IMG/VR virus record: IMGVR_UViG_3300005253_000678
Coordinates: 1-33,537 of that record
Length of the DNA: 33,537 nucleotides
Source: a virus
Reading direction: 5' to 3' (one strand)
Part shown: one piece after another, positions 1 to 33,537 of the stretch
Layout: each line of letters opens with the position of its first letter
Numbering within the stretch: position 1 is the stretch's first letter
Notes under the pieces: model-generated
What the model saw: the letters and a program-made list of their open reading frames with translations, nothing else
The model's database searches: none
Told to the model about the DNA's origin: nothing
Program-made: the position numbers and the translations under genes

Positions 1-341
1 AGATATTTACTGATTATGCAAGAAAGCAGGTACCTAAAATAGGAAAAGCCGCGCTTGGTGCACTCGTATTCGGACCAATGCAAATTGGTATTGAGAAGGC
101 TTTTGGTTTCAAACCCCAGATCAATTATTTAGCATTCCTGACTCCAGGATCAGCCGGTATTCGCTTCGGCGCCTCTGCGATGGTCAATATGGCAAAGCAG
201 ATCTATAATAATGCTCTTGATAATTCCTGGAAAAAGAAACTCAGAGAAGCCAGATCTGTCTCAGAAAGAACGGCGGTCATCCGCGAACTCAAGAAGAAAG
301 GATGGAGTTCAGCCAAGATCGCTAAGTTGAGACGGGCTTAG
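1..341 (+). CDS. C-terminal end of a virion-associated protein (5' truncated by window edge)
   Basis: The frame is open from base 3 to the stop at 339-341 with no stop upstream, so this is the end of a longer gene and not a small gene starting at the ATG at 78. About 112 residues are visible. They include a short hydrophobic stretch (ALGALVFG) and a basic, helical C-terminus ending in KIAKLRRA. Its position just before the tail block suggests a large internal virion or ejection protein, but I recognise no domain. The function is inferred from context only. Confidence 0.6.
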   Translation, partial: IFTDYARKQVPKIGKAALGALVFGPMQIGIEKAFGFKPQINYLAFLTPGSAGIRFGASAMVNMAKQIYNNALDNSWKKKLREARSVSERTAVIRELKKKGWSSAKIAKLRRA

Positions 342-421
342 ATCACTTTATCAAACCATTTGAGAAATAGAAATGCTCCCACCATTAGTAGTGGATCTCT
401 AAAAACTTCAAAAATTATCAT
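338..421 (-). CDS. 27-residue single-TM peptide, hypothetical
   Basis: The ORF encodes MIIFEVFRDPLLMVGAFLFL followed by KWFDKVI, a hydrophobic segment with charged ends typical of a one-pass membrane peptide. A GGGGGA purine run lies 7 nt before the ATG. The gene starts 1 nt after the stop of the upstream leftward gene, which suggests translational coupling. Its stop overlaps the stop of the convergent left-edge gene by 3 nt. A holin-like or accessory membrane role is possible but unsupported. It could also be chance. Confidence 0.35.
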   Translation of the reverse strand: MIIFEVFRDPLLMVGAFLFLKWFDKVI

Positions 422-422
422 C

Positions 423-611
423 TCATTTCCCCCTGTTTCTCTCTTCTATTTTCAATAATCTAGTATGAAAATCTTTCATTTCGGCTTGAATATCCCTGCG
501 AAAAGCATCAATTTTAGCCCCAAGATAAAGTGCAGGTACGAGAAAGAATGCTAATACGGTGGCAACTCCTCCTAGCAATCCCGCAATTTCAAACGCTATT
601 TTCCAATCCAT
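423..611 (-). CDS. Small membrane protein, N-terminal TM plus coiled coil
   Basis: The product has 62 residues. A hydrophobic span (AGLLGGVATVLAFFLVPALY) is followed by an amphipathic charged helix (KIDAFRRDIQAEMKDFHTRL) that could form a coiled coil, giving a membrane-anchor-plus-stalk design. The ATG at 611 is chosen over the GTG at 614 because GGAGGG sits 5 nt upstream. It overlaps the upstream gene's TGA by one base. Small proteins of this shape occur near phage lysis or superinfection genes, but no family is recognised. Another TM-plus-coiled-coil protein is on the same strand at 27504-27818. Confidence 0.6.
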   Translation of the reverse strand: MDWKIAFEIAGLLGGVATVLAFFLVPALYLGAKIDAFRRDIQAEMKDFHTRLLKIEERNRGK

Positions 612-994
612 CACTTCCCTCCCGCCTCTTTATTAATTAATTTCTCGTACTTTTCCATCAAAAAGAAAAGCGCGTGAGCAACTTCTTCTACGAGGGGCAT
701 CTCCATCCATCCTATTATTTTTGGTCTAACCCCTTGACATCGAGTACGGTAATCTTGACATCGAGTACGTCCTCTACGTAGTGTCTCATATCTCCCCGTT
801 ATCCAAACAGGGATGGTAACATTTCGAAAAGAAGCTAGCTGCACATGATCGTCTCGCCACTTGACAAGATAAATCCCATTTTTTTGTGGTAATTGTTGTT
901 TAGGATCATTCCATAACATTTCGCCCAACGTTTGTGGCATTTTTCCAAAGAAACTCTTTGAGCCTAGAGAACTTAATGCATCATACCAATCCAT
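611..994 (-). CDS. DUF551-like hypothetical protein
   Basis: This 127-residue protein starts MDWYDAL and contains LPQKNGIYLVKWRDD, then a segment ending IIGWMEMP. That layout (N-terminal W, LP..G.YLV, then a late GW..MP) resembles the DUF551 family of small phage proteins, whose function is unknown. The ATG at 994 follows AGAGG by 6 nt. A GTG one codon earlier is possible. The gene overlaps both neighbours by 1 nt, so 1167-338 reads as one operon. A 16-bp direct repeat (733-748 and 754-769) duplicates seven codons, giving RTRCQDY then RTRCQGV. Confidence 0.6.
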   Translation of the reverse strand: MDWYDALSSLGSKSFFGKMPQTLGEMLWNDPKQQLPQKNGIYLVKWRDDHVQLASFRNVTIPVWITGRYETLRRGRTRCQDYRTRCQGVRPKIIGWMEMPLVEEVAHALFFLMEKYEKLINKEAGGK

Positions 995-1167
995 CACTCA
1001 CCTCTTGGTGGTTTAAGATAACTTTCTTCGGTTCTAAGACGATCATAGAGCCATCTTGCGATCATTACTTTCAATGTCTGATTCTTTAAGGCAGCGATTG
1101 ACTTGATTCTTGAAAAAATTTCTATATCAAGATCAATAGACAGTCTCTTCTCTTTCAAAGGTATCAT
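994..1167 (-). CDS. Ribbon-helix-helix-like small regulator candidate
   Basis: The 57-residue product contains KRLSIDLDIEIFSRIKSIA followed by a second helix (KNQTLKVMIARWLYDRL). A short beta strand followed by two helices with these spacings is the Arc/MetJ/CopG-type RHH pattern for DNA binding. The ATG at 1167 is preferred because AGGGA lies 7 nt upstream. A longer TTG-initiated form reaching 1218 is possible. It is the first gene of the leftward cluster and faces the tail-fibre operon across about 107 bp, so it may regulate one or both. Confidence 0.55.
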   Translation of the reverse strand: MIPLKEKRLSIDLDIEIFSRIKSIAALKNQTLKVMIARWLYDRLRTEESYLKPPRGE

Positions 1168-1222
1168 TTCCTGTTTCCCTGGTTTTCCACACGTTAGCAC
1201 CTTTTCTCTTTTTTTCAAAGAT

Positions 1223-1240
1223 TAAAATAATTACTATACA
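1223..1240 (+). promoter_or_regulatory. Candidate promoter-like AT-rich motif before tail block
   Basis: TAAAATAATTACTATACA matches 12 of 18 positions of the motif at 27150-27167. It lies 34 nt before the tail-fibre start, in the divergent gap. It also holds a TATACA that could act as an ordinary -10 box. This is a weak member of the motif set. Confidence 0.3.
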
Positions 1241-1274
1241 TTCAAATAAAGATTTACCATCAAGGAGAGGTAGA

Positions 1275-4010
1275 ATGGCCAAAACAACAAGAGGGTACAG
1301 CTTAGGCTCCCCACTAGAGAATATTTTTCCCGAACCCGTTGTTAGCACACGCAATCCAACCGCAAGCGATACGAATTTCGAGCTTGGTCAGGTTTGGGTG
1401 AACACCGCCGCGGCAGCATCATATATCCTGAACCAACTTTCAGGCGGTACTGCCACATGGACTCTGATGTCTCCAGGAGCTTCAGATGTCGATTCCTTGA
1501 CAGGGGACGGAGGCGGAGCGATTGCTCCTACAGGAGGGACATTGATTCTCGCCGGTGGCACAAACCTTACAACAGCAGGAACAGGCGGCCCAGGAACCAT
1601 TACATTTAATATGGATGCGGCCATCACGTTGGCAACCTCGGTAACTTCGCCGATCTATACTTCGGCAGCGGCATTAGACATTAATGTGGCCGCCGGATCT
1701 GATATCACAATCCAAATGGGTGATGCGGCTGGTGCAAACGTCATCGATTTTGAAGATTCAGCGAGTGCAACGGTTGCAACTCTTGATTCTGACGGAACTC
1801 TAACGGTCGTCAACTTGGATGGTATCATTGGTGCTACCACTCCTGCTGCTGGAACTTTTGTAACTGCGACTGCTAATACATCGGTCATTGCCCCATTATT
1901 TACTGCGGCAGCAGCTGATGCGTTGATTCAGGCAGGTGGGGCGAATGATGTAGTTGTAAGACTTGGGGATAATGCAGGCGCAACATTCTTTAGAGTTCAA
2001 GATAGTGACGATGCTGATGTCTACACTGTAGATTCGGACGGTGCTCATACAGCTTTTGCAGGGTTAGTCGTTACAGGAGCATTTACTCAAACAGCAGGGG
2101 CTGTAAGTCTTGGAGACGATGCTACGGTAAATCCTGTTGATATTGGTACTGGAGCGGCTTTAAAAGTTGTAACAATTGGTTCAGTTTCGGCCGCTTCTTC
2201 ATTAGATTTACTTGCCGGCACAGGAAATTTCTCTTTAGAAGGTAACATCGCTTCTACCTATACCATTTCGGGAACGGGTGTTAATACCGGCACAATCATT
2301 ATAGGAGGAGGTACTGGCGATCAAACACTTAATTTAATGAACAGTACGGGCGATAAAACCGTCAATATAGCTACAGGCGGAACTAATAATACTGTAGCCA
2401 TAGGAAATGTTGGGGGTACTTCCGGAACATTTCTAGATGGTGGCTCTGCTGGTATAGGACTTGCAGCTTTCAATGGTGGTAATATTCTTATTGATTCCGA
2501 CGCTGGGACTGTTCTCTTAGATTCTAGTGGAGTATTAGAACTTAACTCTTCAGCAGGTGTGATTTCGATCGGTAATGATGCTGATGCCCAAAACATGAAT
2601 TTCGGTACCGGAGCTGCTCAGCGCGATATTATCGTGGGCAACGTGACGGGTACGACCAGTGTCGTAGTGGATGTTGGAACGGGAGCAGCCAGTTTTGGTG
2701 TCTCGGCCACCGTACATACGACCACATTGGGTTCAGTTACAGGCGCATCTGCTACTACGATCCAATCTGGGACAGGAGGAATAGCGATTAATGGAGTTGG
2801 AGGAGGAGGCGCTAATATTGATATCGACTGCACCGGTCAATTACAAATTAACTCCTCAGGTTCCACGATTGATATCGGTAATGATGCCGTGGCCGCAAAT
2901 ATGAATATCGGAACGGGCGCAGCTGCTCGAACAATTACTATTGGAAATAACGTAGGTGCGACCGATGTTGATATTATTGCGGGTACTGTCACTGTCACTA
3001 CGGCTGGTGGTGGCTTTGATTTAACGACAGTAACAGGAGGCAATATCGATTTCACTTCGGCGGGCACCTTTCTTTTAGATTCTGTAGGCGTCTTGGAATT
3101 CAATTCCTCAGCAGGTGTGATTTCGATCGGTAATGATGATATCGACCAGGCGGTTAATTTGGGTACTGATGGAGAAAGAACTGTAACTGTTGGGTCAACA
3201 AATGGCGCCGCAGAGTTAGTCCTTCAATCTGGTACTACAGATATCACTGTCACGGGAGTTGTGAAAGAGATTAACGCTGAGTTCCTCAGCCGTTCTGGCG
3301 ATGATATCACCTTCACCCAGTCACCATTAACATGTACCGCTGCTGATACAGGAGGCGTTGCTACTGGAGCAACTGGTGATTTGAACCTATTATCGTTCCA
3401 AGAAGGAATTGTAATGGAACAATTCGTCATTGGAGCAGGCCAGACTATAATCAAACCAGTTATGACAGCAACAGGCTTGTTAATCTCTGGAGATGAAACC
3501 AATGTTGAAGGATATGAATATAACTATGGGGCTGCAAGGGCAAACTCTAGGCATAGCTTCACCATTGGAACAAGTGCAGCCTTCTTCATGGAAATGTCTT
3601 TCCGTGCAGATGATATATCAGGACTAGAACCTGCTTTATTTGGATTTAGAATTACTCAAGCAAACCAAGCGCAGGGGAATTTAGCTAACTACACAGACTT
3701 TGCAGGGTATGGCTTAAATGATGCTGTTGCAGGTGGAGATGCTGTAATTCAAACCCAGCTTAACACCACAGGCATCAATTCCACCGATACCAATGATGCT
3801 TGGGCTGACGGAGCTACCCACACACTCGCAATGTTAGTAAGTGGAGCAGGAGTTGTCACATTTACTTTTGATGGGGGCGCGCCCACAGCCACACAAGTTT
3901 ACTCGTTTGATAATGGCGACGTCGTGCATCCGTTCTGGAGACACGAGTTCAACGCAGCTATCCCAGATGCGATTGAATGGTTGAGCATGAAAATTGGATT
4001 CCAAGCCTAA
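1275..4010 (+). CDS. Large repetitive tail fibre / appendage protein
   Basis: This is a 911-residue, Gly/Ala/Thr/Ser/Asp-rich protein with many degenerate repeats of about 25 residues. Recurring elements are SIGNDAD, the IGTGAA(A/Q)R segment and TIGNV(T)G, as in trimeric beta-structured phage fibres. After about residue 690 the style changes to a globular, LamG-like segment with FGFRITQANQA and VVTFTFDGGAPTATQVY, which may be the receptor-binding or capping domain. The strong ribosome site GGAGAGG lies 4 nt before the ATG. It opens a rightward tail operon. The role is inferred from composition, repeats and context. Confidence 0.7.
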   Translation: MAKTTRGYSLGSPLENIFPEPVVSTRNPTASDTNFELGQVWVNTAAAASYILNQLSGGTATWTLMSPGASDVDSLTGDGGGAIAPTGGTLILAGGTNLTTAGTGGPGTITFNMDAAITLATSVTSPIYTSAAALDINVAAGSDITIQMGDAAGANVIDFEDSASATVATLDSDGTLTVVNLDGIIGATTPAAGTFVTATANTSVIAPLFTAAAADALIQAGGANDVVVRLGDNAGATFFRVQDSDDADVYTVDSDGAHTAFAGLVVTGAFTQTAGAVSLGDDATVNPVDIGTGAALKVVTIGSVSAASSLDLLAGTGNFSLEGNIASTYTISGTGVNTGTIIIGGGTGDQTLNLMNSTGDKTVNIATGGTNNTVAIGNVGGTSGTFLDGGSAGIGLAAFNGGNILIDSDAGTVLLDSSGVLELNSSAGVISIGNDADAQNMNFGTGAAQRDIIVGNVTGTTSVVVDVGTGAASFGVSATVHTTTLGSVTGASATTIQSGTGGIAINGVGGGGANIDIDCTGQLQINSSGSTIDIGNDAVAANMNIGTGAAARTITIGNNVGATDVDIIAGTVTVTTAGGGFDLTTVTGGNIDFTSAGTFLLDSVGVLEFNSSAGVISIGNDDIDQAVNLGTDGERTVTVGSTNGAAELVLQSGTTDITVTGVVKEINAEFLSRSGDDITFTQSPLTCTAADTGGVATGATGDLNLLSFQEGIVMEQFVIGAGQTIIKPVMTATGLLISGDETNVEGYEYNYGAARANSRHSFTIGTSAAFFMEMSFRADDISGLEPALFGFRITQANQAQGNLANYTDFAGYGLNDAVAGGDAVIQTQLNTTGINSTDTNDAWADGATHTLAMLVSGAGVVTFTFDGGAPTATQVYSFDNGDVVHPFWRHEFNAAIPDAIEWLSMKIGFQA
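2550..3138 (+). repeat. Exact 31-bp internal repeat in tail-fibre gene
   Basis: Bases 2550-2580 and 3108-3138 are identical over 31 bp and encode SAGVISIGND in the same frame. The surrounding repeats are only similar at the protein level, so this identity points to recent internal duplication or gene conversion. Confidence 0.8.
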
Positions 4011-4031
4011 TGATTAACAAAGGAGAATGAA

Positions 4032-4361
4032 ATGAGTGGTTTAAACAGCGCACGTTTTGCCGAAGAACTTACTTATGATACCTCCGGGGGCACTGGTGCA
4101 TATCAGGCTTTCTCGGATGTTTTACAAGAAAATCCTGCCATGATCCTGTTTGATAATCAATCAAATGTAGCTGTAATCATCTCTGATGATGGCACCACAA
4201 ATGGTAAAACTTTTGTCGCAGGTGAAGCTATAGTATTGGATTTACGAACAAATAAAGAACTCACAGCGGATGACATGAGTTGGCGTAAATTAACACAGTT
4301 CTTTGCAAATAGTGCAGCAGGAACTGGCTTTTTTAGAATTTCATATGTGTATAGCTCATGA
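4032..4361 (+). CDS. Small structural/tail-associated protein, hypothetical
   Basis: The product has 109 residues starting MSGLNSARFAEELTYDTSGG, with a beta-rich core (PAMILFDNQSNVAVIISDDG, then FRISYVYSS at the end). It looks like a compact one-domain phage beta-sandwich. GGAG is 6 nt before the ATG. It sits between two large tail genes, and its stop overlaps the next start (ATGA), so it is co-translated with the tail module. It may be a fibre connector, trimerisation or accessory subunit. No family is recognised. Confidence 0.6.
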   Translation: MSGLNSARFAEELTYDTSGGTGAYQAFSDVLQENPAMILFDNQSNVAVIISDDGTTNGKTFVAGEAIVLDLRTNKELTADDMSWRKLTQFFANSAAGTGFFRISYVYSS

Positions 4362-5950
4362 GCCAAATATTTAAAGATAGCGGTGGAACGGTTGCTCCAG
4401 ACGTGGAATTTTTGACAGGGGATTCCGGCGGACCTGTGCCGCCTGATGCAGCGTTTAATATTGATATCTTGGGCAATCCTGATATCGACATGGTGGGGAC
4501 TCCTGGGACCAATTCGTTCCAGATGACGAACCTGACAAAACTGACGCCTTTCGTGGTAGGGGCTGCGGGAGAGGCTGCTTATACAACTATTCAAGCGGCT
4601 TTAGACGCTGCCAATGCAGCTGGAGGAGGAGCCGTTTATATTCAGCCAGGCTCTTACACTGAGGATTTAACTCTTTACACAAATGTTTCGATGACAGCGG
4701 CCGAAGGAAACGTCGATACAATAAACGTAAGTATTACAGGAACTCATACCCCTCCAATCGGGAATGGTCCCTTGAGTTTCTTTCACATAAACTTTTTTGG
4801 GGGTTCCTCCATTTTCTTTTCAGCTGCTGCTGGAGAAGCCTACATGGTATGCGAAACTTGTAATTTTATCCTTTCCTCTGATGGATATGTTTTTGATTTG
4901 GATAATTGGGTAGGCCCGACGGGGTTGGTAACCGGAATAGCCGGGGTCGCTATGGCGAATTCTGGTGATTTATCTATAGCCGAAAGCGGATTTATCAAAA
5001 ATAGTGTAGGAGGAATGGGAGTTGTTCTAATTAATAGTTATATAGGAGCTTTGCTCGGAGCGGGAGGAACTCCTATGCTACTATCTGGGGAATTTCAAAT
5101 GTCCCTCTCCGATGTATTTTGTCCAGTAATCATGACTGGAGGAACAGGATCTTTTATTGAACAGTGTGGTTTTCATGTTGGCACTGTCACACTTGGTGGT
5201 ACTTCTAGCGGATCTATTTATAATTGCAACTTTACGGGTTATACCGTAGCCGCTATTGATATGGCTTCTTCAGCTACTTGGAAATTAGGAACTACATCTA
5301 TTGATAGTAGCAATGATCCCGCTATCGATGGAACCGGAGCTGGTACTTTAGAACTTTCTGGGATTTCTTTCATGGATAACGCCAATATTGCAGCTACAGT
5401 TACCTTAAATAAAAGAGTTCTAGAGGCGGGCATAGGTTATTTCGATAATTTAAGTTTTGACCAGGGTACCAGTACGGTCGACACCGACGGTGAACTCATC
5501 ATTGGGTCAACCGGAAACAATCCTCAGATTTCAACTCTCACCGAGGGCACAGGTATTACCATCATAAATGGTCCTGGTTCCATTACGATTGCAAATACAG
5601 GTCAGACTGATGCCACAGGTCAAACAATTGGAGCTGTTACCGATGATGTAATAACTTTTGCTTTAGGAGCAACTGCTGGAACATTTACTTTAGAGGCTCG
5701 CGTAGCCGGTTTTGAATCAACTGGACCATCGGGCTGCGGTTATCAATTATTCGGCACTGTTAGAACAACGGGAGCAGCAGCAACGCTTGTAGGGACACCG
5801 GATCAAGTAGCCAACGAAGATGCAGTATTAGCGGCGGCTGATGCAGACATAGTTGTTGCAGGAAACAATGCAATAATTCGCGTTACGGGTGTGGTTGCTC
5901 TCACTCTCGAGTGGGGCGCTCATCTAGAAATTACAGAAATTACGCCTTAA
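4358..5950 (+). CDS. Tail spike-like protein with pectin-lyase/beta-helix fold
   Basis: This is a 530-residue protein. Residues about 73-105 (TTIQAALDAANAAGGGAVYI, then PGSYTEDLTLY) match the start of the pectate-lyase-like right-handed beta-helix that phage tail spikes use to bind or cleave surface polysaccharide. The next 200 residues are short beta strands with Gly and Asn turns. The C-terminal third (SGCGYQLFGTVRTTGAAATL) looks like a separate beta cap. No catalytic residues can be assigned by eye. The start overlaps the preceding stop as ATGA. Confidence 0.65.
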   Translation: MSQIFKDSGGTVAPDVEFLTGDSGGPVPPDAAFNIDILGNPDIDMVGTPGTNSFQMTNLTKLTPFVVGAAGEAAYTTIQAALDAANAAGGGAVYIQPGSYTEDLTLYTNVSMTAAEGNVDTINVSITGTHTPPIGNGPLSFFHINFFGGSSIFFSAAAGEAYMVCETCNFILSSDGYVFDLDNWVGPTGLVTGIAGVAMANSGDLSIAESGFIKNSVGGMGVVLINSYIGALLGAGGTPMLLSGEFQMSLSDVFCPVIMTGGTGSFIEQCGFHVGTVTLGGTSSGSIYNCNFTGYTVAAIDMASSATWKLGTTSIDSSNDPAIDGTGAGTLELSGISFMDNANIAATVTLNKRVLEAGIGYFDNLSFDQGTSTVDTDGELIIGSTGNNPQISTLTEGTGITIINGPGSITIANTGQTDATGQTIGAVTDDVITFALGATAGTFTLEARVAGFESTGPSGCGYQLFGTVRTTGAAATLVGTPDQVANEDAVLAAADADIVVAGNNAIIRVTGVVALTLEWGAHLEITEITP

Positions 5951-5959
5951 GAGGAAATT

Positions 5960-7885
5960 ATGGCTGGTATACGGAATGATGTTTTTTTCGGAAGTGGACT
6001 TATATTAACTGATGACGGTGCGGGCGCTCAAGATGTAATCCAGATAACACCTGTTACTGCAATTGGAGGTGTTGAGTGGAAAGGAATTGATCTTGATGCA
6101 AGTAATATAGATCCAACAGCCACAGGAGCAACACTCGTAGGAGCTGATCTAAATTTATCCGGCGTGTCGTTAGCTAACGATCCGATCATGGATGGTCTTT
6201 TGATTCAGATGCCCTCCCCTTTTTCTGGAGTAGAAGAAAAACACGGTATACGTGTAGAAGGTTTTGGCTCGACGATCAAGATTTGTGATGGAGATGATAA
6301 CCGTGCCATTAGTGCGGATGGTGAGATACATATAGATTTTGATGCAAGTGGGTTAGCGGCTGCTGAGATTGTAACTGTTTTTGATGGGGTAGTCGCATTA
6401 GGAACTGCAACAGATGGCCATGTGCATGCTTTAGATATTAGCACATCGGGAACGGGTTCGGTCGAAGTCATCGCAGTTTCTACCCATCCTGGAGTCGATG
6501 TTATCCACCAACATATCGGGACTTCGGGAGCTATAGATCAAGGATGGATTGAACTGGGTGCAGGTGGCTTCACGGATTCCACGGCGGCTTTCAATGCGGC
6601 TGTTCCCGATTTGGCCATCTTCGTTAATAACACCGATATGATCTACATTGGAATGACTGCATCATTTGACCACCTAGATGTGGTGCTGGATACCATCGCC
6701 AGCAAGGATTTACGTCCAGATTTTGCTTATTCCACAGGCGCTGGATTTTCAGCTTTTTCTCCTTCGGATGAGACCAATGGCTTTCAACAAAATGGATCTA
6801 TCTTTTGGGATTCAACTACTTTAGCAGGTTTTGCAGCCCGCGTTGTAAACGGATCAGCTAACCTTTTCTTCATCCGGATCACAAGAGATCGAGCAGGAGC
6901 TTTGACCAATCCAATTGAGTCTACGATTCAAGCTTTATCGGCTACTGAGTTTGAGTGGAGTGCAGCTGGTGATATCGAGGTAAACTCTGTTCTTGCTGGC
7001 ATAAGCAACACAGGCGCAACCAATACTATCAAACTACAAAATCCTTCAGATACGGCAAGTTCGTCTTCTCAGATCGAGGTTTCTGTGGGAGGCATTTCAG
7101 CGGGCGATCCTTGGGTTCAGTGGTCGGTTGGAGCGACACAATCTTGGAGTGCAGGGATACATAACTCTGATTCTGATAAATTTAAGATTACTACTGATGG
7201 CGATGCAACTGTCGATCCCTCTTCGGGAACCGAAGTTATGGTCTCAACAGTGGCGGGCGCGATCTCTTTCCCCAATGCTAGTTTAACTGAACATGGAGTG
7301 ATGATAGGAGGGGCATCAGGATTACTAGCTACCACAGCGGTGGGAAATGCTGCTCAAGTATTAACTTCTAATGGAGCGGGGAATGATCCTACTTTTCAGG
7401 CACCTGCGAGCGGAGGAGGGGGCACTTTGGGAACGCCCCAGCTTACGACTTCTGGGACTACTAAACTTTTTACGGGTATTTCCTCCTCGGCTAAAATGAT
7501 TCTTTTTAATTTAGATCAAGTTTCATTATCGGCTGTCGATGAATTAACCCTACAAATTGGAGATGCGGGCGGTTTAGAAGCGGCTGGCTATGTAGGTGTT
7601 ACTGAAGATAGGACCGGCGGAAGTGCCACTTGGAATACTTTTGCTCAACTCTCAGTATCATCTACTAGTGGGGATACGCGGGGAGGAATTGTTACCCTTA
7701 CTCTTCTTGATTCTTCCACGAATACATGGAGTATTTCAGTGTCAGTATCAGGAACAGCAAGTGATGATGCTAATTTTGGAAGTGGAAGTAAATCTCTCTC
7801 AGCCACACTAGATAGAATACAACTCGCTGCAACCGGTGGCGATACATTTGATAACGGGAAAGTAAATATTTTGGTTTACGAATAA
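5960..7885 (+). CDS. Tail fibre/appendage protein
   Basis: The product has 641 residues and begins MAGIRNDVFFGSG. It is beta-rich and Gly/Asp/Thr-rich, with segments typical of fibre shafts (IHIDFDASGLAAAEIVTVFD, ALDISTSGTGSVEVIAV) and a glycine hinge (ASGGGGTLGTP) near residue 490. A distal domain of about 150 residues follows and could be the receptor-binding tip. GAGGA lies 4 nt before the ATG, 9 nt after the previous stop, so it is the last large gene of the tail operon. The assignment rests on composition and position. Confidence 0.6.
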   Translation: MAGIRNDVFFGSGLILTDDGAGAQDVIQITPVTAIGGVEWKGIDLDASNIDPTATGATLVGADLNLSGVSLANDPIMDGLLIQMPSPFSGVEEKHGIRVEGFGSTIKICDGDDNRAISADGEIHIDFDASGLAAAEIVTVFDGVVALGTATDGHVHALDISTSGTGSVEVIAVSTHPGVDVIHQHIGTSGAIDQGWIELGAGGFTDSTAAFNAAVPDLAIFVNNTDMIYIGMTASFDHLDVVLDTIASKDLRPDFAYSTGAGFSAFSPSDETNGFQQNGSIFWDSTTLAGFAARVVNGSANLFFIRITRDRAGALTNPIESTIQALSATEFEWSAAGDIEVNSVLAGISNTGATNTIKLQNPSDTASSSSQIEVSVGGISAGDPWVQWSVGATQSWSAGIHNSDSDKFKITTDGDATVDPSSGTEVMVSTVAGAISFPNASLTEHGVMIGGASGLLATTAVGNAAQVLTSNGAGNDPTFQAPASGGGGTLGTPQLTTSGTTKLFTGISSSAKMILFNLDQVSLSAVDELTLQIGDAGGLEAAGYVGVTEDRTGGSATWNTFAQLSVSSTSGDTRGGIVTLTLLDSSTNTWSISVSVSGTASDDANFGSGSKSLSATLDRIQLAATGGDTFDNGKVNILVYE

Positions 7886-7890
7886 CGAGT

Positions 7891-7910
7891 TTAAATTTAG
7901 ACTTGTCACA
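7891..7910 (+). promoter_or_regulatory. Candidate AT-rich phage promoter-like motif
   Basis: TTAAATTTAGACTTGTCACA lies 33 nt before the gene at 7943 and resembles the motif copies at 18224, 27150 and 27881 (shared core AAATTT-N-ACTT). It includes TTGTCA, a plausible -35 element. Confidence 0.35.
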
Positions 7911-7942
7911 CTATATGAAAGAAACCTACACATAGGAATCCC

Positions 7943-8176
7943 ATGAAAAAGATATCAGTCCTTGTATCCACAGGTGGCATCGCATCGTTCCTGTTGGAAG
8001 ATGACCAAGCTGATGAGCTAAAAAAGAAAGTCGAGGCAGGAGTGGGTAATCTCACCTCATTCACCAAAGATTCTTATACCTGGATGAACATTCGACATGT
8101 TGTTCAGATTGCTATACATGAATATATAGAGCCTTCAGAAAAAGAAGAAGACTCCGAAGAATCTCCCAAGACCTAA
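7943..8176 (+). CDS. Small acidic hypothetical protein
   Basis: This 77-residue protein starts MKKISVLVSTGGIASFLLED and has an acidic tail rich in Glu, Ser and Asp. A GGA is 6 nt before the ATG. It follows the tail block after a 57-bp gap that carries its own promoter-like motif, and a terminator ends about 70 nt after its stop, so it may be a monocistronic unit. No domain or function is recognised. It might be a late accessory protein. Confidence 0.55.
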   Translation: MKKISVLVSTGGIASFLLEDDQADELKKKVEAGVGNLTSFTKDSYTWMNIRHVVQIAIHEYIEPSEKEEDSEESPKT

Positions 8177-8212
8177 TATACTCCCAAAGAAACGATTCGC
8201 ATCGTGAAACAG

Positions 8213-8245
8213 CCGGAAGGGCATCTCACCCCTCCGGTTTTTTTT
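8213..8245 (+). terminator. Rho-independent terminator
   Basis: A 9-bp stem with one mismatch (CCGGAAGGG with CCCCTCCGG, loop CATCTCA) is followed by eight T residues. It ends rightward transcription from the tail side. The last T residues overlap the stop codon of the convergent recT-like gene. Confidence 0.85.
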
Positions 8246-9035
8246 AGAAAGGAATTTCGTCAAGAGGAGGCAATTCCTCCTTTTTTTCCTCGGTTATTAC
8301 GGGGTCAATTACGACCTTCTGATCCTCTTCCCATTTGCGGAAAGTAGCCCAGAAATTATCAGGCTTGGCATTAGCCGATCTCTTGATCTCAGCAGGGCTC
8401 TTGGAGTATTGCTCTGAAAGATAGGTGATGTAACGATCCAGATCCTCTGCCTTCACATCCACGGGCAGATCTAGATTCACATCCTCGATCTCTATCTCAT
8501 CCAGATTGGCAGGCTCCACCTCCTTCATGGGCTTCTTCTCAGCCATTTCCTGGATCTCACCTTCGACATAGCAACCACCAATACAGTCAGTGTAAAGCCT
8601 TCTAGCGAGCCTAGACATAGCCCTCCAGTAGAGCATGTCTTCAGGACACTTGATCCACGCTCCACCAGGTTTAATCAAGCCAGCAGCCCGAGCCTCGTCT
8701 ATGGTGTAGGAAGCCTCCATGCTCTCCTCAGTGTCTTTGCGCGTGCCTTCGATGGTGCACTTCTCTTTGGTGAGCAGCTTCAGCTTGAGCCGATGTCCTC
8801 CCTTGCGGATAAGATAAGCCATTCCCTTGCCAGAGATTTCGACCTTCCCTTGGATCACGTTGAACATTCCAGAGATGGAGTTCATGGGAGAAATCCCGAG
8901 CTCTCTAGCCATTAGCATGATTGACAAGATACCCGCTTCTCCTCCCAGTTTGGTCCAGTAGGGTGTTTTAGCAGCATTGCTTGCTACCACTTTGTAGGAG
9001 TTAAGCTCCTGTTCATGCGGTATCAGTTGATTCAT
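8244..9035 (-). CDS. recT: RecT-family single-strand annealing protein with SSB-like C-terminal tip
   Basis: This 263-residue product resembles the RecT family of phage annealing proteins, which pair complementary single strands exposed by a partner exonuclease. Family-like features are the N-terminal AKTPYWTKLGGEAGILSIML region, GKGMAYLIRKGGHRLK and the characteristic YWRAMSRLARRLYTD near residue 165. The C-terminus ends PPLDEIPF, which closely resembles the acidic tip of bacterial SSB (DDDIPF). The ATG at 9035 is chosen because GGAGG lies 6 nt upstream. The longer form starting at 9083 lacks a good site. It is the last gene of the leftward operon that begins with a PD-(D/E)XK nuclease. Confidence 0.85.
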   Translation of the reverse strand: MNQLIPHEQELNSYKVVASNAAKTPYWTKLGGEAGILSIMLMARELGISPMNSISGMFNVIQGKVEISGKGMAYLIRKGGHRLKLKLLTKEKCTIEGTRKDTEESMEASYTIDEARAAGLIKPGGAWIKCPEDMLYWRAMSRLARRLYTDCIGGCYVEGEIQEMAEKKPMKEVEPANLDEIEIEDVNLDLPVDVKAEDLDRYITYLSEQYSKSPAEIKRSANAKPDNFWATFRKWEEDQKVVIDPVITEEKKEELPPLDEIPF

Positions 9036-9210
9036 CTTGATCCTCCAGTGTTTTTTGATAGATTGCCTCATACTCGTCAGCATACATGTAAAGCTTTTTC
9101 CAGCTCTCTGCGGGCCGATCAGGGGTTAACACACGTTGGTGCTCATATGACTTGTACATAAGCCAGTCAACGGCCGTAGAAAGGGCTGGTGGTAGCGTCA
9201 TGTCATTCAT
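9013..9210 (-). CDS. Small hypothetical protein in recombination operon
   Basis: The product has 65 residues starting MNDMTLPPALSTAVDWLMYK and is acidic and helical. The ATG at 9210 is chosen for GGAGG 9 nt upstream. The longer frame to 9297 adds a low-complexity leader. It overlaps the recT-like start by 23 nt, so the recT ribosome site lies within this gene and the two are probably coupled. No family is recognised. Confidence 0.55.
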   Translation of the reverse strand: MNDMTLPPALSTAVDWLMYKSYEHQRVLTPDRPAESWKKLYMYADEYEAIYQKTLEDQDESTDTA

Positions 9211-9415
9211 AGGATGGTTCCTCCGTGTATTTTTCGATGTTATCTTCAATGTGAATCCATAGGAGATCGTAGACGTCTTTGTCAGCGTCTTCTCCATGGA
9301 TAATGATTTGGGAACAGATCTCCTCGATCTTGTCCTTCAACCATTGTTCTCTGGCGTGTTCAAATCTGGAAGGGCAGGGAGGTTCCCATACCCAAGGTTC
9401 TTGGATAGCACTCAT
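9203..9415 (-). CDS. Small hypothetical protein in recombination operon
   Basis: The product has 70 residues (MSAIQEPWVWEPPCPSRFEH at the start), with an acidic helical C-terminal half (DVYDLLWIHIEDNIEKY). GGAG lies 7 nt before the ATG. It overlaps the next gene by 8 nt. Small acidic proteins here could modulate the host RecBCD or the phage nuclease, but the sequence shows no direct support for that. Confidence 0.55.
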   Translation of the reverse strand: MSAIQEPWVWEPPCPSRFEHAREQWLKDKIEEICSQIIIHGEDADKDVYDLLWIHIEDNIEKYTEEPSYE

Positions 9416-9501
9416 TTTGATTCTCCTTTAAAAGCACCGCCCCTAAGGACGGCCGTTACACTTTTATACTACTATACTACAACAGTTTATGTTTGTCTAG
9501 C

Positions 9502-9669
9502 TTACCTGTGACATTCTGCCACAAGCATGATGTAATCGTTCAAATATTTTGGATCGCTTTTCACGTAGCCGTCTACATATCTTTCGGCAGTTTCCATGTC
9601 GACACTTTCAATATCAGCCACATCTAGCACTGCATTTTCATAGGCTTCTCGCCACCATTCAGGACTCAT
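9502..9669 (-). CDS. 55-residue acidic hypothetical protein
   Basis: A clear short gene reads MSPEWWREAYENAVLDVADI and ends MLVAECHR. GGAG sits 6 nt before the ATG. The second half (METAERYVDGYVKSDPKYLN) forms an amphipathic helix pattern. It lies in line with the leftward recombination operon, 12 nt after the stop of the upstream gene. No domain is recognised. Confidence 0.55.
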   Translation of the reverse strand: MSPEWWREAYENAVLDVADIESVDMETAERYVDGYVKSDPKYLNDYIMLVAECHR

Positions 9670-9681
9670 CTGTCTTCTCCT

Positions 9682-9939
9682 TTAGTCTATTGTGATACCA
9701 AAAACAGTTGATACCATCATTCTTACATTCAATTCTTTCTCCTCACTGTCTCCATAGTGCTCTACCAAGCCATCTTCAAGGGTGTCATAGACGCTTTCGA
9801 GCAAGTCTGTGGCATCCTCCTTGCAGTAGAGATAGAAATCCATCCCTTCCAAATAGTGTTCGGCAAGCGCATTATTGAGGTCGTAGTCGTCAGCATAGGC
9901 TGTGCTTAATGCTTCGCTGATTTGTTCTCTAGTTATCAT
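9682..9939 (-). CDS. Acidic small hypothetical protein
   Basis: The product has 85 residues (MITREQISEALSTAYADDYD at the start) and is very acidic, with GLVEHYGDSEEKELNVRMMV near the end. GGAG lies 6 nt before the ATG, and the gene overlaps the end of the nuclease gene by 11 nt, so it is the second cistron of the operon. Its composition resembles DNA-mimic or anti-nuclease proteins, but that is only a composition argument. Confidence 0.55.
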   Translation of the reverse strand: MITREQISEALSTAYADDYDLNNALAEHYLEGMDFYLYCKEDATDLLESVYDTLEDGLVEHYGDSEEKELNVRMMVSTVFGITID

Positions 9940-10513
9940 TAGTTTTCTCCTTCTTCCTCAGAAAATAGTTGTAGTTTAACAACAGACCCGTGAACAGCCT
10001 GCCATATTCAGTAAGATCCTCATACTGGTGGATCGTGGGCTTCTTGCCCGTCTTCTTGAGCTGTATAACAGCCACACTATCGATCTTGGTCCCACCGAGC
10101 ATTATCAGATGAGCATAGGCTGTAAGCTGCACAGGCCATGCCTTGGATTTGGTGGCTGAGGTCTTGATGTCATAGAGAATGGTCTTCCCATCCTGCTTGA
10201 CTATCATGTCTATCTGACCCGTAAACTTATTCTCGTCATCATAATAACGCTTCTCACTTTCCATCGCAGTGAATTTATTCTCCCCCATCCAGAGATTAAA
10301 ACTATCTATATAAGGTTTACATTCTTCATCAATCGATGGAATAAAATACCCATCCATGAGAGCTTTGCAGATAGCGTGTACCTTGGTTCCGCGTTCACAG
10401 GCATTGGCAAGGACTTCCATGTCAATGTTTTCGAAACCCATCCTGGAATAGGGGTGGATGATTTCCGATACTCGTGGATAATTTAGCCGAGCGGCTTGTA
10501 GGTGCTCCTTCAT
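9929..10513 (-). CDS. PD-(D/E)XK (RecB/lambda-Exo-like) phage exonuclease
   Basis: The product has 194 residues from the chosen start. The nuclease core is complete: GTKVHAI with motif-I His46, GQIDMIV with Asp102, LYDIKTS with Asp115 and Lys117, and QLTAYAHL with Gln129 and Tyr133. This arrangement is that of RecB-like/Cas4-like nucleases, which in phages pair with RecT to resect DNA ends. The RecT-like gene in the same operon supports that role. The ATG at 10513 follows GTGAGG by 5 nt. An in-frame ATG at 10555 has GAGG only 2 nt away and would intrude on the divergent promoter region. Confidence 0.8.
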   Translation of the reverse strand: MKEHLQAARLNYPRVSEIIHPYSRMGFENIDMEVLANACERGTKVHAICKALMDGYFIPSIDEECKPYIDSFNLWMGENKFTAMESEKRYYDDENKFTGQIDMIVKQDGKTILYDIKTSATKSKAWPVQLTAYAHLIMLGGTKIDSVAVIQLKKTGKKPTIHQYEDLTEYGRLFTGLLLNYNYFLRKKEKTNDN

Positions 10514-10565
10514 AGATACCTCACAAAGTGGTTGATTTAATGTCGCGTTTGTCATATCCTCTTTA

Positions 10566-10579
10566 TCTCACGCATGAGA
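10566..10579. promoter_or_regulatory. Candidate operator between divergent early operons
   Basis: TCTCA-CGCA-TGAGA is a perfect inverted repeat with 5-bp arms, in the gap between the leftward recombination operon and the rightward HTH regulator. A phage repressor operator is expected at this position. No second copy was seen, so assignment to the adjacent HTH protein is inference. Confidence 0.4.
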
Positions 10580-10609
10580 ATTTACCGCAACCAGAAAAAG
10601 AAAAAAAAC

Positions 10610-10810
10610 ATGAAACTGAGAGAATATCTAAAAGAATATGGCATCAGGAAGACCTGGTTTGCCAAGAAAATAGGCATCAACCCCACCTCCCTATCGGATG
10701 CATTAGGGGGAAGGAAGAAAATTCCGGAAAAGTATTGGAAGAAGATCGTACGGTTAACCCAGAAGAAAGTAAAAATAGAGGATTTGTTCAATGATTCATA
10801 CCCAGACTGA
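10610..10810 (+). CDS. Cro/CI-like HTH regulator
   Basis: The 66-residue protein is almost entirely one helix-turn-helix domain: MKLREYLKEYGIRKTWFAKK, then GINPTSLSDALGGRKKIPEK. It matches the XRE/Cro pattern, where the second helix contacts DNA. It is the first gene of the rightward early operon and faces the recombination operon, the usual place for a phage switch protein. The ATG at 10610 is favoured because the alternative ATG at 10574 lies inside the candidate operator palindrome. Neither has a convincing ribosome site. Confidence 0.7.
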   Translation: MKLREYLKEYGIRKTWFAKKIGINPTSLSDALGGRKKIPEKYWKKIVRLTQKKVKIEDLFNDSYPD

Positions 10811-11114
10811 AAAGCCCAAGCCTAAGATTGAGATTGTGGGGATATACCCAGAGAAGCGTAGACCGAACGCAGTAGCCACCTTCCATGTCTACCTGGTGGA
10901 TAAAGATATTGATATAAGAGGCGGGGTGATATACCGACTCCCAAGTGGAAAATATTTTATTCAGATGCCTCAAGGCAGTGGATCGGATGAAGTCACAGGA
11001 AAAAGAATATGTTTCCCCACCATAAGCTTCACCGATGCCGAATACGAAAGAGAGGTCAGACGCGAAGTGATTCGTCAAGTGCTCAAAGAATTGGAAACGA
11101 TGACGTTTGACTAA
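10791..11114 (+). CDS. SpoVG-like small protein (tentative)
   Basis: The product has 107 residues. The core (AVATFHVYLVDKDIDIRGGV, then YRLPSGKYFIQMP and a later CFPTIS followed by a charged helix) resembles the layout of SpoVG-family nucleic-acid-binding proteins: strand, I-R-V type strand, G.YFV.MP, then a P-containing strand and helix. The similarity is by eye and modest. GAGG lies 9 nt before the ATG, and the start overlaps the HTH gene by 20 nt, so it is the second cistron of the early operon. Confidence 0.45.
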   Translation: MIHTQTEKPKPKIEIVGIYPEKRRPNAVATFHVYLVDKDIDIRGGVIYRLPSGKYFIQMPQGSGSDEVTGKRICFPTISFTDAEYEREVRREVIRQVLKELETMTFD

Positions 11115-11160
11115 TATTCAAAAATAGTCTTAACATAGGCAAGCAATTAGTTTTTTCATT

Positions 11161-11207
11161 CGTTGCCTCGCAACGTTAGAGAGGGGATGATCTCTCCTCT
11201 TTTTTTT
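11161..11207 (+). terminator. Candidate terminator with tandem hairpins
   Basis: CGTTGC-CTC-GCAACG is a perfect 6-bp hairpin. It is followed by an imperfect stem between GAGAGGGGA and the TCTCTCCTC side, ending in eight T residues at 11200-11207. It probably attenuates the first early transcript after the SpoVG-like gene. Confidence 0.65.
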
Positions 11208-11229
11208 ATCTTGAAATGTCTTGTGGGGG

Positions 11230-11247
11230 AAAAAAATAGGCGGTAAG
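11230..11247 (+). repeat. 18-bp direct repeat, copy 1 (upstream of HTH gene)
   Basis: AAAAAAATAGGCGGTAAG is identical to 11612-11629. Both copies lie just upstream of small rightward genes and after T-rich terminator-like sequence, so a shared promoter or operator is plausible. Confidence 0.7.
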
Positions 11248-11277
11248 ATATGAAGATCAACAACCCAAGGAGAAAGA

Positions 11278-11595
11278 ATGCCTTTAGAAGCTCTACAAAA
11301 AATAGTAGAAGAAACCGTCCGAAAACTGGAAAAAAAGCCGCTACCATTCGTCGAGACTTTGAAGAGTTGTCGAATTGCCCTCGGGCTTAAACGTTGCAAA
11401 GTAGCAGAGATATTAGGGTTTAAAATAGTCCGACTCATTAAAATAGAACTTGGCGACTTTCGTGATGTTAATCGGCGTGAAATTGAAAAATTAGCATCTT
11501 TTTACGGTCTGGATAGCCAACATCTCTACGATCTAGCGGTGAAACACGCAGGGCGCTTCAGTGGCAAAAGGCTGAGAATCGTAAAATTTACGTAA
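11278..11595 (+). CDS. HTH (XRE-like) DNA-binding protein
   Basis: The product has 105 residues. A Lys/Glu-rich N-terminal helix is followed by LKSCRIALGLKRCKVAEILG, then FKIVRLIKIELGDFRDVNRR and EIEKLASFYGLD. This follows the XRE-type HTH plan with the conserved late LA.FYGL segment. AAGGAG lies 6 nt before the ATG. It is flanked by two copies of an 18-bp direct repeat, and a TTTACGTAAA palindrome overlaps its stop, so it may regulate itself. Its role (early repressor or activator) is inference. Confidence 0.7.
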   Translation: MPLEALQKIVEETVRKLEKKPLPFVETLKSCRIALGLKRCKVAEILGFKIVRLIKIELGDFRDVNRREIEKLASFYGLDSQHLYDLAVKHAGRFSGKRLRIVKFT

Positions 11596-11611
11596 AAAGA
11601 CCTTCCCTCTT

Positions 11612-11629
11612 AAAAAAATAGGCGGTAAG
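11612..11629 (+). repeat. 18-bp direct repeat, copy 2
   Basis: This is an exact copy of 11230-11247, 382 bp downstream, and ends 8 nt before the ATG at 11638. Its GGCGGTAAG end might also serve as a weak ribosome site. Confidence 0.7.
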
Positions 11630-11637
11630 TTCGAGTT

Positions 11638-11880
11638 ATGACACACCAACAAACCGCACTTAACAAAAAGGACCGAAGCCCTCTCTTAGAAATCCACAAC
11701 CTACAAAGGCAAGTCATGAAATCGCTTAACAAAAAGGACCGAAGTCCCCCTTTTTACTGTGTGCCTATTTTATCCAGGACGGAAAATATAGAGCAAGCAC
11801 TTTCCAAAATAAAATTAAGATTTTACAAAGATGATAAAATCTCAACCAATAAAAAAACCCACAACCCACCAAGGGGGTAA
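11638..11880 (+). CDS. Doubtful small ORF containing a duplicated segment
   Basis: The 80-residue frame repeats LNKKDRSP twice because a 20-bp sequence is duplicated 66 bp apart. It is Lys/Asn/Pro-rich with no recognisable domain. No good ribosome site precedes the ATG. A hairpin followed by T residues lies inside it (11731-11755), which would be odd in an expressed gene. It may be a leader region for the replication gene that starts 4 nt later and not a protein gene. Confidence 0.3.
   Translation: MTHQQTALNKKDRSPLLEIHNLQRQVMKSLNKKDRSPPFYCVPILSRTENIEQALSKIKLRFYKDDKISTNKKTHNPPRG
11659..11744 (+). repeat. 20-bp direct repeats in replication-gene leader
   Basis: CTTAACAAAAAGGACCGAAG occurs at 11659-11678 and 11725-11744. 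The second copy continues into GTCC, forming GGAC-CGAA-GTCC closed by a CGAA tetraloop, with flanking A and T runs that extend the pairing (11731-11755). It looks like an RNA hairpin or attenuator upstream of the initiator gene. Confidence 0.55.
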
Positions 11881-11883
11881 ATC

Positions 11884-12912
11884 ATGGGGTACATAACATA
11901 TTGTACGTCTACCATAGTAGATGATGCCAGAATTTCGGACAATGTTTTAAGAACTTTTCTCTGCATCTCAAATTTTCTCAAAGCTGATGGCTTTGCATAC
12001 TGCTCGAATGAGTGGCTATGTAACAAGCGTGATCTCGAACCCCGTAGCGTTCGACGCCATTTAGAATCGATGGAAAAAGCTGGATATATCTGGCGAGAAA
12101 TGTGGAGCGATGGCCTGAAAAGAAAGCGCAGAATCTGGCTTCCAGAAAAATATCTAATGCATTTGGAAGTGAGCAAGCTGGAAGATCCAGAATTCAGAAA
12201 ATTCCTAAGTGATGGACAGTATGAACGTTGCGATGATTTTGAAGAAAAGTTTACGAAGAGGACATCCAGTGTCCCCATCGAAGAGGACAGGGATGTCCGG
12301 TTGCAAGAGGACAAGGATGACCCCTCCTATATAAGGAGGAATAAGAAAGCTGAATTAGAAAGCAGCAGCAAGGAGCCTCCGATTGTTCATAACTCTGAGC
12401 CTCCCAATCCCCAGCCAGCTGCTGCTGCTGCTGCTTCTTTTTGTAGAACGGCTCATGTGGATCTTCCCAAGATCGTCACTGACCTTCCTGAGAACGAAAG
12501 AGAACTCGTGATAGCTCTATTCTGGAAAAAGAATGCGAAGAAGACAATTGATGACCCAGCTGGTTGGATGGTCGCATGTGTTCAAGGAGGGTGGCACTTG
12601 AAGAAGCAATTTGAGCCACCCCCTCCCCCTGAACCAGAGAGCGTAGTCAACAAGCGTGCCAACACCCTGTACGCAAACTATGTGATCAAGAAGCTAGAAT
12701 GCGTCCCTAACATCGATAGCTGGCTTGTAAGCAACTTTCTGATCATTACCCATACCGATGGTGGTCATAACGATTTAAACCTCGCACAGAGCTCCTATTC
12801 GTTCCGAGCCCGTGTTTACCAGGTGCTCAAGAATTTGAAGCTTTCGCCGGAACTCTATTTGGCTGACCAACAAAACGGAGAGGATAAAAAAGAAGATATC
12901 ACCCTCAATTAG
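11884..12912 (+). CDS. Phage replication initiator (lambda O-like organisation)
   Basis: The product has 342 residues. The N-terminal part (RTFLCISNFLKADGFAYCSN, WLCNKRDLEPRSVRRHLESM, EKAGYIWRE) is a winged-helix DNA-binding domain like those of phage and plasmid initiators. A charged linker (about residues 115-200, ending in an Ala run) joins a C-terminal domain with DPAGWMVACVQGGWHLKKQF and a helical tail. The linker DNA contains three palindromic iterons, as in lambda gene O. AAGGGGG precedes the ATG. No helicase or loader is seen in the window. Initiator function is inferred from architecture and iterons. Confidence 0.65.
   Translation: MGYITYCTSTIVDDARISDNVLRTFLCISNFLKADGFAYCSNEWLCNKRDLEPRSVRRHLESMEKAGYIWREMWSDGLKRKRRIWLPEKYLMHLEVSKLEDPEFRKFLSDGQYERCDDFEEKFTKRTSSVPIEEDRDVRLQEDKDDPSYIRRNKKAELESSSKEPPIVHNSEPPNPQPAAAAAASFCRTAHVDLPKIVTDLPENERELVIALFWKKNAKKTIDDPAGWMVACVQGGWHLKKQFEPPPPPEPESVVNKRANTLYANYVIKKLECVPNIDSWLVSNFLIITHTDGGHNDLNLAQSSYSFRARVYQVLKNLKLSPELYLADQQNGEDKKEDITLN
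12255..12339 (+). other. Candidate replication origin: three palindromic iterons inside the initiator gene
   Basis: GAGGACA begins at 12258, 12283 and 12307, each preceded by AA. Copies 1 and 2 are palindromes GGACA-N4/5-TGTCC and copy 3 is GGACA-N4-TGACC. They are followed at once by CCTCCT-ATATA-AGGAGG (12323-12339). Phased palindromic iterons in the linker of an initiator gene match the lambda origin layout. Function is inferred. Confidence 0.55.
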
Positions 12913-12965
12913 TGAAGAAAGCAGTAGCAAATAATTGAGAAAAATTCTATAGTAATAATTTTAAG

Positions 12966-12977
12966 ATTTACGTAAAT
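12966..12977. promoter_or_regulatory. 12-bp palindrome, operator candidate
   Basis: ATTTACGTAAAT is a perfect palindrome in the 139-bp AT-rich gap between the initiator gene and the gene at 13052. Its core TTTACGTAAA also occurs at 11587-11596 over the stop of the HTH gene. The rest of the gap shows no other clear signal. Confidence 0.4.
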
Positions 12978-13051
12978 TTTTGTTTAGTAATGACATAGGA
13001 ATAGCGCATTAACTCCACATCTATGAAAACACTGGATTAACGGGATATGGC

Positions 13052-13321
13052 ATGGAATGTTTTACGAAAAAAGAATACTTGGAAAGACTCTCTGATTTGA
13101 TACCTGATTGCTACCAAAGAAACAGGTTGTTGATAACGAGTGAAACAGTGAGGCACGCTACTCAAATGATCGAGGAGCTATCAGCCGCATTGCACGAGGC
13201 TTTTGCGGATATAGTGGAGAACGATCTAGTGGTAGACGTCAAGAATACGGCCCGGGACTTATACGCCCTAGGTCGCTTCTTGGACATCAGCTTTGAAACC
13301 ATCATAATGGACACGACTTAA
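13052..13321 (+). CDS. Small helical hypothetical protein
   Basis: The product has 89 residues (MECFTKKEYLERLSDLIPDC at the start), is acidic and mostly helical, with ALHEAFADIVENDLVVDVKN in the middle. No strong ribosome site is visible; the sequence before the ATG is GGGATATGGC. Its stop overlaps the next start as TAATG, so it begins a chain of short coupled genes leading to the terminase. No family is recognised. Confidence 0.55.
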   Translation: MECFTKKEYLERLSDLIPDCYQRNRLLITSETVRHATQMIEELSAALHEAFADIVENDLVVDVKNTARDLYALGRFLDISFETIIMDTT

Positions 13322-13512
13322 TGACCGATTATGTAGCAGGCGCCAACTACCTCAAATCCCAACGAGAAGACAAAGATTCAGCTATTTATTTCATGACGGA
13401 GATGACCCAAGAAGAATTCGAAGAACGAATGGGAGACAGGCTTGTCCGTGCTAGCCGTCCTTATAAATTTAATAGAATTAAACGTGCAGAGACAGAGGAA
13501 ATGCCATGCTAA
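13321..13512 (+). CDS. Small hypothetical protein
   Basis: The product has 63 residues and begins MTDYVAGANYLKSQREDKDS, with an acidic MTQEEFEERMGDRLV helix and a basic end. Its start shares a base with the preceding TAA and its end overlaps the next gene by 7 nt. Conserved spacing argues it is translated. No domain is recognised. Confidence 0.5.
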   Translation: MTDYVAGANYLKSQREDKDSAIYFMTEMTQEEFEERMGDRLVRASRPYKFNRIKRAETEEMPC

Positions 13513-13739
13513 ACGCCGGCGATTTACTCCAGATAGAGAAAAACCAGCTCAAATACAAGCGCAAGGACTCAGTTGAGAAGTCTATCCCTGCAGGTGTGTA
13601 CGAGGTGATGGAAGCAGACTTTACGCCACGCAGGAACTGGGGACCGATCTTTGTGCTAGAGAAAGTGGGCGTGGATGATGGACCGATCACGGTAGACTGG
13701 AAGTCTCTCCAGAATAATACTAAGTGGAGGACACTATGA
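13506..13739 (+). CDS. Small beta-rich hypothetical protein
   Basis: The product has 77 residues. MLNAGDLLQIEKNQLKYKRK is followed by SIPAGVYEVMEADFTPRRNW and FVLEKVGVDDGPITVDW, a pattern of short strands like a small SH3- or KOW-type barrel. It is directly followed by, and overlaps by 4 nt, the RusA gene. Similar small barrel proteins accompany recombination or replication genes in phages, but no family is assigned. Confidence 0.5.
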   Translation: MLNAGDLLQIEKNQLKYKRKDSVEKSIPAGVYEVMEADFTPRRNWGPIFVLEKVGVDDGPITVDWKSLQNNTKWRTL

Positions 13740-14203
13740 CCTCAGCTGTATGGGATAAGAGAACATTCCTCAGGAAAATCCTGGATAAAGACGATGCTAC
13801 CGTGGCTCTAGTCTTCGAAGTGCCGGGAGATCCTAAGCCGTACTCTCCCGCTAAGAAAGGTCCCTTTGGATGGTATGACCCCAGGTCTCCGGAAAAAGAG
13901 ACAGCGCGTTGGTACTTCCGTGTCCAATACTCTCTTCCTCCGATACGCAAGGCTGTAGCTGTGGGTTTTGTCTTTGAGATGCCTATACCCAAGAGCTGGT
14001 CGAAGAAGAAGAGGAAGGCCGCGGCTAATGGAGAGATGCCGCATCAGACCAAGCCAGATATTGATAATCTCATCAAGCTGATTGCGGATTGCATGAAGGG
14101 TATCGTACTCCGGGATGACAACCAGATAGCCAAGCTATCACCGGAGCCAGTGAAGAAATACAGCGAGAAGCCAAAAACAACCATATGGGTGACGGAACTA
14201 TGA
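13736..14203 (+). CDS. rusA: RusA-like Holliday junction resolvase
   Basis: The product has 155 residues. The diagnostic region KPDIDNLIKLIADCMKGIVL followed by RDDNQIAKL carries the acidic residues (D of PDIDN and the DD pair) that bind metal in RusA endonucleases. An N-terminal VPGDPKPYSP segment also fits. RusA cuts four-way junctions and in phages often lies beside packaging genes, as here, where it may debranch DNA before packaging. The ATG at 13736 has GGAGG 5 nt upstream, better than the ATG at 13724, and overlaps the previous stop as ATGA. Confidence 0.85.
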   Translation: MTSAVWDKRTFLRKILDKDDATVALVFEVPGDPKPYSPAKKGPFGWYDPRSPEKETARWYFRVQYSLPPIRKAVAVGFVFEMPIPKSWSKKKRKAAANGEMPHQTKPDIDNLIKLIADCMKGIVLRDDNQIAKLSPEPVKKYSEKPKTTIWVTEL

Positions 14204-14700
14204 GAAAGAAAGGAGCAGAGGAAGACCCAATGTCAGAATTTTGGGAACCCCCTCGAACTAGAAAGAAGATAATTGAGGACAACCGCGCAATAGTCAGACA
14301 GATGGCTAGCGAGGGCGCTACTCAAGAAGACATAGGAGAATATCTAGGCTGCACAAGAGGCAACATCTCTCTTGTTTACCGGGATGAGTGGAATGCAGGA
14401 CGAGGAGGACTTCAGATGAGTGTGCGCAAATGGCAAATCACCAAGGCACGCAGAGGGTGTTCTGACATGCTGAAGCATTTAGGTCGCACATACTGCAAAG
14501 ACCAGAAGGATATTGGTGGAGATCCCCTTTCTCCGGGAAGTCTCACCACTAGTGTGGACGAAATTTGTCACAATTCAGAGAAAGTCAACAAAGAAAGGGA
14601 AGCATGTGGGAACTCAGTCCAAAACAAATCGACTTCGTCCAAAATTCAACGCATCGTTACAACGTCGCAGTCGGATCCGTCCGATCCGGGAAAAGTGTAG
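14200..14700 (+). CDS. Terminase small subunit candidate (HTH)
   Basis: The product has 166 residues. Residues about 25-60 (NRAIVRQMASEGATQEDIGE, YLGCTRGNISLVY) form an HTH like those of TerS proteins, which recognise the packaging site and activate TerL. The rest is basic then low-complexity. It directly precedes terL and overlaps it by 97 nt, an unusually long overlap, so the last 32 residues are encoded in a frame shared with the start of TerL. The ATG at 14200 overlaps the RusA stop. An ATG at 14230 with AGAGGA upstream is an alternative. Confidence 0.6.
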   Translation: MRKKGAEEDPMSEFWEPPRTRKKIIEDNRAIVRQMASEGATQEDIGEYLGCTRGNISLVYRDEWNAGRGGLQMSVRKWQITKARRGCSDMLKHLGRTYCKDQKDIGGDPLSPGSLTTSVDEICHNSEKVNKEREACGNSVQNKSTSSKIQRIVTTSQSDPSDPGKV

Positions 14701-16886
14701 CGGCTAACTTTGCGTTCCTGAAGTTTGCGGCGTCTAAGATTCAGGGCAAATTCATCATTATTGGCCGGACGGAGCGGTCTATCCGCAATAACATCCTCTC
14801 GCCCTTCGCTGACCTGTTGGGCTCAGATTTCCACTTCTTGGCTGGGAAGCGTCAGCTCAAGGTAGCAGGTAGAGAAATCGACGTAGTGGGGGCTAGCGAC
14901 GTCAAGGCTGAAGCGGCTATCCGCGGAAGCACATATGCTGGAGCGCTGGTCGATGAGGTCACTGTGATACCCGAGCCGGTCTTTAGGCAGCTATCCTATC
15001 GCCTATCGGTTACAGGAGCCAGGTGCTACGTCACCACCAACCCTGATAGTCCTTATCACTGGTTCAAGAAGGATTACCTCGACCAGATAGACAAAGAGGA
15101 CATGGATCTGCGCCACTGGCAGTTTAACTTTGACGACAATCCTACGCTTGATCCCACGTATATTCGGCGTATCAAAGCAGAGTCTCACGGGCTGTGGTAC
15201 AAGAGATTCATCGAGGGATTATGGGTACTAGCTGAAGGCGCAATCTATGACATCTTCGAGGATAAGCAACATGTGATCCCTCATCAGCCCAACATGGCAA
15301 GGGAATATGTGGTTGGTGTGGACTATGGGACTACGAATCCTTGTGTTTTTGTGCTCATTGGCTACAATCCTGAGACTTTTCCGCAGCTTTGGATTGAAAA
15401 GGAATACTACTACGACTCCAAGAAGTCCAATCGGCAGAAGACGGACTCCGAGTATGCTACCGATATGGCGAGATTTATCGAGAACCTCCCGGTCAAGGCG
15501 ATTTACATCGACCCATCAGCAGCTAGCTTCAAGAACGAAATGAGACGCGCTGGCATCCAGAACATCTTCGATGCGGATAATGATGTGATGAACGGCATTC
15601 GTGTAGTGGCTGAGCTTTTATACGCTGGTACGTTCAAGGTCTGCCAAGAGTGTAAGCATACCATTGCGGAATTTGGCAACTACATCTGGGATGCGAGAGC
15701 AGCGATCAACGGAGTGGAGAAGCCGCTCAAGCAGCATGATCACTGTTTTGGGGCCATGACTCCTGTGGCGACTGAACAAGGCGATAGGGCTATTTCTAGC
15801 ATAAAGAGAGGTGATAGAGTTTGGACGCGGAAAGGATTAAGAAAAGTTGTTGAAATATGGGAATCAGAGAAAGATCTCTATGAATGGGATCTCATGGGGT
15901 TGAAGATAGAGTGTACTGAAGGACACGAATTTTGGACCTTGGAAAGAGGAAAGGTTCCCGCGGGGCATTTATTGCAATCAGATATTCTTTGTGTTAATAT
16001 CGAGGAATGTGTGATGAAGTCGAATTTAACGGGATTGTCTACCGGCGTTATCCAAACTCCACAGATCAAACGGCCAGAAGATATTACAGAGCTCTTACGA
16101 CAGACAGCAGAAAAAAGTATGGACATTTGCATCGAGCCGTGTGGGAGTTTTACAATGGAGAAATCCCCGATGGAATGCATATCCATCACATCGACGGCGA
16201 CTTCACCAACAATGACATTAGCAATCTCGAATGTCTTTCTCCATCCGAGCATCATAAATGCCATCAGCTTCTTCTTACAGAAAAACAAAAAAAAGCTAGA
16301 AAAAAGCGGATGGAGAAAATTAATCCTCTCACCAAGAAATGGCACCGCTCTCCCGAAGGTCGAGAATGGCATCGGAACCACGCCCAAAAAACGTTTGGAA
16401 ATCAAAAACCAAAACAATACCGCTGTGAGTTATGTAAAACAGAATTTGAATCATATAAACAAGCACGAGTCCGATTTTGTTCGAATAATTGCAAGTCAAA
16501 ATGGAGAAGAAAAGCTGGTCTTGATGATGAGAAAAGAACTTGTGAGAGATGCGGTGACGAATTCGTTATCAACAAGTACTCAAAAAAAATGTACTGTGGG
16601 AAGTCTTGTTCCAAGAAAGCTTATTGGGAAAAGAAAAGTCTACAACCTGACAGTTGAAGGAGAGCATGAATATTTTGCTCATAACTTGTTGGTGTCGAAT
16701 TCTTTAGACGCGATTCGCTACGCCCTATTTACGAGATACAGGAGACTAGGTCAGTCTTATCTCACGGCGCAAGACATCGATCGGATGCGTAGCGAGGCGC
16801 TTGGACTAGAGCCTGAGATGCCTCCGTTTTTCAGAGGATCAGGGCATTTCCCCGATCCAGGATTGGGTAGTGGAGGATTTTATTAA
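14604..16886 (+). CDS. terL: Terminase large subunit precursor containing an intein
   Basis: TerL is the ATP-driven packaging motor and nuclease. The precursor has 760 residues. The ATPase part shows Walker A GSVRSGKS (24-31), Walker B LVDEV (about 117) and the TTNPDSP coupling motif. The nuclease part shows VGVDYG (about 237) and IYIDPSA (about 300). The third acidic motif, DHSLDAIRYAL, is split by a 319-residue intein after the His of DH. Splicing would give 441 residues, a normal TerL size. The ATG at 14604 has GGGA 4 nt upstream and is preferred to 14565. It overlaps TerS by 97 nt. Confidence 0.88.
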   Translation: MWELSPKQIDFVQNSTHRYNVAVGSVRSGKSVAANFAFLKFAASKIQGKFIIIGRTERSIRNNILSPFADLLGSDFHFLAGKRQLKVAGREIDVVGASDVKAEAAIRGSTYAGALVDEVTVIPEPVFRQLSYRLSVTGARCYVTTNPDSPYHWFKKDYLDQIDKEDMDLRHWQFNFDDNPTLDPTYIRRIKAESHGLWYKRFIEGLWVLAEGAIYDIFEDKQHVIPHQPNMAREYVVGVDYGTTNPCVFVLIGYNPETFPQLWIEKEYYYDSKKSNRQKTDSEYATDMARFIENLPVKAIYIDPSAASFKNEMRRAGIQNIFDADNDVMNGIRVVAELLYAGTFKVCQECKHTIAEFGNYIWDARAAINGVEKPLKQHDHCFGAMTPVATEQGDRAISSIKRGDRVWTRKGLRKVVEIWESEKDLYEWDLMGLKIECTEGHEFWTLERGKVPAGHLLQSDILCVNIEECVMKSNLTGLSTGVIQTPQIKRPEDITELLRQTAEKSMDICIEPCGSFTMEKSPMECISITSTATSPTMTLAISNVFLHPSIINAISFFLQKNKKKLEKSGWRKLILSPRNGTALPKVENGIGTTPKKRLEIKNQNNTAVSYVKQNLNHINKHESDFVRIIASQNGEEKLVLMMRKELVRDAVTNSLSTSTQKKCTVGSLVPRKLIGKRKVYNLTVEGEHEYFAHNLLVSNSLDAIRYALFTRYRRLGQSYLTAQDIDRMRSEALGLEPEMPPFFRGSGHFPDPGLGSGGFY
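15744..16700 (+). other. Intein in terL (Hint self-splicing domain)
   Basis: The intein is 319 residues. It starts at Cys in CFGAMTPVATEQGD (block A, with GDRVWT later) and has block B ECTEGHEFWT with the TxxH motif. It ends with block F KVYNLTVEGEHEYFA and block G LLVSN before Ser+1. The terminal Asn is present, but the usual penultimate His is replaced by Ser. The middle of this frame (about 210 residues) shows no endonuclease motif, because the same DNA encodes an HNH enzyme in another frame. The boundaries rest on these motifs and on restoring the TerL nuclease motif. Confidence 0.88.
16007..16657 (+). CDS. HNH homing endonuclease encoded out of frame inside the intein
   Basis: The product has 216 residues in a different frame from terL, wholly inside the intein. 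Residues 41-83 (LHRAVWEFYNGEIPDG, then HIHHIDGDFTNNDISNLECL, EHH) are a complete HNH_3 catalytic core with His60/His61, Asn and His82. The second half has two CxxC...CxxxC zinc ribbons (CELC...CSNNC and CERC...CGKSC). The frame has a TAA at 15995-15997, 4 codons before the ATG, so it cannot be an in-frame extension. GAGG lies only 1 nt before the ATG, so translation may be weak. Its TGA falls in block F of the intein. Confidence 0.8.
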   Translation: MCDEVEFNGIVYRRYPNSTDQTARRYYRALTTDSRKKYGHLHRAVWEFYNGEIPDGMHIHHIDGDFTNNDISNLECLSPSEHHKCHQLLLTEKQKKARKKRMEKINPLTKKWHRSPEGREWHRNHAQKTFGNQKPKQYRCELCKTEFESYKQARVRFCSNNCKSKWRRKAGLDDEKRTCERCGDEFVINKYSKKMYCGKSCSKKAYWEKKSLQPDS

Positions 16887-16895
16887 GGAGGAGGA

Positions 16896-17108
16896 ATGAT
16901 GGTTCAGAAGAATTTTTGTGATGAGTGTGAAGAAGAACTGGGCTCAGTTATATTTGAAGCGACAATACATATTAAAAGAATAGAAAAGGATCCTCTTGGT
17001 GGTTCTTCGTATAGGATAATATCTTCAGACACAAAGGAGTTCTGCGGTTTGGAATGTGCTGGGTGTTTTATAGCTTCATACAAATTGGGGAAAATAGAGG
17101 AAAAATGA
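16896..17108 (+). CDS. Small Cys-rich (zinc ribbon-like) protein
   Basis: The product has 70 residues. CDECEEELG near the N-terminus and CGLECAGCF near the C-terminus form two Cys pairs spaced like a small treble-clef or ribbon site. Between them is a beta-rich stretch. GGAGGAGG precedes the ATG. Its stop overlaps the next start as ATGA. No function is known; zinc binding is inferred. Confidence 0.6.
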   Translation: MMVQKNFCDECEEELGSVIFEATIHIKRIEKDPLGGSSYRIISSDTKEFCGLECAGCFIASYKLGKIEEK

Positions 17109-17329
17109 TGGAATGGATTAGCGTTAAAGATCGGTTGCCGGATTTTGAGAAAAGACTTGTAGTAGCGTACGGGCATTGCAAAAATCCAGTAATCCAAAAG
17201 AGGATTGCTGGGCCGGATGAGGACTTCATAGAATTGTGTGAATACACAAGACAGCATGGATTTCTACGGGGACCTTTTCTATTTAGTGCGACCCATTGGA
17301 TGCCGCTCCCTTCCCCTCCCAAAGAATAA
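17105..17329 (+). CDS. DUF551 domain protein
   Basis: The product has 74 residues starting MMEWISVKDRLPDFEKRLVV and ending with ATHWMPLPSPPKE. These are the two signatures of DUF551, a small phage and prophage protein family of unknown function. The start at 17105 (or the ATG at 17108) overlaps the previous stop. The longer frame from 17054 is not supported. Paralogs occur at 25856 and 26032, and a more distant one at 611. Confidence 0.75.
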   Translation: MMEWISVKDRLPDFEKRLVVAYGHCKNPVIQKRIAGPDEDFIELCEYTRQHGFLRGPFLFSATHWMPLPSPPKE

Positions 17330-17390
17330 TTCTATTGCCATTAAATTTTTAAGTTGGCATCTTAAGCCTATCTTAACACACGGGACAGCC

Positions 17391-17660
17391 ATGAAAAAAC
17401 TACTATTGCTACTATTTACCCTCTCAACTTCTCTCTATGGGGCGTCTCCTGAATATGTCCCGGTGGCTCGAATGGATCTTTATCTGTGCGAGGGGGGCAT
17501 ATTTTACGTCACCGATACCGAATCCACATCAGTTCAGGACATCCGCTTCGAGGAAGGGACTTACTTTATAAAAAAATATATTGATAATGCTGCGTTGTCT
17601 GGTACAGAATCCGGGCTAAAGGTACAGAACCTTTTCAAAATCAAGAGGAGAAAAAAATGA
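17391..17660 (+). CDS. Small secreted (signal peptide) protein
   Basis: The product has 89 residues. The start MKKLLLLLFTLSTSLYGA is a clear Sec signal peptide with cleavage likely after YGA. The mature part is about 70 residues, beta-rich (YLCEGGIFYVTDTESTS) and ends in a basic tail KIKRRKK. The ATG at 17391 is chosen because the longer frame from 17238 overlaps the DUF551 gene. It overlaps the lipoprotein-like gene that follows by 4 nt. The pair could act in the envelope during lysis, but no spanin signature is evident. Confidence 0.65.
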   Translation: MKKLLLLLFTLSTSLYGASPEYVPVARMDLYLCEGGIFYVTDTESTSVQDIRFEEGTYFIKKYIDNAALSGTESGLKVQNLFKIKRRKK

Positions 17661-17881
17661 AACGCATACTTATCACTGCTCTAATCCTGCTACCCTTCCT
17701 TTCGTGCTCATGCGCATCCTTCCTGTCAGGCTTTTCAATAGGCTCGATGGTGAGTGGGCAAACAGCTCGTGTGATGCCACCTGAGAGAAAAGCTATCATT
17801 GAAGAAGCCAAGCAAGAGACGCTTAATGAAATTGAACATACCAAAGAAAATCGACACAGGAGGAAGTCCATCCTGACGTAA
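17657..17881 (+). CDS. Small membrane or lipoprotein candidate
   Basis: The product has 74 residues. MKRILITALILLPFLSCSCA is a hydrophobic leader ending in two Cys residues. FLSC or CSC could serve as an imperfect lipobox. The rest is a charged helix with KAIIEEAKQETLNEIEHTKE. GGAG lies 7 nt before the ATG. A small lipoprotein paired with a secreted protein recalls two-component spanins, but length and order do not settle this. Confidence 0.5.
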   Translation: MKRILITALILLPFLSCSCASFLSGFSIGSMVSGQTARVMPPERKAIIEEAKQETLNEIEHTKENRHRRKSILT

Positions 17882-17907
17882 CACAAAAAATAGCACGGAG
17901 GCAACGA

Positions 17908-18117
17908 ATGAAAAAACTAACAAAAGAATACAGCGCACTGCTGAATGCAGAATATGCGATTCGTCGCGATCGCTTCTGGGAGGATAAGGATCTTTCTAAG
18001 ATCCGCATTATCCACAAGTTCACGGGCTATGTTCTAGCCAAGCCCGAGTTTAATATTAAAAGTACATTACCAAAGAGGAAAAAAATAAAATATTACATAC
18101 ATAATATGGATTTTTAA
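17908..18117 (+). CDS. Small basic hypothetical protein
   Basis: The product has 69 residues starting MKKLTKEYSALLNAEYAIRR, Lys/Arg-rich with a KPEFNIKSTLPKRKKIKYYI tail. GGAGG is 7 nt upstream of the ATG. It is the last gene before a terminator and may be a nucleic-acid-binding accessory protein. No domain is recognised. Confidence 0.5.
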   Translation: MKKLTKEYSALLNAEYAIRRDRFWEDKDLSKIRIIHKFTGYVLAKPEFNIKSTLPKRKKIKYYIHNMDF

Positions 18118-18162
18118 ACATTTCATAAGTTTCCCAGAAGTTATTGGGGGGATCGTTTTGCG

Positions 18163-18188
18163 AGGGATCGCGGGACGGTCCTTTTTTT
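18163..18188 (+). terminator. Rho-independent terminator before portal gene
   Basis: A stem of about 7 bp with two wobble pairs (AGGGATC with GGTCCTT, loop GCGGGAC) runs into TTTTTTT. It separates the early/accessory transcript from the portal unit. Confidence 0.65.
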
Positions 18189-18190
18189 GT

Positions 18191-18219
18191 TTGCCACTAA
18201 CGCAAGCATGGATTATTGT
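18191..18219 (+). promoter_or_regulatory. Candidate sigma-70-type promoter before portal gene
   Basis: TTGCCA, a 17-nt spacer, then TATTGT lies right after a terminator. It would start RNA near 18226, giving a short leader to the ATG at 18254. Confidence 0.4.
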
Positions 18220-18223
18220 AAAT

Positions 18224-18241
18224 TAAAATTTTAACTTTACA
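18224..18241 (+). promoter_or_regulatory. AT-rich late-unit motif
   Basis: TAAAATTTTAACTTTACA matches 14 of 18 positions of the copy at 27881. It ends 12 nt before the portal ATG, nearly the same distance as the copy before the gene at 27179 (11 nt). Confidence 0.4.
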
Positions 18242-18253
18242 CCCCTCTTGCCT

Positions 18254-20305
18254 ATGACTCTCTATCGCCCATCCGAGCCAAGTTGGAATATCGCCGAAGA
18301 AGATCGACACATTCTTCAGAGAATGGATGAAACTTACCAGCACAGCATCACTATCCAACAATCGTTTTGGAGTGAAGCTGATCTGGATTCTCGGTTTAGA
18401 GCCGGGGATCAGACCTTATGGGAAGATGTTTACGGAAATCTACCCGCGTTTCGCAAGCGTCAGTTCCAATTCAACCGTATTAGACGCGTATGTAACTTGG
18501 TTACAGGACACCAGAGGAGGAACCGGAAGTCTACTGTAGTAACGCCTAGGGAGAACGCCGATTCTAAAACAGCTGGACAGTTCACCAAGCTGATGTATTG
18601 GGCTAACGACTTTGGCAATGTGCTAGAGACTGTTTCAGGAGCTTTTGACGGGATGCTGACCACGGGGATGAATCTCCTAAGTGTCTGGGCTGACTACACT
18701 TCTGACCCAATCTCGGGCGACCTTAGAGTGGACAATCTCAGCTACAACTCATACTTGATTGATCCCTATTTCAGGAAACATGATCTGTCAGATTGTAATT
18801 TCATCTGGACTAGGAAATTTATCACTAAGCAACAAGCCATTATGTTAGCTCCTGAGAAGGCAGATTTCATTGAGCAACTCTATGTACGTTCCTACAGAGA
18901 CGGAAAGTTTCAATTCCTTCCAGAGTCCTACCATTATGGCATGCAAGATCTGATGTACTATGACGAGTATTGGTATAGGGATCACCGCGAGCAAGAGCTG
19001 CTGGTTGATGCTAGGACTGGAGAGACGATGGAATGGACCGGCAACGAAGCGAATAGAGCCGAGTTCTTGAAAGCCCATCCTCAGATCACCACGATCAAGC
19101 AGACTATTCCGACGGTAAAGTTAGCCACTGTGTTGGAAGGTAACGTGCTTTATCACGGCCTGAATCCTATGGGGATAGATCGGTTCCCGTTCGTGCCGGT
19201 ACTGGGTTATTACGATCCTCAACTCCCCTATTTCCCCTGGCGCATTCAAGGAGTAGTTAGGGGGCTGCGAGATGCTCAGTTTTTATACAACAGACGCAGG
19301 ATGATTGAACTAGATATCTTAGAGTCACAGATCAATTCAGGCTGGAAAGTCAAAGAGGATGCTTTGGTAAATCCCAAGGACGCATTCCTCACAGGTCAGG
19401 GTAGATTGCTCACTCTCAAGCAAGATGCGGAGATGACTGATGTGGAGCAAATCCAGCCTCCCCAGGTGCCTCCTTCGATGATCCAGCTATCCGAACTGCT
19501 AGGGCAAGAGATTTCTGAAATCTCAGGCGTGAACGAAGAGCTCTTAGGAAGTGCAGACGATGACAAAGCGGGCATCTTGAGCATGCTGCGTCAAGGAGCT
19601 GGGTTAACTACTCTCCAGATTCTCTTCGATCAGCTCGACCAGTCCCAGAAGTATTTGGGCCAAATCTTCGTAGAGTACATGCAGAAGAACTTCACTCCCG
19701 GCAAGGTGGAGCGCATCATAGACGAGAAACCCACCGAGGAATTCTACCATCGCTGCTTTGGTAAGTACGATGCAACGGTAGAAGAGGGACTGAATACCTC
19801 TACCCAACGCCAGACCCAGTTCGTTCAACTCCTCCATCTCAAGGAAATTGGGATACCCGTTCCTACGGCCATCCTATTGGAGAATGCTACTCTTAGCGAT
19901 AAGGAGCAACTCATCGAAGCTATCCAAGAAGAGGAGCAACAACAAGCGCAACAATCGCAGCAGCAGCAGCAGGTGCAGATCGAGATGATCAAGGCTCAGA
20001 TCCAAGACCTACAAGCACGCGCAGAGGCCAACGCCGGATTATCGATTGAGCGCAAAACACGGAGCATCAGCAACTTGAGCCTTTCTGAAGAAAGACGTAT
20101 GGAAGCCATTAAGGATTTGAACCAAAGTGAACTTGATAAGATTAGATCGATCAAAGAGCTTCAGGGGATCGATCTAGAACATATAAATAAGGCCCTTATG
20201 ATAATTCAAGCGTTGCAAGCTCAAGAAGTCGAAAAGGTCGAAGAAGCAAGTCCGATTCAGAAAAATATAACGAGTTTGAGTCAATCGATAGGAACTGGGG
20301 TATAA
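18254..20305 (+). CDS. Portal protein (P22-like)
   Basis: The product has 683 residues. The portal is the dodecameric ring through which DNA is packaged and released. FNRIRRVCNLVTGHQRRNRK near residue 75, the WANDFGNVLETVSGAFDGML segment and a long C-terminal Gln/Glu-rich coiled coil (about residues 545-620) fit the P22-type portal family, close to its usual length of about 700. Position after terminase and before scaffold and capsid also fits. A TTG two codons upstream (18248) extends the frame; I chose the ATG. Neither start has a ribosome site. The gene runs up to a convergent HNH gene. Confidence 0.8.
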   Translation: MTLYRPSEPSWNIAEEDRHILQRMDETYQHSITIQQSFWSEADLDSRFRAGDQTLWEDVYGNLPAFRKRQFQFNRIRRVCNLVTGHQRRNRKSTVVTPRENADSKTAGQFTKLMYWANDFGNVLETVSGAFDGMLTTGMNLLSVWADYTSDPISGDLRVDNLSYNSYLIDPYFRKHDLSDCNFIWTRKFITKQQAIMLAPEKADFIEQLYVRSYRDGKFQFLPESYHYGMQDLMYYDEYWYRDHREQELLVDARTGETMEWTGNEANRAEFLKAHPQITTIKQTIPTVKLATVLEGNVLYHGLNPMGIDRFPFVPVLGYYDPQLPYFPWRIQGVVRGLRDAQFLYNRRRMIELDILESQINSGWKVKEDALVNPKDAFLTGQGRLLTLKQDAEMTDVEQIQPPQVPPSMIQLSELLGQEISEISGVNEELLGSADDDKAGILSMLRQGAGLTTLQILFDQLDQSQKYLGQIFVEYMQKNFTPGKVERIIDEKPTEEFYHRCFGKYDATVEEGLNTSTQRQTQFVQLLHLKEIGIPVPTAILLENATLSDKEQLIEAIQEEEQQQAQQSQQQQQVQIEMIKAQIQDLQARAEANAGLSIERKTRSISNLSLSEERRMEAIKDLNQSELDKIRSIKELQGIDLEHINKALMIIQALQAQEVEKVEEASPIQKNITSLSQSIGTGV

Positions 20306-20314
20306 AAAGCTATT

Positions 20315-20887
20315 TCATTCAATGTGTTTCCAAGTGATTCCATCTAAAACAGCTCTAATAGTCCCTACAGCTACCTCAAAATGTCTAGCTATTTCAATTT
20401 TTAAGAATTTACCAGAACGAAACATTCGGCGGATTGTTCGGACTTTGGTCGGATTTAATTTTGCTCGAAAATGTTGAGTGCCTTGTGATCGGCGTCCTTT
20501 GACTGCGCAATCAATCGCATTGTCTTTGTTAGTACCTAAAAACAGATGATCCGGGTTAACACAATTTCTCACATCACATTTGTGGAGAACATGTAACCCA
20601 ATGGGAATCTCTCCATGGTAGAGTTTCCAAGCGACTCGATGACAACTCACCATTTTGCCGTCTATTCCGAATTGGCCGTATCCCTTCCGATTTTTCAGGC
20701 CTTTCCATAACCAACAAGTATCCACATGCTTTTCAATTTTTGATAGAAAGCGTTTTTTAATTGTTTGAGGACCATATTTATGTAAGGTATGGCATTTATT
20801 TGAGCAAAAGAACCGGACAGTTTTAGCAATTTGATACGGGAAACGATGAATTTGAAGGCCGCATTGAGAACACAGTATAAATGGCAT
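20315..20887 (-). CDS. HNH homing endonuclease (free-standing)
   Basis: The product has 190 residues. An N-terminal zinc ribbon (CSQCG...FFCSNKC) precedes the HNH_3-type core (CHRVAWKLYHGEIPIGLHVL, HKCDVRNCVNPDHLFLGTNK). A C-terminal HTH follows (KLNPTKVRTIRRMFRSGKFL, IARHFEVAVGTIRAVLDG), which binds the target site. The gene is antisense to the portal operon and starts with no ribosome site, consistent with a selfish insert. It ends 10 nt from the portal stop. It is a paralog of the HNH at 32437 and shares the ribbon type with the intein HNH. Confidence 0.85.
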   Translation of the reverse strand: MPFILCSQCGLQIHRFPYQIAKTVRFFCSNKCHTLHKYGPQTIKKRFLSKIEKHVDTCWLWKGLKNRKGYGQFGIDGKMVSCHRVAWKLYHGEIPIGLHVLHKCDVRNCVNPDHLFLGTNKDNAIDCAVKGRRSQGTQHFRAKLNPTKVRTIRRMFRSGKFLKIEIARHFEVAVGTIRAVLDGITWKHIE

Positions 20888-20981
20888 ACGAAAAATATAT
20901 CACAACTGAGCGTTGAATGGAATGAATTCAGCAAAAAACAGTTGAAGCACAAACCGCAAAAGTGTAAAGATATTTTTTGAA

Positions 20982-20998
20982 ATGGTATGCTTTACCAT
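20982..20998. promoter_or_regulatory. Inverted repeat upstream of the gene at 21021
   Basis: ATGGTA-TGCTT-TACCAT is a perfect 6-bp-arm inverted repeat, 22 nt before the ATG at 21021, in the 133-bp gap after the HNH gene. It may be an operator or RNA hairpin. Confidence 0.4.
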
Positions 20999-21020
20999 AA
21001 CAGCAACCCTAGGAGGGAAT

Positions 21021-21227
21021 ATGCCTAAACATTATAGCAATGGCGAAGGAAAAATGAAGGGGTCTGGCAATTACGCCAACATGCCTCAGGAAGTGAAACA
21101 CACCTCATACCCAAGCGCGTATAGTAATCTTGATACTGATTATCATGATACTATTGAAGGTGTTGATAAGGATCTGAAAGATTCTTTCAAGAAAGCGGCA
21201 CATTATCCATCGGATTCAATGTATTAA
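21021..21227 (+). CDS. Small hydrophilic phage protein
   Basis: The product has 68 residues: MPKHYSNGEGKMKGSGNYAN, then a Tyr/Asp-rich part and a C-terminal KKAAHYPSDSMY. The ATG at 21021 has GGAGG 4 nt upstream; the longer frame from 20982 begins in the inverted repeat. It is likely a disordered virion-associated or accessory protein. The role is not recognised. Confidence 0.6.
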   Translation: MPKHYSNGEGKMKGSGNYANMPQEVKHTSYPSAYSNLDTDYHDTIEGVDKDLKDSFKKAAHYPSDSMY

Positions 21228-21228
21228 T

Positions 21229-21465
21229 ATGCCAGTAACGTTGCGTAAATTTCATTCCCCCAAAGCTCAGCAAATTGTTGATCAAGTTATGGAACTTGCG
21301 CAGCGTTACGGTTCTGATTTGGATCAGGCCGAAATCCCCACCCTTGAAAAACAACCACGGAAACGAAAATCTACCTTGAAAAACAACCATAAGAAGGGCA
21401 ACGAACAGAATTTCAAGCCCATTGGTGACTTCGGTAGCTTCGTCGGTGCTCAAACAGGTTCCTAA
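21229..21465 (+). CDS. Small basic hypothetical protein
   Basis: The product has 78 residues. MPVTLRKFHSPKAQQIVDQV begins a helical N-terminal half, and a basic segment (EKQPRKRKSTLKNNHKKGNE) follows. It starts 1 nt after the previous stop with no clear ribosome site, so it relies on coupling. The charge pattern suggests nucleic-acid or capsid-DNA contact, which is inference. Confidence 0.5.
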   Translation: MPVTLRKFHSPKAQQIVDQVMELAQRYGSDLDQAEIPTLEKQPRKRKSTLKNNHKKGNEQNFKPIGDFGSFVGAQTGS

Positions 21466-21466
21466 A

Positions 21467-21679
21467 ATGGCAAAAAGAAAAAATGACAAGACGCTCAAAA
21501 CACCCAAGGCGAAAGCAAAAATTTCTAAGGTCATGCATGAATTTTCTGAGGGAGATCTTAGGTCTGGTTCTAAAAAAGGTCCGAAAGTCGTTAAAAAAAG
21601 TCAGGCACTCGCCATCGGCCTCAGCGAAGCGCGCAAAGCCTCGAAGAAAGGCAAAAGCAAAAGCAAAAAGAAAAAGTAA
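21467..21679 (+). CDS. DUF6496-like Lys-rich protein
   Basis: The product has 70 residues. KVMHEFSEGDLRSGSKKGPK and the later QALAIGLSEARKA match the DUF6496 pattern (KVMHEFK.G.L.SG...VK...QA.AIALS.AR), a short basic family found in bacteria and phages, function unknown. The C-terminus is nearly all Lys/Ser. The ATG at 21467 overlaps nothing and begins 1 nt after the upstream stop. A GTG start at 21422 is possible but less likely. Confidence 0.7.
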   Translation: MAKRKNDKTLKTPKAKAKISKVMHEFSEGDLRSGSKKGPKVVKKSQALAIGLSEARKASKKGKSKSKKKK

Positions 21680-21710
21680 TTTCAAGGGACGATCTCCTAA
21701 ATGTTAGACT

Positions 21711-21818
21711 GACCTACCCCGCGTAGGAACAGATGAACTGGGGTCTTCCGCAATAAATAGGTCGGGCAAAAAAGGACTCCAGTACTTTAAAATCCTGAGA
21801 GAATGTGATAAGGACTGG
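21711..21818 (+). ncRNA. Candidate structured RNA between convergent genes
   Basis: GACCT (21711-21715) pairs with AGGTC (21759-21763) and, nested inside, ACCCC (21716-21720) pairs with GGGGT (21740-21744). CCTAC/GTAGG offers an alternative local hairpin. A second stem pairs CCAGT (21779-21783) with ACTGG (21814-21818). It lies in the 141-bp gap between genes on opposite strands. It is not a tRNA. It could also be a terminator region. Confidence 0.35.
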
Positions 21819-21820
21819 GA

Positions 21821-22045
21821 TTACTCGGTCGACTTAGGCGGCGTGCGCATCGTCGTAGGTTCTCCTGCCGAATGCGTTTCTTTTTCTTCAATTTCATCAA
21901 TCCATGTCAGATTGGTATCTTTGTGATGCATGCATTGTATGGTGAAGTTCCCACCAATGTTCATGCGTGCATTTCCTCCGACCTCAATTCTTGCTGAGCC
22001 TTGTCTTTTCTCCAGGATACATTTTTTACACCCTAAATAACCCAT
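21821..22045 (-). CDS. Small hypothetical protein
   Basis: The product has 74 residues. MGYLGCKKCILEKRQGSARI begins with a CxxC pair and is followed by a Gly/Asn strand region (GGNARMNIGGNFTIQCMHHK) and a polar tail. AAGGTG precedes the ATG. It is the last gene of a leftward trio (22451 to 21821). Metal binding is possible from the Cys/His content. No family is recognised. Confidence 0.5.
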   Translation of the reverse strand: MGYLGCKKCILEKRQGSARIEVGGNARMNIGGNFTIQCMHHKDTNLTWIDEIEEKETHSAGEPTTMRTPPKSTE

Positions 22046-22055
22046 GTATTACACC

Positions 22056-22292
22056 TTAATCGCCCGAACAATAATCATTAGGATCAATTTCGGGGCGGTC
22101 GTCCTTGTTGTCTGGCGGCATTGGATGCGGGACCATATCAGGTGGCCAAAATACCTCAGGCCTATCTATATGATCTGCTACTTGCGGTGGAGGCCAAAAT
22201 GCGTTAGCTGAGCGACAAATTGTCACCGTACAGAACACAGCGATTGCCACTACATATATCCACGTTCTAATTTTCCAGACTATATTTTCCAT
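22056..22292 (-). CDS. Small secreted or membrane-anchored Pro-rich protein
   Basis: The product has 78 residues. A basic start and a hydrophobic span (YVVAIAVFCTVTICRSANAF) form a signal anchor or signal peptide. The rest is Pro/Asp-rich (VFWPPDMVPHPMPPDNKDDR), a disordered periplasmic tail. GAGGAG lies just before the ATG and overlaps the previous stop region. A Pro-rich exported peptide recalls Rz1-type spanins, but no lipobox Cys is in place. Confidence 0.55.
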   Translation of the reverse strand: MENIVWKIRTWIYVVAIAVFCTVTICRSANAFWPPPQVADHIDRPEVFWPPDMVPHPMPPDNKDDRPEIDPNDYCSGD

Positions 22293-22451
22293 TTACTCCT
22301 CGTTTTCGGGGTTACATCGATGTGTTTCTAATAAAAATTTCAGGACTTCTTGGACAAAAAGAGCCCCGTCGGTTCTTTTCAACGTACCAAGATTTTCGAT
22401 CTTTTCTCTAAGAAGTATCCATTTTGAGGTATTCTCATTTTCACTGTCCAT
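22293..22451 (-). CDS. 52-residue helical hypothetical protein
   Basis: The short gene reads MDSENENTSKWILLREKIEN, then LGTLKRTDGALFVQEVLKFL, ending in PENEE. AAGGAA lies 5-6 nt before the ATG. Its stop abuts the next gene's start. It is the first gene of the leftward trio, below a duplicated 20-bp leader unit. No family is recognised. Confidence 0.5.
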   Translation of the reverse strand: MDSENENTSKWILLREKIENLGTLKRTDGALFVQEVLKFLLETHRCNPENEE

Positions 22452-22458
22452 GTTTTTT

Positions 22459-22493
22459 CCTTATGTACGGAGTGACTCCCTTATGTACGGAGT
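22459..22493 (-). repeat. Tandem 15-bp repeat (20-bp spacing) before leftward genes
   Basis: CCTTATGTACGGAGT occurs at 22459-22473 and 22479-22493. On the minus strand each copy ends in a Shine-Dalgarno-like AAGG, so the unit may be a duplicated leader, operator or ribosome-loading site of the gene at 22451. Confidence 0.6.
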
Positions 22494-22537
22494 AAACAAA
22501 AGATTAGAATTTAGAGCAAGTTAAAATAATTTCTTTA

Positions 22538-22553
22538 ATATACAAAAGTATAT
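22538..22553. promoter_or_regulatory. Operator-like inverted repeat between divergent units
   Basis: ATATAC-AAAA-GTATAT is a perfect 6-bp-arm inverted repeat in the AT-rich gap between the leftward trio and pentamer array 1. TAAAATAATT (from 22522), like the start of the motif at 1223, lies just before it. Confidence 0.4.
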
Positions 22554-22577
22554 ATGTCCCATAGTATGCACATATCC

Positions 22578-22657
22578 GTTGAGTCAGGTCGAGTATCGGC
22601 GCGGTATGTTTGGTCGCGTTCAGGTCTGGCCAGTTCAGTTGTGATAAGGCAAGTTTT
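22578..22657 (+). repeat. Pentamer array 1 (16 units of G-K-Y-N-N)
   Basis: The array is 80 bp and reads as sixteen consecutive 5-mers that all begin with G. Base 2 is never C and base 3 is mostly T or C. It ends GGCAA GTTTT, followed by AGGAGAA. It lies 29 bp before array 2 in the leader of the RAMP-like gene. The 5-bp period does not fit protein coding. Confidence 0.85.
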
Positions 22658-22686
22658 AGGAGAATAGCAAACATTATAATCAATAT

Positions 22687-22766
22687 GTTGGGTCTTGGCA
22701 GGATGTGATACGTTGCGTTAAGGAATGGGATGGTCAGGTTGGTTTCGTCGAGTTATGGCAAGTTTT
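22687..22766 (+). repeat. Pentamer array 2 (16 units)
   Basis: This array is also exactly 80 bp and sixteen 5-mers, all starting with G, beginning GTTGG GTCTT and ending GGCAA GTTTT. It ends 18 nt before the ATG of the RAMP-like gene, so it is inside that gene's 5' leader. Confidence 0.85.
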
Positions 22767-22784
22767 AAATTTAAAGGGGTATCA

Positions 22785-23387
22785 ATGTTAAAAAAAGCAG
22801 AAGTTTCAGTAAGAGGGACGCGTCCATTTTTATGGCACGCATTTACAGAAGAGGCTCTCTCTACAAGCCGAAAGGTCAAAGGTGGTGTTGCGGGAAACGA
22901 TCCTGACGAGTGGAAGAAAACCGTCTTGGCGACGGATAAGGGTTTACTATTCATAAAGCCCTCTTATATTTTCGGTAGTCTAAAGAATGGAGCCACTTTC
23001 ATCAAGGTTGGGCGTGGGACTATTACGAAGAAGGTTGCAGCGACCCTGATTGTTCTGGATGACATCATTTACATGAAAACGGAAAATGACGATCATCTTT
23101 TCTTGCCCAGTGAAGAGGAACTCGACCGCGATGCTACTAAGAGCGTCTACTTGGATGTTACATCGGTGGTTAACCCAAACACCAAAGGGCGAAACATACG
23201 CTATCGAGTGGCTGCTAAATACCCTTGGTTTGCTACGTTCAACATTCAATGGGATGCAACCGTGGTCTCAGAGATTCAGATGAAGGAAACATGCGAAGCG
23301 GCAGGTGTTTTCTCAGGTTTAGGGGATGGTCGAGGCGTTGGCAATGGACGATATGAGATCGATTCCTTCGAGGTTAGTAAGGATTAG
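22785..23387 (+). CDS. RAMP/Cas7-like protein associated with pentamer arrays
   Basis: The product has 200 residues. By eye it follows the RAMP/Cas7 plan: an opening strand (KAEVSVRGTRPFLWHAF, 4-20), YIFGSLKNGATF (61-72) like the P-G-S-S-L-K-G-A segment of Csm3/Cas7, a late strand and helix (WFATFNIQW, then EIQMKETCEAAG), and a glycine-rich loop GLGDGRGVGNGRYEI (178-192), the most diagnostic RAMP feature. Cas7 proteins bind RNA periodically. The ATG at 22785 follows AAAGGGG by 5 nt; the longer frame from 22725 runs inside array 2 and is rejected. Arrays 1-2 lie in its leader and array 3 starts on the base after its stop. No other Cas gene is present. Confidence 0.6.
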   Translation: MLKKAEVSVRGTRPFLWHAFTEEALSTSRKVKGGVAGNDPDEWKKTVLATDKGLLFIKPSYIFGSLKNGATFIKVGRGTITKKVAATLIVLDDIIYMKTENDDHLFLPSEEELDRDATKSVYLDVTSVVNPNTKGRNIRYRVAAKYPWFATFNIQWDATVVSEIQMKETCEAAGVFSGLGDGRGVGNGRYEIDSFEVSKD

Positions 23388-23452
23388 GGGGGGGTACGGT
23401 AAGGTTCGGTCGGTTGGGATGAGTTATGTTAAGTTTCGTCCAGGCAAGTTTT
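23388..23452 (+). repeat. Pentamer array 3 (13 units)
   Basis: The array is 65 bp, thirteen 5-mers all starting with G, from GGGGG to GGCAA GTTTT. Its first base directly follows the TAG of the RAMP-like gene. Confidence 0.85.
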
Positions 23453-23484
23453 GGAGAGAGAGCTTTGAGGTTATTAAAGAATAA
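23453..23484 (+). pseudogene. Remnant of a second RAMP-like gene's 3' end
   Basis: Bases 23461-23484 encode SFEVIKE and a TAA. The intact gene ends SFEVSKD and a TAG, and the last 21 nt match at 16 positions. Array 4 begins on the base after this TAA, exactly as array 3 follows the intact stop. The remnant is joined directly to the end of array 3, as if most of a gene copy had been deleted. Confidence 0.6.
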
Positions 23485-23539
23485 GGCGGGGCGTGACGGG
23501 GCGCTGTCAGTTTAGGCGCGGTTGGGCATGGCTAGTTTT
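23485..23539 (+). repeat. Pentamer array 4 (11 units)
   Basis: The array is 55 bp; ten of eleven 5-mers start with G (one, TGTCA, is the only exception in all six arrays). It ends GGCTA GTTTT, a one-base variant of the usual end, then GGGGGAG. It is the most G+C-rich of the arrays. Confidence 0.8.
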
Positions 23540-23581
23540 GGGGGAGTGGAGCACAAAGTTAAAGATTACATGGAGAGGAGA

Positions 23582-23631
23582 GTCTAGTTCGGACCCGTCC
23601 AGTTAAGTTTCGGTTTGTCAAGGCAAGTTTG
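23582..23631 (+). repeat. Pentamer array 5 (10 units, perhaps 12)
   Basis: The array is 50 bp, ten 5-mers starting with G, ending GGCAA GTTTG. Two GGAGA units just before it (23572-23581) stay in phase and may belong to it. The spacer after array 4 holds AAAGTTAAAGATTACATGGA, which resembles the spacer after this array. Confidence 0.8.
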
Positions 23632-23666
23632 AGGGAAAGGATTGGATTTACAACTAAGGATTATTT

Positions 23667-23741
23667 GGAACGTTGAGATGCGGCCTGTTGTGGACGGTTA
23701 AGTTAAGTTCCGGTCAGTTGAGTTACGTTGAGGCAAGTTTT
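23667..23741 (+). repeat. Pentamer array 6 (15 units)
   Basis: The array is 75 bp, fifteen 5-mers all starting with G, ending GGCAA GTTTT GGAG. The GGAG after it is the ribosome site of the HTH gene at 23751, so the array forms that gene's leader as array 2 does for the RAMP-like gene. The spacer before it contains TAAGGATTA, also found at the end of the RAMP-like gene. Confidence 0.85.
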
Positions 23742-23750
23742 GGAGAAAAA

Positions 23751-23945
23751 ATGAATTATTATGTATATTTAAGTATCAAGCAAGTGGTGGATGCCAGTTG
23801 TTATCCCTTCACGCTGGGTCAAATTCAATTCTTTCTACGGAGGAGAGACAAAAATGGGTTGCATAAAGCAGTCCGTAAAATCGGAAAGTGCATTTATCTA
23901 AGGCAAGACCTCTTTGAAGAATGGATCGAGTCGTACAGTGTTTAG
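23751..23945 (+). CDS. Excisionase/MerR-like HTH small protein
   Basis: The product has 64 residues. TLGQIQFFLRRRDKNGLHKA followed by VRKIGKCIYLRQDLFEEWIE fits the small winged-HTH plan of excisionase and phage AlpA-like proteins, in which the second part (kaVrkiG..iYl....F.eWi) is typical. The ATG at 23751 has GGAG 6 nt upstream, just after pentamer array 6. The longer frame from 23673 lies inside the array and is rejected. No integrase is seen here, so a regulatory role is as likely as excision. Confidence 0.65.
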   Translation: MNYYVYLSIKQVVDASCYPFTLGQIQFFLRRRDKNGLHKAVRKIGKCIYLRQDLFEEWIESYSV

Positions 23946-24369
23946 TTGCAAAAGATTCCACCCCAAGTGTCGTGCGAATTGTTGTGGTTGCTTTCCCTTC
24001 TCCAAAACATTTTATGAAAAAAATAAGCATCGTGTTGTTAACGAGCCTATCGAACTCAAGGAATTTGTAGCGCCCGAACCTCCTGATCTCGAAGAAATAC
24101 CTCTGGTGATACCAGTCACAGAAGATGGGAGCTGTCCTTTTCTTAAAGGAGATATGATGTGCGCCATTTATGATGATCGTCCATATGTATGTAGAGAATT
24201 TGGTTGTGAAAAGACAAAAACTTTAACCTGTCCCCATCAGGATGCAAATGGCAGAACGAGAAGTCGCCAGGAAATGAGGAAAATTGACCGCGAAACAAGA
24301 AAGGAAATACTGCAATCGCTGAAGGGGCTCTTCAAAAGGGCGTGGAACAAAAATGACCCGATTTCCTAA
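23938..24369 (+). CDS. YkgJ-like Cys-cluster protein
   Basis: The product has 143 residues. CKRFHPKCRANCCGCF at the N-terminus and CPFLKGDMMCAIYDDRPYVC with CREFGCE and CPHQ later form the Cys pattern of the YkgJ/CxxCxxCC family, thought to bind zinc or iron. The C-terminus is a charged helix. I chose the GTG at 23938, which overlaps the previous stop by 8 nt. A TTG at 23914 would give 151 residues. The function in phages is unknown. Confidence 0.65.
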   Translation: MFSCKRFHPKCRANCCGCFPFSKTFYEKNKHRVVNEPIELKEFVAPEPPDLEEIPLVIPVTEDGSCPFLKGDMMCAIYDDRPYVCREFGCEKTKTLTCPHQDANGRTRSRQEMRKIDRETRKEILQSLKGLFKRAWNKNDPIS

Positions 24370-24439
24370 AAAAAAAGGAAGATTCGTTGAAAAACGATAT
24401 AGATTAAAATTGAAATTACTACGAACGTGGAACACCTAA
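24353..24439 (+). CDS. 28-residue very basic peptide
   Basis: The peptide reads MTRFPKKKGRFVEKRYRLKL then KLLRTWNT. It overlaps the end of the YkgJ-like gene by 17 nt. GTGGAACA, a start module shared by five other sites downstream, lies 3 nt before the ATG. The high Lys/Arg content suggests nucleic-acid binding if translated. Confidence 0.4.
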   Translation: MTRFPKKKGRFVEKRYRLKLKLLRTWNT

Positions 24440-24442
24440 AGA

Positions 24443-24871
24443 ATGAATGAAATAATTTATTTACAACGGTTTAGGGGCGCACTGTGTCCTTTTGAAGCGT
24501 ACGAACACCTCAAAAATGAGAAAGAAGACCACGAATATTATAAAATAGGATTTTGTGAGTTATCTTCATTTCACGGTGACTTTGGGGACTACATGGATAT
24601 TTTTGTCTATGGTAAGGAAACAGACCCCGAACCTCACTATATCGTGTCGTTATGGACTTACAGTTCTGCCGTAGTCACTTTCTATTGTGTAGGTGATGCG
24701 GAATATTTTGATTGCATCAGCATGTTTATGGAGTTTGGGAAAAATTATGTTACCATTTTGAAAAAAACGAGAGATATGGACAGCCAAGACAAGGTGCAAG
24801 AAAACGTTGTGAGTGTTGTGAAAGAATTCGCGGATGATTGTCGCGTTGAATTGACCAATGCACGAAAATAG
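24443..24871 (+). CDS. Hypothetical acidic protein
   Basis: The product has 142 residues. MNEIIYLQRFRGALCPFEAY begins a mixed alpha/beta domain with aromatic strands (PHYIVSLWTYSSAVVTFYCV) and an acidic C-terminal helix region. The GTGGAACA module ends 8 nt before the ATG. It stands in a chain of short accessory genes, each close to the last, 9 nt from the next. No family is recognised. Confidence 0.6.
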   Translation: MNEIIYLQRFRGALCPFEAYEHLKNEKEDHEYYKIGFCELSSFHGDFGDYMDIFVYGKETDPEPHYIVSLWTYSSAVVTFYCVGDAEYFDCISMFMEFGKNYVTILKKTRDMDSQDKVQENVVSVVKEFADDCRVELTNARK

Positions 24872-24880
24872 CGTAGAACA

Positions 24881-25072
24881 ATGAATAGAGAAGAACTAGA
24901 AGAGTTACTCAAAATGATAGAAATGATTGCTGAGCCAAAAGAGGGCCAGACATTTTTACAGGGATTAATGAATGAAAGGTTGGCGCGATCAGCAATGTTT
25001 TCCCTTCAGGAGAAATGTGCGTCCAGTCTTTGGCAAGAGAGCGTAGAACACAAGGGAAAAAATGAAAAATAA
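24881..25072 (+). CDS. Small helical hypothetical protein
   Basis: The product has 63 residues, mostly amphipathic helix (MNREELEELLKMIEMIAEPK at the start). GTAGAACA, a variant of the local start module, directly abuts the ATG. The end overlaps the next gene by 11 nt. No domain is recognised. Confidence 0.5.
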   Translation: MNREELEELLKMIEMIAEPKEGQTFLQGLMNERLARSAMFSLQEKCASSLWQESVEHKGKNEK

Positions 25073-25394
25073 ATCAACATTCCCAATGTTTGCCACCTTG
25101 CGGGGCACGTTGTATATGGAAGGAAGTAACGATTCAGTTGAAATCGTAGATAGCTGGTACTGGCACGTGGATTATCCACCCTCATTTTATATGGGACCAT
25201 TCGCTAGTCGAGAAGAAGCGCAGAAAGATTGGGATAGAACAAAGGGCATGGAACACAATTTCACTGAACAGGATGTAAATGGGCACATTGACCTACTTTC
25301 AAATTGTGTTTTCTACGAAAAAGGTGAGTTTTATAAAGGCAGCGTTAAGATCTCACTTTTCAAATCCAAAAGTATGGAGTTTGAAGCCATTTGA
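25062..25394 (+). CDS. Hypothetical protein with SPOR-like ending segment
   Basis: The product has 110 residues. WYWHVDYPPSFYMGPFASRE, then EAQKDWDRTKG, has the Y..GPF.S..EA pattern seen in small phage proteins and in SPOR-type repeats. The rest is acidic and unassigned. AAGGGAA lies 4 nt before the ATG, with a GTAGAACA copy further upstream. No firm family is assigned. Confidence 0.5.
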   Translation: MKNKSTFPMFATLRGTLYMEGSNDSVEIVDSWYWHVDYPPSFYMGPFASREEAQKDWDRTKGMEHNFTEQDVNGHIDLLSNCVFYEKGEFYKGSVKISLFKSKSMEFEAI

Positions 25395-25462
25395 GCCTTT
25401 CTCAAATAGTAAGTATATGAAAATGCGCAACGTAATGGATATTATCAGACTGGAAACATTAT

Positions 25463-25849
25463 TTTAACGGTGGAACAGTGGAAACGATAGATCGTGAAAC
25501 GCGCGATGAGAAACCCTTTTTTGGGGTGTGGCTTGGGCAGTTTATCACGGCTGTTAATCCCGCTCCGGAGACAATTGAAAGCGCCAAAAAATTACTGGAA
25601 GCAAGCGCACAGAGTGCTTTGAAGAAGTCGGATGCTGTGGAAATACGCTACCCAGAATGGATTATCCACCCTCCAAATAATTATCCCTCTGATCCTTTAA
25701 ATCAGCATAGTAGTGTAGGCTATAAATATGTACTGTGGGGAAGGGCATTCAAAATAATGCGAGCGATGCAGGGGCATACACGTCGTAAGCGTAAGATGTG
25801 GTTGAATGGACATAGGGTGAAGAGATAAATTTAACGGTGGAACAGTGGA
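25463..25849 (+). repeat. 20-bp exact repeat forming gene-start modules
   Basis: TTTAACGGTGGAACAGTGGA is identical at 25463-25482 and 25830-25849. The first copy supplies the GTG start of the gene at 25478; in the second the same GTG is followed by GGAGGA and then the ATG of the DUF551-like gene. Confidence 0.75.
25478..25828 (+). CDS. Hypothetical protein, GTG start
   Basis: The product has 116 residues with an acidic/helical middle (APETIESAKKLLEASAQSAL), a Tyr/Pro-rich stretch (RYPEWIIHPPNNYPSDPLNQ) and a basic tail (HTRRKRKMWLNGHRVKR). It starts at GTG directly after GTGGAACA. No family is recognised. Confidence 0.5.
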   Translation: METIDRETRDEKPFFGVWLGQFITAVNPAPETIESAKKLLEASAQSALKKSDAVEIRYPEWIIHPPNNYPSDPLNQHSSVGYKYVLWGRAFKIMRAMQGHTRRKRKMWLNGHRVKR

Positions 25850-25855
25850 GGAATG

Positions 25856-26032
25856 ATGGAATGGATTGATGTAAGGGATCGATTACCTGAAGACGACAGC
25901 CAAGTGCTTACGTATATGCAGGATAAGAGTTGGTACGGATTAAGTATGTATTTTAAGGAACGCGGGAGCTGGTTTACTCAACAACACATAACTCATTGGA
26001 TGCCCCTTTCTCCTCCTCCCAAGGAGGAATGA
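25856..26032 (+). CDS. Short DUF551 protein
   Basis: The product has 58 residues: MEWIDVRDRLPEDDSQVLTY at the start and ITHWMPLSPPPKEE at the end, a compact DUF551 domain and paralog of the protein at 17105. The ATG at 25856 has GGAGG 4 nt upstream. An ATG one codon earlier exists. The stop overlaps the next start as ATGATGG. No function is known for the family. Confidence 0.7.
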   Translation: MEWIDVRDRLPEDDSQVLTYMQDKSWYGLSMYFKERGSWFTQQHITHWMPLSPPPKEE

Positions 26033-26253
26033 TGGAATGGCGTGATTGTGATAAGGATCCTCCTGAGGAGGATGGACAGCGTGTGCGTGTTCTCATTAAC
26101 ATGGAAGTGGATATGTTTTATTTGCCTTCCTGCAAGAAATGCAAATGGGTGATGGCTAATTCAGAAGAACAGGAGCAAGAGGTCATTGGCTGGAAACCTA
26201 TAGAGGGTGCTCAGAGTTATTACAATGTGGAGGGAGTCGATGGAATGGCTTAA
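26032..26253 (+). CDS. DUF551-like small protein
   Basis: The product has 73 residues. MEWRDCDKDPPEEDGQRVRV and EVIGWKPIE keep the W...P and late W-P spacing of DUF551, with an inserted CKKCKW pair. GGAGG precedes it and lies inside the end of the upstream paralog, so it is a tandem, coupled copy that has diverged. Metal binding by the CxxC is possible. Confidence 0.55.
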   Translation: MEWRDCDKDPPEEDGQRVRVLINMEVDMFYLPSCKKCKWVMANSEEQEQEVIGWKPIEGAQSYYNVEGVDGMA

Positions 26254-26376
26254 ATTTACGTGTATTTACGAGAAAGATTACGAGAAGGAAAATGACTAAG
26301 TCACTGTGAGCAAGCACAGAAGCATCGCGTATATTTGTAAATAGCGGTATTAAAAAAATAAGTTTACAGTCTGGCC

Positions 26377-26463
26377 ATGAAAAGTGGCTTCTCGGGACTT
26401 ATTTTCTTCTCGCTAGTGTTTGTTGGGACTTGTATCTGGCTCCTGTGGGCTAACCTAAAATAA
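26377..26463 (+). CDS. 28-residue TM peptide
   Basis: The peptide reads MKSGFSGLIFFSLVFVGTCI then WLLWANLK: one hydrophobic helix with a short basic end. Its stop overlaps the 3' end of the convergent outer-membrane gene by 9 nt. The ribosome site is weak. The 123-bp gap before it shows only an AT-rich stretch. A small holin-like or accessory role is possible. Confidence 0.35.
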   Translation: MKSGFSGLIFFSLVFVGTCIWLLWANLK

Positions 26464-27069
26464 CCGATCGAGATTCAACACAAACGAATGGTTCGAAGTG
26501 TAATCGTCATCCTTCAGATATCTATATTCCATCCTAGTGACGGTGTGTTCTGACATTGGCAGACTTAGACCGGTGATGAACTGAAGCGTCATCCCATAAG
26601 ATTTGTATGTGTATCTATCTTCAATTATGACATTTCCCCAGTCAAAAAATATAATCTTCACCTTTTCCGTATCGACCTTGTGACCAAATCCTGCGCCAAT
26701 GTAAGGTTTCATATAGGCGATCAATAGATCGTTTGGAAAGTCGTAATAGAAATTGAAGAAAAAGGCTATCTTCTCTGTCTTGCCCCGGTCGAAGAAGACA
26801 TTTTGACCAATGGGGACATCTTCCTGGTAGTCGTTATATCTGAAAGAACCCTCAATTTCGGCTCGCGTACTCTGAAATTTAAGACCTAAGCCAACGCCGA
26901 CCAAGTAGCCTGGAAGGGCTTTGATCTTAACGTCATCCTGCTGTTTGATATTTAAATAGTTTGGTCCACCGAATGCGTGAACATAGAAATCCGGCTTCGT
27001 CTCGCTCTGACAGAAACCGGGGAGCACAAAAAAGGCTGTGCACAATATTGATAAAATTAAACTTTTCAC
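26455..27069 (-). CDS. Outer-membrane beta-barrel protein (phage-borne, moron-like)
   Basis: The product has 204 residues. MKSLILSILCTAFFVLPGFC is a signal peptide. The mature chain alternates polar and aromatic residues in strands (GYLVGVGLGLKFQSTRAEIE, TEKIAFFFNFYYDF, GMTLQFITGLSL, TVTRMEYRYL) and ends NLDRLF, with the C-terminal Phe used by the BAM machinery. It resembles OmpA/OmpX-type 8-stranded barrels. It starts at GTG with GGAG 7 nt upstream. It is transcribed against its neighbours, typical of a lysogenic-conversion gene, and could alter phage receptors or host surface. Confidence 0.7.
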   Translation of the reverse strand: MKSLILSILCTAFFVLPGFCQSETKPDFYVHAFGGPNYLNIKQQDDVKIKALPGYLVGVGLGLKFQSTRAEIEGSFRYNDYQEDVPIGQNVFFDRGKTEKIAFFFNFYYDFPNDLLIAYMKPYIGAGFGHKVDTEKVKIIFFDWGNVIIEDRYTYKSYGMTLQFITGLSLPMSEHTVTRMEYRYLKDDDYTSNHSFVLNLDRLF

Positions 27070-27149
27070 TTTCGTTCTCCTTGAATCAAAAAGATCCTGA
27101 AAATTTATCTGAGAGGAGAATAAAGAGCATCAGAAAAAACGCTGTAAAG

Positions 27150-27167
27150 TAAAAATTTTACTTGATA
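27150..27167 (+). promoter_or_regulatory. Late-unit motif copy
   Basis: TAAAAATTTTACTTGATA differs at only 2 of 18 positions from 27881-27898. It ends 11 nt before the ATG at 27179. Its first part is a palindrome (GTAAAA-A-TTTTAC). Confidence 0.45.
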
Positions 27168-27178
27168 AACTCCAGCGC

Positions 27179-27607
27179 ATGGAGAATCAAACCAAGCCTA
27201 CAGTCGGCGCTAAGGCGTACGAACTGCTTTCTCAACCGGCTGAAGCTATTAACATTATAGACATTCAGCGAGAGGCAGACAAGGAATTTGTCAAAGAAAT
27301 GGAAGAAATCATTCGTACGCACAAGGAGTTTGCCACGAAATATTACATCCAAATTATTCTGAAAAAAGAGCCCCTCATGGAGAACGTGATCAGACGTTAT
27401 TTTATCAAACGTCACTCGCCTCCCGATGCTGACTATGATACGACGCTGTATTCATACGACAACGAGAAAGAGCAACTCTATTTTCACTGGACCGTTCCCG
27501 ATCCTACTTCTTGCCACTACCTTTTGACGCACGAGTCCTCTTTGCCGGCTGAGGAGAAGCCTTTGCTCGAGATGGTGAAAAAGTTTTCGGTTGGGATGCT
27601 CGCCTAG
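27179..27607 (+). CDS. Hypothetical protein upstream of scaffold
   Basis: The product has 142 residues with a helical N-terminal half (EADKEFVKEMEEIIRTHKEF) and a beta-rich second half (YDTTLYSYDNEKEQLYFHWT). It starts soon after a late-unit motif and precedes the scaffold and capsid genes. It may be a head-assembly accessory protein. The last 104 nt overlap a convergent minus-strand gene. The ATG lacks a strong ribosome site. No family is recognised. Confidence 0.55.
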   Translation: MENQTKPTVGAKAYELLSQPAEAINIIDIQREADKEFVKEMEEIIRTHKEFATKYYIQIILKKEPLMENVIRRYFIKRHSPPDADYDTTLYSYDNEKEQLYFHWTVPDPTSCHYLLTHESSLPAEEKPLLEMVKKFSVGMLA

Positions 27608-27818
27608 GGATTATTTTAGTCAACGTCTCTGAGTACTCTTCCCTTAGTTGCTCAATTTTTCCATTGAGTGTATCCAAAAGACTCAGAAGCCCTTCTTCGT
27701 GGTTGGTTATCTTGAGATCCATTTTCTCAAGCAATTCCTTTTTTACGTCCCTTAGCTGGACCCATATCCACACAGTTACGCTGATCAATATACCGAGTAA
27801 AAGTAAAAATCCTGTCAT
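27504..27818 (-). CDS. TM plus coiled-coil protein on the opposite strand
   Basis: The product has 104 residues. An N-terminal TM helix (MTGFLLLLGILISVTVWIWV) is followed by a coiled coil (KELLEKMDLKITNHEEGLLS onward) and a basic, Pro/Ser/Lys-rich tail. That architecture is shared with i-spanins and other lysis or tethering proteins. GGAGG lies 4 nt before the ATG, so it is likely expressed although antisense to the head operon and overlapping a convergent gene by 104 nt. Compare the protein at 423-611. Confidence 0.6.
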   Translation of the reverse strand: MTGFLLLLGILISVTVWIWVQLRDVKKELLEKMDLKITNHEEGLLSLLDTLNGKIEQLREEYSETLTKIIPRRASQPKTFSPSRAKASPQPAKRTRASKGSGKK

Positions 27819-27880
27819 TTTTCCTCCAGGGTTATCAAACTAGTAAAAATTTTTTGACTTAAACGGTCAAGTGTGATAAA

Positions 27881-27898
27881 TAAAAATATAACTTGATA
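27881..27898 (+). promoter_or_regulatory. Late-unit motif copy before scaffold gene
   Basis: TAAAAATATAACTTGATA is 16/18 identical to 27150-27167 and lies 64 nt before the scaffold ATG. A partial copy (AGTAAAAATTTT, 27842-27853) lies just upstream, identical over 12 bp to 27148-27159. Confidence 0.45.
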
Positions 27899-27962
27899 GC
27901 GTGAGTCTGCGTAATGACATCAAGCAATCGGCGTAATTGGATCTCGCCCTTCCGGAGGAAGA

Positions 27963-28691
27963 ATGTCAGAAGAACAACAACCCGACGTAATAACCGATGA
28001 GGTCGTCGCTCATCAAGAAGAGACTGACACTCCACAAGAGTCTCAAGCTGCGGAACCAGCTGCTCCAGAGCCTACTCAGAAGGAGAAGGATCAGGAATAC
28101 AACTGGCGACGTATGCGCGAGACGATGGAGGAGTTGCAGCATCGAAACCGAGCTTTAGAAGATCGGCTAGATGAGAGAAGTAAGCCCGTTAAGGCTGAAG
28201 AAGACGACACAGACGAAATCGAAAGATTGCCAGATGACGAGCTTTTGACTAAGGCCCAAACAAAAAGGCTGATGGCAAAGGCAGCAAAGCAAGCCGCGGA
28301 AGAAGCAGCTTCGCAAATCGTCAAAAAGCGAGATCTTGAGACTTTGGATGATCGTGTTCGGATGCGTTACCAGGATTACAACTCGATTGTGACTCCAGAT
28401 AGCCTTGAAGAATTGAAAAGTGATCCTTTGTTCGTGAAAACGCTGAGGGGATTAGCGGATCCATTCGATCAGGCTTGCTTTGTTTACGAACAGCTTAAGC
28501 TTCGTGGCCGCAGTGGCTATGAGGGAGTTGAAAAGAAGCAGCTTGCTGAGAACTCTGCAAAACCCCGGTCACAACAAGCTCTTGGGGGACCGTCGCCATT
28601 GCATAGTGCTAACCAGTACGCAGCATGGCCAGATCCGGCCCTTAAGAAGCAGTTGTTCCAAGAGATGCAGGAAGCGGCAAAGGGTGCATAA
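27963..28691 (+). CDS. Scaffold protein
   Basis: The product has 242 residues: an acidic, disordered N-terminus (MSEEQQPDVITDEVVAHQEE), long helices (YNWRRMRETMEELQHRNRAL, KRLMAKAAKQAAEEAASQIV) and a Pro/Gln-rich C-terminus. Such acidic helical proteins directly upstream of the major capsid gene are typical phage scaffolds, which direct coat assembly and then leave the shell. GGAGG lies 4 nt before the ATG. The call rests on composition and location. Confidence 0.75.
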   Translation: MSEEQQPDVITDEVVAHQEETDTPQESQAAEPAAPEPTQKEKDQEYNWRRMRETMEELQHRNRALEDRLDERSKPVKAEEDDTDEIERLPDDELLTKAQTKRLMAKAAKQAAEEAASQIVKKRDLETLDDRVRMRYQDYNSIVTPDSLEELKSDPLFVKTLRGLADPFDQACFVYEQLKLRGRSGYEGVEKKQLAENSAKPRSQQALGGPSPLHSANQYAAWPDPALKKQLFQEMQEAAKGA

Positions 28692-28704
28692 ATAAAGGTA
28701 ACCT

Positions 28705-29655
28705 ATGTCGATTACTACAACCACAACATTGCCGGCTCCGGTTCAGCAGAGTTTTTCATACAAACTTTTGTCAGTTCCTACGCCTTATTTTATTCACAGG
28801 ATTCCAGCGATGCTAAAACGTATGCCACGTAACGGGGGCACTACCCTTCGTATGCGTAGATACAATGCATTGCCAACAGCGAAAGTGCCTCTGGGAAATT
28901 CCGGGGTAACTCCACCTCCTGTGAACTTGACTGCTGTCAATATTGACGCAGAAATAGACTTCTACGGTCAGTACATCATTCTGAACGAACAAGTCACTCT
29001 ACAAAACCAAGATCCAGCCTTGAACGAAGCCGCTCAGCGTCTCGGTGTTTCTCTTCGTCAAACCGAAGATGAACTCGTCAGAGATATGCTCGCAGCAACC
29101 GCTTCGTTCATTAACGCAACCAATGGTTTGAATGCAGACAACCCAACAAATTTGGCTCGAGCAGATGTCGATCTGATCATCCGAACCTTAGCGGGTAATA
29201 ATGCATACACCATCTCGGATAATATCGAGGGCGAGGACAAGTTCGGAACTGCACCAATTCGGGATGCTTACTTTGCTTTGGGATCAACCGATTTGATCGG
29301 AGATTTGGAAGCTGTCCAAGGCTTTATCGCTAAGGCTCAGTACCCTTCACCAATGCAAGCGCTGAGACCTGAGTGGGGAAGTGTTTCTAATATAAGATTC
29401 TTGCTTTCGAGTATTGGATCTACGACCGCTAGTGCTTCATTGCTAGGCGCCGATGTCTATAACATCTTCTGTGTTGGCCTCGAAGCTTATGCTTGTATTG
29501 AACAAGACGGATACAGCGCTCAGTTCATTTACCGACCACCTATCTATGATAGCCCATTGGCTCTCAATGCCAGTGTAGGTTGGAAAATGGCACAAGTGCC
29601 AAGAATCACTAACGATGCTTGGGTTATTAATCTTAGAACAACCCTAAACACATAA
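28705..29655 (+). CDS. Major capsid protein, N4gp56-like family
   Basis: The product has 316 residues. The opening region (PTPYFIHRIPAMLKRMPRNG, RMRRYNALPTAKVPLGNSGV) and the later IDFYGQYIILNEQVTLQNQD, DELVRDMLAATASFINATNG and YNIFCVGLEAYACIEQ segments fit the N4gp56-type HK97-fold coat protein family. It follows the scaffold by 13 nt and is followed by a probable decoration or head protein. It forms the capsid shell. The family was judged by eye, but the context is strong. Confidence 0.75.
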   Translation: MSITTTTTLPAPVQQSFSYKLLSVPTPYFIHRIPAMLKRMPRNGGTTLRMRRYNALPTAKVPLGNSGVTPPPVNLTAVNIDAEIDFYGQYIILNEQVTLQNQDPALNEAAQRLGVSLRQTEDELVRDMLAATASFINATNGLNADNPTNLARADVDLIIRTLAGNNAYTISDNIEGEDKFGTAPIRDAYFALGSTDLIGDLEAVQGFIAKAQYPSPMQALRPEWGSVSNIRFLLSSIGSTTASASLLGADVYNIFCVGLEAYACIEQDGYSAQFIYRPPIYDSPLALNASVGWKMAQVPRITNDAWVINLRTTLNT

Positions 29656-29665
29656 GGAGGAGACC

Positions 29666-30625
29666 ATGGCTTTAGCTACTAATGAAAACATGATTCGCGG
29701 TCAGTTCACCTCTGACGGTGCTTCTGAAACAATCAATCTACCTTGGGAACCATCAAGGATCACTTTGCTGAACTTCACGCAATTTGCATCCGCAGCAGGA
29801 ACCACTCCGGTGATTACAGCTGAATGGCGAGAAGGTATGGACAACGGTACTGTTATTACAGGACTGAAAACTAATGGTGCCGCTACCATCCAGATCCCCG
29901 CAATGAATGCCACCGATGGTATTACTATCAGGGATACATCTGTACAAACCCCCGAAGCCGCTGGCAATGCGATCACCGCGATTACGCAAGCTGCGGGAGC
30001 CGTCGTGAGCAAAATAGCTCACGGTTATATCGTGGGCGACAGAGTTCGCATCTTTGGAACTACTGCCATGTTTGAAATTGCTGGTATGGATTTCACCGTA
30101 ACAGCAGTCGGCGGAGCTAATGTGTTTACAATCGGATATTTAGATTCATCCGGTTTTGGCGCAGCAGCAACCGCTGGTACAGCGCGTAGAATTCCTAACA
30201 ATCCAATCTATTTCCCAGAGCGTCTCTTTGTTACTGGTATCACAGCAGCTGCAAGCGCAGTTGTCACGATGTCTGTAACTCACGGTCTTTCTGTTGGACA
30301 GGTGGTCCGCATGAAAGTCCCTGCTGCTTTCGGGATGGTAGAGATGGACGGCCTTCGAGGCGAAATCACAGCTATAAATGCAGGCACTAACACAATCACT
30401 CTTGATATTGATAGTTCTGCGTTCACTGCTTTTGCATTCCCTACTTCGGCTGTTGCCGCTGCTGGGGTGGATTTCTCCTTGGTTGTTCCATTTGGAGATG
30501 CAGGTAACGTGCTTGCTGGTGCGCAAGATAACGTAGCAACCTTCCAAGCCTTCCTTGGTACTTCCGCGATCGGTGGTGCTAATGATGTCATGGAATGGAT
30601 TGCAGAGCGTGCTCTTGCCATCTAA
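29666..30625 (+). CDS. Head protein with two FCCH-type beta domains
   Basis: The product has 319 residues. The N-terminal 90 residues look like a capsid decoration domain. Two similar domains follow (AHGYIVGDRVRIFG...GMDFTVTAVG...FTIGYLDSSGF and THGLSVGQVVRMKV...MDGLRGEITAIN...ITLDIDSSAF). This HGl..GD.V pattern is that of the FCCH fold widely seen in phage virion proteins. GGAGGAG precedes the ATG. It is co-transcribed with the capsid gene and may be a head-decoration or fibre-like protein. Confidence 0.6.
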   Translation: MALATNENMIRGQFTSDGASETINLPWEPSRITLLNFTQFASAAGTTPVITAEWREGMDNGTVITGLKTNGAATIQIPAMNATDGITIRDTSVQTPEAAGNAITAITQAAGAVVSKIAHGYIVGDRVRIFGTTAMFEIAGMDFTVTAVGGANVFTIGYLDSSGFGAAATAGTARRIPNNPIYFPERLFVTGITAAASAVVTMSVTHGLSVGQVVRMKVPAAFGMVEMDGLRGEITAINAGTNTITLDIDSSAFTAFAFPTSAVAAAGVDFSLVVPFGDAGNVLAGAQDNVATFQAFLGTSAIGGANDVMEWIAERALAI

Positions 30626-30630
30626 AAAAT

Positions 30631-30660
30631 AAAGGAGGAGGTGTAACGGCCTCCTCCCTT
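30631..30660 (+). terminator. Strong hairpin between capsid-module genes
   Basis: GGAGGAGG (30634-30641) pairs perfectly with CCTCCTCC (30650-30657), loop TGTAACGG, flanked by AAA and TTT. The T tract is short, so it may be a weak terminator, a processing site or a sequestered ribosome site. The GGAGGAG is followed by GTG TAA. Confidence 0.5.
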
Positions 30661-30678
30661 TAAGGAGAATCAAAAAAA

Positions 30679-31089
30679 ATGACTGCTTCAGCTGCCATGA
30701 AAGGCGCGCCTTCGATTATTCACAATAACAAAGACGCTGCTCAAAAGGAATTACAGAAATTTATTGAAGAAGAATGCAAACCCGTTAAAGGGATATTCAA
30801 AAATTATGAATGTCCCGGAGGCGCTGCTAAAATCACCCAACACAAGTACCGCGGTCAACCTCTCTTCGCAAAGACGATGGAAGATGGCCAAGAGTACGAA
30901 GTGCCTCTATGGGTGGCACGTTGGCTCAATGGAATTGATGTAACAGCTAAAGCTTGTAACGGTCGAATTGGGAGTTGTTCTTATGCAAGACACCAATACT
31001 CCGTCGATCGTAATACGGGTCAGCCTATACAAATAGAAGGACAGCGTAGACAGAGATATGGGTTTCAGTCGCTAGATTTTTCCGTTTAA
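30679..31089 (+). CDS. Hypothetical head-module protein
   Basis: The product has 136 residues. A Lys-rich helical start (KDAAQKELQKFIEEECKPVK) leads to a beta-rich part (GIFKNYECPGGAAKITQHKY, EYEVPLWVARWLNGIDV) and a basic C-terminus (SVDRNTGQPIQIEGQRRQRY). GGAG lies before the ATG after the strong hairpin. It is probably a small virion or connector protein. No family is recognised. Confidence 0.6.
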   Translation: MTASAAMKGAPSIIHNNKDAAQKELQKFIEEECKPVKGIFKNYECPGGAAKITQHKYRGQPLFAKTMEDGQEYEVPLWVARWLNGIDVTAKACNGRIGSCSYARHQYSVDRNTGQPIQIEGQRRQRYGFQSLDFSV

Positions 31090-31097
31090 GGTGAAAA

Positions 31098-31424
31098 ATG
31101 ACTTCTCCAGATGCCAACTTTACGCCTGTTAGGAGACTGATCTCTACGGTAACGAACGCCGACCAGGCAGTCGTGACCACATCAGCTGATCACGGTTATG
31201 TGACTGATGATTGGATCCGTCTAATAGTGCCTTTATCTCATGGAATGGAAATCGATTATGAACAGTCAAAAATCACTGTCCTTTCTACGACTCAATTTCG
31301 CACTACTATAGATACGTCTTTTCGTTTGCCTTTTGTAGTCCCAGCTGCGCCCTTCACGCCTGCGCATGTTGTGCCTATTGGCGGTATTAGTGTCACAGAT
31401 GTCACAAGGAGCGATGGAACATGA
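31098..31424 (+). CDS. FCCH-type single-domain virion protein
   Basis: The product has 108 residues. TTSADHGYVTDDWIRLIVPL, then GMEIDYEQSKITVL and FRTTIDTSFRLPF, is the same beta pattern as the two domains of the protein at 29666, so the head module carries a third copy as a separate small protein. GGTG lies before the ATG. The stop overlaps the next start (ATGA). It may be a head or tail attachment subunit. Confidence 0.55.
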   Translation: MTSPDANFTPVRRLISTVTNADQAVVTTSADHGYVTDDWIRLIVPLSHGMEIDYEQSKITVLSTTQFRTTIDTSFRLPFVVPAAPFTPAHVVPIGGISVTDVTRSDGT

Positions 31425-32419
31425 CAACAGCCCTAGCAACTTCTCTCAGTACTCTCATTAGGATTAGGAGAAAAGTCCGTAGATTGACCGCCTCTCCTAG
31501 CCCTACTCAGATCACCGATAATGACATCGATGATTATGTGAATACTTTCTTTCTGTTCGATATGCCCGAACTGATCAGACTTTTCAACCTAAGAGACATA
31601 TATGAGTTCTATACCGATCCAGATGTGGAAGCTTATGCATTTCCTAGGAACGAGTTTATTGATATCTCTCAACCCATCTACATAGCGGGTGATCAATCAT
31701 TCTACACCCAGTCCCGTGAGCAATTCTATAGGATCTATCCTCAGCCCGAATTTGAGCAAGACGTTGGCACAGGCGATGGGGTTACTAATGATTTTACATT
31801 CAATCTTAGCAATCCTCCCGTATTGAGAGGTTTCACATATCCTCCAGATACTAATGTATTTTCGCAGCTATTCATCGCGTTTCCTAATGCCGCAGGACTT
31901 TCGATAATTGCAAGAGATGATGGAACGGGAGGGTTCGTTGATGAGGATGGGACAGTTGTTGTAGCAGGAAATATTAACTACACCACTGGAGCGGTCACCA
32001 ATCTCGTGTTTCCTTCAGTTCCTCCGGCTAATGCCGTCCTTACTGCTCAGTATATCTCTTACGAGCCTTCCAGACCAGAGGCGCTTTTGTTCTACAATGA
32101 CGTCTTCATCGTTAGGCCAGTGCCGGATAAAAGTTATAAAATATCAATGGAGGTCCAAAAGCGACCAACAGCACTCTTAGCAGCTGGGAATAACCCTGAA
32201 CTCGAAGAATGGTGGCAATTCCTTGCGTACGGAGGCGCGCGTAAGATTTTAGAAGATCGCCAGGACTCTACTTCTATTGCTAACATTATGCCGGCGTTTA
32301 AGGAGCAGCAAAGGCTCGTATTGAGAAGAACCACTCAACAATTAGTTCAGGAAAGAACGGCCACTATATACAGCGAGCAAGTAAATTTCCCTTACGGTAA
32401 CTTTAACAATAGGTTCTAG
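31421..32419 (+). CDS. Head-tail connector/adaptor candidate
   Basis: The product has 332 residues. The N-terminal helices (IRIRRKVRRLTASPSPTQIT, DNDIDDYVNTFFLFDMPELI) and the C-terminal helices (WWQFLAYGGARKILEDRQDS, AFKEQQRLVLRRTTQQLVQE) surround a beta-rich insert. This helical-bundle style with a DDYVN start is common in portal-bound adaptors. Its place after the capsid genes supports that. The exact adaptor family is not recognised. An HNH gene lies between it and the next virion gene. Confidence 0.5.
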   Translation: MTTALATSLSTLIRIRRKVRRLTASPSPTQITDNDIDDYVNTFFLFDMPELIRLFNLRDIYEFYTDPDVEAYAFPRNEFIDISQPIYIAGDQSFYTQSREQFYRIYPQPEFEQDVGTGDGVTNDFTFNLSNPPVLRGFTYPPDTNVFSQLFIAFPNAAGLSIIARDDGTGGFVDEDGTVVVAGNINYTTGAVTNLVFPSVPPANAVLTAQYISYEPSRPEALLFYNDVFIVRPVPDKSYKISMEVQKRPTALLAAGNNPELEEWWQFLAYGGARKILEDRQDSTSIANIMPAFKEQQRLVLRRTTQQLVQERTATIYSEQVNFPYGNFNNRF

Positions 32420-32436
32420 CTGAGAGTGAATGAGAT

Positions 32437-33267
32437 ATGACAAAAATGAGAGCAAATTTAACATCACCTAAGTATACTCCAGAGAAACTTTTTTGGGGAA
32501 GATTTATGGATGAAAAAATATGCTCGAAATGTGGAGAAAAGAGACTTAAAAGCTTTTTCTATGGGAAAGCAGCTGAATGCAAAAAATGTTGGGCTGAACG
32601 AGTTCGACTGTACAACGAAAGAAAGCCTGAAATTCTCAAAAAAACCAAGAAAAAATGGAATGAGAAAGTTCATCCGAAAATTGAATGCAAAATTTGTGGA
32701 ACAATATTCAAAAGAAAAAGCGCGAGTAGTGTTTGCTCATTAAAATGTCGTATCTTAGATGGATGTAAAGAAGAAAAAAATGGCTGTTGGATTTGGCAAA
32801 AATGCCGAGGACGACAAAGTTATGGGAAAACTGGATGGTTTTCCAAAACTGTAACAGCTCATCGGGCATCATATATAGCCTTCAAAGGTGAAATCCCAGA
32901 AGGGCTCCAGGTTTGTCATAAATGTGATGTGCGTCTTTGTGTAAATCCGGATCATTTGTGGCTAGGAACTCAGAAAGATAATATGGAAGATGCCAAAACA
33001 AAAGGTCGCCTGAAAGGCACTCCGGGAATCAAATGGACTGATCAACAACGCGAAAATATCTTGAAAAATCGCCAACCTCCTAATAAAAAAGGAGAAGCCC
33101 ACCATCTAGCAAAATTGAACGAAAAAAATGTTAGAGAAATTAGAAACTTATTGAGAGAAGGTATCAAGCAAAGCAAAATTGCTGATAAATATGGCGTTTG
33201 CCAATCAGCCGTCTCCCATATTAAAAGCGGTAGACTTTGGCCGCATATTTTAGAGGAAGAAAAATGA
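32437..33267 (+). CDS. HNH homing endonuclease inserted at the next gene's start
   Basis: The product has 276 residues with two N-terminal zinc ribbons (CSKCGEK...CKKC and CKICGTI...CSLKC) and the HNH core AHRASYIAFKGEIPEGLQVC, HKCDVRLCVNPDHLWLG. A C-terminal HTH (EKNVREIRNLLREGIKQSKI, ADKYGVCQSAVSHIKSG) resembles the one in the enzyme at 20315. It lies between a connector gene and the following virion gene. ATGACA occurs both at its start and at the next gene's start, and its TGA overlaps that ATG. This is a mobile gene. Confidence 0.85.
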   Translation: MTKMRANLTSPKYTPEKLFWGRFMDEKICSKCGEKRLKSFFYGKAAECKKCWAERVRLYNERKPEILKKTKKKWNEKVHPKIECKICGTIFKRKSASSVCSLKCRILDGCKEEKNGCWIWQKCRGRQSYGKTGWFSKTVTAHRASYIAFKGEIPEGLQVCHKCDVRLCVNPDHLWLGTQKDNMEDAKTKGRLKGTPGIKWTDQQRENILKNRQPPNKKGEAHHLAKLNEKNVREIRNLLREGIKQSKIADKYGVCQSAVSHIKSGRLWPHILEEEK

Positions 33268-33537
33268 CATATTCGGAAAACGTGCCGCAAGCAGGAGATC
33301 TCATCTCAGAGAGCCAATTAGAGCTTCTAACGAATTTTGAGCAACTCAATTTAGTATTCGGTGATACAAATCCCGGAGCTGATCCCAATTCTGATCACTA
33401 CGCATTCGATGATGCTTCGGCAAATGCTCGCAAACACAGAAAGATTCGTCTCGTTCGACAAGGTGCTGGCGCAGGTATTCCAACTCCGGCAGCTACCGAT
33501 GGGGTTATGTACGTACAGGCTGCCGCTGCTCAGACGA
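33264..33537 (+). CDS. Virion protein, 3' truncated by window edge
   Basis: The visible 91 residues start MTYSENVPQAGDLISESQLE and continue LLTNFEQLNLVFGDTNPGAD. Openings with VPQAGD.IS.SQ..L..NF are typical of phage appendage or tail proteins that bind the virion. Translation starts inside the last codon of the HNH gene (ATGA). The 3' end is outside the window. Confidence 0.55.
   Translation, partial: MTYSENVPQAGDLISESQLELLTNFEQLNLVFGDTNPGADPNSDHYAFDDASANARKHRKIRLVRQGAGAGIPTPAATDGVMYVQAAAAQT

Follow-up and report, generated by a model that had tools for sequence, protein, structure and literature searches.

The locus at 22578-23741 of the window (the whole stretch of viral DNA that was analysed, 33,537 nucleotides) is very probably a VIPR locus of a podovirus-like phage, serving the RNA-guided binding and silencing of competitors. 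VIPR (Viral Interference Programmable Repeat) was presented in a preprint of April-June 2026 as a phage-borne RAMP protein, Vipr, together with noncoding vrRNAs that carry an invariable, structured 3' tail (PMC13142463). Each vrRNA has 9-16 pentamers in which GGY alternates with a hypervariable NN pair, and it is the NN pairs that recognise double-stranded DNA, each separated from the next by one skipped base, which usually lies at the codon wobble position of the target (PMC13142463). The published tests comprise copurification of vrRNA and Vipr, gel binding and GFP repression, as well as phage defence, assayed with a lambda variant, and the induction of a lambda lysogen (PMC13142463). The preprint covers 667 VIPR systems, two clades of them in detail, and distinguishes seven types with differing accessory vap genes, types III and V having predicted nucleases; some types have repeats of a related consensus, and staggered arrays also occur (PMC13142463). 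VIPR is already a named kind of system (April 2026), and the window adds an example, perhaps one already among the 667.

In the window, two arrays lie upstream and four downstream of the vipr gene, all outside the vipr frame and intergenic, and a small open reading frame (ORF) follows the last array:

22578-22657, plus strand: vrRNA-like array 1, 16 pentamers, GKY-NN, end GGCAA GTTTT, score 29.6
22687-22766, plus strand: vrRNA-like array 2, 16 pentamers, end GGCAA GTTTT, score 27.2
22785-23387, plus strand: vipr gene, 200 aa, single-domain RAMP protein, phrog_4652
23388-23452, plus strand: vrRNA-like array 3, 13 pentamers, end GGCAA GTTTT, score 24.4 over 23388-23457
23485-23539, plus strand: vrRNA-like array 4, 11 pentamers including one G-less unit (TGTCA), end GGCTA GTTTT, score 16.6 over 23485-23544
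23582-23631, plus strand: vrRNA-like array 5, 10 pentamers, end GGCAA GTTTG, score 20.4 over 23572-23631
23667-23741, plus strand: vrRNA-like array 6, 15 pentamers, end GGCAA GTTTT, score 27.2 over 23667-23746
23751-23945, plus strand: small ORF, 64 aa, weakly HTH_17-like (E=0.016, below the curated cut-off)

The six arrays comprise 81 pentamer units, and the coordinates proposed for them in the earlier note, which had been made from the sequence alone, were all confirmed; array 5 could also start at 23572, which would add two units. Position 1 is G in 80 units and T in one; position 2 is T in 42, G in 32, A in 7 and C in none; position 3 is T in 49, C in 26, A in 4 and G in 2 (Y in 75 of 81); and positions 4 and 5 are freely variable, which gives the consensus GKY-NN. 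The predominance of T over G at position 2 is a counterpoint to the VIPR reading, unlike the GGY of the main types of the preprint. At the local G content of 0.32, the binomial probability of G heading 80 of 81 units is about 1e-38, the post hoc choice of phase being immaterial at such a size. When the whole window was scored for the G-K-Y pattern on both strands, the arrays (16.6 to 29.6) were the only regions with a score of at least 9, and the highest score among 200 shuffled windows was 11.6. Unit counts and shuffling alike uphold the six arrays with their nearly invariant leading G and the lack of C at the second base, as originally noticed.

All six arrays end in GGCAA GTTTT or a one-base variant, as the earlier note had it, the terminal GGCAAGTTTT being exact in arrays 1, 2, 3 and 6 and one base off in arrays 4 and 5. 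The GGAG that was thought to follow often is shared only in part and is missing after array 2; 3' of array 6 it also lies where a Shine-Dalgarno site for the following ORF (ATG at 23751) would be expected, and after some arrays it is at least partly the ribosome binding site of the next gene. The 3' tails have about 14 nt in common (GGCAAGTTTT plus purines), and single folds of the window arrays revealed no hairpin common to these tails. An Rfam search of the window gave no match, and between 20900 and 25900 the only direct repeat families were the pentamer arrays and one two-copy repeat, with no repeat-spacer array. A short A-rich stretch resembling GTTA-TAAGGATTA is found 5' of arrays 3-6 (around 23373-23387, 23466-23484, 23559-23571 and 23652-23666), and could serve in processing or as a spacer, or be left over from a duplicated vipr 3' end.

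The vipr reading frame is intact. Its product matches phrog_4652, a PHROGs family without function (E=9.6e-9), to which SUSP1 Vipr also belongs (E=1e-96), and no match to the 200-aa protein was found in Pfam, NCBIfam or PADLOC. In a PDB sequence search with the window protein, the entry 'SUSP1 Vipr protein' (36pp) came first over the whole length, albeit with a weak E-value of 0.03. A clade profile built from 35 clade members, with SUSP1-like rows excluded, gave 36pp as the sole clear PDB match, again over the whole length, with E=7e-10; the value was 1.5e-19 when one SUSP1-like row (L009) was included. The supposition that this was an undescribed system has therefore to be withdrawn, as the profile leads to a kind already named VIPR (PMC13142463). 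The AlphaFold model of the window Vipr has a mean pLDDT of 91.9, the top Foldseek matches of this model are Csm3 proteins (E about 1e-8), and VIA-align places it with Csm3 and other Cas7 proteins at Z up to 12.3. The fold comparison thus agrees with the RAMP/Cas7-like character that had first been read from motifs. The window Vipr also has the glycine-rich loop that goes with the RRM/RAMP fold of Vipr proteins (GDGRxxGxGR; conserved form GxGDxRxxGxGR).

Searches of viral contigs with the window protein alone, and of phages by tblastn, returned nothing, so that an alignment was needed to find homologs. With an alignment of the window protein and the L022 protein, 25 viral and 18 bacterial-genome loci were retrieved, to which the window Vipr is 38-54% identical. 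Arrays occur on the sense strand within about 2 kb of the gene in 40 of these 43 loci, as the earlier note would lead one to expect; under a stricter score arrays were present in 39 of 43, and the antisense matches numbered 6 in all loci together. The same array scan applied to SUSP1 as a positive control recovered four arrays, one upstream and three downstream, as published. A search with a DNA-only pattern (seven G at five-base spacing, then GGCAAGTTTT) led to 15 viral contigs, seven of which encode a phrog_4652 (Vipr) relative with arrays alongside; a search for the pentamer rhythm in DNA is thus enough to detect VIPR loci with no knowledge of the protein. With these two independent routes, DNA-only and protein-only, and with the profile and the model, the window locus groups with VIPR in its protein and fold as well as in its arrays and their layout.

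A small HNH nuclease gene (MPKKRQPREIW...) is located downstream of vipr in 38 of the 43 homologous loci. No copy of this accessory protein could be identified in the 33.5 kb of the window, a record that may be incomplete, and it is also absent from L069, L072/L073 and L074/L076; in the loci without HNH gene, arrays flank vipr on both sides wherever both flanks are present in the contig. In the family tree the window Vipr is found among HNH-bearing loci, in a placement that is not firm, and the AU test does not reject one common origin for the four lineages without the nuclease (p-AU 0.56). The repeat is of the GGY type in most clade members and GTY in nearly every unit of L067 and L075, and it is mixed in the window. 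Tentatively, the window could represent a VIPR subtype that arose within the nuclease-associated clade when the HNH gene was lost, with a repeat relaxed to GKY-NN and a return from destroying targets to silencing them in conflicts between phages, a scenario that we consider possible but on the whole doubtful.

Several relatives have arrays of unusual build. In L012 (1912-2493, minus strand) and L003 (327-858, minus strand) about ten arrays follow one another in a long run, the phase shifting where they meet at GGCAG/GGCGG TT junctions, and the L012 repeat mostly alternates GGC-NN and GTT-NN, amounting to a ten-base super-period. L072 (3829-3983, plus strand) contains 31 nearly unbroken pentamers, mostly GGY-NN, which exceeds the described 9-16 and may reflect two guides that are fused or overlapping. 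The arrays of L074 (3899-3963 and 4600-4654, plus strand), the same in L076, have a GGA-NN consensus rather than GGY, 16 of their 24 units having A as the third base, and belong to a nuclease-less relative.

Putative targets were sought by decoding the guides with one base skipped between NN pairs. In a scan of IMG/VR in which eight consecutive decoded units were required, guides 1, 2, 3, 5 and 6 of the window yielded chance-level matches only (5-11 matches per guide), and the units flanking these matches fitted no better than chance. The best of these, a match of ten units running to array 2 in a portal-like gene of L047, was treated as chance because the skipped base is off the wobble position. 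No self-target of the window guides was found within the window, matching of 99 guides among the fetched loci gave nothing convincing, and the NN dinucleotides of 95 arrays carried no codon signature separable from the genome background.

For the relatives found in bacteria, guides were also scanned over genomes of the respective bacterial orders. Of five guides scanned over about 250-300 genomes, one gave a target and four gave none; the guides of L087 (two), L085, L089 and L083 had no target in 11 to 299 genomes. The vrRNA of L079 (Paenibacillus cellulosilyticus), decoded with the one-base skip, matched two places in 298 genomes, where 0.06 would be expected by chance. In L112, 11 units of this guide run without error, for which the expectation is about 6e-4 per scan and 3e-3 over the five scans. 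The two matches are both antisense to a terminase large subunit gene, the two genes being homologous (phrog_38, E=2e-81 and 5e-79), and each time the base that is skipped is complementary to the third, or wobble, position of the codon. Since the two matches are homologous, they were counted as one event. The same guide gave no match with the reversed pattern, nor with a two-base-skip version in 248 genomes. The L079 match, a single case, gives good support to the one-base-skip code and to phage targets in this clade. Code and phage target are thus supported in a relative only. Viral targets are likewise reported in the preprint for its nuclease-bearing types (PMC13142463).

We propose that the locus would act as in the published model, in which Vipr subunits line up along each vrRNA, hold the G-K-Y triplet and expose the NN pair, so that successive NN pairs jointly recognise double-stranded DNA with the target pattern NN-x-NN-x-NN. 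The six arrays would then provide six different guides, and the complex would bind DNA of a rival phage, prophage or satellite in the same host and silence its transcription. We infer in this way that the arrays are expressed and bound by Vipr, that silencing follows, and which kinds of elements the six guides are aimed at. The suggestion in the earlier note that the protein polymerises on RNA with a G at fixed period comes close to this model; of the functions it envisaged, translation control and protection of nucleic acid are not retained, and the sensing of invaders is nearest to the published RNA-guided DNA recognition. The 64-aa ORF might conceivably encode an accessory (vap) protein, which is a guess, and no homologs of it were found in the fetched loci or phage records.

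Silencing is taken as the most likely effect because the nuclease typical of the clade is absent from the locus. An effector encoded elsewhere in the phage or host, with targets being cut rather than silenced, is unlikely, even though a downstream HNH nuclease is the rule among the homologous loci (38 of 43) between which the window protein is placed in the tree, and two other HNH genes are present in the window (20315-20887 and 32437-33267). The latter are of the HNH_3 homing type and do not adjoin vipr, and the accessory HNH protein of the clade itself is lacking from the (possibly incomplete) 33.5-kb record.

Decay of the VIPR locus, with an intact protein and guides that are drifting and out of use, appears improbable. 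It could account for the G-less unit in array 4, the relaxation of GGY to GKY, the absent nuclease and the failure to find targets for guides 1, 2, 3, 5 and 6, but G is kept in 80 and Y in 75 of the 81 units, and the vipr frame is intact. Moreover, L067 and L075 have clean arrays with GTY in nearly every unit, so that arrays with T as the second base appear to be functional.

It is very improbable that the arrays are operator or leader sites at which the RAMP protein exerts a TRAP-like control over the translation or transcription of phage genes nearby, although arrays 2 and 6 are directly upstream of the start codons at 22785 and 23751 and the five-base period resembles that of TRAP leader repeats. 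What follows 3' of arrays 3-5 is no clear gene but another array, the NN positions differ wholly from one array to the next, a diversity not required of an operator, the fold is that of a RAMP, and in the preprint the vrRNAs bound by this family are separate RNAs (PMC13142463). The reading as a VIPR locus directed at competitors is the one that we retain.

The remainder of the phage shows several further features. The capsid and portal proteins are only 20-30% identical to those of scattered phages and indicate no host. The terminase large subunit ORF (14565-16886, plus strand) contains an intein (Hint_2 and Intein_splicing matches), within which an ORF in another frame (16007-16657, plus strand) codes for an HNH_3 endonuclease (E=1.2e-17), although no stop codon interrupts the terminase/intein frame over these 650 nt. 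Free-standing genes for HNH_3 homing-type endonucleases are located at 20315-20887 (minus strand) and 32437-33267 (plus strand). A PD-(D/E)XK nuclease is encoded at 9929-10555 (minus strand; PDDEXK_1, E=8e-7, with a weaker Cas_Cas4 match, E=9e-6), near a weakly RecT-like gene (8244-9083, minus strand). Directly after the VIPR locus, 23914-24369 (plus strand) encodes a CxxCxxCC putative zinc- or iron-chelating protein (PF03692, E=5.5e-6).

Together, the window and its 43 relatives add a VIPR clade that is mostly paired with an HNH nuclease and has some members without it, and the Paenibacillus terminase match independently supports both the one-base-skip code and the targeting of phages by this clade. 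Among known systems, the closest comparison is with the VIPR of Escherichia phage SUSP1 (type II; PDB 36pp; PMC13142463), which shares a phage-borne single RAMP protein of about 200 aa (profile E=7e-10), pentamer arrays of identical phase flanking the gene at either side (10-16 units in the window versus 9-16) and an adjoining small ORF. The window differs from SUSP1 in that its Vipr is only about 21% identical to SUSP1 Vipr, its repeat is GKY-NN rather than GGY-NN, its arrays end in a common GGCAAGTTTT with no evident structured tail, and no homolog of SUSP1 Vap1 was recognised. With the nuclease-associated clade it shares 38-54% Vipr identity and the placement of arrays beside the gene (40 of 43 loci), and it is unlike 38 of these 43 loci in having no HNH gene.

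The Cas7 family of class 1 CRISPR systems (Csm3, Cmr4, Cas7-11) binds RNA with a short period, and the window protein resembles it in its modelled fold and in the glycine-rich loop GDGRxxGxGR. Unlike class 1 CRISPR, the locus has no adjoining repeat-spacer array, no other cas genes were recognised, and the guide information of VIPR is interleaved instead of contiguous; the predicted Cas7-family fold is a common fold and not a sign of membership in CRISPR-Cas type III. TRAP subunits also read RNA triplets about every five nucleotides, but these are (G/U)AG and the spacer bases are not used as a code, whereas the window triplet is G-K-Y, with G at position 3 in only 2 and A at position 2 in only 7 of the 81 units, and the fold matches of the window protein are RAMPs.
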